Shown: positions 1 to 64,000 of the stretch, one piece after another
How positions within the stretch are numbered: the first letter of the stretch is position 1
Layout of the letters: each line of letters begins with the position of its first letter
NCBI RefSeq assembly: GCF_013426915.1
Contig: NZ_AP023180.1
Location: forward strand, 1,426,001-1,490,000
From: Paraburkholderia sp. PGU19
GTDB lineage: Bacteria; Pseudomonadota; Gammaproteobacteria; Burkholderiales; Burkholderiaceae
DNA length: 64,000 nt
Reading direction: 5' to 3'
Position numbers and translations under genes: made by a program
Notes under the pieces: model-generated
The model's database searches: none
The model's input: only the letters and a program-made list of their open reading frames with translations
Told to the model about the DNA's origin: nothing

Positions 1-102
1 CATTTGACGTTTGCGGTGCGGGCAGCTTGCATTCGATGCAATTTATGTTGCGAATGCAACCGTCTATTCCCTTTATATGGGAAAGATATCGCAACGCATG
101 CG

Positions 103-738
103 TTAAAGTGGCGGCCGCTGCAACTGGACCCAGCGTTGCACGGACGGCCTTTGCCATTGATGCCGCGCGTACTCGGCGAGATGCTTCGGCACGTCGTCGC
201 CGTTCAGCACGAGGCGGTTGAGCATCAGCGCGAGGTCGACATCGGCAATGCACCACTCATCGAACAGAGACTGTGCGCCTGGCGCGAGCCATGCATCGCA
301 AGCCGCGAAGAGCTTGTCGGCCGCCTTGCGCGCGGTGGCAGAGAGCACCCCGCCTTGCGCGCCATAAAACACGACTTCGGTCGGGCGCTCGCTGCGAATC
401 GGCATCAGGTCGCTGCGCAACCACGCCTGAATCTGGCGCGCCCGCGCGCGCTGTTTTCTATCCGCCGGATAAAGCGGCGTGCCTTCGAAAGCGTCGTCGA
501 TGTACTCGGTGATCGCCGACGACTCCGACACCGCAAACCCATCGTGAACCAGCGTCGGCACACGCTGCGTGACGGAAGTCGCGGCGTAGTCCGGCTCGTT
601 GTTCGCATGACGGCCCAGATCGACGGTGCGCATGTCGAATGTCAAATGCTTTTCGTGAAGCGCGACGAAAACCGACATCGCATAGGGACTCGCAAATTGT
701 GCGTCCACGTAAAGAATCAGTGAATTGGCCGACGACAT
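103..738 (-). CDS. yfcF: Glutathione S-transferase, YfcF type
   Basis: A 211-residue cytosolic glutathione S-transferase. The N-terminal thioredoxin-like half contains RVPTLVHDGFAVSESSAI, the usual cis-Pro plus SES glutathione-binding element, followed by an all-helical C-terminal half. The stretches ARARQIQAWLRSDLMPIR and CIADVDLALMLNRLVL match Escherichia coli YfcF, as I remember that sequence, almost residue for residue, so the subfamily call is firmer than for most GSTs. The length fits the family and the ATG start is clear. YfcF enzymes are credited with glutathione-dependent peroxidase/transferase activity in oxidative stress. That role is taken from the family and is not visible here. 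The gene stands alone, 54 bases upstream of the GNAT gene start-to-stop on the same strand. Confidence 0.9.
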   Translation of the reverse strand: MSSANSLILYVDAQFASPYAMSVFVALHEKHLTFDMRTVDLGRHANNEPDYAATSVTQRVPTLVHDGFAVSESSAITEYIDDAFEGTPLYPADRKQRARARQIQAWLRSDLMPIRSERPTEVVFYGAQGGVLSATARKAADKLFAACDAWLAPGAQSLFDEWCIADVDLALMLNRLVLNGDDVPKHLAEYARHQWQRPSVQRWVQLQRPPL

Positions 739-792
739 ACGCTCCTTGCAAGCGTGCGTGATGAACGTTCGTGGCGCGCGCCCTCTTGCGCC

Positions 793-1302
793 TCAGAGCA
801 CGAGTTCGAGAAAGCGCGTACCGGGAACGGGATTCGCATAATACGGAGACGTTTCGGTAAAACCCAAACGCTCATAGAGTCGTTGCGCGAAAGCCGTTTG
901 AGGTACGGAATCTAACACGAGCTTTGCGTAGCCCAGCGACTTCGCCTTGTCGATCAACACATGCATGAGCGTCTCTCCAAGCGCAAGCCCACGGTATGCC
1001 GGGCGCACGTAAAGCCGCTTCACGTCGGCGACCTCATTCGAATGGCGCAACAGCCCCACGCAGCCCGCTATCTCCGCCGTAGTTTCCGCAATCAGGAACA
1101 TGCCTGAAGGCAACGTATAGGTTTGCTCGAACGACTGCATCTCTTCTTCGAAGCCGCGATACGACAGATCCATATCGAGCCATCTCACGTATTCACGAAC
1201 GATCTCGACAAGCGGCGCAGTATCGCCCGGATAAACCGCTTCGCGAATCTGGGGAAGCACCTGAGGCGTGGTTAACGTGGTTGCAGTGGTGGAAGTCATC
1301 AT
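793..1302 (-). CDS. GNAT-family N-acetyltransferase
   Basis: A 169-residue GNAT acetyltransferase that would move an acetyl group from acetyl-CoA to an unidentified amine. The acetyl-CoA-binding motif A is visible in the middle: VKRLYVRPAYRGLALGETL, with the R-G-x-A pyrophosphate loop. It is followed by motif B (ERLGF, then a YY pair) near the C terminus. The open frame extends upstream to 1578, but that extension is basic and low in homology signals. I chose the ATG at 1302 (a second ATG follows at once at 1299) because it leaves a normal-sized GNAT protein and has a GAGGG-like ribosome site just upstream. Substrate cannot be inferred. Confidence 0.8.
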   Translation of the reverse strand: MMTSTTATTLTTPQVLPQIREAVYPGDTAPLVEIVREYVRWLDMDLSYRGFEEEMQSFEQTYTLPSGMFLIAETTAEIAGCVGLLRHSNEVADVKRLYVRPAYRGLALGETLMHVLIDKAKSLGYAKLVLDSVPQTAFAQRLYERLGFTETSPYYANPVPGTRFLELVL

Positions 1303-1540
1303 GTCGCCCTCGCGCTGGGTACCCGGATCTACCGTACGGAATGCAGCGTATCGCGCGCGGCGGCGCGCGGTCTTGAACGTTTGTGCATGCTTCGCGCTCG
1401 CTCGGCGCGCCATCTCTTCCACATCCTGACGCGTGCGCAACTTCTCGTAAGCAATCGGCTTTATCGCCCGTTGCTCGCCTAAATGCGCGCGCATACGGCA
1501 CCTATGCTTGCGGATCGAGACTATCTGCATCGAGGGGCCA

Positions 1541-1687
1541 ATGCGCTTTACCACTGCTTCCATCCTGCTCGCGGTCATCCTGTGTCTGCAAGGATGCGCG
1601 ACGTCGCTTCAGACCTTCATGCTCGGCGGCCTGGTCGGCGCGGCGGCGGGCATCAGCGCCGTCACATGCGTTGTCGTGTGTCACTAG
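1541..1687 (+). CDS. Small lipoprotein, 48 residues
   Basis: A 48-residue reading frame starting at ATG 1541 with a good GAGGGG ribosome site seven bases or so upstream and ending in TAG at 1685-1687. Residues 2-19 form a hydrophobic signal sequence ending in the lipobox L-Q-G-C, so the mature protein would be a very short lipid-anchored peptide of about 30 residues rich in Gly, Ala and Val. It ends 14 bases before the LprI-like gene on the same strand, and the two probably share a transcript. Short lipoproteins of this kind are common in Burkholderiaceae but I do not recognise a named family. Alternative: a fortuitous frame, which the matched ribosome site and lipobox argue against. Confidence 0.6.
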   Translation: MRFTTASILLAVILCLQGCATSLQTFMLGGLVGAAAGISAVTCVVVCH

Positions 1688-1701
1688 CCATTTACATTCC
1701 G

Positions 1702-2295
1702 ATGAAGCTCAACCGATACACCGTAGCCGCGCTCGGCCTGCTTGCGATGACCAGCGCGCATGCCACCAGCTTCAATTGCGCGAAGGCGCATTCGCCTGCC
1801 GAGACGCTGATCTGCCACGACGATGGCCTGTCCAGAGCGGACGACGAACTCGGCAAGCTGTTCAAGCTCGCGCAGCGACAGGCCGCCGACCGTCGCGCGT
1901 ACAGAAAAGAGAGCGACAGCAAATGGGCGTGGCGCGAAGAAAACTGCAGGGATGTCGCGTGCCTGACCGACTGGTACTCGACGCGGATCGAAGAGATTCG
2001 CGAGCAGTTGCACAAGCCTTCGCCGGACGAACCGCGCGCCCCGCGGCCCGTCGACACGGATCTGGCTGCCGTGAGCAAGCCCGCGGACAAGCCGAAGGCA
2101 TTCGATTCGCAAGCATTCAGCCGCGACGTCCAGCAATGCACAGCCACGACGCAAGACCTCGTGCCGCCCGTGCAATGCGACAACGTGCTGGGCAAACGCG
2201 CGCAATGGCAAGCGCGTGAGCCTGCGTCCGATGGCTGGTTCTGCGGCGTCGCGATGATTGCAGCGCCTTCCGCCGACGGCAGCGCGTCGCAATAG
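1702..2295 (+). CDS. LprI/DUF1311-like exported protein
   Basis: A 197-residue exported protein with a clear signal peptide (residues 1-21, cleaved after A-H-A). The domain after it has the DUF1311/LprI-type pattern: FNCAKAHSPAETLIC, a helical run LGKLFKLAQRQAAD, then W-x-W-R-E-x-N-C and ACLTDWYSTRIEEI. Paired cysteines are spaced as in that family. LprI of mycobacteria inhibits lysozyme, but most DUF1311 members have no assigned function and I would not transfer that role. The C-terminal 80 residues are Pro/Ala-rich with three further Cys. The ATG at 1702 is used because the upstream part of the open frame overlaps the 48-residue lipoprotein and would destroy the signal peptide. Confidence 0.75.
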   Translation: MKLNRYTVAALGLLAMTSAHATSFNCAKAHSPAETLICHDDGLSRADDELGKLFKLAQRQAADRRAYRKESDSKWAWREENCRDVACLTDWYSTRIEEIREQLHKPSPDEPRAPRPVDTDLAAVSKPADKPKAFDSQAFSRDVQQCTATTQDLVPPVQCDNVLGKRAQWQAREPASDGWFCGVAMIAAPSADGSASQ

Positions 2296-2343
2296 GGAGT
2301 GCGCTGAAAGCGGCAACAGCGAAGAAACGAAGCGTTAAAGCAA

Positions 2344-2375
2344 AAAGGCTCGAACGCCAAAGCGTTCGGGCTTTT
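2344..2375 (+). terminator. Rho-independent terminator after the LprI-like gene
   Basis: A hairpin with stem AAAGGCTCGAACGC, loop CAAA and partner GCGTTCGGGCTTT (one mismatch), followed by TTAT. It lies about 50 bases after the stop codon at 2295. Confidence 0.75.
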
Positions 2376-2625
2376 ATGTTGCACCTACAACGACACCTGA
2401 GCAGCAGCGTCCGCGCGTAGTAGAGAAGCACTCGCCCGCATCCAGCTTTTCTCTGAACAGCCCCTCCACCGATAGCCAACCAGCACGGCCTATCCGTCGA
2501 GCGCATGATGGTTGAGGAAGATTTTTCGCTCCGTGAATTTCCAACGTGTCGCCGCGACGGTCGCAGGCGCGTATCAGGCCGCGACGGTAGACTTTCGCTT
2601 TTCGAATCGAATCGAGGAGCGTCAC

Positions 2626-2973
2626 TTGAACACGCCTGACATCGTTTACCTCTTCTCGTACGGCACGCTGCAGGATCGCAACGTGCAGATCTCCAGCTTC
2701 GGCCGCGAACTCGCCGGCCGTCCCGACGCGTTGCCCGGCTATGCGCAGACGCTGCTCACCATCGGCGATCCGAAGGTCGTGGAGATCAGCGGAAAGACTC
2801 ACCATCCCGTGGTGCGTCCGAGCGCCAATCCCGCCGACGAAGTGGCGGGCACGGTCTTCGAAATCACCCATCAGGAGCTGCTCGCCGCCGACGAATACGA
2901 GGTGTCGGACTACAGGCGTGTGCTCGTCACGCTGAAGTCCGGCATCGATGCGTGGGTGTATATCGCCGCATGA
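2626..2973 (+). CDS. Gamma-glutamylcyclotransferase-like (AIG2/YtfP fold)
   Basis: A 115-residue protein of the GGCT/AIG2 superfamily. The hallmark N-terminal motif YLFSYGTLQ forms the substrate-binding loop, and the acidic residue expected for catalysis is probably in the E-L-L-A-A-D-E-Y stretch near residue 85. Family members release 5-oxoproline from gamma-glutamyl compounds, though short YtfP-type bacterial proteins are poorly characterised. The open frame runs back to 2512, but I place the start at TTG 2626 because GAGGAG sits six bases before it and the upstream residues do not resemble the family. A hairpin follows at 2979-2998. Confidence 0.75.
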   Translation: MNTPDIVYLFSYGTLQDRNVQISSFGRELAGRPDALPGYAQTLLTIGDPKVVEISGKTHHPVVRPSANPADEVAGTVFEITHQELLAADEYEVSDYRRVLVTLKSGIDAWVYIAA

Positions 2974-2978
2974 CGCGT

Positions 2979-2998
2979 GCCCGGTTTGCTTACCGGGC
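2979..2998 (+). terminator. Hairpin, possible terminator
   Basis: GCCCGGT and ACCGGGC form a perfect 7-bp stem with a 6-base loop just after the stop at 2973. There is no U-tract, so this may be a weak or factor-dependent terminator. Confidence 0.4.
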
Positions 2999-3012
2999 CT
3001 TACGAGACCTCA

Positions 3013-3056
3013 AGTTGCGCGTGCAACTGGACGTTAGCGCCATCAGTGCAACTGGA
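3013..3056 (+). promoter_or_regulatory. Repeated GCAACT boxes upstream of the 3081 gene
   Basis: AGTTGC (3013-3018) and GCAACT (3023-3028) form an inverted pair, and the 11-mer GTGCAACTGGA occurs at 3021-3031 and again at 3046-3056, a 25-base spacing. The array lies just before the ribosome site of the gene at 3081 and could be an operator. This is inferred from symmetry only. Confidence 0.35.
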
Positions 3057-3080
3057 ATTCGCGACTGAAGGAGGCGTGCA

Positions 3081-3617
3081 ATGGTAAGCAGTGTCGGATA
3101 TGGGACGGCGACGACGCCGTCGACGCACCTCGCTTCCGTGTCCGGCGAAGCATCCGCGCAAGCGGCGCAGTCTGCGGCGAACAACGTGATCGGCGCTGCG
3201 CAAAACGTAGGGAAACAGGACGCTGCGACGAAGCCCGCGCAGCCGGGCGTCACGGTCAGCATTTCGCCCGAAGGCGCGGCGGCGGCTTCGCGTGCGCAGA
3301 CTACAGATCAGGCGAATGCCCGGACGGCGACGGCATCCACTGGCACAGGCACGGATACGGAAACGGATACGGACACCGACACGCCGGACTCCGCCGTTAC
3401 CGACAGCGACATCGCCGATCCCTGCGCAACGGACGATGCTACGGGCGGCACAGAAGCAAGCCCCGCCACCGTCTCGCCGGTGAAGGCATTCGCTTATGGC
3501 GCCTTGGGACTGGAGCGGCCGGACCAGCCGCAGGACGAGCGCAACAGCTTCTACACCGCAGGCAAGTGGCTCGCGGCAGGGCTGACGATCGGCGGATTGA
3601 TCTCGCTGCTCGCGTGA
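3081..3617 (+). CDS. Hypothetical Thr/Asp-rich protein with C-terminal membrane segment
   Basis: A 178-residue protein of unknown function with a strong GAAGGAGG ribosome site before the ATG. The first 130 residues are low-complexity, rich in Ala, Thr, Gln and Asp, with no signal peptide. A hexanucleotide-type repeat around 3345-3384 encodes an alternating Thr-Asp/Thr-Glu run (about residues 90-101). The segment VTVSISPEGAAAASRA resembles the short motif found in several flagellar or secreted Burkholderia proteins, but this is weak. The last 18 residues (AAGLTIGGLISLLA) are hydrophobic and may anchor the chain. The three GCAACT-type boxes upstream suggest it has a dedicated regulator. Confidence 0.6.
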   Translation: MVSSVGYGTATTPSTHLASVSGEASAQAAQSAANNVIGAAQNVGKQDAATKPAQPGVTVSISPEGAAAASRAQTTDQANARTATASTGTGTDTETDTDTDTPDSAVTDSDIADPCATDDATGGTEASPATVSPVKAFAYGALGLERPDQPQDERNSFYTAGKWLAAGLTIGGLISLLA

Positions 3618-3642
3618 TGCCGGCAGCGTGCAGAGACAGGCG

Positions 3643-4044
3643 TCAGCGCTTCGGCCGCAGCGCCGCTTGCTTGTCGAGCGTGTCGATATCTTCGTCGAGG
3701 CTCTTGCGGATCGTGTCGATCGCCTGATCGACGTTGGCGGGCTTCAACTGGTTGCGTGCCAACGCGACATACACATAGTGACGCAGCGCCGGATCGTGGG
3801 TCTTCGACAGCACGTCGTGATAGACCGCGTTCATTTCGGCATCGCGCCCGCTCATGTCGTAGAGACGCTGCAGATGTTCGAGATCGTTGATGGCCGCGAA
3901 GCCCGGACCATGCGGCGGCGGACCGTCGTGAGCAGGGCCATCGTGCGACGGCGGAAGATCGGACGAAGGCGGAACTTGCGCGTGAGCGGCGGACGTCAGC
4001 GCGACGAGCGCGGCGAAAAGAGAGAGGCGTTTGAGCGAGATCAT
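3643..4044 (-). CDS. Exported helical protein of unknown function
   Basis: A 133-residue exported protein. Residues 1-22 are a signal peptide ending A-H-A, then comes a Pro/His/Asp-rich linker (PPSHDGPAHDGPPPHGPG, about residues 27-46), and then an alpha-helical domain that looks like two TPR-like helices (LEHLQRLYDMSG, HYVYVALARNQL). The open frame continues upstream to 4158, but the ATG at 4044 gives a well-formed signal peptide and is preferred. It is convergent with the gene at 3081, with only 25 bases between the stops. No recognised family; periplasmic location is the only supported inference. Confidence 0.65.
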   Translation of the reverse strand: MISLKRLSLFAALVALTSAAHAQVPPSSDLPPSHDGPAHDGPPPHGPGFAAINDLEHLQRLYDMSGRDAEMNAVYHDVLSKTHDPALRHYVYVALARNQLKPANVDQAIDTIRKSLDEDIDTLDKQAALRPKR

Positions 4045-4318
4045 GGCGATCGGCAGAACGGCGGCTGCCGTTGCAGTAATGAAGATGCCGAAACGATAAC
4101 AACGCGCCCCACGCGATGGGAGGCTCGCCACAAAGGGCTCGCTTACGCGGGCTTTCACATATCACATGCGTGCTGGGTCGATCGTGAGCATCAGCGGGCG
4201 GCGTGCTCCGTCCGGGCTCGGCGCATGGCGATCGTCCTTCGCTAACACGAGCCAGCAAAAGAAAGGCGGTGAAAGACACCCTGTCCTTCACCGCCACGCT
4301 CAAGGCGTCACGACGCGC

Positions 4319-5740
4319 TTACAGCACACCGAGCAACGCCTTCGGCTCGAGAAACGCTTCGATGCCGTATGTGCCGTACTCGCGTCCAATACCCGACTGC
4401 TTGAATCCGCCAAACGGCGCAGCCGGCTCATGCGCCAGCGTGTTGACGAGCACCCGTCCCGCCTCGATGCGCGACGCCACTTCGCGCGCGCGCGTCTTGT
4501 CCTGCCCGAACACGTACGCCTGCAAGCCGTAGTTCGTGTCGTTGGCGATCTTGATGGCTTCTTCGGTGTCGTTGTACGCGATGATCGACAGCACCGGTCC
4601 GAAGATTTCCTCGCGCGCGATCGCCATGTCGTTGGTCACGTCGCTGAAGACGGTCGGCTGCACGAACCAGCCAGCCTCGAGACCATCGGGACGCCCTTCG
4701 CCGCCCGCGATCAGCCGCGCGCCCTCGTCGATGCCGATGCCGATATAGCGCTGCACGCGCTCCCACTGCTTCTGGCTGACCATCGGGCCGACGGTCGTGC
4801 GCGGATCGCGCGGATCACCCGATCGCGCCAACGCCACTTCGTCGCGCACGCGCGCCTCGAACTCCGCGAGACGCTGGCGCGGCACGAGAATACGCGTACC
4901 CGCGATGCACGCCTGCCCGCTGTTCATGAAGCCCGCGTTGATCGCGAGCGGCACGACCTGCTCGAAGTCCGCGTCGTCGAGCACGATGGTGGGCGACTTG
5001 CCGCCCAGTTCCAGCGTCACGCGCTTGAGCGTATCGGCGCCCGTGCGCAGAATCGTCTTGCCGACGGCCGTCGATCCCGTGAACGAAATCTTCGCGACAT
5101 CCGGATGCGAGCTGATCTGCGCACCGACGGAATCGCCGCGTCCCGTCACGATGTTGAACACGCCCGGCGGCAAATCCGCTTCGTGGAGCGCCTGCGTGAC
5201 GATCTGCGTCTGCAGCGCGCTCATTTCGCTCGGCTTGATGACAGCCGAGCAGCCCGCCGCCAGCGCGGCCGCAAGCTTGCCGCAGATGAAGCCCGCGTTG
5301 CTGTTCCACGGCGTGATCAGTCCCGCGACGCCGAGCGGCTGCATCACCACTTCCGCCGTGCCGGCGCGGCGCGTGAACTCGTACTGCTCCAGCACCTTTG
5401 CCGCTTCGATCAGCACGTTGCTCGCGTGTTGCGCCATCCAGCGGCCGCGCGACACGGGCGCGCCGTACTCTTCGACGATCGCCTCGTAAAGCACGTCCTC
5501 TTTCGCAACGACGGCGGCATGCATGCGCTTGAGCATGTCGATGCGCGCGCGCTTGCTGGTGCGTGAAAACGCCGGAAACGCGCGCTTCGCCGCCGCGATT
5601 GCATCGCGCGCATCCTTCGCGTCCGCAAGGCGCACGCGGCCGATCACGCGCTCGGTCGCAGGGTTGAAAAGGTCGAACCATTCGTCGCCGTGCGGCCTGA
5701 CGAATGCGCCGTCGATATAGATCGTGTCGATTGTGTGCAT
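4319..5740 (-). CDS. NAD(P)-dependent aldehyde dehydrogenase
   Basis: A 473-residue ALDH-superfamily enzyme that would oxidise an aldehyde to the acid in the cytosol. The active-site set is complete: Asn146 in TPWNSN, Glu244 in LELGGKSP, Cys278 in NSGQACIAGTR, and the late E-I-F-G-P-V motif. The open frame extends upstream through the divergent LysR gene, but the ATG at 5740 matches the normal family length and lies in the intergenic space. The divergent LysR gene at 5843, with a palindrome between, suggests that this enzyme is its target. The substrate is unknown. The C-terminal QSGIGREYGTYGIEAFLEPK is typical of the betaine/vanillin-type branches but does not settle it. Confidence 0.9.
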   Translation of the reverse strand: MHTIDTIYIDGAFVRPHGDEWFDLFNPATERVIGRVRLADAKDARDAIAAAKRAFPAFSRTSKRARIDMLKRMHAAVVAKEDVLYEAIVEEYGAPVSRGRWMAQHASNVLIEAAKVLEQYEFTRRAGTAEVVMQPLGVAGLITPWNSNAGFICGKLAAALAAGCSAVIKPSEMSALQTQIVTQALHEADLPPGVFNIVTGRGDSVGAQISSHPDVAKISFTGSTAVGKTILRTGADTLKRVTLELGGKSPTIVLDDADFEQVVPLAINAGFMNSGQACIAGTRILVPRQRLAEFEARVRDEVALARSGDPRDPRTTVGPMVSQKQWERVQRYIGIGIDEGARLIAGGEGRPDGLEAGWFVQPTVFSDVTNDMAIAREEIFGPVLSIIAYNDTEEAIKIANDTNYGLQAYVFGQDKTRAREVASRIEAGRVLVNTLAHEPAAPFGGFKQSGIGREYGTYGIEAFLEPKALLGVL

Positions 5741-5789
5741 CTGCGTATCCCTTGACTTGCCTTCAGTGCCATAAAGATAGCGGCGCCTG

Positions 5790-5812
5790 ATTGACGCGAC
5801 TAGTCGTACAAT
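5790..5812. promoter_or_regulatory. Candidate LysR-type operator
   Basis: An interrupted palindrome centred on the perfect 10-mer CGACTAGTCG (5797-5806) and flanked by ATTG on the left and CAAT on the right. It lies between the divergent ALDH and LysR starts, where a LysR regulator would bind. No binding data; the call rests on symmetry and position. Confidence 0.45.
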
Positions 5813-5842
5813 CGGACATGACCTATTGAGCAAAACAGGATA

Positions 5843-6769
5843 ATGAAGACCACCGGCCTGAGCGAACTCGAAGCGGTGCTGGCTGTTGCGCGTCACCGGA
5901 GCTTCCGCGCCGCCGCGAACGAAATGGGCGTCTCGACCTCGGCATTGAGCCATTCCGTGGCGGCGCTCGAAGCGCGCATCGGCGTGCGGCTCTTCAATCG
6001 CACGACGCGCAGCGTGTCGCTGTCGGAAGCGGGCGCGCAGTTTGTCGACAGCGTGGCGCCCGCGCTGTCGACGATCCGCGTCGCGCTGGAGCAGGCGGGC
6101 AGCTTTCGCGACACGCCGAGCGGCACGTTGCGGATCAACACGGCCGTGGGGGCTGCGCATCAGGCGATGCCTGTTTTCATTGCGTTCCTTGAGCGCTATC
6201 CGGAGATGAAGCTCGATATCGTTACTGAAGGCCGGCTGATCGATATTGTGGTTGAGGGGTTCGATGCGGGGATTCGGCTTGCGGAGACGGTGCCGCAGGA
6301 CATGATCGCTGTGCCATTCGGGGATAAGCAGCGCTTTGCCGTGGTCGGAAGTCCGGCGTATTTTGCGCGGCATCGGGCGCCGCGTACGCCTGACGAGTTG
6401 AGTCAGCATCGTTGTATTCGGACTCGTATGCCGAGTGGCACGATCTATCAGTGGGAGTTCGAGCGGCATGGGGAGATGGTGCGGGTCGATGGCAAGGGTG
6501 CGTTGACGCTCGATGAGTCCGGTTTGATGTTGAGCGCTGCGCGGGCTGGGGTTGGGCTTACTTACTTGTCCGAGTGGACGGTGGCCGAGGATCTCCAGTC
6601 AGGGACGCTGGTTCGTGTGCTAGAGGATTGGACGCCGCCGCTGGATGGGTTGTGTCTTTATTATCCTGGGCGGAGGCATGTGCCCGCTGGGCTGCGGGCG
6701 CTTATCGCCATGATTCGGGAATCCGCGGATTTGCAGCGCCGGGATGCTGCGGGCAAACGGAAGAAGTAG
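5843..6769 (+). CDS. LysR-family transcriptional regulator
   Basis: A 308-residue LysR regulator. The winged helix-turn-helix is at residues 5-62 (FRAAANEMGVSTSALSHSVA, then ARIGVRLFNRTTRSVSLSE) and is followed by a periplasmic-binding-protein-like effector domain. It starts at ATG 5843 with an AGGATA ribosome site and is divergent from the ALDH gene, which is its likely target. Oddity: from roughly codon 130 onward third positions shift from mainly C to mainly T/G, and this continues into the repeat that follows the gene. The same shift is seen at the 3' end of the GntR gene at 31676, also next to a copy of the repeat. Confidence 0.9.
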   Translation: MKTTGLSELEAVLAVARHRSFRAAANEMGVSTSALSHSVAALEARIGVRLFNRTTRSVSLSEAGAQFVDSVAPALSTIRVALEQAGSFRDTPSGTLRINTAVGAAHQAMPVFIAFLERYPEMKLDIVTEGRLIDIVVEGFDAGIRLAETVPQDMIAVPFGDKQRFAVVGSPAYFARHRAPRTPDELSQHRCIRTRMPSGTIYQWEFERHGEMVRVDGKGALTLDESGLMLSAARAGVGLTYLSEWTVAEDLQSGTLVRVLEDWTPPLDGLCLYYPGRRHVPAGLRALIAMIRESADLQRRDAAGKRKK

Positions 6770-6777
6770 GGGTTTTG

Positions 6778-6927
6778 GTCTGCGACGGCTGGGTGGTGGT
6801 TGCGCTTTTTTTGATGGTGTTCGCGATGCGGTTGGGTTATTTGCTTTTGCGCTGGCATCCGCGTTTTGTTAGCGTGGTTCAAGCGTCGCCCCTGTGCGGG
6901 GCGGCACCTACTTTTCTTTGCCGCCGC
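6778..6927. repeat. Dispersed palindromic repeat, left half, cut by the mobile element
   Basis: Begins with GTCTGCGACG (6778-6787), includes CGCTGGCATCCGCG (6850-6863) and a CGCCCCTGTGCGGGGCG hairpin near 6888, then runs through CACCTACTTTTCTTTG to CCGCCGC (6921-6927). The same blocks in reverse orientation occur at 16094-16171, and a related full copy is at 32353-32608. Here the repeat stops abruptly at 6927 and resumes at 15585. Confidence 0.85.
6921..6927. other. Left attachment site core (attL), CCGCCGC
   Basis: Seven-base direct repeat shared with 15585-15591. Left of it the sequence continues as the host palindromic repeat; right of it the match to the intact repeat at about 16.1 kb stops. 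Confidence 0.7.
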
Positions 6928-7150
6928 GAATGCAAGCGTCCCGCTGTGATGCTTGTCAGACGGGGTTTCCGGAGAAATTGCGCGCCCGCAACCCATGTCC
7001 CTACCCCCGTCCTGATTGCTGCTGACCGCCCGCAACGCCGAATTTTTTAAAATTCGCGTACGCCGTTCGTGCCGTGCGCGGGTGTGAGCATAGCAGCGAC
7101 CCGGCGCGAGCCCGTCAGCGCGCGGATTTCCCGGGTTGCCGGAGGATAAA

Positions 7151-7414
7151 TCAAGGCAGGAGCGTATCGTCGACTATCCGCTGGCCTGCACTGAAGCCAG
7201 TCATAAGCGCTTCTGCTTCTGTGGCGAACGGTTTCTGACTATCAGCCGTGAGGCGCATTGGTCCGACCGTAGTGCGACTTGCGCCGATCTTTCCGATGTA
7301 CACGACTGCGATAAAGCCGAGCGGAGCCAATAAGGTGACGTTGCCCGAGGGCTGCCACACTGGCTCAGTCTCGACGGTCACCTCGAAGTCTTTGTACTTG
7401 TAGGTTCTTTTCAT
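7151..7414 (-). CDS. Hypothetical protein of the mobile element
   Basis: An 87-residue cytosolic protein starting at ATG 7414 (an in-frame TTG at 7432 is an alternative). AGGTG lies five bases before the ATG. The chain has a beta-rich pattern (YKYKDFEVTVETEP, NVTLLAPLGFIAVVYIG) and ends in a helical segment (TEAEALMTGFSAGQRIVDD). I do not recognise a family. It is the first gene inside the left end of the element and points toward that end. Confidence 0.55.
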   Translation of the reverse strand: MKRTYKYKDFEVTVETEPVWQPSGNVTLLAPLGFIAVVYIGKIGASRTTVGPMRLTADSQKPFATEAEALMTGFSAGQRIVDDTLLP

Positions 7415-7812
7415 CTGCGCACCTGATTCCAAACCGACAGACGCCCGACAATCCGTCTACAGGAAGTGTACCCGTTTGTGAAGGCAGTCCGATGAAGGCT
7501 CAAAACTGAGCACCCGTGAGGGGTGACGGGAGGGCGGGTCAAAAGTCCAGACCGGGTCGACGAAGCATCCCGCCAAACCATTTATCTTTGTGCGCGCACT
7601 TTAGAGTCCCGGGGGTGTCTTGACGCCCGACCCTGCCGCGCGAATGATGTGTGCAACGGCGAAACCCCTGTCCGTGCGCTCTGCCTGCGTGATGCAGGTC
7701 AACCGTGTTGCGGGTGACGCGCTGGCCGCGCGCCGTGGCTCTGCGCGATGCAGAACCTGACCACGACGTCCGAAACGTGCCGATATGCAGGAGGAAGCAA
7801 GGAGTCCAAAAG
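7415..7812. other. Leader region before the capsid gene
   Basis: About 400 bases between the divergent small gene and the capsid gene. The only clear signal is a doubled purine-rich ribosome site (AGGAGG near 7790 and AAGGAG near 7800) just before the capsid start. Short frames here lack ribosome sites and homology signals. A packaging site for a helper phage could lie here, but nothing shows it. Confidence 0.4.
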
Positions 7813-8919
7813 ATGGACATGACCGAAATCAAGAAGGCGCTGGCGGAGACGTTCGGCAAGTACGACGAGCGCGTCCAGCGGATTGAGACGAACCTGATCG
7901 ACCTCGCGCAGAAGTACGCGGGCAGGAGCGAATGGCACGGCGACGGCAGTGGCGGCGAAGGTCTCGGCGCACTGGTGACAAAAAGCGACATGCTTGAACG
8001 CTGGAAGAATGGCGATGGCCGTGTCGTACGCACGGAGGTACCGTACGACCTGAAGGCCGCGATCCTCTCGAACGTGGGCAATCCGGCGACGGGCTTCCCG
8101 GTGCCGCCAGACTTTCAGGTCGCAGGGTCGCTTCCCGTGCCGCGCTTCTGGCGCGCGCTGTGGAACCGCCCCACGAGCAGCAATGCGATCGAGACCGTGA
8201 CCGCGACGCCGGGTGGTGCGCCGGGTGCCGATGCCGTCGCCGAGGGTCAACTGAAGCCCGAGGCGGCGCTTTCGTATGGCCCCGCGACAGTGCCGGTCGC
8301 AACCGTTGCGTTCTGGGCGCTATGCTCGCGGCAGCTGATGGAAGACAGCGCGGCGTTCGCGCTGTATCTGGACGGCGAGATGCGCAACGGGCTGGATGCG
8401 AAGATCGATGACGAGGTCATTAACGACACGGGCGTCGCGCCGCACATGAACGGACTCGTGAGCGCATCCACACCGTGGGTGCCCGCCGCTGGGTCGATCG
8501 GCCTCGACACGATGATCAGCACGGTCGTCACGCTGCGCGCGAACGGTGCGAGCAAGGTCGTGATCGGCATCAGCATTGCCGACTATCTCGCGACGATGCT
8601 AGTGAAGTCGACGACCGGCGAGTACGTCATCTCACCCGGTACGAACCTGCTCGCGATGATCGGCGCGGTGCTCGTGCCATGCAGCGCCGTGCCGACCGGC
8701 AATTTCGTTGCCTGCGGCACGCCGGAGGGCTGCTACATCGCTTTGCGGAACGACGTCGTGGTTGAAGTCTCGCGCGAAGACATGGACAACTTCCGCAAGA
8801 ACCTTGTCACGACGCTCGTCGAGGCCCGCATGGCACTAGTTGTGCAGCGAAATTCGCTGTGCCTATATGGCCCGCTCGTACCGACCACGCCACTCGCGAC
8901 AGTATCGAAGTCAGCCTGA
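7813..8919 (+). CDS. Phage major capsid protein, HK97 fold
   Basis: A 368-residue protein with the architecture of HK97-family major capsid proteins. An N-terminal helical, charged scaffolding-like segment (residues 1-45, e.g. KALAETFGKYDERVQRIE) is followed by a Gly/Ser-rich link (DGSGGEG) and then the shell domain, with the characteristic P-domain helix region (SRQLMEDSAAFALYLDGEM) and C-terminal RNDVVVEVSRED plus RMALVVQRNSLCLYGPL. In phages this gene sits with portal, prohead protease and terminase. Here it stands alone and is closed by its own terminator. ATG 7813 is chosen over upstream in-frame starts because of the AAGGAG site. Alternatives: a decayed prophage remnant, or a satellite-encoded capsid that remodels or interferes with a helper phage. 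Confidence 0.85.
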   Translation: MDMTEIKKALAETFGKYDERVQRIETNLIDLAQKYAGRSEWHGDGSGGEGLGALVTKSDMLERWKNGDGRVVRTEVPYDLKAAILSNVGNPATGFPVPPDFQVAGSLPVPRFWRALWNRPTSSNAIETVTATPGGAPGADAVAEGQLKPEAALSYGPATVPVATVAFWALCSRQLMEDSAAFALYLDGEMRNGLDAKIDDEVINDTGVAPHMNGLVSASTPWVPAAGSIGLDTMISTVVTLRANGASKVVIGISIADYLATMLVKSTTGEYVISPGTNLLAMIGAVLVPCSAVPTGNFVACGTPEGCYIALRNDVVVEVSREDMDNFRKNLVTTLVEARMALVVQRNSLCLYGPLVPTTPLATVSKSA

Positions 8920-8958
8920 GTCCATGCCCCATCGGCTGATGCCGGTGGCGTGCTCCTT

Positions 8959-8987
8959 GGCCCGCCTCATCGTCGGCGGGCCTTTTT
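8959..8987 (+). terminator. Rho-independent terminator of the capsid gene
   Basis: GGCCCGCC (8959-8966) and GGCGGGCC (8975-8982) form a perfect 8-bp stem with an 8-base loop, followed by five T (8983-8987). It is 39 bases after the capsid stop and insulates the gene as a single transcript. Confidence 0.9.
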
Positions 8988-9231
8988 CATGCCAGATCAG
9001 TTCACGTCGATTAAGCGCTCTAATGCGACAAGTGACCGCATATGTGAACGACCGTGCGGCTCTACCATTTGAAGCGTGCAATGACGCAAATCAATTGAGA
9101 GCGAAATGTCTTACGTCCATTCAACTCTCGTCGCGATTGCATCCGTCACAAGGTGTTCGAAGTGCAGGAAATCATCCCGATGACATCGACATCTTCTGCG
9201 CGATTGATTGACGCTTGTTTTGGAGTTCGCC
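8988..9231. other. Intergenic, capsid terminator to small exported protein
   Basis: About 240 bases more AT-rich than the flanks, presumably with the promoter for the 9232-9923 gene pair. No motif I can name with confidence. Confidence 0.3.
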
Positions 9232-9561
9232 ATGAAGAAGTTCGTCGTTTTCCTGCTGGCCGCGGCGCTCACCGCGCCCGCCGTCCACGCTTCCGATATC
9301 GCAATTATGAGTAACCGTGATAACGGACTGATCGTACTGACCGATGTCGTTGGCAATTGCGCGACTGGCCGCCGTATCTATGTCACTGGCGCGGGTGGCA
9401 ACGTCCTCGGAGGTGGCTGCTATACGATCGATGACCCTTGGGTCTATGTGCGGTATGACGACGAATCCCAGATCAGGCAGTACCCGTCTGCGAATTTTTC
9501 GCTGACGCCCGCCGGCCGCGCGTACGTAAGCAGAAACACGAACAGCGCGGGGAGCTTGTAA
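9232..9561 (+). CDS. Small exported protein of the mobile element
   Basis: A 109-residue protein with a textbook signal peptide (KKFVVFLLAAALTAPAVHA, residues 2-20) and a mature part of about 88 residues containing two Cys (GNCATGRR and GGGCYTID) that could form one disulphide. The chain is rich in Gly, Tyr and beta-type segments. The start is ATG 9232, since the open frame's extra eight residues upstream would spoil the signal peptide. It precedes the superinfection-immunity-like gene by 90 bases on the same strand, so the two may be a lysogenic-conversion pair acting at the cell envelope. No family recognised. Confidence 0.65.
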   Translation: MKKFVVFLLAAALTAPAVHASDIAIMSNRDNGLIVLTDVVGNCATGRRIYVTGAGGNVLGGGCYTIDDPWVYVRYDDESQIRQYPSANFSLTPAGRAYVSRNTNSAGSL

Positions 9562-9650
9562 TCAACGGAATCGGCGGGAAAGCGTCGAACGACGCGGAAC
9601 CGAACGAGCATCGACACCGCCCGGTGCGCATCGGGCACAGGGAACGCATC

Positions 9651-9923
9651 ATGGAACATTCGGGCTATTGGTTGCACTTGCTGGTGGCAAATTGGCCACT
9701 TGTAGTGGCGGTGCTGGTGGTGCTCCACTTCGTGCCGTCCGTGGTGGCTGCGCTTCGCGACCACCACCACTTAGCCGCCATCTTCGCGCTGAACATTCTT
9801 TTGGGCTGGACATTTCTTGGCTGGACCATCGCGCTTGTCTGGTCGCTCATGAATCAACGGAACCAGGAGCCGCCACTGGCTGGCGACGTACAGGCGCGAC
9901 ACGAACCGACGTTTCGGGCATAG
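9651..9923 (+). CDS. Superinfection immunity-like membrane protein
   Basis: A 90-residue inner-membrane protein with two hydrophobic segments (residues 12-33 and 44-66). The second carries ALNILLGWTFLGWTIALVW, which matches the conserved core of the Imm/superinfection immunity family known from T4 Imm, where the protein blocks DNA injection by related phages. A short charged tail follows. ATG 9651 is preferred to GTG 9624 because an AGGGAA site precedes it and the longer form adds nine charged residues. In this element it would protect the host from, or modulate, an incoming or helper phage. The family match is from memory of the motif. Confidence 0.75.
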   Translation: MEHSGYWLHLLVANWPLVVAVLVVLHFVPSVVAALRDHHHLAAIFALNILLGWTFLGWTIALVWSLMNQRNQEPPLAGDVQARHEPTFRA

Positions 9924-10066
9924 CTCAACATGTCCTGCAACGCCACGCCCGCCTGAAGTCAGTCTGACCCTCTTGCGTGCGCCGTTCACCACGCGCGGCG
10001 CGCATCCGGCCCCCCGGCGCGGCGGGCCGCAGGAAAGCCGCGCGATGTCCGTTGAACGAGCACAGA

Positions 10067-11479
10067 TCAGACTTGATGCTCGTTGTTCGTCCAATCTGGT
10101 TTCATCGTGTTTGATGCCGCAATAAGTTGCAGCGCTTCATCAAATGCGCCATCCGGGTCGAGAGGAAACTTGGCTTCATTGTCCAGGAGCCACTGGATAT
10201 TTTCCTGTGCAGCCACGAGGACTCTGTTCGACTTCGCAAAAGCGTCGATATTGGCATCGAGGTTGGCTTTCGGCTGCCGACATACGAGCATCGCGATTAC
10301 AGTCGTCACGTGCCCGCTTCGTTTCAGCGCCGTTTCAAGCTCGGCGCGGCGATCCACAAGCTTCCCTATCTTCGCACTGACGTCACTGACCTTGATCGTG
10401 CATTCGATGAGAACCAGTCGACCGCTCGTTGTAGTGACAACGATATCTGGAGCGTCCGTTTCTAACGGTTGAACAGAAGTGAATCCGCGAGTGAACAACA
10501 GGGCCGCGACTCCAGTTTCGAACTTTCTTCCGTCTTCTTCCAAGAGCGCCTTGCGCATTTGCTTGAGGTTGGGATCAAAGGTGCGAAACGTGAGCAGCCT
10601 CTGATTTCGAGCTTTGGCTGGATCAGATACGAACTGCCGGCGAACCATGGCCGGGCCTATCATAAGAACGACAAGTACGGCATCGGCATTGACGACGTCG
10701 ATCTCAGCGACAGCCTGCAGGAAACCTTCGACGCCGGTCCACTTCAGGCGATCCGCAACTTGCATGCGTGCAACTCCGATGCCCGGGACAACACGTAGAG
10801 CTAATCGCACCCCGCTCGGATCGAAACTTGGAACGGCCTTAAGCTCGATCTTTAGTTTGTCGTCCGAGAGTTCGAGAAACGATATGTCTACGGGTGGACT
10901 AACTCGCAAATCGATATATGGAGAGCCCTTGCTGTTTACCGGCAGATTGAGGCCGAACCAACCTGCCACATCGTTCAACCCATCGAATGGCGGCTCTGCC
11001 AACCGTAACTTATTGTCGAGCAGCGCCAGTTCCTGTACAGAGAAGTCGTTGATATAAGGGAACGACTGCACGGACAAGTGCGGCTGGAAGAACCACTGAT
11101 CCCGGCCGTTTTCCGATGTCACCGTTCGCGTACCCTTTTCGAACGCGACTGAATCACCGCTGCCAAACCGAAGGGTTCCAGCCGCTGCGTCTCTCAGTAT
11201 CTGCACAGCTTCGTGTTTGTGTTCGAGTTGCTTTTGAATTTGCTCAACTATCAGACCATCGGCCCGCACAGATACTGTGTAGTCGTTTGGCGGCTTCAGT
11301 GGAAAGAGTGCAACGGATGCGGCCCAAATGTGGTTTGGCTCCCCATTCGACCGAGCAATGATTCGCTGATCCAGGTAGTAGCCGTCGCTCAGCCACGCCT
11401 CCACGGCGTGAAAAAATGAATCGGTTGCCAGTTCGGCTGCTGTCGAGCCTGTCGGTCTACCGTAGGGATCCGCCAACAT
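10067..11479 (-). CDS. Unknown protein with a degenerate PD-(D/E)XK nuclease-like region
   Basis: A 470-residue soluble protein with no signal peptide or membrane segment. I do not recognise the first 310 residues. Residues 316-380 look like a restriction-endonuclease-like fold: helix with Glu321 (GRKFETGVAALLFTRGF), Asp345 in APDIVV, then beta strand GRLVLIECTIK with Glu359 where the ExK motif belongs. The usual Lys is Thr361, with Lys363 two places on, so catalysis may use a shifted Lys or be lost. A long helix rich in Arg/Glu follows. In an integrated phage-related element, a nuclease-like orphan of this size is a candidate anti-phage gene. It is transcribed toward the immunity-like gene, and its stop is 143 bases from that gene's stop. 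ATG 11479 has a GGAG site about ten bases upstream. Confidence 0.6.
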   Translation of the reverse strand: MLADPYGRPTGSTAAELATDSFFHAVEAWLSDGYYLDQRIIARSNGEPNHIWAASVALFPLKPPNDYTVSVRADGLIVEQIQKQLEHKHEAVQILRDAAAGTLRFGSGDSVAFEKGTRTVTSENGRDQWFFQPHLSVQSFPYINDFSVQELALLDNKLRLAEPPFDGLNDVAGWFGLNLPVNSKGSPYIDLRVSPPVDISFLELSDDKLKIELKAVPSFDPSGVRLALRVVPGIGVARMQVADRLKWTGVEGFLQAVAEIDVVNADAVLVVLMIGPAMVRRQFVSDPAKARNQRLLTFRTFDPNLKQMRKALLEEDGRKFETGVAALLFTRGFTSVQPLETDAPDIVVTTTSGRLVLIECTIKVSDVSAKIGKLVDRRAELETALKRSGHVTTVIAMLVCRQPKANLDANIDAFAKSNRVLVAAQENIQWLLDNEAKFPLDPDGAFDEALQLIAASNTMKPDWTNNEHQV

Positions 11480-11698
11480 AGATCATTCGCTCCAAAAAGG
11501 ACTACTCCACTAGTGCTGCGTTTCACTTCAGCATCGGAAACTAGGTCGAGCGGCGGAAGGGAGTTTGTGAGAAAACGACAAACACGTCGTGCTTCCGAGT
11601 TGGTCCCACAGCCCGCTATCAGTGATCGACCGCAAGTCTATCCCATGACGCGCCGCGCACGAAACCTCAGGCCCGGACCTCGGGAAAGTGCATTGACC

Positions 11699-12085
11699 TC
11701 AATGCACGGTGATGCTCGTGGTGCCTGCGTCCTGTCCGCCGCCACCCGTAGACTCGAAGGCATCGAGGATGTCGACGAGCGTGCGGACGCCCGCGCAGGC
11801 CGCGCGTCGCCGACCGGCCTTCGCTCTGCGCTCACGCCTCGCCTGCGCTGCCGTGAGGCTGCCGTGCTCCTCGCACAAGCCGAGCACGAAGCACCCGAAC
11901 GCCTCGAACTGGGAGGCGTCGGCCATCACCGCGTGCAGGGCGGCGAACGTCCCGGCACAGAACGCGCGCATGCCTTCAGCGGGTCCCGTGTACGGGACTG
12001 TCCGGTGAACCTGCGCGAAGGTGAGCAACTGGCACGCCGCGCGCAACGTGGCAGGCGCTTCGGGATCGTCGATGGGGCTGGTCAT
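11699..12085 (-). CDS. Hypothetical protein in the replication module
   Basis: A 128-residue Ala-rich, probably all-helical protein with a basic segment (AQARRERRAKAGRRRAA, about residues 79-95) that could contact nucleic acid and a Gly-rich tail. It lies 16 bases downstream of the gene ending at 12102 on the same strand and probably belongs to the transcript that starts at the replication-like gene. ATG at 12085. No known family. Confidence 0.55.
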   Translation of the reverse strand: MTSPIDDPEAPATLRAACQLLTFAQVHRTVPYTGPAEGMRAFCAGTFAALHAVMADASQFEAFGCFVLGLCEEHGSLTAAQARRERRAKAGRRRAACAGVRTLVDILDAFESTGGGGQDAGTTSITVH

Positions 12086-12101
12086 GATGTCTCTCCTGCG
12101 G

Positions 12102-12431
12102 TCAGTGCATCGTGGAACTGCCTGGGTCGGGAATGCTCACGACTTCGGGCTGGGCGGGCTCGGGCTTGCGGCCTTCCGTGATGTCGTACATGGCTCGCGC
12201 GATCGCGGCCCCGCTGGGACGCCTGTTTTTCGCAAGACGCGCCTTCGCCACCGGATAGGCTTCGCGCACCGTACGGGCAGTTGCGCCGTGTCGGATCAGT
12301 TCCCCGAGGTGTTGGCGCAGGGTGCCCAGTTCGACCTTGCTGGCCATCCAACTACACAGTCCCTCGTCGCAGAGTGAGCGGAACGCTGCAACCAATTCGT
12401 CGACGGTCGCCTGCCCCGATCCATTCGTCAT
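12102..12431 (-). CDS. Hypothetical protein in the replication module
   Basis: A 109-residue helical protein (VDELVAAFRSLCDEGL, TLRQHLGELIRHG, TVREAYPVAKARLAKNRR) starting at ATG 12431 after a GAGGGTGGG ribosome site. The frame stays open upstream to 12722, through the iterons and the AT-rich 12-bp repeats, but those added residues are encoded by repeat DNA and are unlikely to be translated from there. It lies between the origin-like array and the 11699 gene and is co-oriented with them, suggesting a role in replication or copy control. That is inference from position. Confidence 0.55.
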   Translation of the reverse strand: MTNGSGQATVDELVAAFRSLCDEGLCSWMASKVELGTLRQHLGELIRHGATARTVREAYPVAKARLAKNRRPSGAAIARAMYDITEGRKPEPAQPEVVSIPDPGSSTMH

Positions 12432-12611
12432 CCGCCCACCCTCTTTTTGCGCAGCGCGTTGCAAAACGCGCTGTTGCTGCACATGCTCACCGCTCGCGCG
12501 CGTAGGTACTGCGACCGTCGGTGGTGAAGTTGAAGCCGTAACCGCACACGGGGCGTGTGCGGCGCGACTAGCCGGCCCGGCGATGAGGGCCCCTGAATAT
12601 TCCCCTGCTTT

Positions 12612-12641
12612 TAAACCATGCTGTAAACCCTGCTTTAAACC
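12612..12641. repeat. AT-rich 12-bp repeats, candidate DNA-unwinding element
   Basis: TAAACC begins at 12612, 12624 and TAAAC at 12636, an exact 12-base period within TTTTAAACCATGCTGTAAAC and its continuation. It is one of the most AT-rich spots in the element and directly adjoins the iteron array, the arrangement seen in iteron-type plasmid origins. Confidence 0.6.
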
Positions 12642-12656
12642 CTTGTCCCTCACGGT

Positions 12657-12732
12657 GAGGGAGCGTGGAGGGTCATTTGAGGGAGCGTGACCCTCGCCGT
12701 GAGGGAGCGTGACCCTCACCATGAGGGAGCGT
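12657..12732. repeat. Four 22-bp direct repeats (iterons)
   Basis: The core GAGGGAGCGT starts at 12657, 12679, 12701 and 12723: four copies at an exact 22-base period, two helical turns. Inside each unit, CCCTCRCC and GAGGG add local dyad symmetry. The first unit lies past the stop of the replication-like gene and the others overlap its 3' end. Confidence 0.75.
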
Positions 12733-13215
12733 CGAGCCGTTCGCGCCCGTGACGCTCCCTCTGTGTGAGGGTGCGTCGCTGTCCACGCTCCCTCTGTGTG
12801 AGGGTGCGTCGCTGTGCTTCGCGCGGTACTTTTCGCGGATTGTCCTGAAGCGTGCCTGACTCCGCGCCTGACGTTCTTCCCACGGTTCGGGTGGCGGGTA
12901 GGCAGCGGCGATGCGTTCAGCCTGTATCCGATAAACCTTCGTGCCCATTTTCCCGATTACGTCGCCGGTCCATTGCAGGATGTCGAACTTGCGCAATTCG
13001 GCGAAGATGCGTTCGACTGTGGCGACGCCGAGCCGCGTATGATGTGCGACCCATTCGACGGACGGGTACACAAGGCAATCGTCGTCCTTCACAAGTCGCC
13101 CGAGCCGGACAAGCACCAGCATCCTGTTGGCGTCCGGCGCATGATCCTCTGCCGCGCGGATGATCAACTCGGCTGCGCTCGGGTTCTCCGCATCCACCTT
13201 GCGACCGGCGCTCAT
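12673..13215 (-). CDS. HTH replication-initiator-like protein
   Basis: A 180-residue cytosolic protein. Residues 15-95 form a winged-helix domain of the HTH_36 kind found in phage and plasmid replication proteins (LVLVRLGRLVKDDDCLVYPS, VEWVAHHTRLGVATVERIFA, FDILQWTG). The tail (residues 130-180) is repetitive and basic, with SDAPSHRGSV twice and PHGEGHAPSRRGS, because the coding DNA is the iteron array. Overlap of the initiator gene with its own binding sites is known for small replicons. The ATG at 13215 has a GGGGGC-like site. No primase or helicase domain is present, so it would recruit host machinery. Function is inferred from domain and repeats. Confidence 0.65.
   Translation of the reverse strand: MSAGRKVDAENPSAAELIIRAAEDHAPDANRMLVLVRLGRLVKDDDCLVYPSVEWVAHHTRLGVATVERIFAELRKFDILQWTGDVIGKMGTKVYRIQAERIAAAYPPPEPWEERQARSQARFRTIREKYRAKHSDAPSHRGSVDSDAPSHRGSVTGANGSTLPHGEGHAPSRRGSRSLK
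12752..12817. repeat. Two 33-bp repeats with inverted iteron cores
   Basis: ACGCTCCCTC, the reverse complement of the iteron core, starts at 12752 and 12785 within two nearly identical 33-base units (three helical turns). They encode the tandem peptide SDAPSHRGSV in the replication-like protein, so protein-coding and binding-site functions appear to overlap. Confidence 0.7.
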
Positions 13216-13309
13216 GACTGCCCCCGCATGGCTTGCGAACAGCGACGGCGTGGCTTATGCTGGCCTCGCGTGCCGTCAGGTACGTTCGATAGTTGTGCGA
13301 TGCAATCCG

Positions 13310-13336
13310 CGCCCGCTGCGCCACGGCGGGCGTTTT
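13310..13336 (+). terminator. GC hairpin with T-run on the plus strand
   Basis: CGCCCGC (13310-13316) pairs with GCGGGCG (13326-13332), followed by TTTT. The neighbouring genes read on the minus strand, so this would stop antisense transcription through the AlpA-like/replication boundary. Confidence 0.4.
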
Positions 13337-13358
13337 CATGTGTGGGCATGGCGGGACC

Positions 13359-13718
13359 TTACCGGGTGCGCGCTGCCGCCTTCGCCGCGAAGCGCTCGCG
13401 CTTCTCGCGCTCCGCCTGTTCGGCACGCATGCGCACGTACGCGCGCATGGGACCGCGCATCCAGTACCGGTACTTGCCGCGCAGGCGAATCGGCGCGGGG
13501 AATTCCGGGTCGCTGTCAATCAGACGCCAGAGCGTCGCAATCGAGATGCCGCCAAGCATGGCCATCGTCTCGCCGGTATCGATCAGCGTGAGGTCGTCAT
13601 CGGTCAGCGCGCTGGTGCCCGTCGCTTCAGCGGACATGGCTGGCGGTGCATTTTCTGCACGAGGCTTGCGCGGACGTCCCGGTCTGCGCCTCTGGGTAGT
13701 GGCTTGCGGTTCACTCAT
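13359..13718 (-). CDS. AlpA-like excisionase/transcriptional regulator
   Basis: A 119-residue DNA-binding protein. An N-terminal AT-hook-like stretch (RRRPGRPRKPR, residues 10-20) precedes a MerR-type helix-turn-helix of the AlpA family: LIDTGETMAMLGGISIATLW followed by RLIDSDPEFPAPIRLRGKYRYW. AlpA proteins act as excisionase-like activators of integrase genes in P4-type satellites and other islands. The gene lies between the integrase and the replication-like gene on the same strand, with a CTGCAC/GTGCAG dyad 11 bases upstream of the ATG that may be an autoregulatory operator. The basic C-terminal helix (QAEREKRERFAAKAAARTR) is longer than usual. Confidence 0.8.
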   Translation of the reverse strand: MSEPQATTQRRRPGRPRKPRAENAPPAMSAEATGTSALTDDDLTLIDTGETMAMLGGISIATLWRLIDSDPEFPAPIRLRGKYRYWMRGPMRAYVRMRAEQAEREKRERFAAKAAARTR

Positions 13719-13728
13719 GGCTCTCTCC

Positions 13729-13746
13729 CTGCACGTTGATGTGCAG
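13729..13746. promoter_or_regulatory. Dyad upstream of the AlpA-like gene
   Basis: CTGCAC and GTGCAG separated by GTTGAT, just upstream of the minus-strand start at 13718. Candidate operator for autoregulation. Confidence 0.4.
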
Positions 13747-14014
13747 CACTTTGTTCTGTTGCGTTGTGCAAAGATTAGAGCCGGTGTGGGCGTCTTTCAA
13801 GCGGGTGGTTGCGGCCGCCACGAGAAGGAAATTCCAAGGGCTGACGGTTGTGACCCGGTCGTGAACAGCGGAACGTCATCTTCCAATGACTTACGATGAA
13901 CCCGGTTTCCTTGAACCCAAAGTAACAATCACGCTACGCGAGACGGCATGTAGCCTGGATGCCGTCGTATGGTGTGTGAACGAGGCGACCGGTCGCAATG
14001 CGTTCCCGGAAGTG

Positions 14015-14077
14015 GTCTAACGCGTCTAACGCGTCTAACGCGTCTAACGTGTCTAATGTGTCTAATGTGTCTAATGC
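14015..14077. repeat. Seven tandem copies of a 9-bp unit
   Basis: GTCTAACGC three times, GTCTAACGT once, GTCTAATGT twice and GTCTAATGC once, with no gaps, 63 bases in all. It lies in the 470-base space between the integrase stop and the AlpA-like gene. Drift from CG to TG along the array looks like progressive mutation. It may bind Int/Xis or be a variable-number repeat. Confidence 0.85.
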
Positions 14078-14191
14078 TATTGAACGAGGGTTCAACGAGC
14101 GACCTGTTGTACGCGCAGCGGATCGCGTAGATGAAAATTGTTATTTCTTATGCGTGGGGCGCGCAACGCCCCGCTGCGATGACAGCCGCGT

Positions 14192-15412
14192 TTAGCGCGC
14201 CGCCGTGAATGGCAGCACGTCGGCGGCGGGGGAGTCAAGGAAGTCGGCCCAGCGCTGCATCAGTGGCACGCGCTGCTCGAAAAACCGCGTCCGCTCGTAG
14301 ACCTTCCGGACGTCGCCACGCGAGTCGTGCGCCAGCACGCTTTCAGCGACATCGGATGGCGTCGCGGTCGTCTCGCTGATCCACGTGCGCAGGCTTGAAC
14401 GCAGACCGTGTGGCGTGCATTCGCCCAGATCCCCGGCGATCGCGGACAGCGTGTCCCGCAGCACGGTCCCGCTGATTTCCTTGCCCTTCGCGGACATGAA
14501 CACAAGGTCATCGGCCCGGTGAGCACCGGGCAAGGCTTTGAGTAACTCGATTGCCTGATCGCTAAGTGGCACCCAATGTTCCTTGCGGCCTTTCATGCGT
14601 GGACCCGGCACGCGCCACGTGCGGCTGTCGAGGTCAATTTCCTTCCACGTCGCACCGCCCGCCTCACGCGAGCGCACGCCCGTGAGTGCGAGATACATCA
14701 ACAGAGGCGCGGCGGGACTGGTGTCGGCGCGCAGTCGCGCCATCAGCGCGGGCATCGCCGTCCAGTGAAGTGCGGCGCGATGCGTCGTAGCAGCCTTCGC
14801 GGCAGGGAGCAGGTGTTGCAGATGATCGTCCCATCTTGCCGGGTTCGGTCCCTGACGGCTGCCACGGCTCGTCGCCCAGTCAAGAATCGATTCGATGCGC
14901 CCCCGCAGTTGCGCGGCGGTCGCGTTTTTTTTCATCCACAGCGGTTCGAGCGTGCGCAGCACGTCCGTAGTTTCAATCGTGGCCACGTCCAGCGCGAGCA
15001 GCGGCTTCGCGTGCAGACGGATCGAGCCCGTCCACGCGGTGATGTTGCTCTGGCTCCAGTCAGGCGAACGCAGCGCGACGTACTGTGTGGCTGCCGCGAG
15101 GAACGTGAGCCTGAGGTCGGCGTCGCGCTGCGCGGTCCTGCGCGCGTTCGACTTTTCGGCCAGCGGATCCTTGCCCGCTGCGAGCAGACGGCGCGCTTCG
15201 CCGGCCTTCACCCGTGCCTCGGACAATGGCACGGCGTTGAGACTGCCGAGGCCCATCTCGCGACTGCGTCCATGCAGCGTGTACTTGAACAGCCACGATT
15301 TCGTCAGGGCGGGTGATACCTGCAAATGCAGGTTACCGCCGTCGGCGTAGCATCCGGGTGTGGCGACGGATTTGACTGCCTGTGCGGTCAGGCGATGGGT
15401 AGTGCGTGGCAT
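14192..15412 (-). CDS. Tyrosine integrase (DUF4102/P4-type)
   Basis: A 406-residue site-specific recombinase that inserts and excises the element. The N-terminal 90 residues are the Arm-DNA-binding domain (DUF4102; GGNLHLQVSPALTKSWLFKY), then come a core-binding domain (about 100-200) and the catalytic domain with Arg247 (LTGVRSREAG), His335 and Arg338 (TPHGLRSSLR), His362 (LAHDSRG) and the nucleophile Tyr372 (VYERTRFF). All active-site residues are present, so the enzyme should be active. The ATG at 15412 is preferred to an in-frame start at 15433. It starts 173 bases inside the right end, the usual position next to attP. Relatives mostly target tRNA genes, but here the target appears to be a palindromic repeat. 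Confidence 0.92.
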   Translation of the reverse strand: MPRTTHRLTAQAVKSVATPGCYADGGNLHLQVSPALTKSWLFKYTLHGRSREMGLGSLNAVPLSEARVKAGEARRLLAAGKDPLAEKSNARRTAQRDADLRLTFLAAATQYVALRSPDWSQSNITAWTGSIRLHAKPLLALDVATIETTDVLRTLEPLWMKKNATAAQLRGRIESILDWATSRGSRQGPNPARWDDHLQHLLPAAKAATTHRAALHWTAMPALMARLRADTSPAAPLLMYLALTGVRSREAGGATWKEIDLDSRTWRVPGPRMKGRKEHWVPLSDQAIELLKALPGAHRADDLVFMSAKGKEISGTVLRDTLSAIAGDLGECTPHGLRSSLRTWISETTATPSDVAESVLAHDSRGDVRKVYERTRFFEQRVPLMQRWADFLDSPAADVLPFTAAR

Positions 15413-15584
15413 GAGGGCTCCCGTTCGGCCCAACCCCTGTTTCTACCCCCGTCATTTTCTGAGCGGATTTGAACTGAGTTGAGCGAGATTGAATCGGGAT
15501 AATTGTATCAAACCCTTTACAGGCAAGGCTTTGAAGGCACTCAGACCCGATCAGTCTCACTCAGAGAATAGCCCGCTTCTGTTT

Positions 15585-15591
15585 CCGCCGC
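15585..15591. other. Right attachment site core (attR), CCGCCGC
   Basis: Direct repeat of 6921-6927. To its right the sequence resumes the host repeat (AAAGAAAAGTAGGCAAAAG) exactly as in the intact copy read in reverse at about 16.1 kb. Confidence 0.7.
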
Positions 15592-16100
15592 AAAGAAAAG
15601 TAGGCAAAAGAAAGCGGCTCACACCGCCAGTTCTTGTGTTTGCCTGAGGGCCCTCAAAGGGTCTTACGCCTCATACGGCAACGCCTCTGTTCACGTTCGT
15701 TGCCAACGCTTTGAATGAGCGCCTCACCCGCTTCGAATACCCGTACTCGGGCAAGCGGCAGCGAATGGTTGGCGCCGCCTAGGTGGCAAACTGTGTGTAG
15801 GTTGTCGCGTCGTATGGGGTAGCGCTCTTACAGGGTGGCCCGCGTGCGCTATTGTTCCGAAGTGAGGCGTGCGGAGCACTTGGGCCTACACACAGTTTGC
15901 CACCTGGGCGGCCGTGGAATATCTAACACTGCGTGCCGCAACGCGGGGGCGTGAAGCGGGTGAGGCGCACCGCAAGAGTGTTGGCAACGAACATGAGTCA
16001 CGTGATTGCCGTGTGAAGCGTAAGGCCGGTTGGGGCCCTCAGGCAAGAAGAATGTTGGTGGTGTGAGCCGCTTTCTTTTGCCTACTTTTCTTTGCGGCGG
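15585..16100. repeat. Large imperfect inverted repeat, arms of about 217 bp
   Basis: The left arm 15585-15801 and right arm 15885-16100 are reverse complements with mismatches, around an 83-base spacer. The outermost roughly 40 bases and the innermost 21 bases (15781-15801 against 15885-15905) match perfectly; the middle is patchy. No protein-coding frame with a ribosome site is visible. It is the centre of a larger symmetric structure whose outer blocks are at 6850-6863 and 16158-16171. Confidence 0.85.
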
Positions 16101-16171
16101 CAAAGAAAAGTAGGTGCCGCCCCGCACAGGGGCGACGCTTGAAGCAAGCTAACAAATCGCGGATGCCAGCG
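16101..16171. repeat. Dispersed palindromic repeat, right half, uninterrupted
   Basis: Continues the structure outward: AAAGAAAAGTAGGTGCCGC, the CGCACAGGGGCGACG block, and CGCGGATGCCAGCG (16158-16171), the reverse complement of 6850-6863. This copy shows what the chromosome looked like before the element integrated on the other side. Confidence 0.8.
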
Positions 16172-16317
16172 AAAAGGTCAAAATACCCAAACGGCAACGC
16201 CAACGCCCAAAAGGCAAAAAAACCGAACCACGCTGTCGATTCCCCCCACCCTCAACCGTCGTCAAAAATGAAACCCGCCATTCCGCGGTCCCAACCAGGT
16301 CAGACAGGAGAAAAAAC

Positions 16318-16755
16318 ATGCGCGTCATGGTAATCGTAAAAGCAACGAGCGACTCAGAAGCCGGCAAGATGCCCACCACCGAGTTGCTAGCAGCAATGGG
16401 CCAATACAACGAAGAACTCGTGAAGGCGGGCATCATGCAGGCAGGCGAAGGCCTGCACCCAAGCTCACGCGGCAAGCGTATACGCTTCTCAGGCGCAAAC
16501 CGAACCGTAATCGACGGCCCGTTCGCAGAAACGAAAGAACTGATCGCCGGCTTCTGGCTCTGGCAGGTGAAATCGATGGAAGAAGCTGTCGAATGGGTCC
16601 GGCGCTGCCCGAACCCCATGGAAGGCGATTCCGAAATCGAGATTCGTCAGGTCTTCTCGGCCGAAGATTTCGGCGACGAGTTCACCCCCGAACTACGCGA
16701 GCAGGAAGACCGCCTACGCGCCGAGATCGAACAGCAAACGCACAGGCCAACGTAA
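16318..16755 (+). CDS. YciI/YCII-family (DGPF-domain) protein
   Basis: A 145-residue small alpha-beta protein of the YciI superfamily. The signature VIDGPFAETKELIAGFWLW is present, together with N-terminal MRVMVIVKA and the ELLAAMGQYNEELVKAGI helix. Members are often encoded beside ECF sigma factors and have no firm biochemical role. No sigma gene is adjacent here. The start at ATG 16318 follows an AGGAG site. The last 30 residues (FTPELREQEDRLRAEIEQQ) form a charged helix beyond the usual domain. Codons near the start are unusually A/C-ending, in line with the skew on this side of the palindrome. Confidence 0.85.
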   Translation: MRVMVIVKATSDSEAGKMPTTELLAAMGQYNEELVKAGIMQAGEGLHPSSRGKRIRFSGANRTVIDGPFAETKELIAGFWLWQVKSMEEAVEWVRRCPNPMEGDSEIEIRQVFSAEDFGDEFTPELREQEDRLRAEIEQQTHRPT

Positions 16756-16786
16756 CGACAAACTCCGTCGGCGGCACGCACCAAAC

Positions 16787-17953
16787 TCACCGCGCACGCA
16801 ACGCATCAACGATATTCATACGCGCCGCCCGCATCGCGGGCAAAAAGCCGCCGACGAGCCCCATCGTCATCGAAAACGCCAGCGTCTTCACGACAATCGC
16901 GGGCGTCAGGATGAACCGGAACGACAGGTCCGCAAAGGTCTGGAAATTCGTCGTGGAAAACGACGCAAACTGCATGAAGGCTGCGCATCCCAACCCCGCC
17001 AGTCCGCCAACGAGCCCCAGCAACACCGCCTCGATCAGAAACGCGGCCAGCACATTCGCCCGCTGGAAGCCGAGCGCGCGCAGCGTGCCGATCTCGGCGA
17101 CGCGATTGGCGACGGAAGCGTACATCGTGATCATCGCGCCAATCATCGCGGCAATCGAAAAGATCGTCGACAGCGTGAAGCCGAGGATGTTGAGAAACGT
17201 CGAGAGCGCCTTCGACTGATCGCTATAGAACGTCTGCTCGCGCTTCGCCTCCTCCGCGAGACGCGGATCGACATCGATATCGGCCCTGAAGCGCTCGAAC
17301 TGATCCGACTCCGCGATGCGCACCACCATCGACGAATAACTGGTGCGCCGGAACGACTGCATCAACTGATCGACGTCGCCCCAGATTTCCGAATCGAAGC
17401 CGCTGCCGCCCGCATCGAAGGTGCCGACCACCGTCCAGTCGCGCTGCGCGAAACGCAGATGCTCGCCGAGTTGCGTGCCGCTGAAGCCCTTCGCGATGCT
17501 GCTGCCCACGATGATCTCCGACGAGCCCGGCGCAAACATGCGCCCCGTCGCGAGCTTCACCTGCGGCCGCAAGCTCATCGCAGCAGGTGACACGCCGCGT
17601 ATCACCACGTTCGACGGCTTGCCCGTGCCGAGCTTCAGCAGCGAGATCAGCACGACAGATTCCTTCGACGCCATCCGCTTGCCATCGCCGCCCATCGCCA
17701 CGGCAGGATGCATCTCGATCACGTTGGCCTGGCCGCGGTCGATCGCGCTCTGCACCTCCGTTTCCGCGCCCTTGCGGATCACGACGACGTTGTCCGCTTC
17801 GCCCGTCGAAACAAGCGTTTTCTTGAGGCCCGCGTCGAGCATCAGCACCGTCGCGAACACGAACACCACCAGCGCGAGGCCGCCCGCCGTCAGCGCCGTG
17901 GTCAGACGGCGCGTCCACAGGTTGCGGGCGATATACGAAAGCGGGATGGCCAC
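16787..17953 (-). CDS. ABC transporter permease, MacB/FtsX type (2)
   Basis: A 388-residue inner-membrane permease: one N-terminal membrane helix (TALTAGGLALVVFVFATVLM), a large periplasmic domain of about 220 residues (MacB_PCD), then three C-terminal helices of the FtsX domain, with the family motif GTLRALGFQRANVLAAFLIEA. It starts at GTG 17953, 25 bases after the stop of the paired permease gene at 17979. With that permease, the ATPase and the adaptor it forms a tripartite exporter that pushes substrates from the periplasm outward. No TolC-type outer-membrane partner is encoded nearby. Substrate unknown. Confidence 0.88.
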   Translation of the reverse strand: MAIPLSYIARNLWTRRLTTALTAGGLALVVFVFATVLMLDAGLKKTLVSTGEADNVVVIRKGAETEVQSAIDRGQANVIEMHPAVAMGGDGKRMASKESVVLISLLKLGTGKPSNVVIRGVSPAAMSLRPQVKLATGRMFAPGSSEIIVGSSIAKGFSGTQLGEHLRFAQRDWTVVGTFDAGGSGFDSEIWGDVDQLMQSFRRTSYSSMVVRIAESDQFERFRADIDVDPRLAEEAKREQTFYSDQSKALSTFLNILGFTLSTIFSIAAMIGAMITMYASVANRVAEIGTLRALGFQRANVLAAFLIEAVLLGLVGGLAGLGCAAFMQFASFSTTNFQTFADLSFRFILTPAIVVKTLAFSMTMGLVGGFLPAMRAARMNIVDALRAR

Positions 17954-17978
17954 GTTGTGCTTGCCTTTAGCGTTGAAC

Positions 17979-19133
17979 TCAGCCGATCGCCCGCAGGCCT
18001 TCGACGATCCGCACGCGCGCCGCCTGCAGCGCCGGAATGATGGCAGCAGCCAGCCCGACCACGAGCGCGCACGCAGCCTGCTGCAGCATCGTCTCGCGCG
18101 ACACGGTGAACACCGGGAACACGCCGCCCGTCGCCTGCTTGAAGAAGCTCGCGGCGGGCGGCGTCGCGAGCATGCCGAGGCCCGCGCCGAACGTGCAGAT
18201 GGTCAGCGATTCGCCGAACATCAGCATCGCGAGAAAACCCGGCCCGAAGCCGAGCGCCTTGAGCGTCGCGTATTCGGTGGTGCGCTCGCGCGCGCTCATC
18301 GCCATCGCATTCGCCATCACGGCCATGATGATGACGATCACCACGTACGACACGAGGCGGATCGCCGCGATGATCTGATTCGACATCGCGACGAAGCCGA
18401 GTTGAAACGCCTGCTCGGTTTCCGTCAGCGTTTCGGCGAGCGAGTTCTTGAACACGTTGTCGACCTTGCGGGAAATCGCGGCGGCATCATCAGGATTGTC
18501 GATGCCGAGCACATACACGCCGACCTGATCCGCGCGCCGCCCCGGCATCTTGCGCACGGATTCGTTCAGATAGTCCCAGTGAAAGATCATCTGGCGCGTA
18601 ATCGTCGATTCGTCGCGGCCATCCAGAATGCCGCGCACGACGAATTCCCACGTGCCCGGATAGATCGTCCCCTTGATGGGGATCACGTCGCCAACCTTGA
18701 AGCCATACGTAGTCGCAAGCTGCCTGCCGATCAGGCAGCCCTTGCGGTCGCGCTCGTAATCCGAGCGCTGCTGCGCGGGCAGAATGAACTCAGGGTAAAG
18801 GTCGAGATAGTTATCCGACACGGCGAACTGCGCGAAGAAGTTCTTCGGGTCGCGGTAAACGCCGCCGAACCAGTTCGAGCGCGCAACCAATGTCACACCG
18901 TCCACGCCGCGAATACGGTTCTCGTAACTGAGCGGCAGCGGGAACGTCAGCGAGATCGCATTGCGCGTCACGAGCCGCGCATTCGATGCGGCCGCCGCGC
19001 CCGCATACCACGCGTCGATCACGGTATGCAGCAGCCCGAACGCGAGCACGGCGATCATCAGGCCGAGCACGGTCAGCGTCGTGCGCAGCTTGTGCCGCAG
19101 CGCGTTACGCGTGATCAGCTTCAGCAGATACAT
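17979..19133 (-). CDS. ABC transporter permease, MacB/FtsX type (1)
   Basis: A 384-residue paralogue of the adjacent permease with the same layout: N-terminal helix (TLTVLGLMIAVLAFGLLHTV), periplasmic domain, three C-terminal helices and the motif EYATLKALGFGPGFLAMLMFG. Separate half-transporter permeases such as these probably work as a heterodimer around the dimeric ATPase encoded next at 19167. It starts at ATG 19133, 33 bases downstream of the ATPase stop, so all four genes look like one operon read from 21 kb leftward. Confidence 0.88.
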   Translation of the reverse strand: MYLLKLITRNALRHKLRTTLTVLGLMIAVLAFGLLHTVIDAWYAGAAAASNARLVTRNAISLTFPLPLSYENRIRGVDGVTLVARSNWFGGVYRDPKNFFAQFAVSDNYLDLYPEFILPAQQRSDYERDRKGCLIGRQLATTYGFKVGDVIPIKGTIYPGTWEFVVRGILDGRDESTITRQMIFHWDYLNESVRKMPGRRADQVGVYVLGIDNPDDAAAISRKVDNVFKNSLAETLTETEQAFQLGFVAMSNQIIAAIRLVSYVVIVIIMAVMANAMAMSARERTTEYATLKALGFGPGFLAMLMFGESLTICTFGAGLGMLATPPAASFFKQATGGVFPVFTVSRETMLQQAACALVVGLAAAIIPALQAARVRIVEGLRAIG

Positions 19134-19166
19134 GGCGGCGTGATCCCGGATTCTGTCGCGCGCGCT

Positions 19167-19874
19167 TCAGCGAGCCGTGCCATCGATCAGCTCTCCCTTC
19201 TCCAGATGCACGAGCGCGCGTGCCGCGCCCGCCGCGTGCGCGTCGTGCGTGACCATGATGATCGTCTTGCCCAGTTCGCGGTTCAGACGCTGCAGCATCG
19301 CGAGCACTTCTTCGGCGGACGCGCGGTCCAGGTCGCCCGTCGGTTCGTCGGCGACGATCAGCGTCGGGTCGGTGATCAGTGCGCGCGCAATCGCGACGCG
19401 CTGCTGTTGCCCGCCCGACAGTTCAGACGGGTAATGATGCGCGCGATTGCCCAGATTCACCATGTCGAGCACGAGGGAGACGCGCTCGCGGCGCTCCTTG
19501 CGCGTCAGGCGCGTCAGCATCAGCGGCAACTCGATGTTCTCGAACGCCGTCAGCACGGGCATCAGGTTGTAGAACTGGAAGATGAAGCCGACGTGCGCCG
19601 CGCGCCATTGCGCGAGCGCGGATTCGTTGAGTCGCGTGATGTCCAGCCCGCCGACGCGCAACTCGCCGCCGTCCGGCCGGTCGATACCCGCAATCAGATT
19701 GAGCAGCGTGCTCTTGCCCGAGCCCGACGGCCCCATCAGCGCGATGAAGTCGCCTTCGCCGATCGCCAGCGTGATGTCGGACAGCACGGGCACGGTCTGC
19801 ACGCCGCGCCGGTATGACTTGACGAGATGCCGGATATCGACGAGCGGCGGCGTTGCGTGGATCGGCTCGCTCAC
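19167..19874 (-). CDS. ABC transporter ATP-binding protein, MacB/LolD type
   Basis: A 235-residue ATPase subunit with a complete set of motifs: Walker [11 protein letters not shown]-loop [20 protein letters not shown], signature LSGGQQQR, Walker [13 protein letters not shown] and the switch His in MVTHD. It powers the two FtsX-type permeases. The start is GTG 19874, overlapping the adaptor's stop by four bases (GTGA), which signals translational coupling with the adaptor gene. Confidence 0.93.
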
Positions 19875-20914
19875 TGTTTCTTCGCCACGGTGACTTTGGC
19901 GCCGTCCTTGATGTGCTCGTTCGGCGCGCGTACCAGTACGTCGCCGGGTCGCACGCCGCTCACTTCTACCAGTTCGCCGAGCGTCGCGCCCGTCGTGACG
20001 GGCACTTCGCGCACGCTGTCGTCCTTGACGACGTACGTCACCTTGCGCCCATCGCGCTCGACGATGGCCGCCGGCTGCGCCGCGACCACTGGCTTGCGGT
20101 CTTCGGGGGGCACCGGCTTCGACAGAAACGCGATCTTCGCGCTCATGTCGGGCAGCACGCGCGCGTCGCGATCGACGAAGCGCACCTTGACGAGCACCGT
20201 CGCTTTCGAACGGTCGACGGTCGGCACGATGCGCGACACGCTGCCCGCGAGGCGCATGTCCGGCAACGCGTCGAGCTGGATCTCACAGGGCGCGTTCACG
20301 GCGATCTTGCCGATATTCGATTCTGCGACGTCGGCTTCGACTTCGAGCGTGTCCATGTCGGCGATCGTCACCACGGCGCCCTTGCTGTCCGAGGCCTGCG
20401 AGAACGGCGTGATGTTGTCGCCGACGTTCGCGTGCTTTTCGATCACCACGCCGTCGAACGGCGAGCGGATCACAGTCTGATCGACGGCGACCTGCGCGGC
20501 CTGTGCGTTCGCCTGCGCGGCCACGATTGCGGCGCGGCTATTGTCGATCGATGCCACGGCCTTGTCGTAGCGCGCAAGATCGGCGTCGTATTGGGTGGCG
20601 GGAATCGCGCCGTTCGGCGCCAGGATTTTCGAGCGCCGCAAGTTGACCTCAGCGTTCGCCAGCTCGGCCTGCTGCAGCGCGAGGTTCGCCTGCGCGACCT
20701 TGATCTGCGCCTTCGCCTGCGCAAGCGACGCTTCGACATCATTGCTTTCGATCCGCGCGATGATCTCGTCTTTCTTGACACGCGTGCCTTCCAGCACGCC
20801 GAGCCATTCGAGGCGCCCCTGCGCTTTCGACGAAACGGCCGCCTTGCGCTGCGGCACGACATAGCCCGTGGCGTTGAGCAGCGTATAGGTTTGCGACGGA
20901 TAAGCCGACACCAC
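19871..20914 (-). CDS. RND/HlyD-family periplasmic adaptor; N terminus frameshifted
   Basis: A periplasmic membrane-fusion protein for the adjacent ABC exporter. It has a lipoyl-type half (GYVVPQRKAAVSSKAQGRLE), a long coiled-coil hairpin (SLAQAKAQIKVAQANLALQQ, and SIDNSRAAIVAAQANAQAAQ), the second lipoyl half (VIRSPFDGVVIEKHANVGD) and beta-barrel domains. The intact frame begins at GTG 20914 and lacks a membrane anchor. Upstream in this frame an uninterrupted membrane helix is encoded (LRGVALILVVALVVGL), but it has no proper start. A good N terminus (ADHDLKRLKIDRP after TTG 21078) lies in another frame. One extra G at the CCCC run 20991-20994 would join them into a normal adaptor. This is either a real inactivating frameshift or a sequence error. 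Confidence 0.8.
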   Translation of the reverse strand: MVSAYPSQTYTLLNATGYVVPQRKAAVSSKAQGRLEWLGVLEGTRVKKDEIIARIESNDVEASLAQAKAQIKVAQANLALQQAELANAEVNLRRSKILAPNGAIPATQYDADLARYDKAVASIDNSRAAIVAAQANAQAAQVAVDQTVIRSPFDGVVIEKHANVGDNITPFSQASDSKGAVVTIADMDTLEVEADVAESNIGKIAVNAPCEIQLDALPDMRLAGSVSRIVPTVDRSKATVLVKVRFVDRDARVLPDMSAKIAFLSKPVPPEDRKPVVAAQPAAIVERDGRKVTYVVKDDSVREVPVTTGATLGELVEVSGVRPGDVLVRAPNEHIKDGAKVTVAKKQ

Positions 20915-21078
20915 GGTCGTGGTCTCGACGGTCTGCGGCCCGGCCAGCCTGAGGCCGACGACGAGCGCGACGACGAGGATCAGCGCGACGCCCCGTAGCC
21001 GATCCAGTTGCGCCGGCGGCCACCCGTGGCGACGGCTGGCCGGTCGATTTTCAGCCGCTTCAGATCGTGATCTGCCAA

Positions 21079-21386
21079 TTTCTTATGTCGTTGCCGCAGG
21101 GTTGATACTGTCACGCGTCTTGACGCATCGCCCACGCCGGCCACTTATAGTGTGTAAATGGGTCCACAGTATAGCGCCGCGCCCTGCCCGCGTCTGCACG
21201 GGCCTGGCATCCCGCTTGCAACGACACAGTGCTTGCGCGCAAAACGCCGGGAGTGCTTACGATTCGTGCCTCGCGTCGCGTGCGGCGTATGCGATAGGCA
21301 TCCGCTGCATCGCGCAAGTGTTGACAGGCAGCTGCGCTAACGGTTTAGATTCTGGCCGTTGGTGTTCGATTTCCGAGGGAGGCATC
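21079..21386. other. Intergenic between divergent adaptor and methyltransferase genes
   Basis: About 300 bases holding promoters for both directions. TTGACG near 21120 followed by TTATAG around 21145 is a possible but loosely spaced plus-strand promoter. GAGGGAGG just before 21387 is the methyltransferase ribosome site. No gene seen. Confidence 0.35.
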
Positions 21387-22244
21387 ATGGAAGAAAAACA
21401 GCCTGTCGCAGCGGACAGCACTGCCGTACGCGTCGCGCTGTGGCGCGCGATGCATGTTCAGGTCGACGAGCCGCCGCATGTGCTCGACGACGAAGTCGGT
21501 CTGCGGCTCGCCGCGCCCGACGCAAGCTGGCGCGAACGTCCCGACATGGATGCACAGGGAACGCGCGGCTATCGCGCGTCGATCGTGGGGCGCGCGCGCT
21601 TTATCGAAGACCTGGTGGCGGAGCACGCCGATCGCGGCGTCGGTCAGTACGTGATCCTCGGCGCGGGTCTCGATACGTTCGCGCAGCGCAAGCCGCGCAT
21701 CGCGTCGCGGCTGCGCGTCTTCGAAGTCGATCGGCCGGGCGCGACGTCGTGGAAGCGCGAGCGCCTGCTCGAACTGGATTACGGCATTCCCGACTGGCTG
21801 CGCCTCGTGCCCGTCGATTTCGAAGCCGGTCAGTCGTGGTGGGAACAGATCGCGGACGCGGGCTTCGATGCGAGCGCGCCCGCCGTGATCGCATCGACGG
21901 GTGTCTCGATGTACCTGACGCGCGAGGCGAATCTGGCGACACTGCGCCAGATCGCGAAACTCGCGCCGGGCTCGACGCTGGCAATGACGTTTCTTCTGCC
22001 GCTCGATCTGATCGATCCCTCCGAACGCGCGCAACATGAGTTCGTCTACGAGCGCGCGCGGGCAGCGGGCACGCCGTTCGTCAGTTTCTTCAAGCCCGTC
22101 GAGATGCTCACGCTCGCGCGTGAAGCGGGTTTCAAGGACGTCAAGCATGTGTCGACGGCCGATCTCGTCGAGCGCTATTTCGCTGGCCGGTCCGATGGAC
22201 TCAGGCCGTCGACGGGTGAAGCGTTTCTCGTTGCGACCACCTGA
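21387..22244 (+). CDS. SAM-dependent methyltransferase, leucine carboxyl methyltransferase-like
   Basis: A 285-residue enzyme of the class I methyltransferase group known as LCM/PPM1-like (often annotated TIGR00027 type). The SAM-binding glycine motif is QYVILGAGLDTFAQR, followed by the acidic strand end VFEVDRPGATSWKRERL and the TGVSMYLT motif after the fourth strand. The start is ATG 21387 behind GAGGGAGG; the much longer open frame upstream is not coding. Family members in actinobacteria and proteobacteria methylate unknown small molecules. It is convergent with the esterase gene, with a perfect hairpin between. Confidence 0.85.
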   Translation: MEEKQPVAADSTAVRVALWRAMHVQVDEPPHVLDDEVGLRLAAPDASWRERPDMDAQGTRGYRASIVGRARFIEDLVAEHADRGVGQYVILGAGLDTFAQRKPRIASRLRVFEVDRPGATSWKRERLLELDYGIPDWLRLVPVDFEAGQSWWEQIADAGFDASAPAVIASTGVSMYLTREANLATLRQIAKLAPGSTLAMTFLLPLDLIDPSERAQHEFVYERARAAGTPFVSFFKPVEMLTLAREAGFKDVKHVSTADLVERYFAGRSDGLRPSTGEAFLVATT

Positions 22245-22253
22245 AGGCTCATG

Positions 22254-22288
22254 GACCGCGCGCCGTCATGAAAAGACGGCGCGCGGTC
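22254..22288. terminator. Bidirectional hairpin between convergent genes
   Basis: GACCGCGCGCCGTC and GACGGCGCGCGGTC form a perfect 14-bp stem with a 7-base loop. No T-run on either side, but its place between two convergent stops makes a terminator role likely. Confidence 0.65.
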
Positions 22289-22293
22289 ATTGC

Positions 22294-24129
22294 CTAGAAC
22301 CCGCTGGACGTCTTGCGGTAGCTGCTCCAGTTGTTGCCGCCCGTGCAGTTCAGCTGCGAGCCCTGCGCCTGGCACCATGCCTCATAACCCGGCGAGTAGA
22401 GCCACTCTCCCATCCAGTTCAGATCGACATGCGTGTCGCCTTGCGCCGACACGAAGTTGGACGCGTCGTCGGTGCTGCCCGAGCCGGTGTAGCGCGCCAC
22501 GGACGGATACGGGAACACCGGGCGTGTGCGCGTGGTTTGCCCCGTCGAATCGACGATCGACGCGACGATCTTGCCTGGCTTCGCGCCCGTCTCCGTCCAT
22601 GACATCAGCGGCGTGAGGATATCGAACGTGTTCGGACCTTCCCCGCCGCCGCAATGCGCGACGCCCGGGAACAGATAGAGCGTCGCGAAGGCGTCGACGC
22701 GCTCGCTGCCCATCACGTTCTTCATCGCGGTGTAGTACTCGATCGTCGAGCGCGGCGAGATGTGCTGATCTTCGAGGCCGTGCCACAACAGCAGCTTGCC
22801 GCCACGACGTTCGAACGGATGCAGGTCGGGGTCGGTGGCCGCGAGGTACTTCGAGGTCGGCACGGTCTTCAGGAACGCGTCGATCGTAAACTTCAGATCG
22901 CTAAAGCTCGCCGATGCATTCGATCCATTGAAGTAGTCGAGGTAGCGCAGGAACGGCATCACGAAGTTGATGCTGCCGCTCGGCCCTGCATCCGTTGCGG
23001 GCACGAACAGACTCCAGTTCAGTTCCGAGCCCCATTCGCGCGAAACGTACGGCTCCAGACGCGCGCCGCTCGCATCGGTGGCGCCGTCGTGAATCTTGCG
23101 CACCACCGTCGCCTCGGCCTCAGACAGGCACGTCGACGCCGCTTGCCCTTTCGCGCACACCAGCGTCGCGGGATCGAAATGGCAGGCCTGCGGACGGTCG
23201 ATCACGCCATCCATCACGCCGTCGATACCGTCGCACGCCTTCATGACGGCGGCATGGACGAGCGGCAGCTTGTCCGCGAGCAGAATGTATTTGCCCGTCT
23301 TCGGATCGATGTTCGCAGCAGCCGCCCAACCGTGATGGAAGGTGTTCTGCACGATCAGATCATTGGCGGGCGCGCCTGCTGCAATGCCGTCGAAGTCGTC
23401 GGGAAAGCGCTGCGCTTCCATCAGTGCTTCGCGCCCGCCATCGGAGCAACCGTCGAAGTACGCGTACTTCGCAGGCCGCGCGTAGAACTTGTTGATGATC
23501 GCCTTCGCCACCTGCGCCGTCGCGTGCTCCGCGCGATACGCGAAGTCGAGCTTCGCCTTCGGGTCGAGTGCCCATGAACCATCGTTGCCGCCTTCGTGGC
23601 CCATGTCCGTTGCGGCCATTGCGATCTGTCCGTTGGTGACGGGCACGCAGGTCGAGGCCATCGGTGCGTTGACCGACAGGTTTCCGCAGAGCCCGCCGCA
23701 GCCCGTTTGCAGATAGCGCTGGGTCCAGCCTTGCGTCGGCAGTTGCAACTCGAATAGCGACGCACCCGGTCCGATCGTGCCCTTCACGTCGCACACGGGC
23801 GCGGGCAGCGTGCGCTGGCCGACGGCCGTTCCCGCCGGCAGCACGACAGCCGAGGTGATCGTGACCGTACCGTCCGTCACGCCGCTCAGGTCGAGTCCTG
23901 CGACGGCTGCGCAGTTCATCGCGGGCATCACGGCGGGCAGGTTGGCGAGGCCCGCTGCCGCATGTGCGCCGGATGGCCAGGCCATCGCCGCCAGCAGCGA
24001 CACGAGCAAGGTGAACGCGGCCAGCAGGCGGCGCATGAAGTCATGTTGCACACGTTCTGTCGCATGCCTTGCACTCGCCGCTGTCGGCAAGGCGCACGCA
24101 AGCGATCCTGCGTTGCAGATCACACGCAT
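22294..24129 (-). CDS. Tannase/feruloyl esterase family hydrolase
   Basis: A 611-residue exported alpha/beta hydrolase of the tannase family (PF07519), which cleaves feruloyl, galloyl or related aromatic esters. The nucleophile elbow is GCSDGG in FDGCSDGGREALM, the catalytic His is in VAHCGGG near the C terminus, and the family's many Cys are present (ALDL region, CGGLCGN, VCDVKG). A signal sequence occupies about residues 34-57 (LLAAFTLLVSLLAAMAWPSG). The start is uncertain: ATG 24129 has AGGAG correctly spaced but adds 31 residues, while ATG 24036 gives a standard signal peptide with no ribosome site. I list the longer form. A neighbouring MFS gene reads away from it. Confidence 0.87.
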   Translation of the reverse strand: MRVICNAGSLACALPTAASARHATERVQHDFMRRLLAAFTLLVSLLAAMAWPSGAHAAAGLANLPAVMPAMNCAAVAGLDLSGVTDGTVTITSAVVLPAGTAVGQRTLPAPVCDVKGTIGPGASLFELQLPTQGWTQRYLQTGCGGLCGNLSVNAPMASTCVPVTNGQIAMAATDMGHEGGNDGSWALDPKAKLDFAYRAEHATAQVAKAIINKFYARPAKYAYFDGCSDGGREALMEAQRFPDDFDGIAAGAPANDLIVQNTFHHGWAAAANIDPKTGKYILLADKLPLVHAAVMKACDGIDGVMDGVIDRPQACHFDPATLVCAKGQAASTCLSEAEATVVRKIHDGATDASGARLEPYVSREWGSELNWSLFVPATDAGPSGSINFVMPFLRYLDYFNGSNASASFSDLKFTIDAFLKTVPTSKYLAATDPDLHPFERRGGKLLLWHGLEDQHISPRSTIEYYTAMKNVMGSERVDAFATLYLFPGVAHCGGGEGPNTFDILTPLMSWTETGAKPGKIVASIVDSTGQTTRTRPVFPYPSVARYTGSGSTDDASNFVSAQGDTHVDLNWMGEWLYSPGYEAWCQAQGSQLNCTGGNNWSSYRKTSSGF

Positions 24130-24522
24130 CTCTGTCTCCTGTTGTCATCGGAATGAGGCGCTCGCGCGATGCGCCGTTAGCAGAACACGCAACCAGTTGC
24201 ACGCTCAGGATAGCCAACGTAAGGGACTGACACGATTGCCAATTTGGCGCGATCCAATCTGTTTTTCTTATCGGCGCGCGGACGACCGCCGCGCTAAGGT
24301 TGCGCTAACTCTGCAACGGCAAAATCCAGCGATGCACCGGGACAAGGCATGTCAACGCCTGAAACCACGCGCCCAACGCGGGATTTGCAATCCGTCTGCC
24401 TGTTTTCAGAAGCGGTGATATGGTGCGCGCAATTGGCGGCGACGCATGTCGTCGCCCGCTCACCTCAATGGTGCAGCGTGCGAACCGCACGCCATGCACC
24501 CATCATCGATCAGCGAGAAGAC
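24130..24522. other. Intergenic between divergent esterase and MFS genes
   Basis: About 390 bases. The palindrome GCCAATTTGGC (24238-24248) inside a locally AT-rich stretch is a possible operator shared by the two divergent genes. Otherwise no feature is visible. Confidence 0.35.
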
Positions 24523-25779
24523 ATGAACTTCGAAAACAACGCTTCGAGCACCACGGCGAACGTCGCCGATACCACGTCTTCGCCGTTGCGCGCATGGCTC
24601 GCGGTCGCGTCGGTAACGATTGGCGCGTTCGCGTTCGTGACGACGGAATTTCTGCCCGTCGGTCTCCTGCCGCAAGTCGCGCAGACCTTCGACGTATTGC
24701 CGGGCACAGCCGGTCTCATGGTGACGATTCCCGGCATCATGGCCGCTATCTCGGCGCCGGGCCTGATGCTCGCCGCCGGACGCGTGAACCGTCGGCTGAT
24801 TCTGATTCTGCTGACCGTGATGCTGCTCGCGTCGAACCTGCTGTCGGCATTCGCGCCGAATTTCCCGTTGATGCTGGTGGGTCGCGCGCTGCTCGGCGCC
24901 GCGCTCGGCGGCTTCTGGACGCTCGCGCTCGCTGCTGCGGGGCGTCTCGTGAAAGCGCATGAAGCGCCCCGCGCGACGGCGACGATTCTCGCCGGTGTCA
25001 CCTGCGCGACGGTGATCGGCGTGCCGCTCGGCACCTTCATCGCGAGTCTTGCTTCGTGGCGCATGTCGTTCATCGCGACGGCTGTGCTCGTGAGCATCGC
25101 GCTGATTGCGCAGATTGCGCTACTGCCGTCGCTGCCGTCCAAAGCGGCCTTGCGTTTTGCCGATCTCGTGACGCTCGTGCGCCGTCCGTTTCCGCGCAAG
25201 AGCCTGTTGATGGTCGCGCTGATTTTCGGCGCGCATTTCTCGTCGTACACGTATATCGCGCCGTTTCTGCAGAACGCGCATTTCAGCACGTCGACGATCA
25301 CCGCGGTGCTGCTCGGCTTCGGCATCATCGGCTTCTTTTCGAACTTCGCGGTATCGACGTTCGTTGCGCGCAGGCTCAAGGCCACACTCGCAGCGGTGAC
25401 CGTGCTGCTGATGTTCGCGTTGCTGACGATGCCGCTGCTCAGCGACATGGCACCCGTCGTGACGGGTATGGTGCTCGCGTGGGGCGTGGCGTTTGGCGCG
25501 ATTCCGCTGTGCGTGAGCGTATGGATGCAGGAAGCCGCGCCCGATTTGCCCGAAGCGGGTTCGGCGCTGTTCGTCGGCATCATTCAGGTGGCGATTGCTG
25601 TCGGTTCGTCCGTGGGCGGCACGATCGTCGATCACGCCGGCATTCCCGTCGATTTCTGGTTCGGCAGCGCGCTCGCGATTCTCGGCCTCGTCACGCTGGC
25701 GAGCTTCCGCACGCGCAACCACGCCGCGCAGGCCGCCGCGCCTGTGGCGTCAACCGAGGTTCAGACCGAGTGCGTCTGA
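24523..25779 (+). CDS. MFS transporter, DHA1-type exporter
   Basis: A 418-residue inner-membrane protein with 12 predicted membrane segments, related to AraJ/sugar-efflux and drug:H+ antiporters. The first segments include VTIGAFAFVTTEFLPVGLLP, a hallmark of this branch, followed by the conserved GRALLGAALGGFWTLALAAA helix. ATG 24523 follows GAGAAG; the open frame upstream to 24349 is non-hydrophobic and discarded. It is probably an efflux pump. The substrate may be linked to the aromatic esters handled next door, but that is only proximity. Confidence 0.87.
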   Translation: MNFENNASSTTANVADTTSSPLRAWLAVASVTIGAFAFVTTEFLPVGLLPQVAQTFDVLPGTAGLMVTIPGIMAAISAPGLMLAAGRVNRRLILILLTVMLLASNLLSAFAPNFPLMLVGRALLGAALGGFWTLALAAAGRLVKAHEAPRATATILAGVTCATVIGVPLGTFIASLASWRMSFIATAVLVSIALIAQIALLPSLPSKAALRFADLVTLVRRPFPRKSLLMVALIFGAHFSSYTYIAPFLQNAHFSTSTITAVLLGFGIIGFFSNFAVSTFVARRLKATLAAVTVLLMFALLTMPLLSDMAPVVTGMVLAWGVAFGAIPLCVSVWMQEAAPDLPEAGSALFVGIIQVAIAVGSSVGGTIVDHAGIPVDFWFGSALAILGLVTLASFRTRNHAAQAAAPVASTEVQTECV

Positions 25780-25780
25780 T

Positions 25781-25804
25781 GCGTGAAGCGCGGCGTCTTC
25801 ACGC
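25781..25804. terminator. Hairpin between convergent MFS and HxlR genes
   Basis: GCGTGAAG and CTTCACGC form an 8-bp stem around an 8-base loop, directly after the MFS stop and 9 bases before the HxlR stop. Confidence 0.5.
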
Positions 25805-25812
25805 TGCGCGCA

Positions 25813-26310
25813 CTACTTCCGCTTGAACGCGGCACGCCGCTCAGCGCGCTCGCTCGCGAACCGGCTGCTCAGCGTCGAATCCAGATCCTTTCGCTCGACG
25901 TGTTCGCCACAATGCGGACACACGTTCGCCAGCCCGACATCGTGGCCGCACTTGCGGTGCACGAAGCGCACCGCGATGTCCTCGTGCTTCTCCTTGCACC
26001 ACGTTTCACCCCACGCGCGCAGCGCGTGAATCACGGGATAAAACGCCCGCCCTTTCTCCGTCAGACGATATTCGTAGCGCAGCGGCTTCTCGCTATACGG
26101 ATGGCGCTCGATCATGCCGTCCGCTTCGAGCGACTTCAGACGCGTCGCCAGCATTTGCGGCGTCGCTTCCGTCTGGATCTGTATTTCCTCGAAACGCGCT
26201 GCGCCCATGTACAGCTCCCGCAGGACGAGTATCGACCACCGGTCGCCGACGACATCCAGCGACCGCGATACCGGACACACCGTATTGGCCTTCTCCGCGA
26301 CACGTGCCAC
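25813..26310 (-). CDS. HxlR-family transcriptional regulator with C-terminal zinc-ribbon-like tail
   Basis: A 165-residue regulator. The winged-helix HxlR domain is clear: CPVSRSLDVVGDRWSILVLR, RFEEIQIQTEATPQMLATRL, LEADGMIERHPYSEKPLRYEY. The C-terminal extension carries CGHDVGLANVCPHCGEHV, a four-ligand Cys/His zinc-ribbon-like element seen in some HxlR proteins. I place the start at GTG 26310, preceded by GGGAGAGGGAA, rather than at 26376, because HxlR proteins begin a few residues before this Cys. It is divergent from the isochorismatase-ALDH pair. The repeated box TTTCATAGTWA in the intergenic space is its likely operator. Confidence 0.87.
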   Translation of the reverse strand: MARVAEKANTVCPVSRSLDVVGDRWSILVLRELYMGAARFEEIQIQTEATPQMLATRLKSLEADGMIERHPYSEKPLRYEYRLTEKGRAFYPVIHALRAWGETWCKEKHEDIAVRFVHRKCGHDVGLANVCPHCGEHVERKDLDSTLSSRFASERAERRAAFKRK

Positions 26311-26456
26311 GTTCCCTCTCCCATCGAAACTCTTAATTTCATAGTAACACAAATGCGCATTGGCGTGCATACACACACGCTGTCTGCGCGCCTGTTAGCG
26401 TACCTCGGGGGCTAGTCGGAAGCGATCGCAAATCGACCCGCAAAGTCACATCGCAC

Positions 26457-26484
26457 TTGACACTATGTTTTTCATAGTTATATG
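26457..26484 (+). promoter_or_regulatory. Promoter with embedded operator for the 26593 operon
   Basis: -35 TTGACA (26457-26462), a 16-base spacer and -10 TATATG (26479-26484). The inverted repeat ACTATG/CATAGT (26462-26467, 26473-26478) fills the spacer, so a bound repressor would block RNA polymerase. A further CATAGT half-site is at 26340-26345, close to the HxlR start. Confidence 0.7.
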
Positions 26485-26592
26485 CTGCGTTCACGTTAGC
26501 GATGCGCGAGACGTCACGCATCGTCCGATCAAGGCAGCCGGCGCCGGGTACGGAACGTGAATTCGTACGCACCCTTTCGATGGAGAACTGAA

Positions 26593-27243
26593 ATGCCCAA
26601 TACTGTTTATCGCGCGGAGCGCACCGGCCTGTTGCTGGTCGATCCGTACAACGACTTTCTGTCGGAAGGCGGCAAGGTGTTTCCGATGATCAAGGAAATC
26701 GCCACCAACGTCCGTCTGCTCGACAACCTGCGCGCGACGGTCGCCGCCGCGCGCAAGGCCGACATCCAGGTGTTCTACGTGCCGCACCGCCGCTGGCAAC
26801 CGGGCGATTACGACAACTGGGATCATCCGAATCCGACACAACGTCTGGTTCAGCAGCGTCAGACGTTCGCAAAGGGAACGTGGGGCGGCGAATGGCACCC
26901 CGACTTCGTGCCGCAGGAAGGCGACATCATCGTCCAGGAGCACTGGGCGCAAAGCGGCTTCGCCAACACCGATCTCGACTTTCAGCTGAAGCAGCAAGGC
27001 ATCACGCATGTGATCGCCGTCGGCCTGCTCGCCAATACGTGCATCGAATCCACCAGCCGCTTTGCGATGGAACTGGGTTATCACGTCACGCTCGTGCGCG
27101 ACGGCACGGCCGCTTTCTCGGAAGCGATGATGCGCGCCGCGCACGAACTGAATGGCCCGACCTTCGCACATGAAATCCTGACGACGGCCGAACTGATCGC
27201 CGCGCTGCCCGCAGTGAAAGAAGCAAAGGGAACACAGGCATGA
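26593..27243 (+). CDS. Isochorismatase-family cysteine hydrolase
   Basis: A 216-residue cytosolic hydrolase of the isochorismatase-like superfamily. Asp17 (LLLVDPYNDF) and the nucleophile Cys150 (GLLANTCIESTSR) with the preceding cis-peptide region are present. The usual catalytic Lys in the K-x-x-x-S-A/G-F motif is replaced: here it is EHWAQSGFANTDLD, with His117 at that position. I believe this is a feature of a whole subfamily, so activity may differ from classic isochorismatases. ATG 26593 follows GGAGAACTGAA. It overlaps the next gene by four bases (ATGA) and is read from the HxlR-controlled promoter. Substrate unknown. Confidence 0.85.
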   Translation: MPNTVYRAERTGLLLVDPYNDFLSEGGKVFPMIKEIATNVRLLDNLRATVAAARKADIQVFYVPHRRWQPGDYDNWDHPNPTQRLVQQRQTFAKGTWGGEWHPDFVPQEGDIIVQEHWAQSGFANTDLDFQLKQQGITHVIAVGLLANTCIESTSRFAMELGYHVTLVRDGTAAFSEAMMRAAHELNGPTFAHEILTTAELIAALPAVKEAKGTQA

Positions 27244-28817
27244 CACTCACTGGCAATCTGCTGATCGGCTCGCATGAAGTTGCTGCGGCGGCCGGCACCA
27301 TGAAGGCACTGAACCCCGCGACGAATACCGCAATCGAACCGGGGTTCGCATTCGGCGACGTCGCGGAAGTAAATCTCGCCGCGCAACTCGCCGACGATGC
27401 ATTCGACAGCTTCAACAACACGTCACTCGACGAACGCGCGGCGTTTCTCGACCGCATCGCCGATGGACTCGATGCCGTTGCGCCTGAACTCGCGCAGCGC
27501 ACCTCGCTGGAAACGGGCTTGCCTGCCGCGCAGCTCGAAGCGGAAACGGCAAAAGCGGCCACGCAGTTCCGTCAGTTCGCGACTGTGGTGCGTCAAGGGC
27601 GCTTTCGCCAGGCGACGATCGATCCCGCGCAGCCGGAGCGTCAACCGCGCCCGCGCATGGATCACCGGATGCAGAAGATCGCGCTCGGCCCCGTCGCGAT
27701 CTTCGGCGCGAGCAACTTTCCGATTTCGTATTCGGTGGCGGGCGGCGATACGGCATCGGCGCTGGCGGCCGGCTGTCCTGTGATCGTGAAGGCGCACAAC
27801 GCGCATCCCGGCGCATCCGAAATCATGGGCCGCGTGATCCAGCAGGCCGTCGAAGCATCGGGCCTGCACGAAGGCGTGTTTTCGATGCTGCGCGGCGGCG
27901 GCAATGAAATCGGCGAAGCGCTCGTCGATCATCCGCTTATCAAAGGCGTGACGTTCACGGGCTCGGAAGCCGGCGGGATGGCGCTGTTCCGGCGCGCGCA
28001 GCAGCGTCCCGATCCGATTCCCGTGTTCACGGAAATGACGAGCGTCAATCCGACCTTCGTGCTGCCGGCTGCGCTCGCCGCGCGCGGCGGCGCAGTCGGC
28101 GATGGCTTCGGCGAACGCATGCTGGTCAACGTCGGGCAAGCGTGCCTGAAGCCCGCTATCCTGCTCGCGATCGACGGCCCCGGCTACACGGAACTGCGGC
28201 AGGCGCTGATCGCTCGCGTCGAAGCGATGCACGCTCGCACGATGCTAACGCCCGGCATCTGGAAGTCGTACAGCGACAATCTGGAGCGGCGCAAGAGCGC
28301 GGGCGCGGAACCCATCGCAGCGGGCGGCAATGCGCAAGGCGAATGGGACGGCCAGGCCGCACTGCTCGAAGTCGACGGCGCGCGCATGCTTTCCGATGCG
28401 TCGTTGTCGGAAGAAGTATTTGGTCCGGCTGCGCTGCTCGTGCGTGTAGCGGATGTCGAGCAACTGATCGCGATTGCGAAGCGGTTTCGCGGCCAGCTGT
28501 CGGCGACGATGCAGATCGATTCCGCCGATCACGCGCTCGCCGCGCGCCTGTTGCCCGTGCTCGAACGACGCACGGGACGCATCGTGATCAATGCGTTCGC
28601 GCATCCGCAGGAAGTGTCGTATGCGTCGATTCACGGCGGCCCGTTCCCGGCGACTTCGGACAGCCGTTTTACGTCGGTCGGCATGACGTCGATCGAGCGG
28701 TTTCTGCGTCCTGTGTGCTATCAGGGCTTTCCGGACGATCTGCTGCCTGAAGCATTGCAGCACGGCAATCCGCGCGATATCTGGCGTCTCACGGATGGCG
28801 AGTTGTCGAAAGCCTGA
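27240..28817 (+). CDS. Aldehyde dehydrogenase, alpha-ketoglutaric semialdehyde type
   Basis: A 525-residue ALDH of the branch that contains alpha-ketoglutaric semialdehyde and fatty-aldehyde (NADP) dehydrogenases. It has the cofactor-binding GASNFPISYSVAGGDTASAL, the general base Glu in PVFTEMTSVNP and the nucleophile Cys in VNVGQACLKPAIL. This branch oxidises omega-semialdehydes in sugar-acid or hydroxyproline catabolism. It is translationally coupled to the isochorismatase gene and ends at a terminator hairpin. Together the pair could turn an amide or ester into an acid plus an aldehyde and then oxidise the aldehyde; that is inference. Confidence 0.87.
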   Translation: MTLTGNLLIGSHEVAAAAGTMKALNPATNTAIEPGFAFGDVAEVNLAAQLADDAFDSFNNTSLDERAAFLDRIADGLDAVAPELAQRTSLETGLPAAQLEAETAKAATQFRQFATVVRQGRFRQATIDPAQPERQPRPRMDHRMQKIALGPVAIFGASNFPISYSVAGGDTASALAAGCPVIVKAHNAHPGASEIMGRVIQQAVEASGLHEGVFSMLRGGGNEIGEALVDHPLIKGVTFTGSEAGGMALFRRAQQRPDPIPVFTEMTSVNPTFVLPAALAARGGAVGDGFGERMLVNVGQACLKPAILLAIDGPGYTELRQALIARVEAMHARTMLTPGIWKSYSDNLERRKSAGAEPIAAGGNAQGEWDGQAALLEVDGARMLSDASLSEEVFGPAALLVRVADVEQLIAIAKRFRGQLSATMQIDSADHALAARLLPVLERRTGRIVINAFAHPQEVSYASIHGGPFPATSDSRFTSVGMTSIERFLRPVCYQGFPDDLLPEALQHGNPRDIWRLTDGELSKA

Positions 28818-28836
28818 TCGCCTTCGATGAACGCGA

Positions 28837-28871
28837 AGCCCGCGCACGGTGAACGTGCGCGGGCTCTTTCC
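28837..28871. terminator. Terminator between convergent operons
   Basis: AGCCCGCGCAC (28837-28847) and GTGCGCGGGCT (28855-28865) make a perfect 11-bp stem with a 7-base loop, followed by CTTTCC. It lies between the ALDH and reductase stops. Confidence 0.75.
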
Positions 28872-28879
28872 ATTTGTGT

Positions 28880-29866
28880 TTAGAGATCCAGCACCAGCAG
28901 ATCGCTCTTCGCGCGCGAAACGCACAACGTCAGGAAGTTCTGCTGGTCGGCGGCGTCGAGAATGCAATCCTGATGCTCGACTTCGCCGCTCAGATAACGC
29001 ACCTTGCACGTCGCGCACAAGCCGGCTTCGCACGATGTCTGCACGCCAATGCCCGCTGCCTTGAGCACATCGGCGATGCTCTTGTCGATGGGAACGGGCA
29101 GGCGTTGGCCTGTGCTCGCGATCTCGACGGTGAATTCGCCCGGCTTTCGGTCAGCAGGCGCGATCGCGCGTTCCGGCGCCTTGAAATGCTCGCAGTGCAC
29201 AGCATCCTTCGGCCAGTGTCCGGACGCGTCCGCGCACGCGCGCATGAAGCCAGCGGGACCGCAATAGTAGACATGCGTGCCGTCTTGCGCTTCATCACGC
29301 AAGAGCGCCGCGATATCGAGGCCGCGCAAAGGATCGCCGCCGTCGAAGTGAAAATGCAAGCGCTCGCGTTCGACGAGCGTCTGCAATTCTTCCGTGAACG
29401 CGGCGGATTGCGCATCGCGTGCGCAGTAGTGCAGTTCATAGTCCACGTCATCCGTATCCGCGAGTTGATGCGCCATCGACTTGAGGGGCGTCACGCCGAT
29501 CCCGCCCGCGATCAGAATCACCTTGCGCGCCCCTTGCGCGAGTTCGAAATTGTTGCGCGGCACGCTCACGCGCACGCGGCCCTGCACCTGCAACTGCTCG
29601 TGAACGGCCTTCGATCCGCCGCGCCCTTTCTCATCGCGCAGCACCGCGATCACATAGCGATGCCGGTCCGCGGGTGAATTGCACAGCGAATACTGCCGGA
29701 TGACACCGTTCGCGAGATGAACGTCGATATGCGCGCCCGCCGTGAACGGCGGCAGTGCCGCGCCTTCGGGATCGACCAGCTCATACGACTGGATATTGCG
29801 GCCTTCGTAGCGGACCTGCCGCACGAACAACTCCAGCGTCGCCGCCGCCTGATTGAATGCTGTCAA
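28880..29866 (-). CDS. Phthalate dioxygenase reductase-type flavin/2Fe-2S reductase
   Basis: A 328-residue electron-transfer protein (class IA reductase). The order is FMN-binding barrel (IRQYSLCNSPADRHRYVIAV), NAD-binding domain (VILIAGGIGVTPLKSMAH, then YYCGPAGFM) and a C-terminal plant-type 2Fe-2S domain with Cys279, Cys284, Cys287 (CEAGLCATC) and Cys315. It passes electrons from NADH to the Rieske oxygenase encoded immediately upstream (29950-31485). I place the start at TTG 29866 because AAGGAG lies seven bases before it; upstream in-frame starts have no ribosome site. Confidence 0.88.
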   Translation of the reverse strand: MTAFNQAAATLELFVRQVRYEGRNIQSYELVDPEGAALPPFTAGAHIDVHLANGVIRQYSLCNSPADRHRYVIAVLRDEKGRGGSKAVHEQLQVQGRVRVSVPRNNFELAQGARKVILIAGGIGVTPLKSMAHQLADTDDVDYELHYCARDAQSAAFTEELQTLVERERLHFHFDGGDPLRGLDIAALLRDEAQDGTHVYYCGPAGFMRACADASGHWPKDAVHCEHFKAPERAIAPADRKPGEFTVEIASTGQRLPVPIDKSIADVLKAAGIGVQTSCEAGLCATCKVRYLSGEVEHQDCILDAADQQNFLTLCVSRAKSDLLVLDL

Positions 29867-29949
29867 TTGATGTCTCCTTGCCACTTGCATTGCGCGCGTT
29901 GTTCGCAAATGCGGCGCCACGTTGCTGCTGCCTGGCGCCGCATCTCCGG

Positions 29950-31485
29950 CTAGCGCGTCGACTGCTCCAGCTCGTCCATCTTTGCGCGCACGAACGCGGC
30001 CCGCTCATCGCCCTTCAGGTGATCGCTCTGCGTGAGAATCGCGACGACCGCTTTCGAAATGCGGCGGCGTTGCGCGACTTCTTCTTCGACGGTCGCGGCC
30101 TCGGGAATCTCGAACACGTTGCCGGAGCAATAGCTGTTCGGCGCGGCACCGACATCGCGCAGCCACTGCGCGAACTCCGCCGGCGACGCCGCCGGGTTCG
30201 TGCCGCGCACGGCATCGCGCAGCATCTTGCGGAACAGATAGAGGCCTGCGTCGAACTTGGTCGGATGTTCGAGCGAATGCACGGCGATAGGGCGCTGGCT
30301 GATGATCGCTTCGTAATCGCCCGGCGCGTACTGCGCGTCCTTGTAGTGCGCGCGCTCGCGATGGTTGGGCGGAATGGGCGGCATGTCTTCGAGCTTGTAC
30401 TTGCCGAAGCGCTCGGGCCTGCGCATCGCCACCTGGCCTTCGAGGAAGTCGATGGTTTCATAGCCGACCATCGATTTATCGCCGACGCCGCGCGTATCGA
30501 CGCCCGGCCCCATCACACGCCAGCCGATCATCTTGCTGTTCTCGTCATCGACGGGCACCGTCCAGCGGATCATATGGAAGCGGCTGAACAGCTTCTTGTT
30601 CAAACCGTCTTCAGATGTGTACGCATGCAGGCTCAGATTCGGCAGCACCTGATGCTGGACGCGCACGAACAGATGATCCTTGTCCGCGCGGCGCGCGCCC
30701 GCACAGGCGAGACTGCGGCCTTGCTGCACGGGGATGAACTGCATGTCGGGCGGCACTTCCATCGATGCCGCGCCGACTTCGTCGAACGTCGTGCCCTGAT
30801 AGTGCCCGCCGACCACGTTCCTGCCAGCGTGCAGCGCGGCCGTGTGGTAGTTGTCGGCGGCGTTGTCCTGGACCTGCAGCCAGTTGCAGTGCTGGAAGTT
30901 GCTGTAGGGGACGAGTTCGTCAGTGGGCAGCACGGTGAAGTTGCCTTCCCATTCGGGGAACGGCGGCTCTTCGTCGGGCGGGCCCATGTAGGCGAACACG
31001 AGGCCGTTGCGCTCGATGGCTTTGTACGCGCCCTGCCGGATCGAGCATGCGTACTTCTCGGCTTCCGCTTCTTCGCCCTTCGGAAACGGCGCATGCAGAC
31101 AGGTCCCGTCGACGTCGAACACCATGCCGTGATAGCAGCACTGGATGCCGCGTTCCTGGATCACGCCGTATTCGAGCGACGCGCCGCGATGCACGCAATG
31201 CGCATGCAGCAGGCCGACGCGGCCGCTGCCGTCGCGGAACGCGACCAGTTCTTCGTTCAGGATCTTCAGGAAGCGGGGCGTGTCGGTGAGTTCCATCGAC
31301 ATGCAGACGGGATGCCAGAAGCGGCGCATGTATTCGCCCGTCGGCGTACCGGGACCCGTCTCGGTGAGTTCGACGTCGTGTGCCGGAATCCTGTTCGTGT
31401 AGTAGCCGCCGTAGGGAATCAGCTTCTTCACCACCGTGCCGCCCGCGCTGCCGCCCTTCTCCATCTGCTCCGACTTGATCGTCAT
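29950..31485 (-). CDS. Rieske non-haem iron oxygenase, alpha subunit (phthalate dioxygenase-like)
   Basis: A 511-residue oxygenase component. Rieske ligands are Cys97, His99, Cys116 and His119 (CVHRGASLEYG, QCCYHG), spaced C-x-H-x16-C-x2-H. The mononuclear iron site is in DNAADNYHTAALHAG, with Asp further on. There is no separate beta subunit, as in phthalate 4,5-dioxygenase-type enzymes, and the matching reductase gene follows 83 bases downstream. It would hydroxylate or demethylate an aromatic acid; the substrate cannot be read from sequence. ATG 31485 has AAGGAG upstream. Divergent from a GntR regulator that probably controls it. Confidence 0.9.
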   Translation of the reverse strand: MTIKSEQMEKGGSAGGTVVKKLIPYGGYYTNRIPAHDVELTETGPGTPTGEYMRRFWHPVCMSMELTDTPRFLKILNEELVAFRDGSGRVGLLHAHCVHRGASLEYGVIQERGIQCCYHGMVFDVDGTCLHAPFPKGEEAEAEKYACSIRQGAYKAIERNGLVFAYMGPPDEEPPFPEWEGNFTVLPTDELVPYSNFQHCNWLQVQDNAADNYHTAALHAGRNVVGGHYQGTTFDEVGAASMEVPPDMQFIPVQQGRSLACAGARRADKDHLFVRVQHQVLPNLSLHAYTSEDGLNKKLFSRFHMIRWTVPVDDENSKMIGWRVMGPGVDTRGVGDKSMVGYETIDFLEGQVAMRRPERFGKYKLEDMPPIPPNHRERAHYKDAQYAPGDYEAIISQRPIAVHSLEHPTKFDAGLYLFRKMLRDAVRGTNPAASPAEFAQWLRDVGAAPNSYCSGNVFEIPEAATVEEEVAQRRRISKAVVAILTQSDHLKGDERAAFVRAKMDELEQSTR

Positions 31486-31562
31486 GACCGCTCCTTTTTG
31501 ACTGTGGGTAACCGAAGACCGCCGTTTTGACTGCCTTCCGTCGTTTGAATACGGATACCGAA

Positions 31563-31666
31563 CTCTGTATACAAAGATTAAGCATGTGCAGAAACCTCGC
31601 CAATCAAGGTTTACACCTAAGGTTGACCGGTTTGCGAGCGCGATGTAGTCTGTATCCAAAGTACAG
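31563..31666. promoter_or_regulatory. Candidate GntR operators
   Basis: The 13-mer TCTGTATMCAAAG occurs at 31563-31575 and again at 31649-31661, in the same orientation 86 bases apart. The second lies in the dyad CTGTA-N7-TACAG (31650-31666), ten bases before the GntR start. Both are between the divergent oxygenase and GntR genes. Confidence 0.55.
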
Positions 31667-31675
31667 AGGCTCATA

Positions 31676-32344
31676 ATGACGATGAAGTTCGAAAAGCTGC
31701 AGGTCCGTCCCGACTATGTCGAGGAGGTGTATCGGGTACTCGCCGATGCGATTAGCGACGGGTCGCTCGCGCCCGGCACGCGGTTGACGCAGGAAGAGAT
31801 CGCGGAGCAGTTCGCGGTGTCGCGTTCACCTGTGTTGCAGGCGCTGCGTCTGCTGAAGAAGGACGGGCTCGTGCAGGATGCGCCGGGGCGCGGGGTGCTG
31901 GTTGCGCCGCTCGATGTCGAATGGACGAGCCATCTTTACCAGGTGCGTGGTGCGCTCGATACGCTTGCTGCGAAGCTTGCCGCTGAGCGCGGTGCTGTGA
32001 TCGATAGCGCGCTGATCATGCGTGGGCGGCTCGTGTCGAAGGGCAAGGATGTGAAGGCGATGATCGATGCCGATATTGCTTTTCATTCGGCTATTTATGA
32101 GGCGTCGGGGAATCCGCTGATCGTTGAGAGTGCGCAGTTGCATTGGGTGCATTTGCGCCGCGTTATGGGCGCTGTGCTGCAGTCTTCGCGGCTGCGGGAT
32201 TCGATCTGGGATGAGCACCAGGCCATCGCTGATGCAATTGCTGCGCGCGATCCCGCGCGGGCTGCTGAGCTGACTGAATTGCACACTAGCAGTGCGCGGC
32301 AGAATCTTGTTGCCAGGCTTGGGGAGATGCTTAAGGCTGGGTGA
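31676..32344 (+). CDS. GntR-family regulator, FadR/FCD subfamily
   Basis: A 222-residue regulator. The N-terminal winged helix is APGTRLTQEEIAEQFAVSRS followed by PVLQALRLLKKDGLV and the wing GRGVLVAPL. The C-terminal all-helical FCD domain contains the metal/ligand His and Asp residues (DIAFHSAIYEASGNP, IWDEHQAIADAI). Such regulators respond to organic acids and usually repress a neighbouring catabolic gene, here the divergent Rieske oxygenase. ATG 31676 is chosen. Codons in its 3' third become T/G-ending, leading into the palindromic repeat at 32353. Confidence 0.9.
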   Translation: MTMKFEKLQVRPDYVEEVYRVLADAISDGSLAPGTRLTQEEIAEQFAVSRSPVLQALRLLKKDGLVQDAPGRGVLVAPLDVEWTSHLYQVRGALDTLAAKLAAERGAVIDSALIMRGRLVSKGKDVKAMIDADIAFHSAIYEASGNPLIVESAQLHWVHLRRVMGAVLQSSRLRDSIWDEHQAIADAIAARDPARAAELTELHTSSARQNLVARLGEMLKAG

Positions 32345-32352
32345 TTTTTTTT

Positions 32353-32608
32353 GTCTGCGACGCTGGGGGTGGGTTGGTTTTGTGCTGGCGCTTGAGGTGT
32401 GGCTTCGTGACGCGATGGTTTGGTTTGCTTGTGTTTTGCGCTGGCATCCGCGTTTTGTTAGCTTGCTTCACACGTCGCCCCTGTGCGGGGCGACGCGTGA
32501 AGCACGAAGGCAAAGCGCGGATGCCAGCGAAAAGACCAGCACGCCCAACCCAGCCGCGCCACAAAGCCAAACCGCAAGACCAAACAAACCACCTCAAGCG
32601 TCGCAGAC
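32353..32608. repeat. Complete copy of the dispersed palindromic repeat, 256 bp
   Basis: Ends in the inverted 12-mers GTCTGCGACGCT (32353-32364) and AGCGTCGCAGAC (32597-32608). Within it CGCTGGCATCCGCG (32439-32452) pairs with CGCGGATGCCAGCG (32516-32529), and the centre is CGCCCC-TGTG-CGGGGCG near 32476-32492. It lies between convergent GntR and MFS stops. It shares its blocks with 6778-6927 and 16101-16171 but lacks the CACCTACTTTTCTTTG extension. Confidence 0.85.
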
Positions 32609-32621
32609 AAAAAACCCCCAT

Positions 32622-33935
32622 CTACTCCCGCTTAGAAAAAACATTCACATGCGCCCGCCGAAGGGTAAGCGTCAGCAGACTCCCAAGAACCATACTCACA
32701 GCAATCCCGACCACCCCACTCCCAGTCGACCCAGTCGAAGTCTGCAAAAAACCAATCACATACGGACTAACAACACCCGAAATCGACCCAACCGAATTAG
32801 CCAGCGCGATCCCACCCGCGGCAGCCGTACCTTGCAAAACAGCCGGCGGCACAGTCCAAAACTGCGAAATCGTCGTAATGACACCCATAGTGCCAATCGT
32901 CAGCGCGATCATCGCCAGCACGGTCTGATGCGCATAGAGAACACTCGCACACAGCGCAATCGCGCCAACCACGCCAGGCAACGCCAGATGCCAACGCCGT
33001 TCACCATAACGATCCGAACTACGCCCGACGAGCACCATGGTGACAGCAGCCGCCGCATAAGGCACAGCCGATAACAGCCCGATATTCAACGTCCCCGACA
33101 CCCCCGAAGCCTTAACAAGCGAAGGAAGCCAGAAGCTCACCCCATACAACCCCATCGTGAAGAAGAAATAAATCGCCGACAGCAACAGCACACGCGGACT
33201 CGCAAGCCCATCGCGCAGCGAATGCAACTTATGGTGCCCACTCTCCGCCTGCAAATCAGCCTCGATCAACGCCTTCTCGTCATCGCGCAGCCACCGTGCA
33301 TCGGACACCTTGTCGTCAAGATAAAAGAACGCAACGATCCCGACGATCACCGTCGGAATACCTTCCAGAAAAAACAGCCACTGCCAGCCGGCAATCCCAT
33401 GCGCGCCGCTCATCGAATGCATGATCCACCCCGACAAAGGACCGCCGATCACACCCGACATCGGAATCCCCGTCATGAAAAGCGCCGTCACCTTGCTACG
33501 GCGTCCAGCAGGAAACCAGTACGTCAGATACAAAAGAATCGCCGGAAAGAACCCGGCCTCGGCCACACCCAAAAGAAACCGCACCACATAGAACTGCGTA
33601 GGCGTCGACACGAACATCATCGCCGCCGAAATGACGCCCCACGTCACCATGATCCGCGCGATCCAGCGCCGTGCCCCCACCTTCAGCAAAATCAGATTGC
33701 TAGGTACTTCGAACATCAGATAGCCGACGAAGAAAATCCCCGCGCCGAGCCCATAGACGGCATCGCTCATCCCGAGATCCTGCAGCATCTGCAGTTTCGC
33801 AAAGCTGACGTTGATGCGATCGAGGTAAGCGCACAGATAGCAGAAGAACAGAAATGGAATCAGGCGCCATGCCACCTTCGCATAGACGCCCGCTCCCGAA
33901 CGCTCCAGATACACGTCCTGGCTGATCGAACTCAT
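32622..33935 (-). CDS. MFS permease, anion:cation symporter (ACS) family
   Basis: A 437-residue inner-membrane transporter with 12 predicted helices. The first helix region RLIPFLFFCYLCAYLDRINV is the ACS-family signature shared with phthalate, tartrate and 4-hydroxyphenylacetate permeases, followed by GLGAGIFFVGYLMFEVPSNL. It imports an organic acid, plausibly the substrate of the Rieske oxygenase encoded nearby. It lies 91 bases downstream of the class II aldolase on the same strand, so the two may be co-transcribed. Its 3' third shows the same T/G-ending codon shift as the GntR gene that converges on it across the repeat. Confidence 0.88.
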   Translation of the reverse strand: MSSISQDVYLERSGAGVYAKVAWRLIPFLFFCYLCAYLDRINVSFAKLQMLQDLGMSDAVYGLGAGIFFVGYLMFEVPSNLILLKVGARRWIARIMVTWGVISAAMMFVSTPTQFYVVRFLLGVAEAGFFPAILLYLTYWFPAGRRSKVTALFMTGIPMSGVIGGPLSGWIMHSMSGAHGIAGWQWLFFLEGIPTVIVGIVAFFYLDDKVSDARWLRDDEKALIEADLQAESGHHKLHSLRDGLASPRVLLLSAIYFFFTMGLYGVSFWLPSLVKASGVSGTLNIGLLSAVPYAAAAVTMVLVGRSSDRYGERRWHLALPGVVGAIALCASVLYAHQTVLAMIALTIGTMGVITTISQFWTVPPAVLQGTAAAGGIALANSVGSISGVVSPYVIGFLQTSTGSTGSGVVGIAVSMVLGSLLTLTLRRAHVNVFSKRE

Positions 33936-34026
33936 GGGGATGTCTCCGTCGTGTATTGATCGTTAGCTGATTGCGGCGGACGGACATTGCATCTCGCCCG
34001 CCGCATCGTGCTGCAATGAGCCTGCG

Positions 34027-34869
34027 TTAATCGAACATGTCGGGCTGCGTCTTCACCAGCTGATCCCAGATGGTCTGGAAATGCAGCCAGCCAATGTATT
34101 CGCTGCCGACATGCTCGCGGCTATAGCGCGCACGCTCTTCCGTCACGAAGCGCGGCTTGATGCCTGTCGCCTCGATCATCAGTTGCTGCTGGCAGCAACG
34201 CTCGAGCGCAATGAACCAGAACGCAGCCGATTCGATGCTGTGCCGGCTCGCCGTCAGCAGCCCGTGATTCTGGTGAATCGCCGCCTTCACGCCCTTGAAG
34301 GCATGCGCGACCTTGTGGCCCGCCTTCACTTCGACGGCCACCTGTCCCGCTTCCTCGCCGATCACGACGTGGTCCTCGAAAAATGCAGCAGCATCCTGGC
34401 TGATGGGATCGAGCTTCTTGCCGAGCGATGCGAATGCGGTGCCGTACACGGTATGCGCGTGACACATCGCGACGATGTCCTGATGCATCTCGTGAACGGC
34501 CGCATGCAGCACGAAGCCCGCGCGATTGATCGCATAGTCGCCTTCGACGACATTGCCTTCGTGGTCCGCGCAGATCAGGTTCGACACCTTGACCTGCGAG
34601 AAATGCACGGCCATCGGGTTCGTCCAGTAGAGACCGGGATGCTCCGGGTCACGCACCGTCAGATGGCCCGCGAAGCCGTAATCGAAGCCCTGCAGCGCGA
34701 ACGCGCGGCAAGCGGCGACAAGACGCTCCTTCAGATACTGCCGATGCTGCGCGTGGCTTTCGAAGGTCGGCAGTTGCGGAAAGATCAGGCCGTCCTGCTC
34801 GGGCTGATAGATCGAGATGCGGCCCTTGAGGTCGATCGCTTTCGATGGGGCTTCCATCACTTCGGACAT
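34027..34869 (-). CDS. Class II aldolase/adducin-family protein
   Basis: A 280-residue cytosolic protein of the fuculose-aldolase/adducin fold. Zinc ligands of the family are visible in MCHAHTVYGTAFASLG and in AIHQNHGLLTA, and the catalytic acidic residue is likely in the EEAGQVAVE region. Relatives include 3,4-dihydroxyphthalate decarboxylase and other ring-acid decarboxylases as well as true aldolases. The aromatic-acid setting (Rieske oxygenase, ACS permease) makes decarboxylation or C-C cleavage of an aromatic intermediate plausible but unproven. ATG 34869 follows AAAAGGAG. Divergent from a LysR gene. Confidence 0.85.
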   Translation of the reverse strand: MSEVMEAPSKAIDLKGRISIYQPEQDGLIFPQLPTFESHAQHRQYLKERLVAACRAFALQGFDYGFAGHLTVRDPEHPGLYWTNPMAVHFSQVKVSNLICADHEGNVVEGDYAINRAGFVLHAAVHEMHQDIVAMCHAHTVYGTAFASLGKKLDPISQDAAAFFEDHVVIGEEAGQVAVEVKAGHKVAHAFKGVKAAIHQNHGLLTASRHSIESAAFWFIALERCCQQQLMIEATGIKPRFVTEERARYSREHVGSEYIGWLHFQTIWDQLVKTQPDMFD

Positions 34870-34987
34870 GTCGGCTCCTTTTGAACATGTGGACATTAGG
34901 TAAGCACATGGTCGTTCCCGCCGATCGCGTTGACAAACGATGGTTGTTCATGAAAGCATGAATGACATTCACCTGAAGGGAAAACAC

Positions 34988-35899
34988 ATGAGGCGGATGC
35001 CGAATTTCGTGCTGCTGCGTTCCTTCGAAGCCGCCGCGCGGCTAGAGAGCTTCGCGCTCGCCGCGCAGGAATTGCATCTGACGCCGTCCGCGATCAGTCA
35101 TCAGGTGAAAGAACTCGAGGAGTATTTCGGGCGTCCGCTGTTTCTGCGGCGCAACCGGCGCATCGAGCCCACGCCCGAGGCCGTGCGCCTGCTCGAAAGC
35201 CTGAGCCGCGTATTCGACGTCGTCGAGGCGGCATGCAGCGAGGTCATGCTCGCGCCCGATGCGCAGGTGCTCGCCGTCCATTGCGCGCCGAGCTTCGCGG
35301 TGAAATGGCTTGGGCCGAAACTGCCCGAATTCAACAAGGCGTATCCGCACATCACCATTCGTCTCTCTACGGGCGCCGAGCCGCTCGATCTCACGCGCGT
35401 GCAGGAAGTCGACGTCGAGATTTCATACGGCAGCGCGCTCGATCGTCCCGGCATCGACACCGTGCCATTGGGCCGCGAAGCGATCGTGCCGCTCTGCTCG
35501 CCCGCGCTGCTCGGCGACGACGCGCCCGTCGCGAAGCGCATGAGCGAGCTGACGCTGATCGATACACAGTTGAGCCGCGTCACCTGGGCCGACTGGTTCG
35601 CGGCCAACGGGCTCGACATGCCGACCACGCCCCGCCCTTCGTTCGATCGCGCGGCGCTCGGCATCTCGGCGGCCGCCGACGGCATGGGCGTGGTGCTCGA
35701 AAGCACGCGGCTCGCCGAACGCGAAATCGTGCGCGGCGATCTCATCGAAGTGCGTAGCGACGCGTTCGTGCGCTTCGAGCGCGACACGCATTTTCTGTCG
35801 TACCGGAAGAACGAATTCCGAGTCGAGAAGGTGGCCGCTTTCACGCATTGGCTGCTTGAGCGCGCAGGTGTTGGAAAGGGCGAAAACGCGCCGCAGTAG
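34988..35899 (+). CDS. LysR-family regulator, GcvA-like
   Basis: A 303-residue LysR regulator whose N terminus (MPNFVLLRSFEAAARLESFA, AAQELHLTPSAISHQVKELE, FGRPLFLRRNRRIEPTPE) is typical of the GcvA branch. The effector domain follows from about residue 95. ATG 34988 is used, with AAGGGA upstream; the longer open frame to 34940 lacks a ribosome site. It is divergent from the class II aldolase-MFS pair, which is its probable target. Confidence 0.9.
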   Translation: MRRMPNFVLLRSFEAAARLESFALAAQELHLTPSAISHQVKELEEYFGRPLFLRRNRRIEPTPEAVRLLESLSRVFDVVEAACSEVMLAPDAQVLAVHCAPSFAVKWLGPKLPEFNKAYPHITIRLSTGAEPLDLTRVQEVDVEISYGSALDRPGIDTVPLGREAIVPLCSPALLGDDAPVAKRMSELTLIDTQLSRVTWADWFAANGLDMPTTPRPSFDRAALGISAAADGMGVVLESTRLAEREIVRGDLIEVRSDAFVRFERDTHFLSYRKNEFRVEKVAAFTHWLLERAGVGKGENAPQ

Positions 35900-36033
35900 G
35901 CACCAGGGCACCACCCGCGCGCCGCTAATTTTCTCCTCATTTGCGTGACGCATGATGTCGTCACAGCCAGCCAGGACCAGACCGCCGAACTGGCAACAAC
36001 GACATCGAGCATCAACGGCAATCAGGAGCCACC

Positions 36034-36213
36034 ATGGACTTTCACCCGCCCTTTCTCGTCTTCTGCGCGCTCGGCGCGAGCGTCATGATCGTTTCGGTTT
36101 TGCTCGCGATTGCCGCCGAAAAGATCGACAACTGGCTCACGCGGCAAACGGAGCGTGTTTCTAGCCGGCGTCCCATCGTGGTTCGCCATGCGGAAATCTC
36201 GCATCTCCTGTGA
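36034..36213 (+). CDS. Small single-span membrane protein, 59 residues
   Basis: ATG 36034 follows CAGGAG with seven bases spacing and the frame closes at TGA 36211-36213. Residues 6-28 are a membrane helix (PFLVFCALGASVMIVSVLLA), followed by a basic, probably cytoplasmic tail (QTERVSSRRPIVVRH). It lies between the LysR gene and a hydrolase gene 63 bases downstream. No family known to me; the ribosome site and hydrophobic profile support it. Confidence 0.5.
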   Translation: MDFHPPFLVFCALGASVMIVSVLLAIAAEKIDNWLTRQTERVSSRRPIVVRHAEISHLL

Positions 36214-36276
36214 GCGACGCGAAACGACACACGTGATCGCGCGCCGCCACGCGCCTGCCGCGAAAGGATCATCGTC

Positions 36277-37284
36277 ATGAAACGTCTGCATGCCATCGTC
36301 CCGCTCGCCGCGTTGCTCGCTGGCATCATCGCGGCACCCGTCGACGCGAAGACCGTCAGCTATCCGCTCGAAAACGCCTGCCCTGTCGTCGCGAACCGCC
36401 CGGACCACGATCCGCCCACTCGCGAGCAGATCGCGCACACGCCGCAAGGCGACATCGCGTATTACCGCTTCGGCCACGGCAGTCCCATCGTCCTGCAGAC
36501 GGGCTTTCGCGCGACGCTCTCCGAATGGGACGCGGCCTTTCTCGCGGACCTCGCGAAACATCATGAAGTCATCGTCTTCGACAATCGCGGCGTGGGCCGC
36601 TCGCTGCCGACGGCGTCGAGCTTCACCGTGCAGGACATGGCAAGCGACCTCTCCGCGCTGATCGACACGCTGAAGCTGCGCGACGTGACGGTGCTCGGCT
36701 GGTCGATGGGCAGTGCAGTCGCCACGCTGCTCGCGATCGACCATCCCGCGAACGTGCAGCGCATCGTGCTGATGAGCGCGCCCGCGCCGGGACACCTCGG
36801 CGCGCCTGTCGCGCCCGATGTCGAAGCCACGCTATCCGGCAAGCCTGGCACGACGTTCAACGATGTGATGAAGGTCCTCTTTCCGCCATCGGCTTCGAAC
36901 GCGGCAGGCGAATGTTTCCGCAAGAACATGTTCGTGCCCGCCGGCTACGCATCGCCGACCATCTCCGCGACCGTCACGGCGGGCCAGACGGCGCTGCTGC
37001 GTGCATGGGAACAGGACGATGCCGCCGCCGGCGCGCTGCGCACCCTGCACACCGACACGCTGATCCTCACAGGCGACGACGACACCATCCTGTCGAAGCA
37101 GAACGCCGAAGCGCTCGCCCGCACGCTGCCCGATGCGCAATTGCTGGTGGTGCGCTCGGCCGGTCACGCGATGATGTATCAGTATCCCTATGCGCTGGCT
37201 ACGGCCATCAACCGTTTCATCACGCAGTCGCAAGCGCATCCCCGGCAGACGGCGAACGCAGCGCAATTGCACCAGCAGGCGTAA
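36277..37284 (+). CDS. Exported alpha/beta hydrolase
   Basis: A 335-residue alpha/beta-fold hydrolase with a signal peptide (residues 1-24, ending V-D-A-K). The triad is readable: nucleophile Ser in GWSMGSA, Asp in LTGDDDTILS and His in SAGHAMMYQYP, with oxyanion region HGSPIVLQTGF. The core sequence resembles haloperoxidase/epoxide-hydrolase-like esterases. The extra Cys (NACPVV, GECFRK) suit a periplasmic disulphide. It starts at ATG 36277. Substrate unknown. Confidence 0.82.
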   Translation: MKRLHAIVPLAALLAGIIAAPVDAKTVSYPLENACPVVANRPDHDPPTREQIAHTPQGDIAYYRFGHGSPIVLQTGFRATLSEWDAAFLADLAKHHEVIVFDNRGVGRSLPTASSFTVQDMASDLSALIDTLKLRDVTVLGWSMGSAVATLLAIDHPANVQRIVLMSAPAPGHLGAPVAPDVEATLSGKPGTTFNDVMKVLFPPSASNAAGECFRKNMFVPAGYASPTISATVTAGQTALLRAWEQDDAAAGALRTLHTDTLILTGDDDTILSKQNAEALARTLPDAQLLVVRSAGHAMMYQYPYALATAINRFITQSQAHPRQTANAAQLHQQA

Positions 37285-37345
37285 GATCAAAAGCCTTCTT
37301 GAAGGCACAACGGCACGTTCTGTTGCGACCCATCCGGAGGTGGCG

Positions 37346-37627
37346 ATGTCGAACGAAACCTGCCCTGTACGTCGTCTGCAGCTTCTGCTGCACGATCCCT
37401 GCCGCACCGACGCCGCACGCGAAGCGGCCCGACTCGCCGCCGAGCAGCTCGGCATGCAGATCAGCGGTGAGGGCCATGCAACGCTGTCCGCGCGTATGCC
37501 GGATGACGCATTCCGCCAGCTTTTTTCCTGTTCTTCCGGCACGAGCGGAACCCTCGCCGTGCCGGGCAGTCTCCAACCGTACGTCTCTTCGATCAGCGAA
37601 GCGCCGCAACATCTTTCATTCGATTAA
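37346..37627 (+). CDS. Small protein resembling the N-terminal domain of the next-door protease
   Basis: A 93-residue protein starting at ATG 37346 after CCGGAGG. It has no signal peptide. Residues 26-60 (AARLAAEQLGMQISGEGHAT, LSARMPDDAFRQLF) line up with residues 62-96 of the protease encoded 71 bases downstream (LALAELARRGFTLTGRGSLS, ASMRCTRAQFEAVF), and its last 20 residues (GSLQPYVSSI..HLSF) with protease residues 127-145 (DPAIKSLLDDVYIQWPHIY). It therefore looks like a stand-alone copy of the protease pro-domain, which could inhibit or help fold the enzyme. That role is inference; the resemblance is visible by eye. Confidence 0.65.
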   Translation: MSNETCPVRRLQLLLHDPCRTDAAREAARLAAEQLGMQISGEGHATLSARMPDDAFRQLFSCSSGTSGTLAVPGSLQPYVSSISEAPQHLSFD

Positions 37628-37698
37628 CCTGCATTCGTCTTGCATGAGACGGCGTCAGCGCCACCGCGCGAACGCACGTCGACACAGGAGAAGAAACG

Positions 37699-39270
37699 AT
37701 GAAGGCCTACGATCCCAAAGATGCGGCCGCGCGGCCCGCACGCGGCGACGCCGCCAACGAAGAACTCCGTGTTGCCGTGACGTTCAACCGGCCGGGCCAG
37801 GACATCGGGCCGACCAGGTTCGGGGCACGCATGTCGACCGAAACGGTCGCCTCGTTCATCCCCGATCCCGCGCAGGCCGACCTCGCGCTCGCCGAACTCG
37901 CGCGGCGCGGCTTCACGCTGACGGGCCGCGGCTCGCTGTCGGCGTCGATGCGTTGCACGCGTGCGCAATTCGAAGCGGTGTTCCAGACGCGCCTCAAGCG
38001 CATGAAGGCGCCGTGCGCGTCGGCGGCGCAGTTCAGCTCGGTGCTCTATCCACCCGACAACGCGCCATGGAACCCGGACCCCGCGATCAAGTCGCTGCTC
38101 GACGACGTCTATATCCAATGGCCGCACATCTACATGGCGAGAGCAGCAAAGGCGGCAAAGAGCACGAAGGCGACTAAGACCACGACAGCAGCAAAGAAGC
38201 GTCCCGCCACGAAGACGCCACGCGAAGCCACCGCGCCATCCGCGACGCCGCCCGCCGTGCCCTATTTTCATCTCGCCGCGCCCGCCGACCTCGCGCTGAA
38301 GCTCAACGCGACGCCCGTGCACCAGCAAGGCATTACGGGCAAAGGCGTGCGTATCGCGATGATCGATAGCGGCTTTGCTCACGGCCATCCGTATTTCAAG
38401 GCGCACGGCTATTCGTCGTCGATCGTGCTGGCGCCGGGCGCCACCGATCGCGGCAGCGACGGCAACGGCCACGGCACGGGCGAATCCGCGAACATCTTCG
38501 CGATCGCGCCGGGCGCGACCTTCATCGGCGTGAAGCTCGACAACGAAGCCGATCCGACCAGCGGCGCATCCGTGCTCGAAGGCTTGCAAGAGGCGCTCAA
38601 GCACGATCCGCAGGTGATCTCCGTGAGCCTCGGCTACGACCTGCGCGGACCCGGCAACACACCGCTGAAAACACTGCCGAACGGGCTCGTCGCGCTGGAG
38701 GCGGAAATCCAGGCCGCGGTGAAGCGCGGCATCGTGATCGTCTTCTCGGCGGGCAACGGCCACTATTCATTCCCCGGTCAGATGCCCGACATCATTTCGG
38801 CGGGTGGCGTGTTCGTCGATCAGCACGGCGCGATGCGCGCATCGGACTACGCCAGTGCGTTCACTAGCCTGATCTACTCGGGCCGTAGCGTGCCCGACGT
38901 CTGCGGGCTGGTCGGCATGCTGCCGCACGCGACCTACATCTCGCTGCCCGTTTCGGCCGGTTGCGAGATCGACCGCGAGAACGCCGCCTTCGACGGCACC
39001 ACGCCCAACGACGGCTGGGGCGTGTTCAGCGGCACGTCGGCGGCCGCGCCGCAGCTGGCGGGCCTGTGCGCGCTGCTGTTGCAGGCGGACCCGCACCTCT
39101 CGCCGGGCGACATCAAGGCGATCCTGCGCCGCACCGCGCGCGACGTCACGAAGGGCCACGCGAACCCGGCGAGCGATCCGAAGGGCGTGGGCGTGCCGGC
39201 GGGCATCGGAGAAGACGGCGCGACGGGCGCGGGACTCGCCGATGCGCTCGCGGCCGTGAAGCAGGTCTGA
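37699..39270 (+). CDS. S8 subtilisin-like serine protease without a signal peptide
   Basis: A 523-residue protease. The triad is Asp223 (RIAMIDSGF), His258 (GNGHGTGE) and Ser447 (FSGTSAAAPQ), with the oxyanion Asn353 (FSAGNGH). The N-terminal part (1-145) is a pro-domain-like region, then comes a Lys/Ala/Thr-rich linker (about 148-180) and the catalytic domain. No signal peptide or membrane anchor is seen, which is unusual for this family and suggests a cytosolic or specially exported enzyme. It probably forms an operon with the small homologous protein at 37346. A hairpin follows at 39280. Confidence 0.87.
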   Translation: MKAYDPKDAAARPARGDAANEELRVAVTFNRPGQDIGPTRFGARMSTETVASFIPDPAQADLALAELARRGFTLTGRGSLSASMRCTRAQFEAVFQTRLKRMKAPCASAAQFSSVLYPPDNAPWNPDPAIKSLLDDVYIQWPHIYMARAAKAAKSTKATKTTTAAKKRPATKTPREATAPSATPPAVPYFHLAAPADLALKLNATPVHQQGITGKGVRIAMIDSGFAHGHPYFKAHGYSSSIVLAPGATDRGSDGNGHGTGESANIFAIAPGATFIGVKLDNEADPTSGASVLEGLQEALKHDPQVISVSLGYDLRGPGNTPLKTLPNGLVALEAEIQAAVKRGIVIVFSAGNGHYSFPGQMPDIISAGGVFVDQHGAMRASDYASAFTSLIYSGRSVPDVCGLVGMLPHATYISLPVSAGCEIDRENAAFDGTTPNDGWGVFSGTSAAAPQLAGLCALLLQADPHLSPGDIKAILRRTARDVTKGHANPASDPKGVGVPAGIGEDGATGAGLADALAAVKQV

Positions 39271-39279
39271 CGCTTTCGT

Positions 39280-39321
39280 GCGCAGACGGCGGTTCGTCCC
39301 GGAACGGCCAGCCGTCTGCGC
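39280..39321 (+). terminator. Hairpin after the protease gene
   Basis: GCGCAGACGGC (39280-39290) pairs perfectly with GCCGTCTGCGC (39311-39321), with a 20-base loop. No U-tract; probably a weak terminator before nudC. Confidence 0.4.
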
Positions 39322-39375
39322 GAGGCAGGACGCCGTGCCATACTTGCGGATCGTCCAGGCCCACATTCGAACGTA

Positions 39376-40323
39376 ATGATCGTCCCTTCCGCTTCCATCG
39401 GCTTCAATCTCAATCTGCTCGACCGCCGCTCCGAACAACGCGACGACGAGACCTTCATCGCCAGTCTGCACGACGCTCCCGCCGCGCGTTTTCTGGTCTT
39501 CGATGGCGACGTTCCCTTGCTCAAGCGCGGCGACACACACGACGCATGGTTCGTCGCGAGCGAGGCGGCCGCGTTCGGCGAGCCGCTGCAACGCGTGTTT
39601 CTCGGCCAGGACAGCGACGGCAGCGGACGTTTCGCGCTCGGCTTCGCATCCGGTCTCGCGCAAGACGAAGGGCAATCGCAAGAAAAACTGCACGATCGCA
39701 TCGATCTGCGCTCGATCGCTTTGCAAGGCCTCGTCGCGCAGGAAATGCTCGGCGTGCTGGGCCAGGCCAAATCGATGTTCGACTGGCACCGCCGCCATCG
39801 CTTCTGCGCGAACTGCGGCGCACCGAGCCGCGCGACGGCGGCCGGCTGGCAACGCACCTGCGACGCGTGCGGCACGCGCCATTTCCCGCGCGTGGACCCC
39901 GTCGTCATCATGCTGACCATCGACGGCGAGCGCTGTCTGCTCGGACGCCAGCGTCAGTTCGCGCCGGGCATGTACTCGGCGCTCGCAGGTTTCGTCGAAC
40001 CGGGCGAAACCGTCGAAGACGCAGTGCGCCGCGAAGTGCATGAGGAAGCCCACGTGACATGCGCGGAGGTTGTCTATTTCGCGTCGCAACCGTGGCCGTT
40101 TCCTTCGTCGCTGATGATCGGCTGCTTCGCGCGCGCCAGCAGCAAGGACATCGTCATCGACGCCAACGAACTCGAAGACGCGCGCTGGTTCACCCGCGCC
40201 GAAGTCGCCGCGATGCTCGCGGGCACGCATGCGGATAACCTGTCGGCGCCAAAACCGTTCGCGATTGCGCATCACCTGCTGCGCGCGTATGTCGAATACG
40301 GCGAAGCTGTGCTGCGCGGTTGA
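39376..40323 (+). CDS. nudC: NADH pyrophosphatase / RNA NAD-decapping hydrolase
   Basis: A 315-residue Nudix enzyme that splits NADH to NMNH and AMP and removes NAD caps from RNA. It has the four-Cys zinc ribbon (FCANCGAP and CDACGTRHFPR), the Nudix box GFVEPGETVEDAVRREVHEE (Gly near the box end replaced by His), and the diagnostic SQPWPFPSSL motif of NudC. The N-terminal domain is typical of the family. It starts at ATG 39376. The gene is single, with its own upstream region. Confidence 0.95.
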   Translation: MIVPSASIGFNLNLLDRRSEQRDDETFIASLHDAPAARFLVFDGDVPLLKRGDTHDAWFVASEAAAFGEPLQRVFLGQDSDGSGRFALGFASGLAQDEGQSQEKLHDRIDLRSIALQGLVAQEMLGVLGQAKSMFDWHRRHRFCANCGAPSRATAAGWQRTCDACGTRHFPRVDPVVIMLTIDGERCLLGRQRQFAPGMYSALAGFVEPGETVEDAVRREVHEEAHVTCAEVVYFASQPWPFPSSLMIGCFARASSKDIVIDANELEDARWFTRAEVAAMLAGTHADNLSAPKPFAIAHHLLRAYVEYGEAVLRG

Positions 40324-40578
40324 CCTGTCGCATCGCTTCGCCGTTCACACCCTCGATGCAAATGAGCTAGCCCTCAGTCCACGGAACCCCGTGGCGCGAG
40401 CAAACCTGTACGCGAACGTTCACGTTGACGTATAATTCAGCTCTTCCTGACCGTATGGCAGAAGCATTTCCCGCATGTCCACCGAAGTTCCCACCGCCAT
40501 CACGATCGGCGCCACGCTCCCTACGCGCACTGCGGCGGTGTCGCATCGCAGCGCGGGCGTCCGCGGCGCGTAACCGCC

Positions 40579-42126
40579 ATGACAGCCGCACATACGCCGT
40601 TCGTCGCCAGACGGTTTCGCGAGGACGTCTTCCCGTGGGCCATCGCGCTCGCCACCGGCCTCGAGTATTTCGACAACACGATCTTCTCGTTCTTCACCAG
40701 CTATATCGCGGGCGGCATCAATGCATCGACGGATGAACTCGTGTGGTCGTCGAGCGCGTATGCCGTCGCTTCCGTGCTCGCCATTCTTCAGCAGCAATGG
40801 TGGGTCGAGCGGGTCGGCTACCGGCGTTATATCGGCGGGTGCCTGTTGTTGTTCGCGGCGGCCTCGGCGGCGGCGGCGCTGAGCGAATCGTCGATCGAAC
40901 TGGCCTTCGCGCGCGGTGCGCAGGGCTATTTCATCGGCCCGATGATGAGCGCGTGCCGCATTCTCATTCAGACGAACTTCCCGCCGCAGCGGCGGGCTTC
41001 AGCGGTGCGCGCGTTCCTTGGCATGATCCTGCTGGCGAGCGCGCTCGCGCCGCTCGCGGGCGGCTATCTGGTCGCTTCGTTCGGCTGGCGCGCACTCTTC
41101 ACCTGCACGACGCTCGCGGCCGTCGGCCTTGCGCTCCTCGTGATGCTGGTCGTACCGCCTGCGGGCAAGCTTCTTCCCGAAGCGCGCGGCGAAGCGCACT
41201 TCTGGCCGTATGTGGTCTTTGCGTTCGCGCAGGGCGCGTTGCAGATCGCGATGCAACAGGTTCGATTCGAACTGTTCTTCAGTTCCCCCATGCTGGTTGG
41301 ACTGACGGTGGCGGGATTGCTGTCGCTCGGCTGGTTCGCGTGGCATCAATGGCATCAGCCCGATCCCCTCGTGCGGCTTCACGCGTTGCGCGAACGGACA
41401 TTCCAGACGGGCATCGCGCTGTACGTGATGTTCTACTACATCAGCAATGCGATGAGCTATCTGGTCTCGCGCTTTCTCGAAGGCGGACTTCGATATCCTG
41501 TCGAGAACGCGGGGCGCCTGGTCGGCCTCACATCGTTTGGATCGCTGGCCGTCGCGTTCGTCTATTTCCGCGTTTCGCCCCTCATCAAGCACAAGCGCTG
41601 GCTGATCGTCCCCGGCTTTCTGATCGCCGCGCTGATCGGCGCCTGGATGGCGAGCATGCCGCCCGACGTCAGCATGCCGTGGCTGTTGCCGCCGCTACTG
41701 CTGCGTGGCCTCCTGCTCGTGTTCATCGTATTGCCCGTCGCCAATCTAACGTTTCGCATCTTCGCGATCGAAGAGTACAACCACGGTTACCGCCTCAAGA
41801 ACATGGTCAAGCAACTGACCTATTCGTTCTCGACAGCGACGATCATCATTCTCGAACAGCACCGTGAGGCCGTGCACGAGACGCGCCTGACCGAGTTCGT
41901 GAATCCGTTCAATCCGGTGTTCCAGAACTCCTTCGAGAGCCTGACACGCGCATTCGAAGGGTTGGGTCACACGGCTAGCGACGCGAAGGGCCTCGCGCTC
42001 GTCGAGATCAGCCGCGTCGTCTCGCAACAGGCGAGCTTTCTGAGTTCATTGGACGGCTTTTACTTCCTGATCGTCATCGCCCTGTGCGGCGGCCTCTTTG
42101 CGCTCTACCAGCGGCAAATCGATTGA
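40579..42126 (+). CDS. MFS transporter, probable 14-helix DHA2-type
   Basis: A 515-residue inner-membrane transporter with about 14 hydrophobic segments and the DHA2-like LEYFDNTIFSFFTSYIAGG first helix and a GAQGYFIGPMMSACRILIQT fifth-helix region. It begins at ATG 40579. The 255 bases upstream contain TATAAT at 40431-40436 and the palindrome GAACGTTC (40414-40421), a possible regulated promoter, but no well-spaced -35. No EmrA-like adaptor is adjacent, so it may work alone. A long soluble loop near the C terminus (EQHREAVHETRLTEFVNP) resembles that of EmrB-type pumps. Confidence 0.82.
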   Translation: MTAAHTPFVARRFREDVFPWAIALATGLEYFDNTIFSFFTSYIAGGINASTDELVWSSSAYAVASVLAILQQQWWVERVGYRRYIGGCLLLFAAASAAAALSESSIELAFARGAQGYFIGPMMSACRILIQTNFPPQRRASAVRAFLGMILLASALAPLAGGYLVASFGWRALFTCTTLAAVGLALLVMLVVPPAGKLLPEARGEAHFWPYVVFAFAQGALQIAMQQVRFELFFSSPMLVGLTVAGLLSLGWFAWHQWHQPDPLVRLHALRERTFQTGIALYVMFYYISNAMSYLVSRFLEGGLRYPVENAGRLVGLTSFGSLAVAFVYFRVSPLIKHKRWLIVPGFLIAALIGAWMASMPPDVSMPWLLPPLLLRGLLLVFIVLPVANLTFRIFAIEEYNHGYRLKNMVKQLTYSFSTATIIILEQHREAVHETRLTEFVNPFNPVFQNSFESLTRAFEGLGHTASDAKGLALVEISRVVSQQASFLSSLDGFYFLIVIALCGGLFALYQRQID

Positions 42127-42221
42127 TCGCGTATTCTGCGAAGCGTCACAATATCGATTGCAGATTTGCAGTGCGCAAGCTTGAAGAAGGTGCGCGGCGC
42201 GCACTGTGGAGCGTTTGACCA

Positions 42222-43175
42222 GTGGATACTCTCACCAACATGCGGATCTTCGCTCGCGTAGCGGAGGAAGGTAGCTTTACAGGCGCTGCCCAGCGCCTGA
42301 ACGTCACGGTGCCCGCCGTATCGCGCGCCGTCTCGTCGCTCGAAGCGTACCTGCGCACGCGTCTGTTGAACCGCAGCACCCGCAAGGTCGTGCTGACGGA
42401 AGCGGGGCATCGCTATCTGCAGCGCTGCGAGCAGATCCTCGCATTCGTCGATCAGGCGGAAGCCGAGGCCGCCGATGCGCAGGTCCGTCCCACCGGCCAG
42501 TTGCGCGTGCATGCAACGTCGAGCTTCGGTCAAACCTATGTCACGCCTGCTATCGTCCGCTACCGGCAGCGCTATCCGTCCGTTTCCATTGAATTGACGC
42601 TGTCGCAGCATATGCCCGACATCATCGACGAAGGGTATGACGTGAGCGTCCAGTTGAGCGTCGACGAATTGCCCGATTCGAGCCTCGTCGCGCAGCGGCT
42701 CGGCACGGTGCATAGCGTGCTGTGCGCGGCGCCAGCGTACTTGCGCGAGCACGGCATGCCACGCGAGGTGCATGAACTGACGCAGCACGCATGCTTCCAG
42801 TTCGTCTCCCCCGTCTATCCCACCGACCGCTGGTTGCTCGAAGGACCGGACGGCATCGAGACCGTGCATCTGCGGGCCGGCGGTTTTCGCATCAACTCGG
42901 CGGACGGGCTTGCCGTCGCATTGAAGGAAGGCATCGGTATCGGCGCGGTGCCGATGTCGACGGCCGTGTCGGCGTTGCGCGACGGATCGCTGATGCGCGT
43001 GCTGCCGGACTACCATTTGCAGCCGCTCTCGGCTTACGCGCTCTACACGTCGCGCCGTTATCTCGACGCGAAGATCAAGACCTTCGTCGAGTTTCTGAGG
43101 GACGAAATTCCGCAGATGCTCAACACGTCCGCAGCGAATCTCCACGACATGAGCCTGGCACGCGCGGATGCGTGA
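42222..43175 (+). CDS. LysR-family regulator
   Basis: A 317-residue LysR protein of the large branch found beside efflux and quinone-reductase genes. Winged HTH: MRIFARVAEEGSFTGAAQRL, VTVPAVSRAVSSLEAYLRTR, LLNRSTRKVVLTEAG; effector domain from residue 90. It starts at GTG 42222, with GGAG about eleven bases upstream. It follows the MFS gene on the same strand by 95 bases, so it may regulate that pump, although LysR genes are more often divergent from targets. Confidence 0.88.
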   Translation: MDTLTNMRIFARVAEEGSFTGAAQRLNVTVPAVSRAVSSLEAYLRTRLLNRSTRKVVLTEAGHRYLQRCEQILAFVDQAEAEAADAQVRPTGQLRVHATSSFGQTYVTPAIVRYRQRYPSVSIELTLSQHMPDIIDEGYDVSVQLSVDELPDSSLVAQRLGTVHSVLCAAPAYLREHGMPREVHELTQHACFQFVSPVYPTDRWLLEGPDGIETVHLRAGGFRINSADGLAVALKEGIGIGAVPMSTAVSALRDGSLMRVLPDYHLQPLSAYALYTSRRYLDAKIKTFVEFLRDEIPQMLNTSAANLHDMSLARADA

Positions 43176-43446
43176 GCGCTGAGGCCTCGCAGCGGATGCA
43201 GACGATTCGCGCTCGCGCTTTGCGATTTGATATGACGTAATGGGTTTCGGGTGTCGAAAAGCGCTCGAAGCTCTGCAAGTCTTCTGCCAGAAACACGGCC
43301 ATTGATCGCGAGATATGCGCGGCAGCGCACTGAACGATCGCTCTCCGCACGCTATTCTCCCGAAGATAACCGCGAACCGCGCCGGCTACTCCCGCGCCGC
43401 GTTCGCTTTGGCGCGCGTCGTCCAACCGCCATCACGGTCGTCATCC

Positions 43447-43911
43447 ATGCACAAGCAAGCCGTCAACTATGTACTGGTTTTCGCCTGCGGATGCGCAGCC
43501 GCGATCGACACATTCGGCGCGGATTCGATCGGCGTCGTCAAGACGGTCAAAGGCTCCGTTCATATCGAGCGCACTGCGCAAAGCGTGGACGCCGCCGTCG
43601 GCAGCGAGGTGTTCAAAAGCGACCGCATCGTGACGGGCCCCGCGTCTTCCGTCGGCATCACGCTGCGCGACAATACGCTGCTTTCCGAGGGCTCCAGTTC
43701 GGTGCTGGAACTCAACCAGTTCGCCTTCGATACCACCACCCATGACGGCACGCTCGACGCGACGATCCGGCGCGGATCGCTCGCGGTCGTCGACGGCAAG
43801 CTGGCGAAGGCCCATCCGGAAGCGGTGCGTTTCAGCACACCGACCACGACACTCGGCGTGCGCGGCACCGAATTCATCATCGAGGTCGGCGACGGGGAGA
43901 ACGGGCATTGA
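43447..43911 (+). CDS. FecR-domain exported protein
   Basis: A 154-residue exported protein. A signal sequence (residues 5-25) precedes a single FecR domain: GVVKTVKGSVHIERTAQSVD, then GPASSVGITLRDNTLLSEGS and VRFSTPTTTLGVRGTEFIIE. It is a short stand-alone FecR protein, not an anti-sigma factor, as it has no cytoplasmic DUF4880 part. It is coupled to the OmpA-like gene by a TTGA overlap and followed by a CHASE2 gene. FecR-OmpA-CHASE2 neighbourhoods recur in proteobacteria and are thought to belong to envelope sensing, but the mechanism is unknown. Confidence 0.82.
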   Translation: MHKQAVNYVLVFACGCAAAIDTFGADSIGVVKTVKGSVHIERTAQSVDAAVGSEVFKSDRIVTGPASSVGITLRDNTLLSEGSSSVLELNQFAFDTTTHDGTLDATIRRGSLAVVDGKLAKAHPEAVRFSTPTTTLGVRGTEFIIEVGDGENGH

Positions 43912-44525
43912 AGCCCGCGGCACAGCGCCGAAGGCTCAGATGGTGCGCAACCTGCGCGACGCTGGCGCTCGTTTCGGCCTGCAGCTCGACGCCCGACAAG
44001 ATCACCTTGCTACCCGATCCGGACGGTACGGTCGGCAGCGTCATCGTGCGCAGCGGCAACAAGACGCAAGTCATCGACAAGCCTTACTCGACGGCCGAAG
44101 TCGCGAAAGGCGGCGCGATCGAGCAGACCGCGACCACTCCGGCCAACGTCGAAGCACGCTATGGCGACGTGCTCGCCGCGCAACCGCCGCGTCCGAAAAC
44201 CTTCACGATCAACTTCCTGTTCGACTCGGCCACGGAACTCGCGCCGCAGTCCAACGCCACCGTCCAGCAACTGAAAGCAGCGCTCGCGACATGGCCCGCG
44301 CCGCATCTCACCGTCGTGGGCCATACGGACCTGGCGGGGTCGCAGGAATACGACGACAAGCTGTCGATGCAGCGCGCGCAGACCGTCGCGAAGTTCCTCG
44401 TCAAGGCGGGCATCCCGGCCAAAGAAATCGAAACGGCGGGACGCGGCAAGCGCGAGCCGCTCGTGCACACGGCGGACGGCGTCCCTAACCAGATGAATCG
44501 GCGCGTCGTCATTACAATTCAGTGA
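43908..44525 (+). CDS. OmpA-family lipoprotein
   Basis: A 205-residue outer-membrane lipoprotein candidate. It has a lipobox ALVSAC at about residue 25, a 60-residue linker with no obvious fold and a C-terminal OmpA peptidoglycan-binding domain (FTINFLFDSATELAP, VVGHTDLAGSQEYDDKLSMQ, RAQTVAKFLVKAGI, MNRRVVITI). Start at TTG 43908 with GGGGAG upstream, overlapping the FecR stop by four bases. It would tether the system to the cell wall between the FecR protein and the CHASE2 protein. Confidence 0.85.
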   Translation: MKPAAQRRRLRWCATCATLALVSACSSTPDKITLLPDPDGTVGSVIVRSGNKTQVIDKPYSTAEVAKGGAIEQTATTPANVEARYGDVLAAQPPRPKTFTINFLFDSATELAPQSNATVQQLKAALATWPAPHLTVVGHTDLAGSQEYDDKLSMQRAQTVAKFLVKAGIPAKEIETAGRGKREPLVHTADGVPNQMNRRVVITIQ

Positions 44526-44578
44526 TCCGGGTGATCCGTCACTGTGCCTGTCACGGGCATTGATCTGCCGCTGCCGAC

Positions 44579-46057
44579 ATGAAACGCTTTCGCGACTACT
44601 CATGGCTGGTATTTTTCATGAAGCTGATGAGGGCGGGACAAGGACGCCCCGTCGCGCTCGCGGTGCTGCTCGGCCTGAGTCTGCTGAATCTGTACAGTGA
44701 ATCGCCCGGCGTGATCCCACGACCGGCGCTCCTCGACAAGCTCGACGACATGGTGCCCGATACGTTCGGCACGGCGCGGCAACTGCTATTCGATCACTAC
44801 CAGCGCCGTTTCCCACGCGTCCCCGCCTCGCAGCCCGTGATCATCGTCGCGATCGACGACAGGACGCTCGCGGCCGTCGGTCAATGGCCGTGGCCGCGCA
44901 ACCGGCTGGCGAACCTCGTCGATGCGATCGCGGCGCAAAAACCGCTCGCGATCGGTCTCGACATCTACATGCCGGAAGCCGATCAGACCTCGCCCGACAA
45001 GGTAGCCGACAACCTGCCCGACTCGGCCGCCGCGCTCGCGGCTGGCTTGCGCGCGTTGCCTCGCCACGAGACCACGCTCGCGAACTCGCTGCGCGCGGCG
45101 CCTTCGATACTCGGCGCCGCCGCCGTCGATCACCCCGCGTTCGACACCAGCACCGACCTTCGCAGCGCGCCGATTCTCGTGCATGGCGCCGATCCGCTGA
45201 ACCGGGTGAAACGGTACAACTACGTGCTCGCGAGCCTGCCGGAGTTGCAGGCGGCGGCGCACGGACAGGCGATGCTGAACGTCGCGCTCGAACAGGGCAC
45301 CGTCCGGCGCATACCGCTCATCCTCGGGTTGGGCGACAAGCTCGTGCCGTGCATGCCTATCGAAATGCTGCGCGTCGTCACAGGCTCGGCGGCCGTCAAT
45401 GTGTATGCAAACACGACGGGCATGCAGTCAGTCGGCGTCGCGGACGTCCAGGTTCCGACGCAGCCCGACGGCGACATCTGGCTGCATTTCGCGTCGATAC
45501 GCTCGACGCAGCATCGCTACGTCTCCGCACGCGAAGTCATGCAAGGCCAGGTCGATCCCGAACGCTTTCATAACAAGCTGGTGCTGGTCGGGCTGACGGG
45601 AACAGGCAACACCGACATGCGCACGACCGCGCTAGGCGAACTGGTGCCGGGCATCGAGATACAGGCTCAGATCATCGAGACGATTTTCGACGGGCGCTTC
45701 CTGCGCCGCCCTGTCTGGCTCAAGTGGGCCGAGACGATCTTCGTCCTCGCATTCGGGATTCTGATCATCTGGTATCTGCCGCGTACGGATTCGCGTCTCG
45801 CGGCATTCGTGCGGGCCGTGCCGAAAGCGTCCGCAGTCCTCGGCTTGCTGCTCAACCTGCTGTTGCTGGCGAGTTGCCTGCTGCTGTTCAAATACTTCGG
45901 CTTGCTTGTCGACGCAGCGTCGATTTTCATCATCCTGTCTGCGGTGATGGGCTGCTTCTTTTCGACCGCATTGCTCGACCTGGGCGTGCAAACCAGGCGA
46001 GAAGCGAAGCGCCGGCGAGCCAGCGCTCCGCGATCTGCGGATCAGCTTCCGCGATAG
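44579..46057 (+). CDS. CHASE2 sensor protein without an output domain
   Basis: A 492-residue inner-membrane protein. An N-terminal helix (GRPVALAVLLGLSLLNLY) precedes a periplasmic CHASE2 domain of about 300 residues (PVIIVAIDDRTLAAVGQWPW, RNRLANLVDAIAAQKPLAIG, LDIYMPEAD; later KLVLVGLTGTGNTDMRTTAL). Three C-terminal helices follow. CHASE2 is normally fused to an adenylate cyclase, kinase or diguanylate cyclase, but here the chain ends about 40 residues after the last helix with a basic tail (RREAKRRRASAPRS). Signal output must come from a partner, or the domain acts without one. Its 3' end overlaps the convergent small gene by 16 bases. Confidence 0.85.
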   Translation: MKRFRDYSWLVFFMKLMRAGQGRPVALAVLLGLSLLNLYSESPGVIPRPALLDKLDDMVPDTFGTARQLLFDHYQRRFPRVPASQPVIIVAIDDRTLAAVGQWPWPRNRLANLVDAIAAQKPLAIGLDIYMPEADQTSPDKVADNLPDSAAALAAGLRALPRHETTLANSLRAAPSILGAAAVDHPAFDTSTDLRSAPILVHGADPLNRVKRYNYVLASLPELQAAAHGQAMLNVALEQGTVRRIPLILGLGDKLVPCMPIEMLRVVTGSAAVNVYANTTGMQSVGVADVQVPTQPDGDIWLHFASIRSTQHRYVSAREVMQGQVDPERFHNKLVLVGLTGTGNTDMRTTALGELVPGIEIQAQIIETIFDGRFLRRPVWLKWAETIFVLAFGILIIWYLPRTDSRLAAFVRAVPKASAVLGLLLNLLLLASCLLLFKYFGLLVDAASIFIILSAVMGCFFSTALLDLGVQTRREAKRRRASAPRSADQLPR

Positions 46058-46323
46058 ACCGGACCCTGGCTATCGGCAGGTGCGCGGCGGCCCGACTGCG
46101 TGGTCATCGTTTCGTCGCCGCCGACGCCGGCGCGCTGTTGGTCCGCCACATTGGCCTGGGCTGCTTCCGCCGCCAGTGTTTGAGCGCTTTGGCCAGCCTG
46201 CGAAGCCGGTGCGCCGACGTCCGGGCGATAGTAAGGCGCAGGACCGTAACCGCTTGCGAAAGCGGGTGCTGCCAGCGACGCCGAGCTTGCGATGAGCAAA
46301 GTCATGATGAGTTTCGACTTCAT
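46042..46323 (-). CDS. DUF4148-like small exported protein
   Basis: A 93-residue protein with a signal peptide (KSKLIMTLLIASSASLAAPA, then FA-SG) and a short Tyr/Pro/Gln-rich mature part (GYGPAPYYRPDVGAPASQAG). Small proteins of this type are abundant in Burkholderia and relatives and have no assigned function. ATG 46323 follows GGAGTCC. Convergent with, and overlapping, the CHASE2 gene. Confidence 0.7.
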   Translation of the reverse strand: MKSKLIMTLLIASSASLAAPAFASGYGPAPYYRPDVGAPASQAGQSAQTLAAEAAQANVADQQRAGVGGDETMTTQSGRRAPADSQGPVYRGS

Positions 46324-46856
46324 AAGGACTCCAATTAAATCAATGAACGGATCGACGCGCAAGGACGAGGTCCATTGCGTCGTGTCGTGTTCAATGTTGA
46401 TGGGACGATGTGCAGGGCCGTCGTGCGGCACGCTGCCAAAGAGGCTCAAACGAACAACACTTTCCAGGAATCTGAGCAATGCTGTTGACGCCTTGGCGGC
46501 CTCGCCAAACTGGCCGTCGTTGTGCCCGCGGCTACCAATGCAGGGCTTGTGCCAGCCGGGCTATATTTGCCGCCGCTTGCCGTCAGGCAGTTGAAAACAA
46601 AGAGTATTGCTGCATTGAAAAGCGAATCCGTTCAGCTCGCAAGGCGTGCCGTTGTCGGGCCGCGACCAACTGTTCTTTATTTTGATGTACGCGGCCGCCC
46701 AACAGAATGTGATCGCAGCCGATGATATCTTTAACGAAGCATTGAATGACACGCTGATGCCGCGCGACAGGATGCATGCAATGGGGCCGCGAAACGCGAC
46801 GCTCGATGCGTGCGCATATCGCGGCCCCTATCAGGCACTTGCTGAAAATCAACGCC
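46324..46856. other. Intergenic, about 530 bases
   Basis: Locally AT-richer than the surroundings. Short frames on both strands (e.g. 46583-46852 minus) have no ribosome site or recognisable pattern. It presumably carries the promoter of the 46323 gene; nothing further is visible. Confidence 0.4.
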
Positions 46857-48023
46857 CTATTGCGGCTCGTACCACGAATACGTCGCCAGTGTATTCACCG
46901 GCTTGCCGATCTGCAGCGTGATATCCCGATGCGAGATCAACTCGATACTGCGCAAATCGCCTTCATAGCGCCGCACGTCGCCGTTGTCATTGATGTACGC
47001 GACGACCGTTCCCGTTACCCCCGCGACGTTCGTGCTCGACAGCGTTTGCCCCCAGATATCGAAGAACTGGCCGAGCGTGAAAGTCTTCAAATTCGGCGTT
47101 TCGATGTGAATGATCCCCGTCGAATCGTGCGTGTGCATCTCGTAGTTGCACTGCGAGACAATGCCAACGTTCGCGGGCAACGCGAGCCACTCGCCGTCGC
47201 TGACGATCGCCAGATGCGCATGCACGTGGTACAGCTCGCTCATGCCCGACGCGCAGATCAGGCCGTCGACATCGGCGCCCGTGCCGCCCGTCGACGTGTT
47301 GCCGTTCTGCCAGTGCGGGGTGCCGACGGTGCCGCCGTATGCCAGCACCGTCTGGTTGGGATCGAAAGACGGCGGATCGGTCCAGGCGAACGTGGGAATC
47401 TGTCCGAGCGGCGAGCCGATTTCTATGGACAGTTCGCCGTGCGCGGGCAGCACGAGACTGGCGGGATCGCCCGTATATTTGCTGAGCTGGCCACCGTTGT
47501 TCACGTAGACGGTGATAGGCGTCGACGTCAGTCCCGCAACGTTCGTCGACGTGAGCGGCTGACCCCAGATCGCGAAGAACTGGCCGAGCGTGTACGACGC
47601 ATTCGAGCTCGCGTCCATGCGGATCTTGCCCGTTTCGTCATCCGTGTGCAGCGGATAGGCGCAACCCGTTTGCGCGGCCATCGTAGGCGCGACGGTGCCG
47701 ATGTTCGCGGGCAGCGCGAGCGGCCTGCCGTTCAGATAGATCGACAGATGCGAGTAGGTGTAGACATTGCCGCGCGTGCCGCAATTCAGGCCGCTGACAG
47801 GCTGGCCCGTGCCGCCCGTCTGCGTCGATCCTGCGGGCCAATAGTCGTCACCGACCTTGCTGCCGTCGACGAGCGCGGTCGCGTTTGCCAGCGTCGGCTG
47901 GCTCGTGTTCGCGCTTGGCGCGCCCGGCGAGTTGCCCGATCCACCCCCGCCTCCGCCGCCGCAACTCGCCAGCATCAGAATGGCGCCAACCGTGACGATC
48001 CGTGAAACGATGCCGTACGACAT
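46857..48023 (-). CDS. Lipoprotein with two internal repeat domains
   Basis: A 388-residue lipoprotein: signal sequence with lipobox MLASC at Cys21, a poly-Gly run of seven, then two copies of a roughly 130-residue domain. Both contain TGGTG-x-x-V-x-GL-x-C, a His/Tyr-rich strand (TYSHLSIYLNG in copy 1; HVHAHLAIVSDG in copy 2), LALPANIG/LALPANVG, a late CAYPLHTDDETGKIRMD or CNYEMHTHDSTGIIHIE, TLGQFFAIWG/TLGQFFDIWG and STNVAGL/STNVAGV. Conserved His, Cys and Asp suggest a metal or cofactor site. I do not recognise a family. The start at ATG 48023 is set by the lipobox; the open frame to 48182 is ignored. Confidence 0.75.
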   Translation of the reverse strand: MSYGIVSRIVTVGAILMLASCGGGGGGGSGNSPGAPSANTSQPTLANATALVDGSKVGDDYWPAGSTQTGGTGQPVSGLNCGTRGNVYTYSHLSIYLNGRPLALPANIGTVAPTMAAQTGCAYPLHTDDETGKIRMDASSNASYTLGQFFAIWGQPLTSTNVAGLTSTPITVYVNNGGQLSKYTGDPASLVLPAHGELSIEIGSPLGQIPTFAWTDPPSFDPNQTVLAYGGTVGTPHWQNGNTSTGGTGADVDGLICASGMSELYHVHAHLAIVSDGEWLALPANVGIVSQCNYEMHTHDSTGIIHIETPNLKTFTLGQFFDIWGQTLSSTNVAGVTGTVVAYINDNGDVRRYEGDLRSIELISHRDITLQIGKPVNTLATYSWYEPQ

Positions 48024-48111
48024 GTCGATCTCCACCTCTGTAATGGAAGTAACGTGCCGTTGCACGGCATCTCGTGATTGCCCAACTGCGCGAGCGCGCG
48101 TCGCGCTTGTA

Positions 48112-48540
48112 CTAGCCGCCTTGCCGCGTGCCGCTAACGAATGCCCTGAGCCGACGCAACAGCGCCGACAGCGGACCTTCACGACGACGTGTTTGCGCCT
48201 GGCGATGCGGCATGCGCTGCAGATCGTGCCAGTCGGTCTCCAATGAGCGCGCGTGGCTCGCTGGCGTAAACGGCCACACGGTTGCCGACGCGCGCACGAT
48301 GCGCGTCACGGCCTGCCCGTTCTCCTTCGCGCTGTCGAGGTAGGCGTTGATCGCCGCAGCCTCGCGCTCGGCGGCTTCCCGGGACGTCGTCGCAACGAAG
48401 TCGTCCAGCCCTTCGATATGAACGCACCAAAGCTGCTCGCTCAAGACGCGCTCCTGATGAACGGAGGCTTGATCTTCCTCTTGCGGCCGCGCGCGCTGCG
48501 TGTGAACCGAAGACTTCCTGAACGTAATTGCATGAGTCAT
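48112..48540 (-). CDS. Hypothetical basic protein
   Basis: A 142-residue soluble protein. Its middle (EQLWCVHIEGLDDFVATTSR, EAAEREAAAINAYLDSAKEN, GQAVTRIVRASATVWPFTPA) reads like a compact alpha-beta domain with a helix between two strands, known from small uncharacterised Burkholderia proteins. The C-terminal 40 residues are Arg-rich (RRREGPLSALLRRLRAF) and may be a membrane- or nucleic-acid-binding helix. ATG 48540 has AGGTG upstream. No named family. Confidence 0.55.
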   Translation of the reverse strand: MTHAITFRKSSVHTQRARPQEEDQASVHQERVLSEQLWCVHIEGLDDFVATTSREAAEREAAAINAYLDSAKENGQAVTRIVRASATVWPFTPASHARSLETDWHDLQRMPHRQAQTRRREGPLSALLRRLRAFVSGTRQGG

Positions 48541-48643
48541 GTATGGCGCACCTGCTCAAACAAGGCGTTGAGCCGTTCCTGCTTGCATTGGGGGGAAATA
48601 CGGGACCTCGACTGCCGCGATAAAGCGCAATACGCGACTGCAC

Positions 48644-50020
48644 TCAATACGCGTTCTGATGAGCAATGCCTTTGAAGATCGTCGCGAGGATGATCCGCAG
48701 ATCCAAAGCGAAAGACCAGTTGCGCAGGTAGTACAGATCGTGCTCGACACGCCCTTCCATCTTTTCGATGCGGTCGGTTTCGCCCCGGAATCCGTTGATC
48801 TGCGCCCAGCCCGTGATGCCCGGTTTGATCCGGTAGCGATGGATGTAACCGGACACTACGTACTGGTACTGGTCGTCGTGCTCCAGCGCATGCGGACGCG
48901 GCCCAACCACCGACATATCGCCGCACAGCACGTTGAAGAATTGCGGCAATTCGTCGAGACTCGTCCGCCGCAAAAAGGCCCCGACGCGCGTGATACGCGG
49001 ATCATCGCGTTTGGCCTGCTCCAGCACGCCCGCCTTCTGCTGATGCAGGCGCATCGTGCGGAACTTGTAGATCGTGAACACGCGGCCATCCGCGCCCTTG
49101 CGCTGCTGCCTGAAGAACACAGGCCCGCGCGAACTCAGCTTCACGGCGATCGCGCAGCCTAGAAGAATCGGCGAAATGGCGAGCAACGCGCAAAGAGCGA
49201 AAAGGCGGTCGAACAGATCCTTCTTGATCATCGCGTTCGGCGGGAGCGGCGACGCGGCGAGATTGATCGTCGGCTGATCCAGCACACTCGTCACGCTTCC
49301 TTCGAATAGCGCAAGCGCGCGCACATCCGGCATGAAACGAATGTTGATCAGGTCATTGCGGAACTCGTCGACGAGCTTCAGGATCGTGCGTTCTTCCGTC
49401 AATGGCAACGCTAGCCATACTTCGCCGATGTTCTGCTCGCGCACGTATCGGGCAAACGCCTTGTGCTCGGAGAACGTCGGCACACGCGGCGTCGATTTGG
49501 ACTCCGGCCGCAGATTGTAGATCGCCCACGGCCGGAAACCGGATGCGGGTGCACCGTCCATTTTTTGAATGATGTCGTTATAGTGGTCTCCACACGCAGC
49601 AATCGCAACCGGCTGCAAATCCATTCCAGCATGGCGAGCGCGTCCAATCACGCTATGCAGTACAAGACGGCTCGCAATGAGCGCGCTGCCCGAAATGGCC
49701 GTCCAGTAGACGAACCACAGGCGCGACACAACATCGATCCGGTGCAGCGAGAACATCAAGGCCATTGCGCATCCCTGCACGATCAGCCAGCCTAATGCCA
49801 CTTGCCCCGTCAATACCCGTTTCGAACGCCCACGCCACGATTCATACACGCCGAGCGTGGGAAATATGGCGAGCGAGAACGCCGCAGCAAACGCGACGAA
49901 CGCGAGATAAAACCCCCGCTGCGAAACGTCGTCGAAGCGGATTTGCGACGCCACGAGCGCACCCGTCACGATCAGCGCGACGTCGAATAGCCGCGCCAGC
50001 AGACCTGTCAATGCACGCAT
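48644..50020 (-). CDS. Undecaprenyl-phosphate glucose phosphotransferase (WcaJ type)
   Basis: A 458-residue inner-membrane enzyme that starts exopolysaccharide repeat-unit assembly by moving glucose-1-phosphate from UDP-glucose to undecaprenyl phosphate. It has four or five N-terminal helices, a Rossmann-like cytoplasmic domain, a further helix (LFALCALLAISPILLGCAIA) and the conserved bacterial sugar-transferase domain (KLSSRGPVFFRQQRKGADGR, YKFRTMR, RRTSLDELPQFFNVLCGDMS, GPRPHA, KPGITGWAQINGFRG). Full-length family architecture. ATG 50020 is preferred to GTG 50023 on ribosome-site spacing. Downstream of the ManC gene, 41 bases away. Confidence 0.92.
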   Translation of the reverse strand: MRALTGLLARLFDVALIVTGALVASQIRFDDVSQRGFYLAFVAFAAAFSLAIFPTLGVYESWRGRSKRVLTGQVALGWLIVQGCAMALMFSLHRIDVVSRLWFVYWTAISGSALIASRLVLHSVIGRARHAGMDLQPVAIAACGDHYNDIIQKMDGAPASGFRPWAIYNLRPESKSTPRVPTFSEHKAFARYVREQNIGEVWLALPLTEERTILKLVDEFRNDLINIRFMPDVRALALFEGSVTSVLDQPTINLAASPLPPNAMIKKDLFDRLFALCALLAISPILLGCAIAVKLSSRGPVFFRQQRKGADGRVFTIYKFRTMRLHQQKAGVLEQAKRDDPRITRVGAFLRRTSLDELPQFFNVLCGDMSVVGPRPHALEHDDQYQYVVSGYIHRYRIKPGITGWAQINGFRGETDRIEKMEGRVEHDLYYLRNWSFALDLRIILATIFKGIAHQNAY

Positions 50021-50061
50021 CACACACCCCCTTTAAGCAAGCACTTGTTCACCACGGCCGC

Positions 50062-51579
50062 TCAATTGCAGCGGCCGTATTTGTCATCGAACCGCACGAT
50101 GTCATCCTCGCCGAGATACGCGCCGGATTGCACCTCGATGATCTGCAGCGGCACATGGCCGGGGTTCTCGAGACGGTGCTGCACGCCGATCGGAATATAA
50201 GTCGACTGGTTCTCGCTCAGCAGGAACTGCTCGTCGCCGCGCGTGACGAGCGCGGTGCCACATACGACGATCCAGTGCTCCGCGCGATGGTGATGCATCT
50301 GCAACGACAGCCGCCCGCCCGGACTCACGACGATGCGCTTGACCTGAAAACGCTCGCCGTGATCGATCGAGTCGTAAAAGCCCCACGGGCGCCGCACTTT
50401 TCGATGGTTATCGGCTTCCGGCGAGTTCGTCTGCCGGATACGCGACACCAGCCCCTTGACGTCCTGCACATGCGATCGGTCCGCGACGAGCACGGCATCG
50501 TCCGTTTCGACGACGACCAGATCGCTCGTCCCCACGCACGCGACAAGCCTGCCGCCCTGCGAGCGCGCATAAGTAGTCGTTGCGCCTTCCATCAGCACAC
50601 GGCCGTTCGCCACATTGCCGAACTCATCCTTGTCCATTGCCTGCCACACGGCATCCCATGAACCGAGATCGGACCAGCCGGCTTCGAGCGGCACCACGAC
50701 AGCCGTGAAGGGCGACATGGGCTTGCCGAGTTGCTCCATCACCGCATAGTCGATCGAATCGGACGGACAGCGCTCGAATGCATCGGCGCCCGGAACGATC
50801 TGCCCGTCGTCCCGTTTCGCGCTCGCGTGAGCCTGCATGCACGCCGCGTGCATGTCCGGCTGGAATACGTTCAGCGCGGCAAGCCATACTGAGGCGCGCA
50901 CCACGAACATGCCGCTGTTCCACCAATAGCCACCCGATGCGACGTATTGCGCGGCCAGTTCGGCAGCAGGCTTTTCGACGAAGCGGTCGATACGATGCGC
51001 GCCATCCGCCAGTTGCGCGCCGAGACGGATATAGCCGAAGCCAGTGTCGGCGCTCGTCGGCGGGACGCCCAGCGTGGCGATCTCGCCCTCCTCTGCGTGG
51101 AGCGCCGCGAGTTCGATGGCACGATGCAACGCGGGCACGTCTGCGATCGCGTGATCGGCGGGCATCGCGACCAGAATGGGATCGTCGCCATCGGCACACG
51201 CAGCCAGCGCCGCCAGCGTCAACGCGGGCGCCGTATCGCGCCGCGCCGGCTCGACGACGACGCATGGCTTTACGCCACACTCTCGCGCCTGTTCGGACGT
51301 CGCGTAGAAATGCTCAGCGCCGCAGACGATCACCGGTTCCGCTGCGACGTCCCACGTCTTTGTGAAGCCGTCCATCCGCTTCATCGTGGCCTGTAGCAGC
51401 GATTGATCGCCGACCACATCGATCAGCTGCTTCGGATATTGCTCACGCGATATGGGCCAGAGCCGCGTGCCCGACCCGCCTGCGAGAATGACCTGCACGA
51501 GGCGTCGACAACGGGTCGCCGTTTCGGCAACCGCAGCGGCGACGTTCTGTTGTTCGGCATGTGTAATTCGTGTGTTCAC
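50062..51579 (-). CDS. manC: Mannose-1-phosphate guanylyltransferase / mannose-6-phosphate isomerase
   Basis: A 505-residue bifunctional type II enzyme making GDP-mannose. The nucleotidyltransferase half begins VILAGGSGTRLWPISREQYP, with K-Q next and the FVEKP motif. The C-terminal cupin isomerase half has VRRPWGFYDSIDHGERFQVK, RLSLQMHHHRAEHWIVVCGT and STYIPIGVQHRLENPG. It starts at GTG 51579 behind GGGAGAT. It supplies GDP-mannose for the polysaccharide, and often also for fucose or rhamnose derivatives. It is first in the leftward pair with the WcaJ-type gene. Confidence 0.94.
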   Translation of the reverse strand: MNTRITHAEQQNVAAAVAETATRCRRLVQVILAGGSGTRLWPISREQYPKQLIDVVGDQSLLQATMKRMDGFTKTWDVAAEPVIVCGAEHFYATSEQARECGVKPCVVVEPARRDTAPALTLAALAACADGDDPILVAMPADHAIADVPALHRAIELAALHAEEGEIATLGVPPTSADTGFGYIRLGAQLADGAHRIDRFVEKPAAELAAQYVASGGYWWNSGMFVVRASVWLAALNVFQPDMHAACMQAHASAKRDDGQIVPGADAFERCPSDSIDYAVMEQLGKPMSPFTAVVVPLEAGWSDLGSWDAVWQAMDKDEFGNVANGRVLMEGATTTYARSQGGRLVACVGTSDLVVVETDDAVLVADRSHVQDVKGLVSRIRQTNSPEADNHRKVRRPWGFYDSIDHGERFQVKRIVVSPGGRLSLQMHHHRAEHWIVVCGTALVTRGDEQFLLSENQSTYIPIGVQHRLENPGHVPLQIIEVQSGAYLGEDDIVRFDDKYGRCN

Positions 51580-52271
51580 TTCAATCTCCCTGGTATTGAA
51601 GTCTGGAAGTCCGGTCCTCAGCGCCCATGGCTGTCCGGGCGACGTTGATATGACCCAACCACCGGCTTTTTATCTACACACCTTGCGCGCGAATCTATCG
51701 GGTATTGACGCGGGATTGTGATGGCCGCAGATCGCACCGGCCGCGAATGAAAGGCGGCTCCTAGGAGGGCGCCCGTCTCGCGTCGTGCTCGCGCAACCTT
51801 GCAAGATGAAGGAAAGATCGAAGTTCCGGCAACGGCGTATTCAACGACTCGCAGCCATCGTATTCAACTCGACCTGAGATCAATGATAGACACGTTGCAC
51901 TGCGACACAGCATCTCTGGCGCAAACGGTTGATGTTATGGCCTGTCACGCAGAGCCTTTCTGATAATGGCTAATATCTGGCGGCTTTATATTTTTTGAGA
52001 AGCGATTCGAGCTTGGAAATGAAGGGGTAATCGTGTTACGTTGTGCGTAGAAGGTGTTCGTTTTCTTATCCCGGTTTCGCGGGGCATCTGCCACTGTGAT
52101 CCTCCGGACACGCGAACACCACACATCAATAGCAAGTCGCAATTCCATTCTGGCGGGTGATCGGCATATCCGATCACTCGCCACGCGCAATGTCGGATCA
52201 AAACGCATCCACCATTGACATGCGCCACCTCCACCAGCGGATGTGCAACTCTATTCTTCACGAGAGTCGAA
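51580..52271. other. Divergent regulatory region of the exopolysaccharide locus
   Basis: About 690 bases, AT-richer than the genes, between the ManC and Wzy starts. It must hold promoters for both directions. I see no gene, no JUMPstart-like element and no clean -35/-10 pair that I would defend. Confidence 0.4.
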
Positions 52272-53690
52272 ATGGCTTACATATCGGTATTGGCGCTATT
52301 CCTGACTGTTACCAATCTGATTCCGCTTAGCGCAGTGGGATTTTTGCCGATCATCTTCTGCGCGTGGCGTTTTTTCGGCAGAAGCTACCCGTCTTTTATG
52401 GCGCCGCTGACGGCACTGACGCTATTCGCGCTCGTATCGACACTGCTCTACGACCCTCACTCGCTGACCGAATTCGATTTTTACCGACGCGACGGCAATT
52501 TTTTCATCGCCTATGCGCCTATTTTTGCCGGCTGTCTGTACGCGCATCGCTGGGACATGAACAAGCTGCTTCGCGCGTTCTTCGTGTTTGCGGTTGTCAT
52601 CAATATTCCGCCTTACGCGCTCTATCTCGCGCAGAATGGTTTGCTCAGCATCTTCAAGCATCCCGACGACAGCTTCGGCAGCTTCTTCATCGCCCGTAAC
52701 GCGGCAGGCGGCTTTCTGGCGATGCTGTTCTGCCTCGGCGTGGCCTGCTATCTCCAGCGGCGCAGCAAGATCATGCTCGCGCTGATCGCGCTGAACGGAC
52801 TGATGCTCTTCTCGACATATAGCCGCGGCTCGCTGCTGGGCGCCTTCGCTGTGCTCCCGTACCTGTACTTCGGACGCAAACGCGTGATTCTCGCGACGCT
52901 GATCTCATGCCTCGTGGTGGCGTCCCTTGCGATGGCGATGTATCACACGCGCTCCACGGTCGACTACATGGGTTACACCTTCAGCATCCAGAACCAGGAC
53001 GCCAAGACCGCGAATCTGGACATTCGCTATGAATGGCTCTGGCCAAGAGCGCTCGCCTATTTCCGCCAAAGCCCGATCGTGGGCATGGGATTCGGTTCAT
53101 TCGACGACCAGATACGCAACGTCGTCTCCTATTTCGGCGTGCTGGGCGTGCCCTCCGACATCATAGTCGAACACAGTGACTCGCACGCGCACAACTCGTA
53201 TCTGAACTTCCTTGCTGAACTCGGCGTGGTGGGCCTCGCGCTGATGCTGGGTTTTTACTGGAAGCTCGTCAAATGGAGCCAGGATGGCGCCGCGCGCAGC
53301 GCATTGGTCGAGCACGGGCGTAACTTCGCGGCATTCCGCTTCGTCGAGATTTCGTCCGTATGTCTGCTCGTCATGGCCGCGACGGAACATCGGCTGGTCT
53401 CGCCGTCAAATGTTCTGATTCTTTCTCTCGTGATTTCGCTGCTGCTCGCGTCGCGACCCGTGCGCGTGGTGAATCCTGCATATGGACGGGCCCGCGTTCC
53501 GGACGCGCAGCCCCTTATCGACACCGCGGGCAAGCTTATCCAACGGCAACCGGGCGCAGCATCCCGGGCTCGTAAACCAGACGAAACCAAACGAATAGCC
53601 CGATATGTGGACAGTCCTTTCCAACCTCGGCGATGCCGCAGTCACGTTGCCCGTGGCCATCGTGTGCGCAATCTGGATTGCAATGAGTGA
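52272..53690 (+). CDS. O-antigen polymerase/ligase-like membrane protein (Wzy type)
   Basis: A 472-residue polytopic membrane protein with about ten helices and the Wzy_C/O-antigen-ligase signature: TYSRGSLLGAFAVLPYLYFG, then a large periplasmic loop with the motif FRQSPIVGMGFGSF and HAHNSYLNFLAELGVVGL (the H-N-x-x-L-x-x-x-x-x-G motif of polymerases and ligases). It would polymerise the lipid-linked repeat units. ATG 52272 follows GAGAG. Its last 28 codons overlap the PAP2 gene in another frame, and these residues are Arg-rich and do not look like a membrane protein tail, so the natural stop may originally have been earlier. Confidence 0.85.
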   Translation: MAYISVLALFLTVTNLIPLSAVGFLPIIFCAWRFFGRSYPSFMAPLTALTLFALVSTLLYDPHSLTEFDFYRRDGNFFIAYAPIFAGCLYAHRWDMNKLLRAFFVFAVVINIPPYALYLAQNGLLSIFKHPDDSFGSFFIARNAAGGFLAMLFCLGVACYLQRRSKIMLALIALNGLMLFSTYSRGSLLGAFAVLPYLYFGRKRVILATLISCLVVASLAMAMYHTRSTVDYMGYTFSIQNQDAKTANLDIRYEWLWPRALAYFRQSPIVGMGFGSFDDQIRNVVSYFGVLGVPSDIIVEHSDSHAHNSYLNFLAELGVVGLALMLGFYWKLVKWSQDGAARSALVEHGRNFAAFRFVEISSVCLLVMAATEHRLVSPSNVLILSLVISLLLASRPVRVVNPAYGRARVPDAQPLIDTAGKLIQRQPGAASRARKPDETKRIARYVDSPFQPRRCRSHVARGHRVRNLDCNE

Positions 53691-54231
53691 TGTGAGGCTC
53701 GCATTGCGCTGGGCGCTCGCGCTGAGTTGCGGCATGCTGCCCGTCGGCGCGACCAAGATCTTGTACTACACATGGGGGGTTGCGCTGCCGTTGGCGCACT
53801 TTCGCGTCATCAGCGGCCATACGATGCTGTCGACGGCCGTGTGGGCCGTCGCGTTCGCGCTGCAATTGAGATGGTGGCGGTTCCCTGCTTATCCAGGCAT
53901 CATCGCTGGCATCGCCGCTGGTCTGCTTTTGGGCGCACTGACAGGGGCTTCGCGCGTGCATGGACATTCGCACTCGATCGCCGAAGTCTGTGTGGGTTGG
54001 GTAATCGGTGCAAGCGTCGCTGCGGCGTTCCTGCGGACCGCGCTTCGCGTCGAATTTCGACGGCTTCGGCCTGCAGGGTCGACGATTTGCCTGTTAGCCG
54101 TATCGACGTTGACCTATGGGCATACAGCGCCGTTCCAGGACCTCATCAAGGAGAACTCTGCTGCGCTGAGAGAAAATACGCCTGCGCTCGTCTGCGCGCT
54201 TTCACACGCGCGACCGGGGCAACACGGATAA
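53605..54231 (+). CDS. PAP2-family membrane phosphatase
   Basis: A 208-residue integral-membrane phosphatase with about six helices. The PAP2 catalytic motifs are VISGHTMLST (motif 2) and SRVHGHSHSIAEVCVGWVIG (motif 3), with a Lys-containing motif 1 likely in GATKILYYTWG. In a polysaccharide locus it probably dephosphorylates undecaprenyl diphosphate to recycle the carrier. It overlaps the Wzy gene by 86 bases in a different frame. It is convergent with the glycosyltransferase at 54249, with 17 bases between stops. Confidence 0.82.
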   Translation: MWTVLSNLGDAAVTLPVAIVCAIWIAMSDVRLALRWALALSCGMLPVGATKILYYTWGVALPLAHFRVISGHTMLSTAVWAVAFALQLRWWRFPAYPGIIAGIAAGLLLGALTGASRVHGHSHSIAEVCVGWVIGASVAAAFLRTALRVEFRRLRPAGSTICLLAVSTLTYGHTAPFQDLIKENSAALRENTPALVCALSHARPGQHG

Positions 54232-54248
54232 GCGCCCGCGCAAGCGCT

Positions 54249-55442
54249 TCAGACGAGCAGATGCCGCTCGCGCTCTTCGTCCGTCAATGACACTTCATCT
54301 TCAATGGCATACGCATGCGCGGGATCGGTGAGACTATCCGGCAACCGGTCTTCGATGAATGACGTCAACGCTGTCTTGAACCGCTCCGACGAAAAGCGCT
54401 CCGCGTTTTTGCGGCACTGACGCGCATCGAACAGACGGGAGTACTTTTCGAACCTGTCCACAGCTTCCAGCAGCGATTCAGCCGTCTGCTCCTGGAAGAA
54501 TACACCCGTGGGCCGTTCGCGCGGCAAGCCGAGCACCGACTCCAACGCTCCGCCCCGCCCAAACGCGACGACGGGTGTCCCGCACGCCTGCGCTTCGACG
54601 ACCGAAATGCCGAAATCTTCTTCTGCCGCAAACACAAAGGCACGCGCGCGCTGCAGATGATCGACCAGCACGTCGAACGGCTGATGGCCGAGGATCGTGA
54701 CGTTATCGCCCGCGGCAGCCTTCACCTTCTTCATATCCGGCCCATCGCCGATCACGACCAGTCTGCGCTCCGGCGTCTGCGAGAACGCCTTGACGATCAG
54801 ATCGATGCGCTTGTAGGGCACCATGCGAGACGCCGTGACGTAGAAGTTCTCCTTTCCTTCACGAACCGGCATATGGCTGAGATCGACGGGCGGGTAGATG
54901 ACGGTCGCATCGCGCTGATAGGCTTTTCTGATCCGGCGCGCAATGAACTTCGAATTGGCAAGAAGATGGTCGACGCCATTCGCGGAGCGCGAATCCCAGC
55001 CACGAATGTAGTGCAGCAGCACACGGGCCATCGCCGATTTGACGCCCGCCGTCAGACGCGACTCTCTCAGGTACTGATGCTGAAGATCCCACGCGTAGCG
55101 TATCGGCGAATGCACATAGCTGACGTGCAACTGGTTCGGTCCTGTCAGCACGCCTTTCGCTACCGCGTGCGAACTGGAAATGACGAGGTCGTAGGCTGAC
55201 AGGTCGAGCTGTTCGATCGCAATCGGCATCAAGGGCAGATACGCCCGGTAGCGTTTGCGCGCGAACGGCAAGCGCTGAATGAACGAAGTGCGGACCGGCT
55301 TGCCTTTTATGCATGCGCGGTCCTCCATGAAATCGACCAGTGAAAACAGGTCCGCGTTCGGGAAGCACTCGATAATGTTCTGCAGTACCTTCTCAGCACC
55401 ACCCGATACCACCAACCAGTCATGAACAATGGCAACTTTCAA
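54249..55442 (-). CDS. Glycosyltransferase, GT4 family
   Basis: A 397-residue GT-B glycosyltransferase. N-terminal KVAIVHDWLVVSGGAEKVLQ with the Gly-rich loop, then C-terminal VIGDGPDMKKVKAAAGDNVT and the nucleotide-sugar-binding E-x7-E motif within FAAEEDFGISVVEAQACGTP. It adds one sugar, possibly mannose, to the growing repeat unit at the cytosolic membrane face. The start is TTG 55442, five bases after AAGGAGG. Confidence 0.9.
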   Translation of the reverse strand: MKVAIVHDWLVVSGGAEKVLQNIIECFPNADLFSLVDFMEDRACIKGKPVRTSFIQRLPFARKRYRAYLPLMPIAIEQLDLSAYDLVISSSHAVAKGVLTGPNQLHVSYVHSPIRYAWDLQHQYLRESRLTAGVKSAMARVLLHYIRGWDSRSANGVDHLLANSKFIARRIRKAYQRDATVIYPPVDLSHMPVREGKENFYVTASRMVPYKRIDLIVKAFSQTPERRLVVIGDGPDMKKVKAAAGDNVTILGHQPFDVLVDHLQRARAFVFAAEEDFGISVVEAQACGTPVVAFGRGGALESVLGLPRERPTGVFFQEQTAESLLEAVDRFEKYSRLFDARQCRKNAERFSSERFKTALTSFIEDRLPDSLTDPAHAYAIEDEVSLTDEERERHLLV

Positions 55443-55537
55443 CGCGACCTCCTTGTGTTCATCGAGTCCGTCCGTACTTTCCCGGTCCTTTCGTGCCGGA
55501 CCCCGTCAATCCGCTTCGTCCAGAAACAAGGCATCAC

Positions 55538-56854
55538 TCAATCCTCCTTGCCCGCGCCAGCCTGACCGCGTGTTCCCCACGCGACTCGCGCTATCGCGAT
55601 AGCACGCCCCGCGCCCGGCACGAGGGTAATCAGTTCCTGGCGAACCATGATGGTCAACAGCATCGCCGACAGCGAGAGCTCGCCGATTACGCGAGCGAAT
55701 GCCATCCCCTCCGCGCCGTATCGCGGGGCGAGATAGAGTGCCGCGAGCAGATTCGCGATGCCGGAAGCGGCGCCTGCAATGGCTAGCACGCGATCTTTCT
55801 TGCGCGGCACGAACACGTAGAACGCAGCGAATTCGTTGAAGGCCGCAAATGGAAACATCCATGCGAAGCACTGCAGTACATGCCCACTCGGCGTGAACGC
55901 TTCCCCGAGAATCAACGGCAGAACGATGGGCGACAACGTCAACGCGCCACAAAAAACCAGCAGGCCATAGCCCAGCATCAGCGTCGCGCCGCGCCGCGTG
56001 GTCGCGTGCGCGCCCGCCTTGTCTCCCTGCGCAAGCTGGCGCGAGATCGTCGGAATGAACACTTGCGATGCGGGCCCCATCAGGCTCAACCCGATCGTCG
56101 CGAAGCGCTCCGCTGCGCCGAAATAACCCACCTGGGCTGGCGTGGAGAGCAGCGTCAGCAAATACGTCGACGATGCAGTCAGCACGACCGAACCCGACGA
56201 ATAGCAGAACAGCATCGTCGAGCCTTTTACGAGCGACGCGATGCCGGAAAACGAAAGATGTGGCCGCCCCAGCTGATACGTCGCCAGCGCATAGGAGATG
56301 GCCAGAGACAGCACGCCCGCCGTCAACAGACTACCGACGACCCAAACCGAGTCCGCGGGCCCTCTCACGAGGCACAACACGAGCACCAGACTCACCGCAA
56401 AGCCGAATACCTCGATCATGATCGGCGTGCGGAAATGGTGACGCCCTTGATAGAGCCAGCCAAGATTCAATGCCGACACGACGCCCAGCGTGGTCGCCAG
56501 CAAACCGATGAGCGGCCGCTCCGACAACGTCGGTGAACAAAAGGTCGCAACGACGCCGATGCACGCACCCAGCGCGCACAATGCAAGGCGTGCGCTCGTA
56601 TGCAACGAGTAAATGGCGTTGCATTCGCTGTTGTTCTGAGCCTTCGATATCTCGCGCATGCCGACGAACGTGAATCCGTAGCTCGCCAGCATCCAGATGA
56701 CGTTCATCAGCGACATCGCCGCGAGTACACGCCCGTATTCGGCGACGCCAAGCACGCGTCCGTAGAACGGCACGACGATGATGAGGTACACGTACCTCAT
56801 CAGATAGCCGCCGTAGACGAATGCTATGACGTTAGCGCTTTTCTTACCATCCAT
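55538..56854 (-). CDS. Oligosaccharide flippase (Wzx type)
   Basis: A 438-residue membrane protein with about 12 helices of the MATE/MVF superfamily. The N-terminal YLIIVVPFYGRVLGVAEYGR and the early helix pair are typical of Wzx proteins that flip lipid-linked repeat units to the periplasm. ATG 56854 is chosen over GTG 56860 because AGGAG is correctly spaced for the ATG. It lies between two glycosyltransferase genes on the same strand. Confidence 0.88.
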   Translation of the reverse strand: MDGKKSANVIAFVYGGYLMRYVYLIIVVPFYGRVLGVAEYGRVLAAMSLMNVIWMLASYGFTFVGMREISKAQNNSECNAIYSLHTSARLALCALGACIGVVATFCSPTLSERPLIGLLATTLGVVSALNLGWLYQGRHHFRTPIMIEVFGFAVSLVLVLCLVRGPADSVWVVGSLLTAGVLSLAISYALATYQLGRPHLSFSGIASLVKGSTMLFCYSSGSVVLTASSTYLLTLLSTPAQVGYFGAAERFATIGLSLMGPASQVFIPTISRQLAQGDKAGAHATTRRGATLMLGYGLLVFCGALTLSPIVLPLILGEAFTPSGHVLQCFAWMFPFAAFNEFAAFYVFVPRKKDRVLAIAGAASGIANLLAALYLAPRYGAEGMAFARVIGELSLSAMLLTIMVRQELITLVPGAGRAIAIARVAWGTRGQAGAGKED

Positions 56855-56887
56855 TCCCACCTCTCCTGTATTGGCGACGCTGCATGG

Positions 56888-57898
56888 CTATTGCTCGACC
56901 GTGCCGCGGCGCGCAAGCGGGTTGGTGATGTATCGGACCACGAAGTCTGAAAGAGGTGAGTACGGCAACAGACAGAGACTCGACAGAAAGAGCGTGCCGG
57001 CCTTCTTTTTCAGGCTCCAGAAAGGGTTGGCGACGATCGTGTGCATATACCCGCGAGAATCGTTCAGCATCCAGCGCCACCGCGCGCCGAGCGACGCGTG
57101 ATACAGACTCGATCCGAAGTACGCTTTCTCATGCGCGAAATCGTGGAATGCAGACGGTAGTTCGAGATTCATCCGCTCCTTCGCGATTTCACGCAGCGTG
57201 ACCCAACGCTCCTTGAACGCCTTCGGCGCCTTCTTGATCTGCTCCGAGTTCGCAAACGACACGCTCGGAGTAGCCGAATGATGGACCCGATACGCACCGA
57301 GCGATTGCGGTATCGTCGCGACGGCACCGATCAGCGCGGCCCCGTAGATCGCATAGAAGTCCGCGCCATAGCGATTGATGCCGCCTTCCGGCACCGGAAA
57401 GACCGCTTTCAGCGCGCTCACGCTATACGCATTGCCCGACGCCGGCGGCGACGGATAGAGCCAGCCTTCTTTCAGCAAACGGCCGCAGTCGGCGGGCGGC
57501 TCCGAGTGCGGAACGTAGGCGCCCGTCTGCTTGCCCGCTTCGTCGATCACGTCGAGACGAAACTGCACTTTCGCGAGATCCTCTGCTTCGAACTTGCGCA
57601 TGACCTCCGACACCGCGTGGGGATACAGCACATCGTCGGAATCGAGGAAGATCACGTAGTCGGTGCCGGCGAGTTCGACACCGAGGTTGTATGCGGACAC
57701 CTGTCCGCCGTTTTCCTTGAAAACCGCGGAGATGCGCGAACCATATTGCTCGATAATGGCCCGCGAACCGTCCGTCGAACCATCGTCGATGACGATCACT
57801 CGCGTTTCGGGATAGTCCTGCACCAACGAAGAATTGATCGTCTCGGCGAGAAAGCGTTCATAGTTGTAATTGCATATGACGATGGCGATCTGTTTCAT
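56888..57898 (-). CDS. Glycosyltransferase, GT2 family
   Basis: A 336-residue GT-A transferase. AIVICNYNYERFLAETINSS, then TRVIVIDDGSTDGSRAIIEQ and the D-x-D-type YVIFLDSDDVLYP motif are all present; it is a typical inverting GT2. Starts at ATG 57898. The C terminus has no strong membrane helix, so it works as a peripheral enzyme on the lipid-linked oligosaccharide. Confidence 0.9.
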   Translation of the reverse strand: MKQIAIVICNYNYERFLAETINSSLVQDYPETRVIVIDDGSTDGSRAIIEQYGSRISAVFKENGGQVSAYNLGVELAGTDYVIFLDSDDVLYPHAVSEVMRKFEAEDLAKVQFRLDVIDEAGKQTGAYVPHSEPPADCGRLLKEGWLYPSPPASGNAYSVSALKAVFPVPEGGINRYGADFYAIYGAALIGAVATIPQSLGAYRVHHSATPSVSFANSEQIKKAPKAFKERWVTLREIAKERMNLELPSAFHDFAHEKAYFGSSLYHASLGARWRWMLNDSRGYMHTIVANPFWSLKKKAGTLFLSSLCLLPYSPLSDFVVRYITNPLARRGTVEQ

Positions 57899-57995
57899 AG
57901 AGCCTCGATACGATGAATTGAATCAGCGGGTAACTGAATCCGCTTTGCGAAAATGGGCGTATAGGCCTGTCGAATGCGAAAAGAACTCGTCTTTC

Positions 57996-59444
57996 TCAAG
58001 CCGATTTCCCCTGGTTCGCCCGCACGACGAGATAGCCAAGATGTCTGGGCGGCTTTCTGTCGGCGCCATTGACGTTGTCCGGCACGCGAAACCGTATGTT
58101 CATGGCGTCGCTATTCCAGTTCAGCGCGGTGTCTTCCTTCGGAGCGGCAGCGCCCGTCAATGCGTCGATAAAGAGCACTTGCGCGCCGCCCGACGGCGGT
58201 ACGATGCCCGCTGCTTCCACGGTGCGCCAACCGGATGGAGCGCTCACCTGAATCACCGTGTCCTTGTCCGACAGCAAACCGGAGCCCGTCACCTCCGGAC
58301 CGAATCGAAGCGGCCCTGGCAGCGACGCAAGCGCGCCGGGAATCGTCTGGTTGAGCACGATCAGGCTTTGCCCCGACACGTTGAAGGTGCGCGCGGGCGG
58401 ACCGCGATGCGTGAGACGGAAAGGCTCATAGCCGTCCCAGTGATAGACCATCGACAGATACTTGTCCGGATCGTCCCAGTTGCGCGCCAGCGCCCATACC
58501 GCGAACTCGAAGAAGTAGCGAGGCAAGTAGTGCTCGTCGAGCATGTACCTGTCGCCAATCTCCGTTTGCCACAATCCGCGCGCCGGCCCCTGTTTGACGT
58601 ATCGTTCATACAGGCGGTCGAGATCTGCAACGGGCAGGTAATGCGTGTCGAGGTAATCCACCCAATCGGCCATCCGCTCGTTCAAATGCGGGCTTCGGTA
58701 ATCGAGCCACTTGTCGAGATTGTCGAGACCGCCCTGATCGGGCCATCCGCCATAGACGACATAAGCGCCATAGCGTCGAATGATGCGGGCAGCCGGAATG
58801 TGAATTCGTTCGACGTAGTCCTGCATCGCGCGATCGTAAGGTCCGGACTGGTGCTCGTTTTTGCTGAAGTTCGGACCGTGCCAGAAAGTGGCTTGCGGCA
58901 ATCCGCCTGACAGGCGTCCCGCCGCTTCATTCCAGATCTGGAAATGGCGCACGCCATACGGCGAACCTGAGTACTTGCGAACCACCGCTTCCACATAACG
59001 CTCCCATGCACCGACATCTTCGGGCGCTGATTTCGTGTCGCCGGAAAGGCTCGCATTCCACTTCGGCGTATAGCCGAGAAACAGCAAGGACCGGATGCCG
59101 TTCTGGTTATTGCGCAGTACGACCGAGGGCAAATCGCTGTCATAGCGATTGCCTGTCTTGTCGACGCGCATCGGTTGCGTCGGCGCATCCGGCTGTCCGG
59201 GTCCAACCGACCCACGCCCCCAGCTGATACCCATCTTGTGCCACATCTCGATGTCGGCAGCCGAGCTTGGCCAGCCATTCGTTCCGATCATGTCGACGAT
59301 CCTGCGAGGCGCGCGATTGCCAACCGGACCGGGCGCAACCGCGGTCGCTGAAATAGCATGCATAGGCCGCAAACCGGCACACGCGAGCGCGGCGAATGTG
59401 GCGAGTACACGTCGTCGGGATGGCCGGTAACTGATTCGATGCAT
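57996..59444 (-). CDS. Exported glycoside hydrolase-like protein, GH-A clan
   Basis: A 482-residue protein with a TAT-type signal (SYRPSRRRVLATFAALACAG, residues 5-24). The barrel has the clan GH-A acid/base Glu173 in FQIWNEAAG and a likely nucleophile Glu295 in GLWQTEIGD, spaced as in GH39/GH5-like enzymes. In exopolysaccharide loci such enzymes trim or process the polymer in the periplasm. I start at ATG 59444, since upstream residues add nothing to the signal. The closest CAZy family cannot be told by eye. Confidence 0.72.
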   Translation of the reverse strand: MHRISYRPSRRRVLATFAALACAGLRPMHAISATAVAPGPVGNRAPRRIVDMIGTNGWPSSAADIEMWHKMGISWGRGSVGPGQPDAPTQPMRVDKTGNRYDSDLPSVVLRNNQNGIRSLLFLGYTPKWNASLSGDTKSAPEDVGAWERYVEAVVRKYSGSPYGVRHFQIWNEAAGRLSGGLPQATFWHGPNFSKNEHQSGPYDRAMQDYVERIHIPAARIIRRYGAYVVYGGWPDQGGLDNLDKWLDYRSPHLNERMADWVDYLDTHYLPVADLDRLYERYVKQGPARGLWQTEIGDRYMLDEHYLPRYFFEFAVWALARNWDDPDKYLSMVYHWDGYEPFRLTHRGPPARTFNVSGQSLIVLNQTIPGALASLPGPLRFGPEVTGSGLLSDKDTVIQVSAPSGWRTVEAAGIVPPSGGAQVLFIDALTGAAAPKEDTALNWNSDAMNIRFRVPDNVNGADRKPPRHLGYLVVRANQGKSA

Positions 59445-59463
59445 AGGCTGCCCCATTCGCTGT

Positions 59464-60579
59464 TCAGCCGGCCGACACACGTGTTGCGAGTTCCGAAAAA
59501 GGCTCACTCTCCTTACCGTTCAGCACGTCGAGCAGCCTTTTTGCCGAGCGGTCCCAGCGGTATTCCCGTGCATGTGCCATTCCTTTTACCCTGTACCGTT
59601 GCCGTATCGCGCCATCGCTCATCATCAGTGAGATCTTTTCGGCGACGTCTTGCGCGGACGTCGCATCGAAATACATCGCAGCGTCTCCGCACGCTTCGGG
59701 AATCGAAGTGCGCGACGAAGCGACGACGGGGCATCCGCAATACATGGCCTCGAGCGGCGGCAATCCAAACCCTTCATAAAGCGACGGGAAAATCAGGCAG
59801 CCCGCACGTTGATAGAGCGCCTTCAACTCGCTGTCCGACACGAATCCCGCCCATATGACCTGCTTTGAACGTGACATCGCCTCGATACCTTCATTAGCAA
59901 AAATGCGCGAGTTCTTTCCGCCGACGATCACGAATCTCACATTACTCAAATGGCTCAGGCCCGAAATCGCTTCGAGAACGCGCTGCAGATTCTTGCGCGG
60001 ATCGAGACTCCCGACAATCACGCAGTACGTGTCTTCGCTGAGTTGCAGCCGATCGATGACGCTGTAATCCGGCACGACGCGATCGAGATGATCGGCGCCC
60101 GGCTGGATCACGGCGATGCGCGACTCGTCGATCTTCAGGTGATGGCTGATGCGCCGCTTCGAAAACGCGGATACCGTCAGCACGAATGGTTCCATTCTTG
60201 GCAGGATCGAGAAGCACAGCCGATACCACAGCAAGAACTTCTTCGAAAAACCATTCGGCGCGTCATAGACGGCCATGTCGTGGACCATTACCACCTGCCT
60301 GCGCTTGAGGATCGGATTCGTGTTGCACAAATTGACGAGCGTCCGGCCTCTTGCCGCGAGCGGCAGCGTGATCTGTTCCCATAGCGTGCCGCGCAGCCAC
60401 GGAAAGCGCCGCTGCCGCTTGAGCGACGCGCCGGGCTCCATCGCGTTGTGCGGCACGAAGATCTCCAGTTCATTGCCCGGTTCTTCACGCATTTGCATTG
60501 CTCTCGTGAGTTCATATGCGACCCGTTGCACGCCCGTGACAGGCTGCGATGTGAACTTTCCATTAATCGCGAATGCCAT
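59464..60579 (-). CDS. Glycosyltransferase family 1/GT4
   Basis: A 371-residue GT-B transferase: FAINGKFTSQPVTGVQRVAY at the N terminus, later YCVIVGSLDPRKNLQRVLEA and IFPSLYEGFGLPPLEAMYCG with the E-x7-E-type nucleotide-sugar motif (EGFGLPPLE) and PVVASSRTSIPEACGDAA. Common in capsule and exopolysaccharide clusters. ATG 60579 follows GGAGAATCG; 19 bases separate it from the hydrolase gene downstream, suggesting one transcript. Confidence 0.9.
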   Translation of the reverse strand: MAFAINGKFTSQPVTGVQRVAYELTRAMQMREEPGNELEIFVPHNAMEPGASLKRQRRFPWLRGTLWEQITLPLAARGRTLVNLCNTNPILKRRQVVMVHDMAVYDAPNGFSKKFLLWYRLCFSILPRMEPFVLTVSAFSKRRISHHLKIDESRIAVIQPGADHLDRVVPDYSVIDRLQLSEDTYCVIVGSLDPRKNLQRVLEAISGLSHLSNVRFVIVGGKNSRIFANEGIEAMSRSKQVIWAGFVSDSELKALYQRAGCLIFPSLYEGFGLPPLEAMYCGCPVVASSRTSIPEACGDAAMYFDATSAQDVAEKISLMMSDGAIRQRYRVKGMAHAREYRWDRSAKRLLDVLNGKESEPFSELATRVSAG

Positions 60580-60638
60580 CGATTCTCCGCCTCACGAAGT
60601 TGTGCCGTTAGCAGTGGTTGCGTAGTGACTTGCCGCCA

Positions 60639-62981
60639 TCAGGCCGCTGTCTCGACTTCGCCGAAGTCGCTCGCATAGTTCGTCGCGTAGCCGTAATTGC
60701 GCGTGCTACGACGCAGCGGAATGCCGTTGAAGACAGCGCCTGCCACACGCCCGCCTGCGCGCTCGATCTTCTTGATCGTGTCGGCAATCTCCTCCTCGCT
60801 CTGCATGCCCGAACGCAGCACGAGCAGCGATGCACCCGTTTCGTTCGCAATGATCGAAGCGTCCGTGACGGCGAGGAACGGCGGTGTATCGACGATCACC
60901 AGGTCGAAGTGATTGCTCAGGCGTTGCAGTAATTCCCGGAAGCGCGGCCGCGTGAGCAATGCCGCCGGATTCTCCGGACGCGCCCCGCACGACATGAAGG
61001 TCACGCCCTCGATGCCGACTTGCCGCAGCGCATCGCGCAGTGGCATCCGCTCGGCAAGTACTTCGGAAAGGCCACCGCGATTGCTCTGGCTGAAGAAGGC
61101 GGCGAGATGGCCGCGGCGCATGTCGCCGTCGATCAATGCGACCCGCGCCCCTGCCTCCGCGTGGAGCGTCGCGAGATTCGCCGCGACGAAACTCTTGCCC
61201 GCCGATGTGGTCGGCCCCGTCACCATCACGATGTTGTTGCGGGTATGCGCAAGATCACGCGCCATTGCAGTGCGGACTTCGCGTAGCGCTTCGACAGATG
61301 CGTCATGCGGGAAGCGTTCGGCAAGAATCTTGTTGCCCGACGTACCGAACGAAGGATCGATCTTTTCGCCCGTTGCCGCCTCGCTTCCTTCCGCGCCACG
61401 CTGTAATGGCGGTGCACTGCGTCCGCCTGCGCCTGGCAATGGTTTTCGCGCGGCGGCCGGCAGGCCTCGATCGAGTAGCGATTGCTGATGACTGAACAGC
61501 ACTTCACCGACGACGGGCACACTCAGACGACGCTCGACATAGCGCGGGTCCGTGACGCCCACCAGCACGTGGCGGCGCATGAAGACGATAAGCACGCCCG
61601 CCACGAGACCGAGCACGAAGCCACCCGGCAGCACGATCAGCGGATCGGGCTTGACGGGGCGATGGGGCCGCACTGCTGTATCGAGAATGTGCGCGCCGCC
61701 CGTCGTGCTCGCACGACGCACCGTCAATTGCTCGGCCTTCTGCACCATGCCCATATAGACCGTCTCAGCGACCTTCTGCGCGCGAATCAGATCGACGCTC
61801 TCACGCTCGGACGCAGGCATGCCCTGGAAGCGCCCGTCGAATTCGGATTTCGTCTTCTTCAGTTGCGCGAGCTGCGTGTCGACGCTTTGAATCCAGCGGC
61901 TTCCGGGCGCGTATTTGTCCAGCAATTGCGTGCGTTGCAGTTCCAGACTGGCAATCTGCCGGTCGAGATCGAGGCCGCCTTGCAGATAGGATTGCGCCTC
62001 GGTTGTCGGCTGCATCGAATTGGACTTCGCACGGAAGGTCTTGAGTGCTTCTTCCGATTTGCGCAGGTCGGCAAGCAGGCGCGGCAATTCGCCCTTGATG
62101 AAGTTCAGTGTCTGCGTGTCGTTCAATTGACGGCCGGCGATCGCCGCCGCGAGGTACTGCTGCCCCAGTGCGTTCGCGACTTCAGCGGCCTTTGAAGGAC
62201 TCTTGTCCGCGTATTCGATCTCGATGAGGCCGGAGTCCTTCACCTTGTCCGTGATCTTCACGACATCCATGAAGCGTTTGGTCGCATCCACCGAGTTCCA
62301 GCGGGTCACCTCGAAGTGCGTGCCTGACCGTGCGGCGAGCTGATTGACCAGCATCGAAATGCCGTTGCCTTCGGCTGGCTTGCCGACCGTGCCCTTGACC
62401 AGAAATTCGCCCGACGGACCCAGCAGTTCATATGCGCCGTCGCCGAGCGCAATGAGACTCAGCTTCTCTTCCTCGAGATTCTGCGGAACGTTCAGGTAAC
62501 CGACCTTGACGACCTCGCCACCCCATGCAAATGACTTCAGACCGAGCCATGCACCATTCGGCTCGCCGGGCGTCGAGAACTTGTCCGCAATGTCGCCGAT
62601 GATCGGGATGCGCCGGGGCTTGATCGAAACGTCGAAGCGATATCGGTCGATCACGGGGTCGAGCACCGTACGGCTGCGCATAACGCCCATTTCGGTGCTG
62701 GGCGACGGCGCGGGCGGCGGGAGCGCCTCCTGGGTCTGCAGCGCGAGGCCGAGCGCGTTCGGCTCGGGCGGATCGACGCGCACGAGCACATCCGCCGAAT
62801 ACACGGGCGTTGCGATGAGCTGATACGCGACGGCGAGCAGAAACACCGCGACGGTGGCCGCCACGATTTCCCAGATATGGTCCCGCATCAGGTTGAGCAT
62901 CTCTCGAGCGGTGAGCTGCCCACGCTCAACCTCAGGGGCAACAGGAAGCGAGTTCGAGGGGTAATAATCCACGGGAATCAT
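60639..62981 (-). CDS. Polysaccharide co-polymerase / tyrosine autokinase (Wzc/BceF type)
   Basis: A 780-residue inner-membrane protein controlling chain length and export. A Wzz domain with two helices (IVAATVAVFLLAVAYQLIA near residue 45; LIVLPGGFVLGLVAGVLIVF near 450) encloses a large periplasmic coiled-coil region. The cytosolic BY-kinase domain has Walker A GPTTSAGKS (589-597), Walker A' ALIDGDMRR, Walker B LVIVDTPPF and a Tyr cluster at the end (NYGYATNY, Tyr763, 765, 769) for autophosphorylation. ATG 62981 is used; the frame is open to 63077. No Wza or phosphatase (Wzb) gene lies next to it in the window. Confidence 0.93.
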   Translation of the reverse strand: MIPVDYYPSNSLPVAPEVERGQLTAREMLNLMRDHIWEIVAATVAVFLLAVAYQLIATPVYSADVLVRVDPPEPNALGLALQTQEALPPPAPSPSTEMGVMRSRTVLDPVIDRYRFDVSIKPRRIPIIGDIADKFSTPGEPNGAWLGLKSFAWGGEVVKVGYLNVPQNLEEEKLSLIALGDGAYELLGPSGEFLVKGTVGKPAEGNGISMLVNQLAARSGTHFEVTRWNSVDATKRFMDVVKITDKVKDSGLIEIEYADKSPSKAAEVANALGQQYLAAAIAGRQLNDTQTLNFIKGELPRLLADLRKSEEALKTFRAKSNSMQPTTEAQSYLQGGLDLDRQIASLELQRTQLLDKYAPGSRWIQSVDTQLAQLKKTKSEFDGRFQGMPASERESVDLIRAQKVAETVYMGMVQKAEQLTVRRASTTGGAHILDTAVRPHRPVKPDPLIVLPGGFVLGLVAGVLIVFMRRHVLVGVTDPRYVERRLSVPVVGEVLFSHQQSLLDRGLPAAARKPLPGAGGRSAPPLQRGAEGSEAATGEKIDPSFGTSGNKILAERFPHDASVEALREVRTAMARDLAHTRNNIVMVTGPTTSAGKSFVAANLATLHAEAGARVALIDGDMRRGHLAAFFSQSNRGGLSEVLAERMPLRDALRQVGIEGVTFMSCGARPENPAALLTRPRFRELLQRLSNHFDLVIVDTPPFLAVTDASIIANETGASLLVLRSGMQSEEEIADTIKKIERAGGRVAGAVFNGIPLRRSTRNYGYATNYASDFGEVETAA

Positions 62982-63952
62982 CCTTTGAAATGCGGTTGGT
63001 CGAGCAGGCTGCAAGCACGTGAGTACCCGTCGAATGCACGGCGCGATGGCGGCCTGAGGCCGCCTGACGGGACGCAACAGAAGCTCGATCAGCCGTGCTC
63101 GGGCCGACGATGAATGACAGGAACGGCTGGCCAGATGGCCATGACGGCAGCTGACGGGGAGTGAGATAACCGCAACTCCCCGATGCCGTATCAGAACTTC
63201 AGGACGAGAAGAGCAAGATGCCTGCGTATTTCACTCATGCGTATCCCCTTTTCCGACACCGGCGGCACTGACAATGGCGAAAAGCCCGTCGTGTCTGCGC
63301 TGATGCGAAGACCTGTCGGCGTGCGCAGCGAAAGCTTCGATCGCCACGACCGCGTGAGGCGAGTGGCACGTCATGCACGCTCTCGACGGAGCAATTCGTT
63401 TGGAAAAAGCTTCTGGCTGATTTCATGAATTGACTTTCAATCCGCGAAATCGCCCTTCCATTGATGTTGCGTTAGAGCATAGACGCGCAGAATTCGAATT
63501 AGTACAAACCCGGCTTAAATTCGGGTGCTAATGGCCGATATCGTGGAACACGTTACATCGACTGCCTGGCAGAGAAAGAGTTGTTGCGATCTGAAATTCG
63601 TGTAACAGAGTGATACGCGACGCGGAAAATCACGTAATACAACGGTAGTGACAGGATGCTATTACGGCGATTCGCTTACGAAATCCTTCACCATTCTGTG
63701 TCCCTTATACGCCAAGCCTCGGCGGCAAATGAACCGGCTTTGACTCAACAAAATCGGACATTTTCGGTCAGAAAATCTTTCCGTGATCAGAAGAAACACC
63801 TGGAACCTCAAGCGCATATTTAAGTAAGAATTTCCCACATCCGAACGATTTCGCCACATCAATCGCGCCAATCGGACAGGTGTCGCATGGCTCATGTCCC
63901 TACTGTATTCTGATTTGGTCGAATTGTTGTGCATTAATTGGGAGAGCTAACG
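62982..63952. other. Long intergenic region upstream of the kinase gene
   Basis: Nearly 1 kb. From about 63430 rightward it is strikingly AT-richer than the genes. It must hold the promoter for the leftward polysaccharide operon and for a gene starting near 63953. Short open frames (63183-63428 plus, 63235-63426 and 63662-63934 minus) have no ribosome sites or recognisable pattern and are not called. Confidence 0.5.
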
Positions 63953-64000
63953 GTGAATGGGATTTATCAACCGCATCCGTTGTGTGCCGATGAACGGCTC
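63953..64000 (+). CDS. Possible gene start, cut by the window end
   Basis: GGGAGAG is followed by GTG 63953, with ATG 63957 in another frame as the alternative. Both frames remain open to the last base, so only about 15 residues are visible and no product can be assigned. Confidence 0.3.
   Translation, partial: MNGIYQPHPLCADERL

Follow-up and report, generated by a model that had tools for sequence, protein, structure and literature searches.

In the window (the whole stretch of 64,000 nucleotides of Paraburkholderia sp. PGU19 DNA that was analysed), a palindromic repeat is split by a segment with an integrase gene at one end. The locus raises the question of what this segment is, and whether the repeat is its regular target. 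The segment is very probably a small PICI-like phage satellite that used its own tyrosine integrase to insert into a high-copy palindromic repeat, in the loop of one of the copies. The split repeat is composite and is organized as follows.

6814..6917, minus strand: left outer arm of the composite host repeat, matching Rfam RF02421 (Bp1_684, a Burkholderia sRNA candidate) at 44.0 bits, which is the gathering score
6907..6927, plus strand: left half of the split palindrome, CCTACTTTTCTTTGCCGCCGC, ending in the core CCGCCGC (6921-6927), from sequence and inverted-repeat comparison
6928..15591, no strand: integrated element, 8664 bp, one core copy included, from its boundaries and the empty sites in relatives
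15585..15604, plus strand: right half of the split palindrome, CCGCCGCAAAGAAAAGTAGG, the core CCGCCGC (15585-15591) followed by AAAGAAAAGTAGG
16081..16114, no strand: second palindrome of the same composite repeat, intact (mirror copy)
16104..16200, plus strand: right outer arm of the composite repeat, RF02421-like, 36.6 bits, under the gathering score

The core CCGCCGC is present at both junctions, and excising the element in silico restores a perfect palindrome. The original prediction had placed the break at 6927 and the resumption at 15585, held that removing the segment rebuilds the repeat, and reported an uninterrupted mirror copy at about 16070-16171; the coordinates are correct, the repeat is rebuilt, and the intact palindrome is present. 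The inverted-repeat arms 6846-6930 and 16091-16175 are 94% complementary, and the arms 15582-15629 and 16056-16103 are 96% complementary. The sequence CTACTTTTCTTTG, with at most one mismatch, occurs four times in the 64-kb window against an expected 0.02 occurrences; the repetition of the palindrome in the window is not due to chance. The genome of PGU19 contains 236 exact intact copies, and CCTACTTTTCTTTG has 261 + 264 occurrences in it, with 0 for the reversed control. The palindrome is of the REP type in being short and present in high copy, and its extragenic position was examined at the window locus only. The genus-wide count of the repeat pattern covers 141 genomes, a set that does not include genome G093.

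Empty sites were sought at the orthologous LysR locus in the six nearest genomes. Both palindromes are intact in four of them (L087-L090), the first palindrome is unsplit and has a different loop in L091, and the repeat is absent from L092. The repeat is unsplit at five of the six loci, as the boundaries 6927 and 15585 predict, and a query with the element gave no match at any of the six (L087-L092). It is extremely improbable that homologous recombination between copies of the repeat brought the element in, or that the split is an assembly error at the repeat. A repeat this abundant can interrupt assemblies, and the contigs of genomes G093 and G060 stop within a few hundred bases of it. Against this, six genomes with such elements show precise boundaries on both sides, the junctions are element-specific, and an integrase is situated at one end. 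Furthermore, the two palindromes are 510 bp apart once the element is removed, which agrees with the listed intact pairs. Insertion by the integrase is the preferred reading, and the element contains the following genes.

7151..7432, minus strand: ORF, 93 aa, no family
7705..8919, plus strand: HK97-type major capsid gene, start uncertain, direction opposite to the integrase (PF05065, E=7.7e-21; phrog_10)
9208..9561, plus strand: ORF, 117 aa, no family
9624..9923, plus strand: superinfection-immunity-type protein (PF14373, E=1.5e-16; phrog_1039)
10067..11479, minus strand: ORF, 470 aa, no family
11699..12085, minus strand: ORF, 128 aa, no family
12102..12722, minus strand: ORF, 206 aa, no family
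12673..13215, minus strand: replication-initiator-like (phage O-like) gene (phrog_391, E=3.3e-6; phrog_270, E=7.4e-6)
13359..13718, minus strand: AlpA-like excisionase/regulator, weak match (phrog_66, excisionase and transcriptional regulator, E=1.6e-4)
14192..15433, minus strand: tyrosine integrase with an arm-binding domain, likely start 15412

The integrase contains Arm-DNA-bind_3 (PF13356), Phage_int_M (PF22022), and Phage_integrase (PF00589) domains, all above the Pfam cut-offs. Residues R254, H342, R345, H369, and Y379, which we take to be the catalytic residues of a tyrosine integrase, are invariant in the four aligned clade members, in line with the earlier claim that all catalytic residues are retained. 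By these domains and conserved residues the protein is a P4-type tyrosine site-specific integrase, with predicted recombination activity. The longest ORF begins at 15433, and the 406-aa database entry P0001 begins at 15412; the latter agrees with a start 173 bases inside the right end (15585 minus 15412), as first proposed. Among phage and plasmid records no integrase reached at least 60% identity, the best among the matches listed having 39% and 42%, and no relative above 44% identity was found at IMG/VR loci. Further proteins in the protein database (P0002-P0015) are 46-58% identical to the integrase. The only matches among solved structures were isolated integrase domains.

The relatives were placed in a quick tree of 68 rows, comprising L031, L032, 29 genus loci (L034-L062), 10 family-level loci (from the 13 loci L239-L251, the other three of which duplicated genus loci), and 27 rows hand-picked from 78 named loci not yet included (80 with two repeats). 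The hand-picking favoured betaproteobacteria and tRNA-flanked rows, and no row of the tree is an IMG/VR locus. A careful tree of 66 rows, made by omitting the long branches L032 and L098, supports the integrase clade with 100/100. With target use defined as a half-site at most 500 bp upstream of the integrase, the palindrome is the site in 7/7 clade members with readable sites, from two genera, versus 0/61 other tree relatives; about a dozen further close proteins lie outside this count of readable sites. The test set by the original prediction, whether relatives of the integrase are flanked by the same repeat, comes out positive for the clade at these sites. As the closest relatives found in other species also occupy this repeat, it appears to be the docking site of the clade. 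In an upstream half-site scan of 142 loci, 13 of which had no usable upstream DNA, the positives were six clade rows (four elements, two of them twice). Weak two-mismatch matches at L101, L118, and L161 were judged to be chance.

The three-domain protein of the present clade is the same as that of P4-type integrases with an arm-binding domain (DUF4102/Arm-DNA-bind_3). Its tree relatives often adjoin tRNA-Ser (21/61, and 1/61 adjoins tRNA-Ala, with tRNA-flanked rows preferentially chosen), consistent with the earlier expectation of tRNA use by most related integrases, whereas the clade itself is not at tRNA genes. These tRNA neighbours would fit an ordinary tRNA-type integrase, the window copy of which reached the repeat in a rare off-target event. 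Such an accident has very little probability, as all of the readable clade sites are in the palindrome and the six compared elements are at unrelated host loci. The clade sites, the precise ends, and the 510 bp spacing led to the rejection of off-target tRNA integration, of homologous recombination, and of an assembly error. Between the host flanks of the six compact elements, matches extend over just 52-63 bp, in a comparison in which flanks G093_R and G060_L were empty (contig ends) and G228_R, G143_L, and G430_R were short. Because the shared matches are so short, the insertions look like separate events. A single ancestral insertion inherited by all was ruled out by these matches together with the empty window locus in relatives.

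The genome searches scored part of the candidates (the best 12 per genome, 4 per genome, or 40 of 108). One clade copy was found in each of PGU19, G228, G430, and G339, where all candidates were scored, and one in each of G143, G093, and G060, among the best 12 candidates per genome. The many chromosomal targets proposed for the element are a potential of the multicopy repeat, one clade copy having been found per genome.

The loop is broken in six of the seven clade members, and in the six compact elements, both ends of which were located, the common cores are 6-10 bp long. In the seventh, the earliest-branching member G339 (43% identity), the break is in the left arm, with 13 bp shared and both ends located, and so the crossover point differs within the clade. 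In the reconstructed circle junction of the window element, the predicted core GCGGCGG is flanked by CTTGCATTC and AAACAGAAGCGGG. The junction is TTTG-core-AAAG in four of the six reconstructed elements, which resembles the inner arms of the palindrome, and is imperfect in the window element and that of G143. We infer that the inverted half-sites on either side of the loop, CTTTG and CAAAG, are most likely the binding sites of the integrase, and that strand exchange would occur in a GC-rich overlap of 6-7 bp, here CCGCCGC. In the circular element, similar half-sites would enclose this same overlap, whose asymmetry may set the orientation of insertion. The AlpA-like protein may govern excision, and a helper phage may mobilise the element.

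The palindrome might instead be attacked for its shape, an extruded hairpin whose exposed loop would admit unrelated recombinases, with no special sequence preference on the part of the integrase. A single strand of the palindrome folds into a near-perfect hairpin in all three variants tested. In 11/11 copies found (40 of 108 candidates scored), an IS66-family insertion sequence, which is unrelated to the element, interrupts this loop too, and an IS30-like element is located at the hairpin foot in L068 and L069. Shape recognition is nevertheless unlikely, since the loop sequence recurs in the circle junctions, four of six of which also have the inner arms, as fits ordinary sequence-specific core sites. 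Moreover, the non-clade integrases L040 (G102), L041 (G033), and L051 (G009) sit outside the repeat, although their genomes hold it. Sequence-specific insertion by the satellite integrase is preferred. The IS66-family element in the same loop makes the repeat a shared landing site. Tentatively, the composite repeat could be a communal landing pad, present in hundreds of copies in some Paraburkholderia-type genomes, to which the satellite integrase clade turned once, perhaps from tRNA genes, and on which IS66-type and IS30-type recombinases converged, perhaps via the extruded hairpin.

The six compact elements are 8.5-10.5 kb long and follow a common gene plan, in which an integrase gene and an AlpA-like gene are accompanied by replication genes and a single capsid gene of the HK97 type. 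They resemble PICI-type phage satellites and may depend on a helper. The integrase and the AlpA-type regulator are at one end, with weak excisionase/regulator matches (E 1e-5 to 8e-4) in four of six (window, G143, G430, and G228); the name AlpA for 13359..13718 is an interpretation of such a match. The ORFs at this position in G093 and G060 had no family match. They are similar to each other, and that of G060 is also similar to that of G143. All six have a replication gene of their own, with some matches weak and that of G093 primase-like. The late genes are less than a complete phage set: the capsid gene is present in 6/6, and no portal or large-terminase gene was found in the ORFs scanned. 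Capsid-forming PICIs have a complete module for head formation and packaging (capsid, protease, portal, terminase). The window element, with a capsid gene only, is not of this type; a protease is present in G143, G093, and G228, and a small terminase with HNH in G430. Among the nine cargo proteins of the window element no PADLOC defence family was found, and its capsid had no second match of that type in its own genome. The neisserial repeat dRS3 is dispersed.

Gram-negative PICIs (PMC10111431) resemble the element in their layout, with integrase and AlpA grouped at one end, a region for replication, and late genes captured from phages, and in both cases target use tracks integrase clades; the helper-embedded PICIs map to prophage late genes, whereas the target of the present element is a dispersed palindrome. 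Insertion sequences that target REPs are already known, IS1397, IS621, and ISPpu9 among others (PMC1525189). They too are mobile DNA with specific insertion into extragenic palindromes of high copy number, but are transposase elements, whereas the present element has a tyrosine integrase and phage-type cargo. The Neisseria filamentous prophage Nf is a phage-type element at a short inverted repeat (dRS3, 20 bp), but its recombinase is listed as a transposase (PMC4471427), and the present element, with its tyrosine integrase, is not of the Nf/dRS3 type. PAISt of Streptomyces turgidiscabies also recombines site-specifically at a palindrome, of 8 bp, which is at the 3' end of one gene (bacA), whereas the present palindrome is a multicopy repeat (PMC4057263). 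A search of the open-licence literature found no tyrosine-integrase clade tied to a dispersed palindrome, and the excerpts of two Paraburkholderia genome papers (PMC7186790, PMC5968390) do not mention the site.

The repeat, partly listed in Rfam as an sRNA candidate, can now be seen as a place where mobile DNA lands, and it supplies these bacteria with insertion sites that are ready for use. Integrases of satellites and prophages generally keep to a single site or a few, in many cases tRNA genes. With a clade tied to a repeat that is present in hundreds of copies, target switching and integration at multiple sites can be tested directly. If the repeat is indeed a communal landing pad, it would offer elements hundreds of harmless sites per genome.

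The element in the window interrupts a palindrome, the inner hairpin unit of a dispersed composite repeat that carries two palindromes and a pair of outer arms. The sequence CCTACTTTTCTTTG-CCGCCGC ends at position 6927, and CCGCCGC-AAAGAAAAGTAGG begins at position 15585, with a distance of 8664 bp between the two CCGCCGC copies, which bears out the coordinates of the original prediction of a precise insertion. The predicted intact mirror copy beside the split repeat was also found. The features flanking the element are:

Window 5843-6769, LysR gene, left of the element (Pfam)
Window 6814-6917, left outer arm, Bp1_684 match (Rfam)
Window 16081-16114, intact palindrome, mirror partner within the same composite repeat
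Window 16104-16200, right outer arm, Bp1_684 match (Rfam)

After in-silico removal of the element, the palindromes are 510 bp apart, which is close to the spacing of 510-516 bp seen in many palindrome pairs of the same genome, among the matches listed. The LysR gene was used to find orthologous loci in G047, G134, G053, and G021 (92-95% identity), and in G107 and G097 (84-85%), and the empty-site comparison covers these six nearest genomes by LysR match. Both palindromes are intact in four of the six relatives (loci L087-L090), the first palindrome is unsplit but has a slightly different loop in L091, and the composite repeat is absent from L092, the locus of G097. The element had no match in any of the six orthologous loci. 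Since the loci of the relatives are unsplit and lack the element, its insertion is best read, from these sequence comparisons, as an addition to a pre-existing repeat, with empty sites in related genomes as anticipated. The composite repeat itself is gained or lost at the LysR locus, because it is missing from L092.

The genome containing the window (G000:C2:1426001-1490000) has a size of 11.2 Mb in five contigs. A pattern count identified 261 forward and 264 reverse matches to CCTACTTTTCTTTG, and none to the reversed control; 236 palindromes are exactly intact. The inner pattern is present in 92 of 141 genomes of the genus and has no match in the other 49, and the highest count in a single genome is 363 forward matches. 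Folding predicted a single-strand DNA hairpin for all three palindrome variants, with z from -7.7 to -8.6. The outer arms match the Burkholderia sRNA candidate Bp1_684 (Rfam RF02421), the left one at the gathering score and the right one below it. Because Bp1_684 matches the outer arms of a dispersed repeat, the family may represent repeat DNA and not an sRNA. Additionally, positions 32411-32548 of the window resemble both outer arms side by side, without the palindrome.

Some match to the integrase was found in 139 of 144 genomes of the genus, including three relatives at 52-54% among the matches scored. A search of 398 genomes of the family, 63 of which had a match at E <= 1e-90, added G228, G430, and G339, again among the matches scored, and 58 genomes from the genus of G228, searched at E <= 1e-110, contained no further clade members. 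The clade members with readable insertion sites are the integrases of six compact elements, from the window, G143, G093, G060, G228, and G430, and that of G339, the earliest branch. In a 66-row tree, a branch supported at 100/100 separates these seven from all other rows; the same branch has an SH-aLRT of 92 in a 68-row quick tree. In all seven, a palindrome half begins 166-192 bp before the extrapolated start of the integrase; none of the 61 other tree rows, for each of which 200 bp or more of upstream sequence was available, has one. Thus, integrase relatives within the clade are flanked by the same repeat, as proposed. The rows outside the clade, chosen with some preference for tRNA-flanked loci, are in line with the expectation that DUF4102-type integrases use tRNA genes, with a tRNA-Ser gene just upstream in 21 of the 61 other rows and a tRNA-Ala gene at locus L032, but the clade itself is located in the palindrome. 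The protein database contains 14 further proteins with 46-58% identity to the integrase (P0002-P0015), among which P0004 was taken as the G228 entry and P0011 as that of G093; the count of seven out of seven covers the clade members with readable sites.

Junctions of the compact elements: core common to both ends, and element length
Window: GCGGCGG, 8664 bp
G143: GCAGCAG, 8968 bp
G093: TTTGCTGCTG, 9959 bp
G060: CAGCGG, 8629 bp
G228: TTTGCAGCAG, 8539 bp
G430: TTTGCAGCAG, 10467 bp

In all six compact elements, the core spans the host palindrome's loop, in three of them together with a few arm bases. The inner arms are repeated at the reconstructed circle junction (TTTG-core-AAAG) in four of the six, and are imperfect in the window and G143. 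The host flanks of the six elements share matches of only 52-63 bp. In G339, the break is located in the left arm of the palindrome, with a 13-bp core, TTACTTTCTTTGC, and a span of about 22.6 kb. The G339 element (L254, L267) is prophage-like, as judged from its YqaJ, large-terminase (GpA), and partial portal genes. Arms flanking an overlap are a general feature of tyrosine recombinases, and this logic is applied here together with the junctions. The integrase would bind the inverted arms CTTTG/CAAAG, recombination would occur across the 6-7-bp loop, and loop asymmetry would set the orientation of the element.

Each compact element encodes one HK97-type capsid protein, identified by Pfam in the window, G060, G228, G143, and G093, and by PHROGs only in G430. 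The capsid gene is oriented against the integrase in the window and in the same direction in the other five. The replication genes are O-like or HTH-type in the window, G143, and G430, AAA_25 in G228 and G060, and primase-like in G093. Weak excisionase/AlpA-type matches occur in the window, G143, G430, and G228; the ORFs at this position in G093 and G060 had no family match, but are alike, and that of G060 also resembles that of G143. Further cargo includes a prohead protease (G143, G093, G228), small terminase and HNH (G430), a lambda tail I match (G093), HEPN (G143), and a superinfection-immunity protein (window). The G143 protease was the sole family match of 20 further ORFs scanned, so neither a portal nor a large terminase was detected among the scanned ORFs of the compact elements. 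The gene plan is similar to that of Gram-negative PICIs, in the part of PMC10111431 that describes their organization, and we infer from gene content that the compact elements are satellites using a helper phage. Within the replication-gene ORF of the window, two exact 31-bp copies (12752-12815), 33 bp apart start to start, are possible iterons. A series of short GTCTAACG/GTCTAATG units at 14016-14076, close downstream of the integrase gene, possibly represents protein-binding sites.

The nearest precedents are insertion sequences targeting REP (PMC1525189), Nf prophages located at dRS3 (PMC4471427), and PAISt, whose site is a palindrome of 8 bp (PMC4057263). REP-targeting insertion sequences are known, and no report linking a clade of tyrosine integrases to a dispersed palindromic repeat was found in the literature searched.

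Other mobile DNA inserts at the palindrome. An insertion sequence of 1474 bp that encodes an IS66 transposase (PF03050) has at least 11 full-length matches in the same genome (L256-L266), with scores computed for the best 40 of 108 first-look candidates; it splits the palindrome loop in all 11. In nine copies, the 8-bp duplications at the two ends match each other and correspond to the loop (GCCGCCGC or GCGGCGGC), and the ends of L257 and L266 do not match, as after recombination between copies. Because the IS66-family element converges on the same loop, a role of the hairpin in integration of the clade elements is possible, but not needed. In L068, an element at 545-1670 combines HTH_38 with an integrase-core (rve) transposase, and we take it to be IS30-like; it sits at the foot of the first palindrome, and L069 has the same junction. 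Palindrome pairs about 1.64 kb apart at four places in the genome, among the matches listed, suggest at least four copies of the IS30-like element. Given the insertions of the putative satellite, the IS66-family, and the IS30-like elements, at least three different types of mobile DNA use the repeat as an insertion site.
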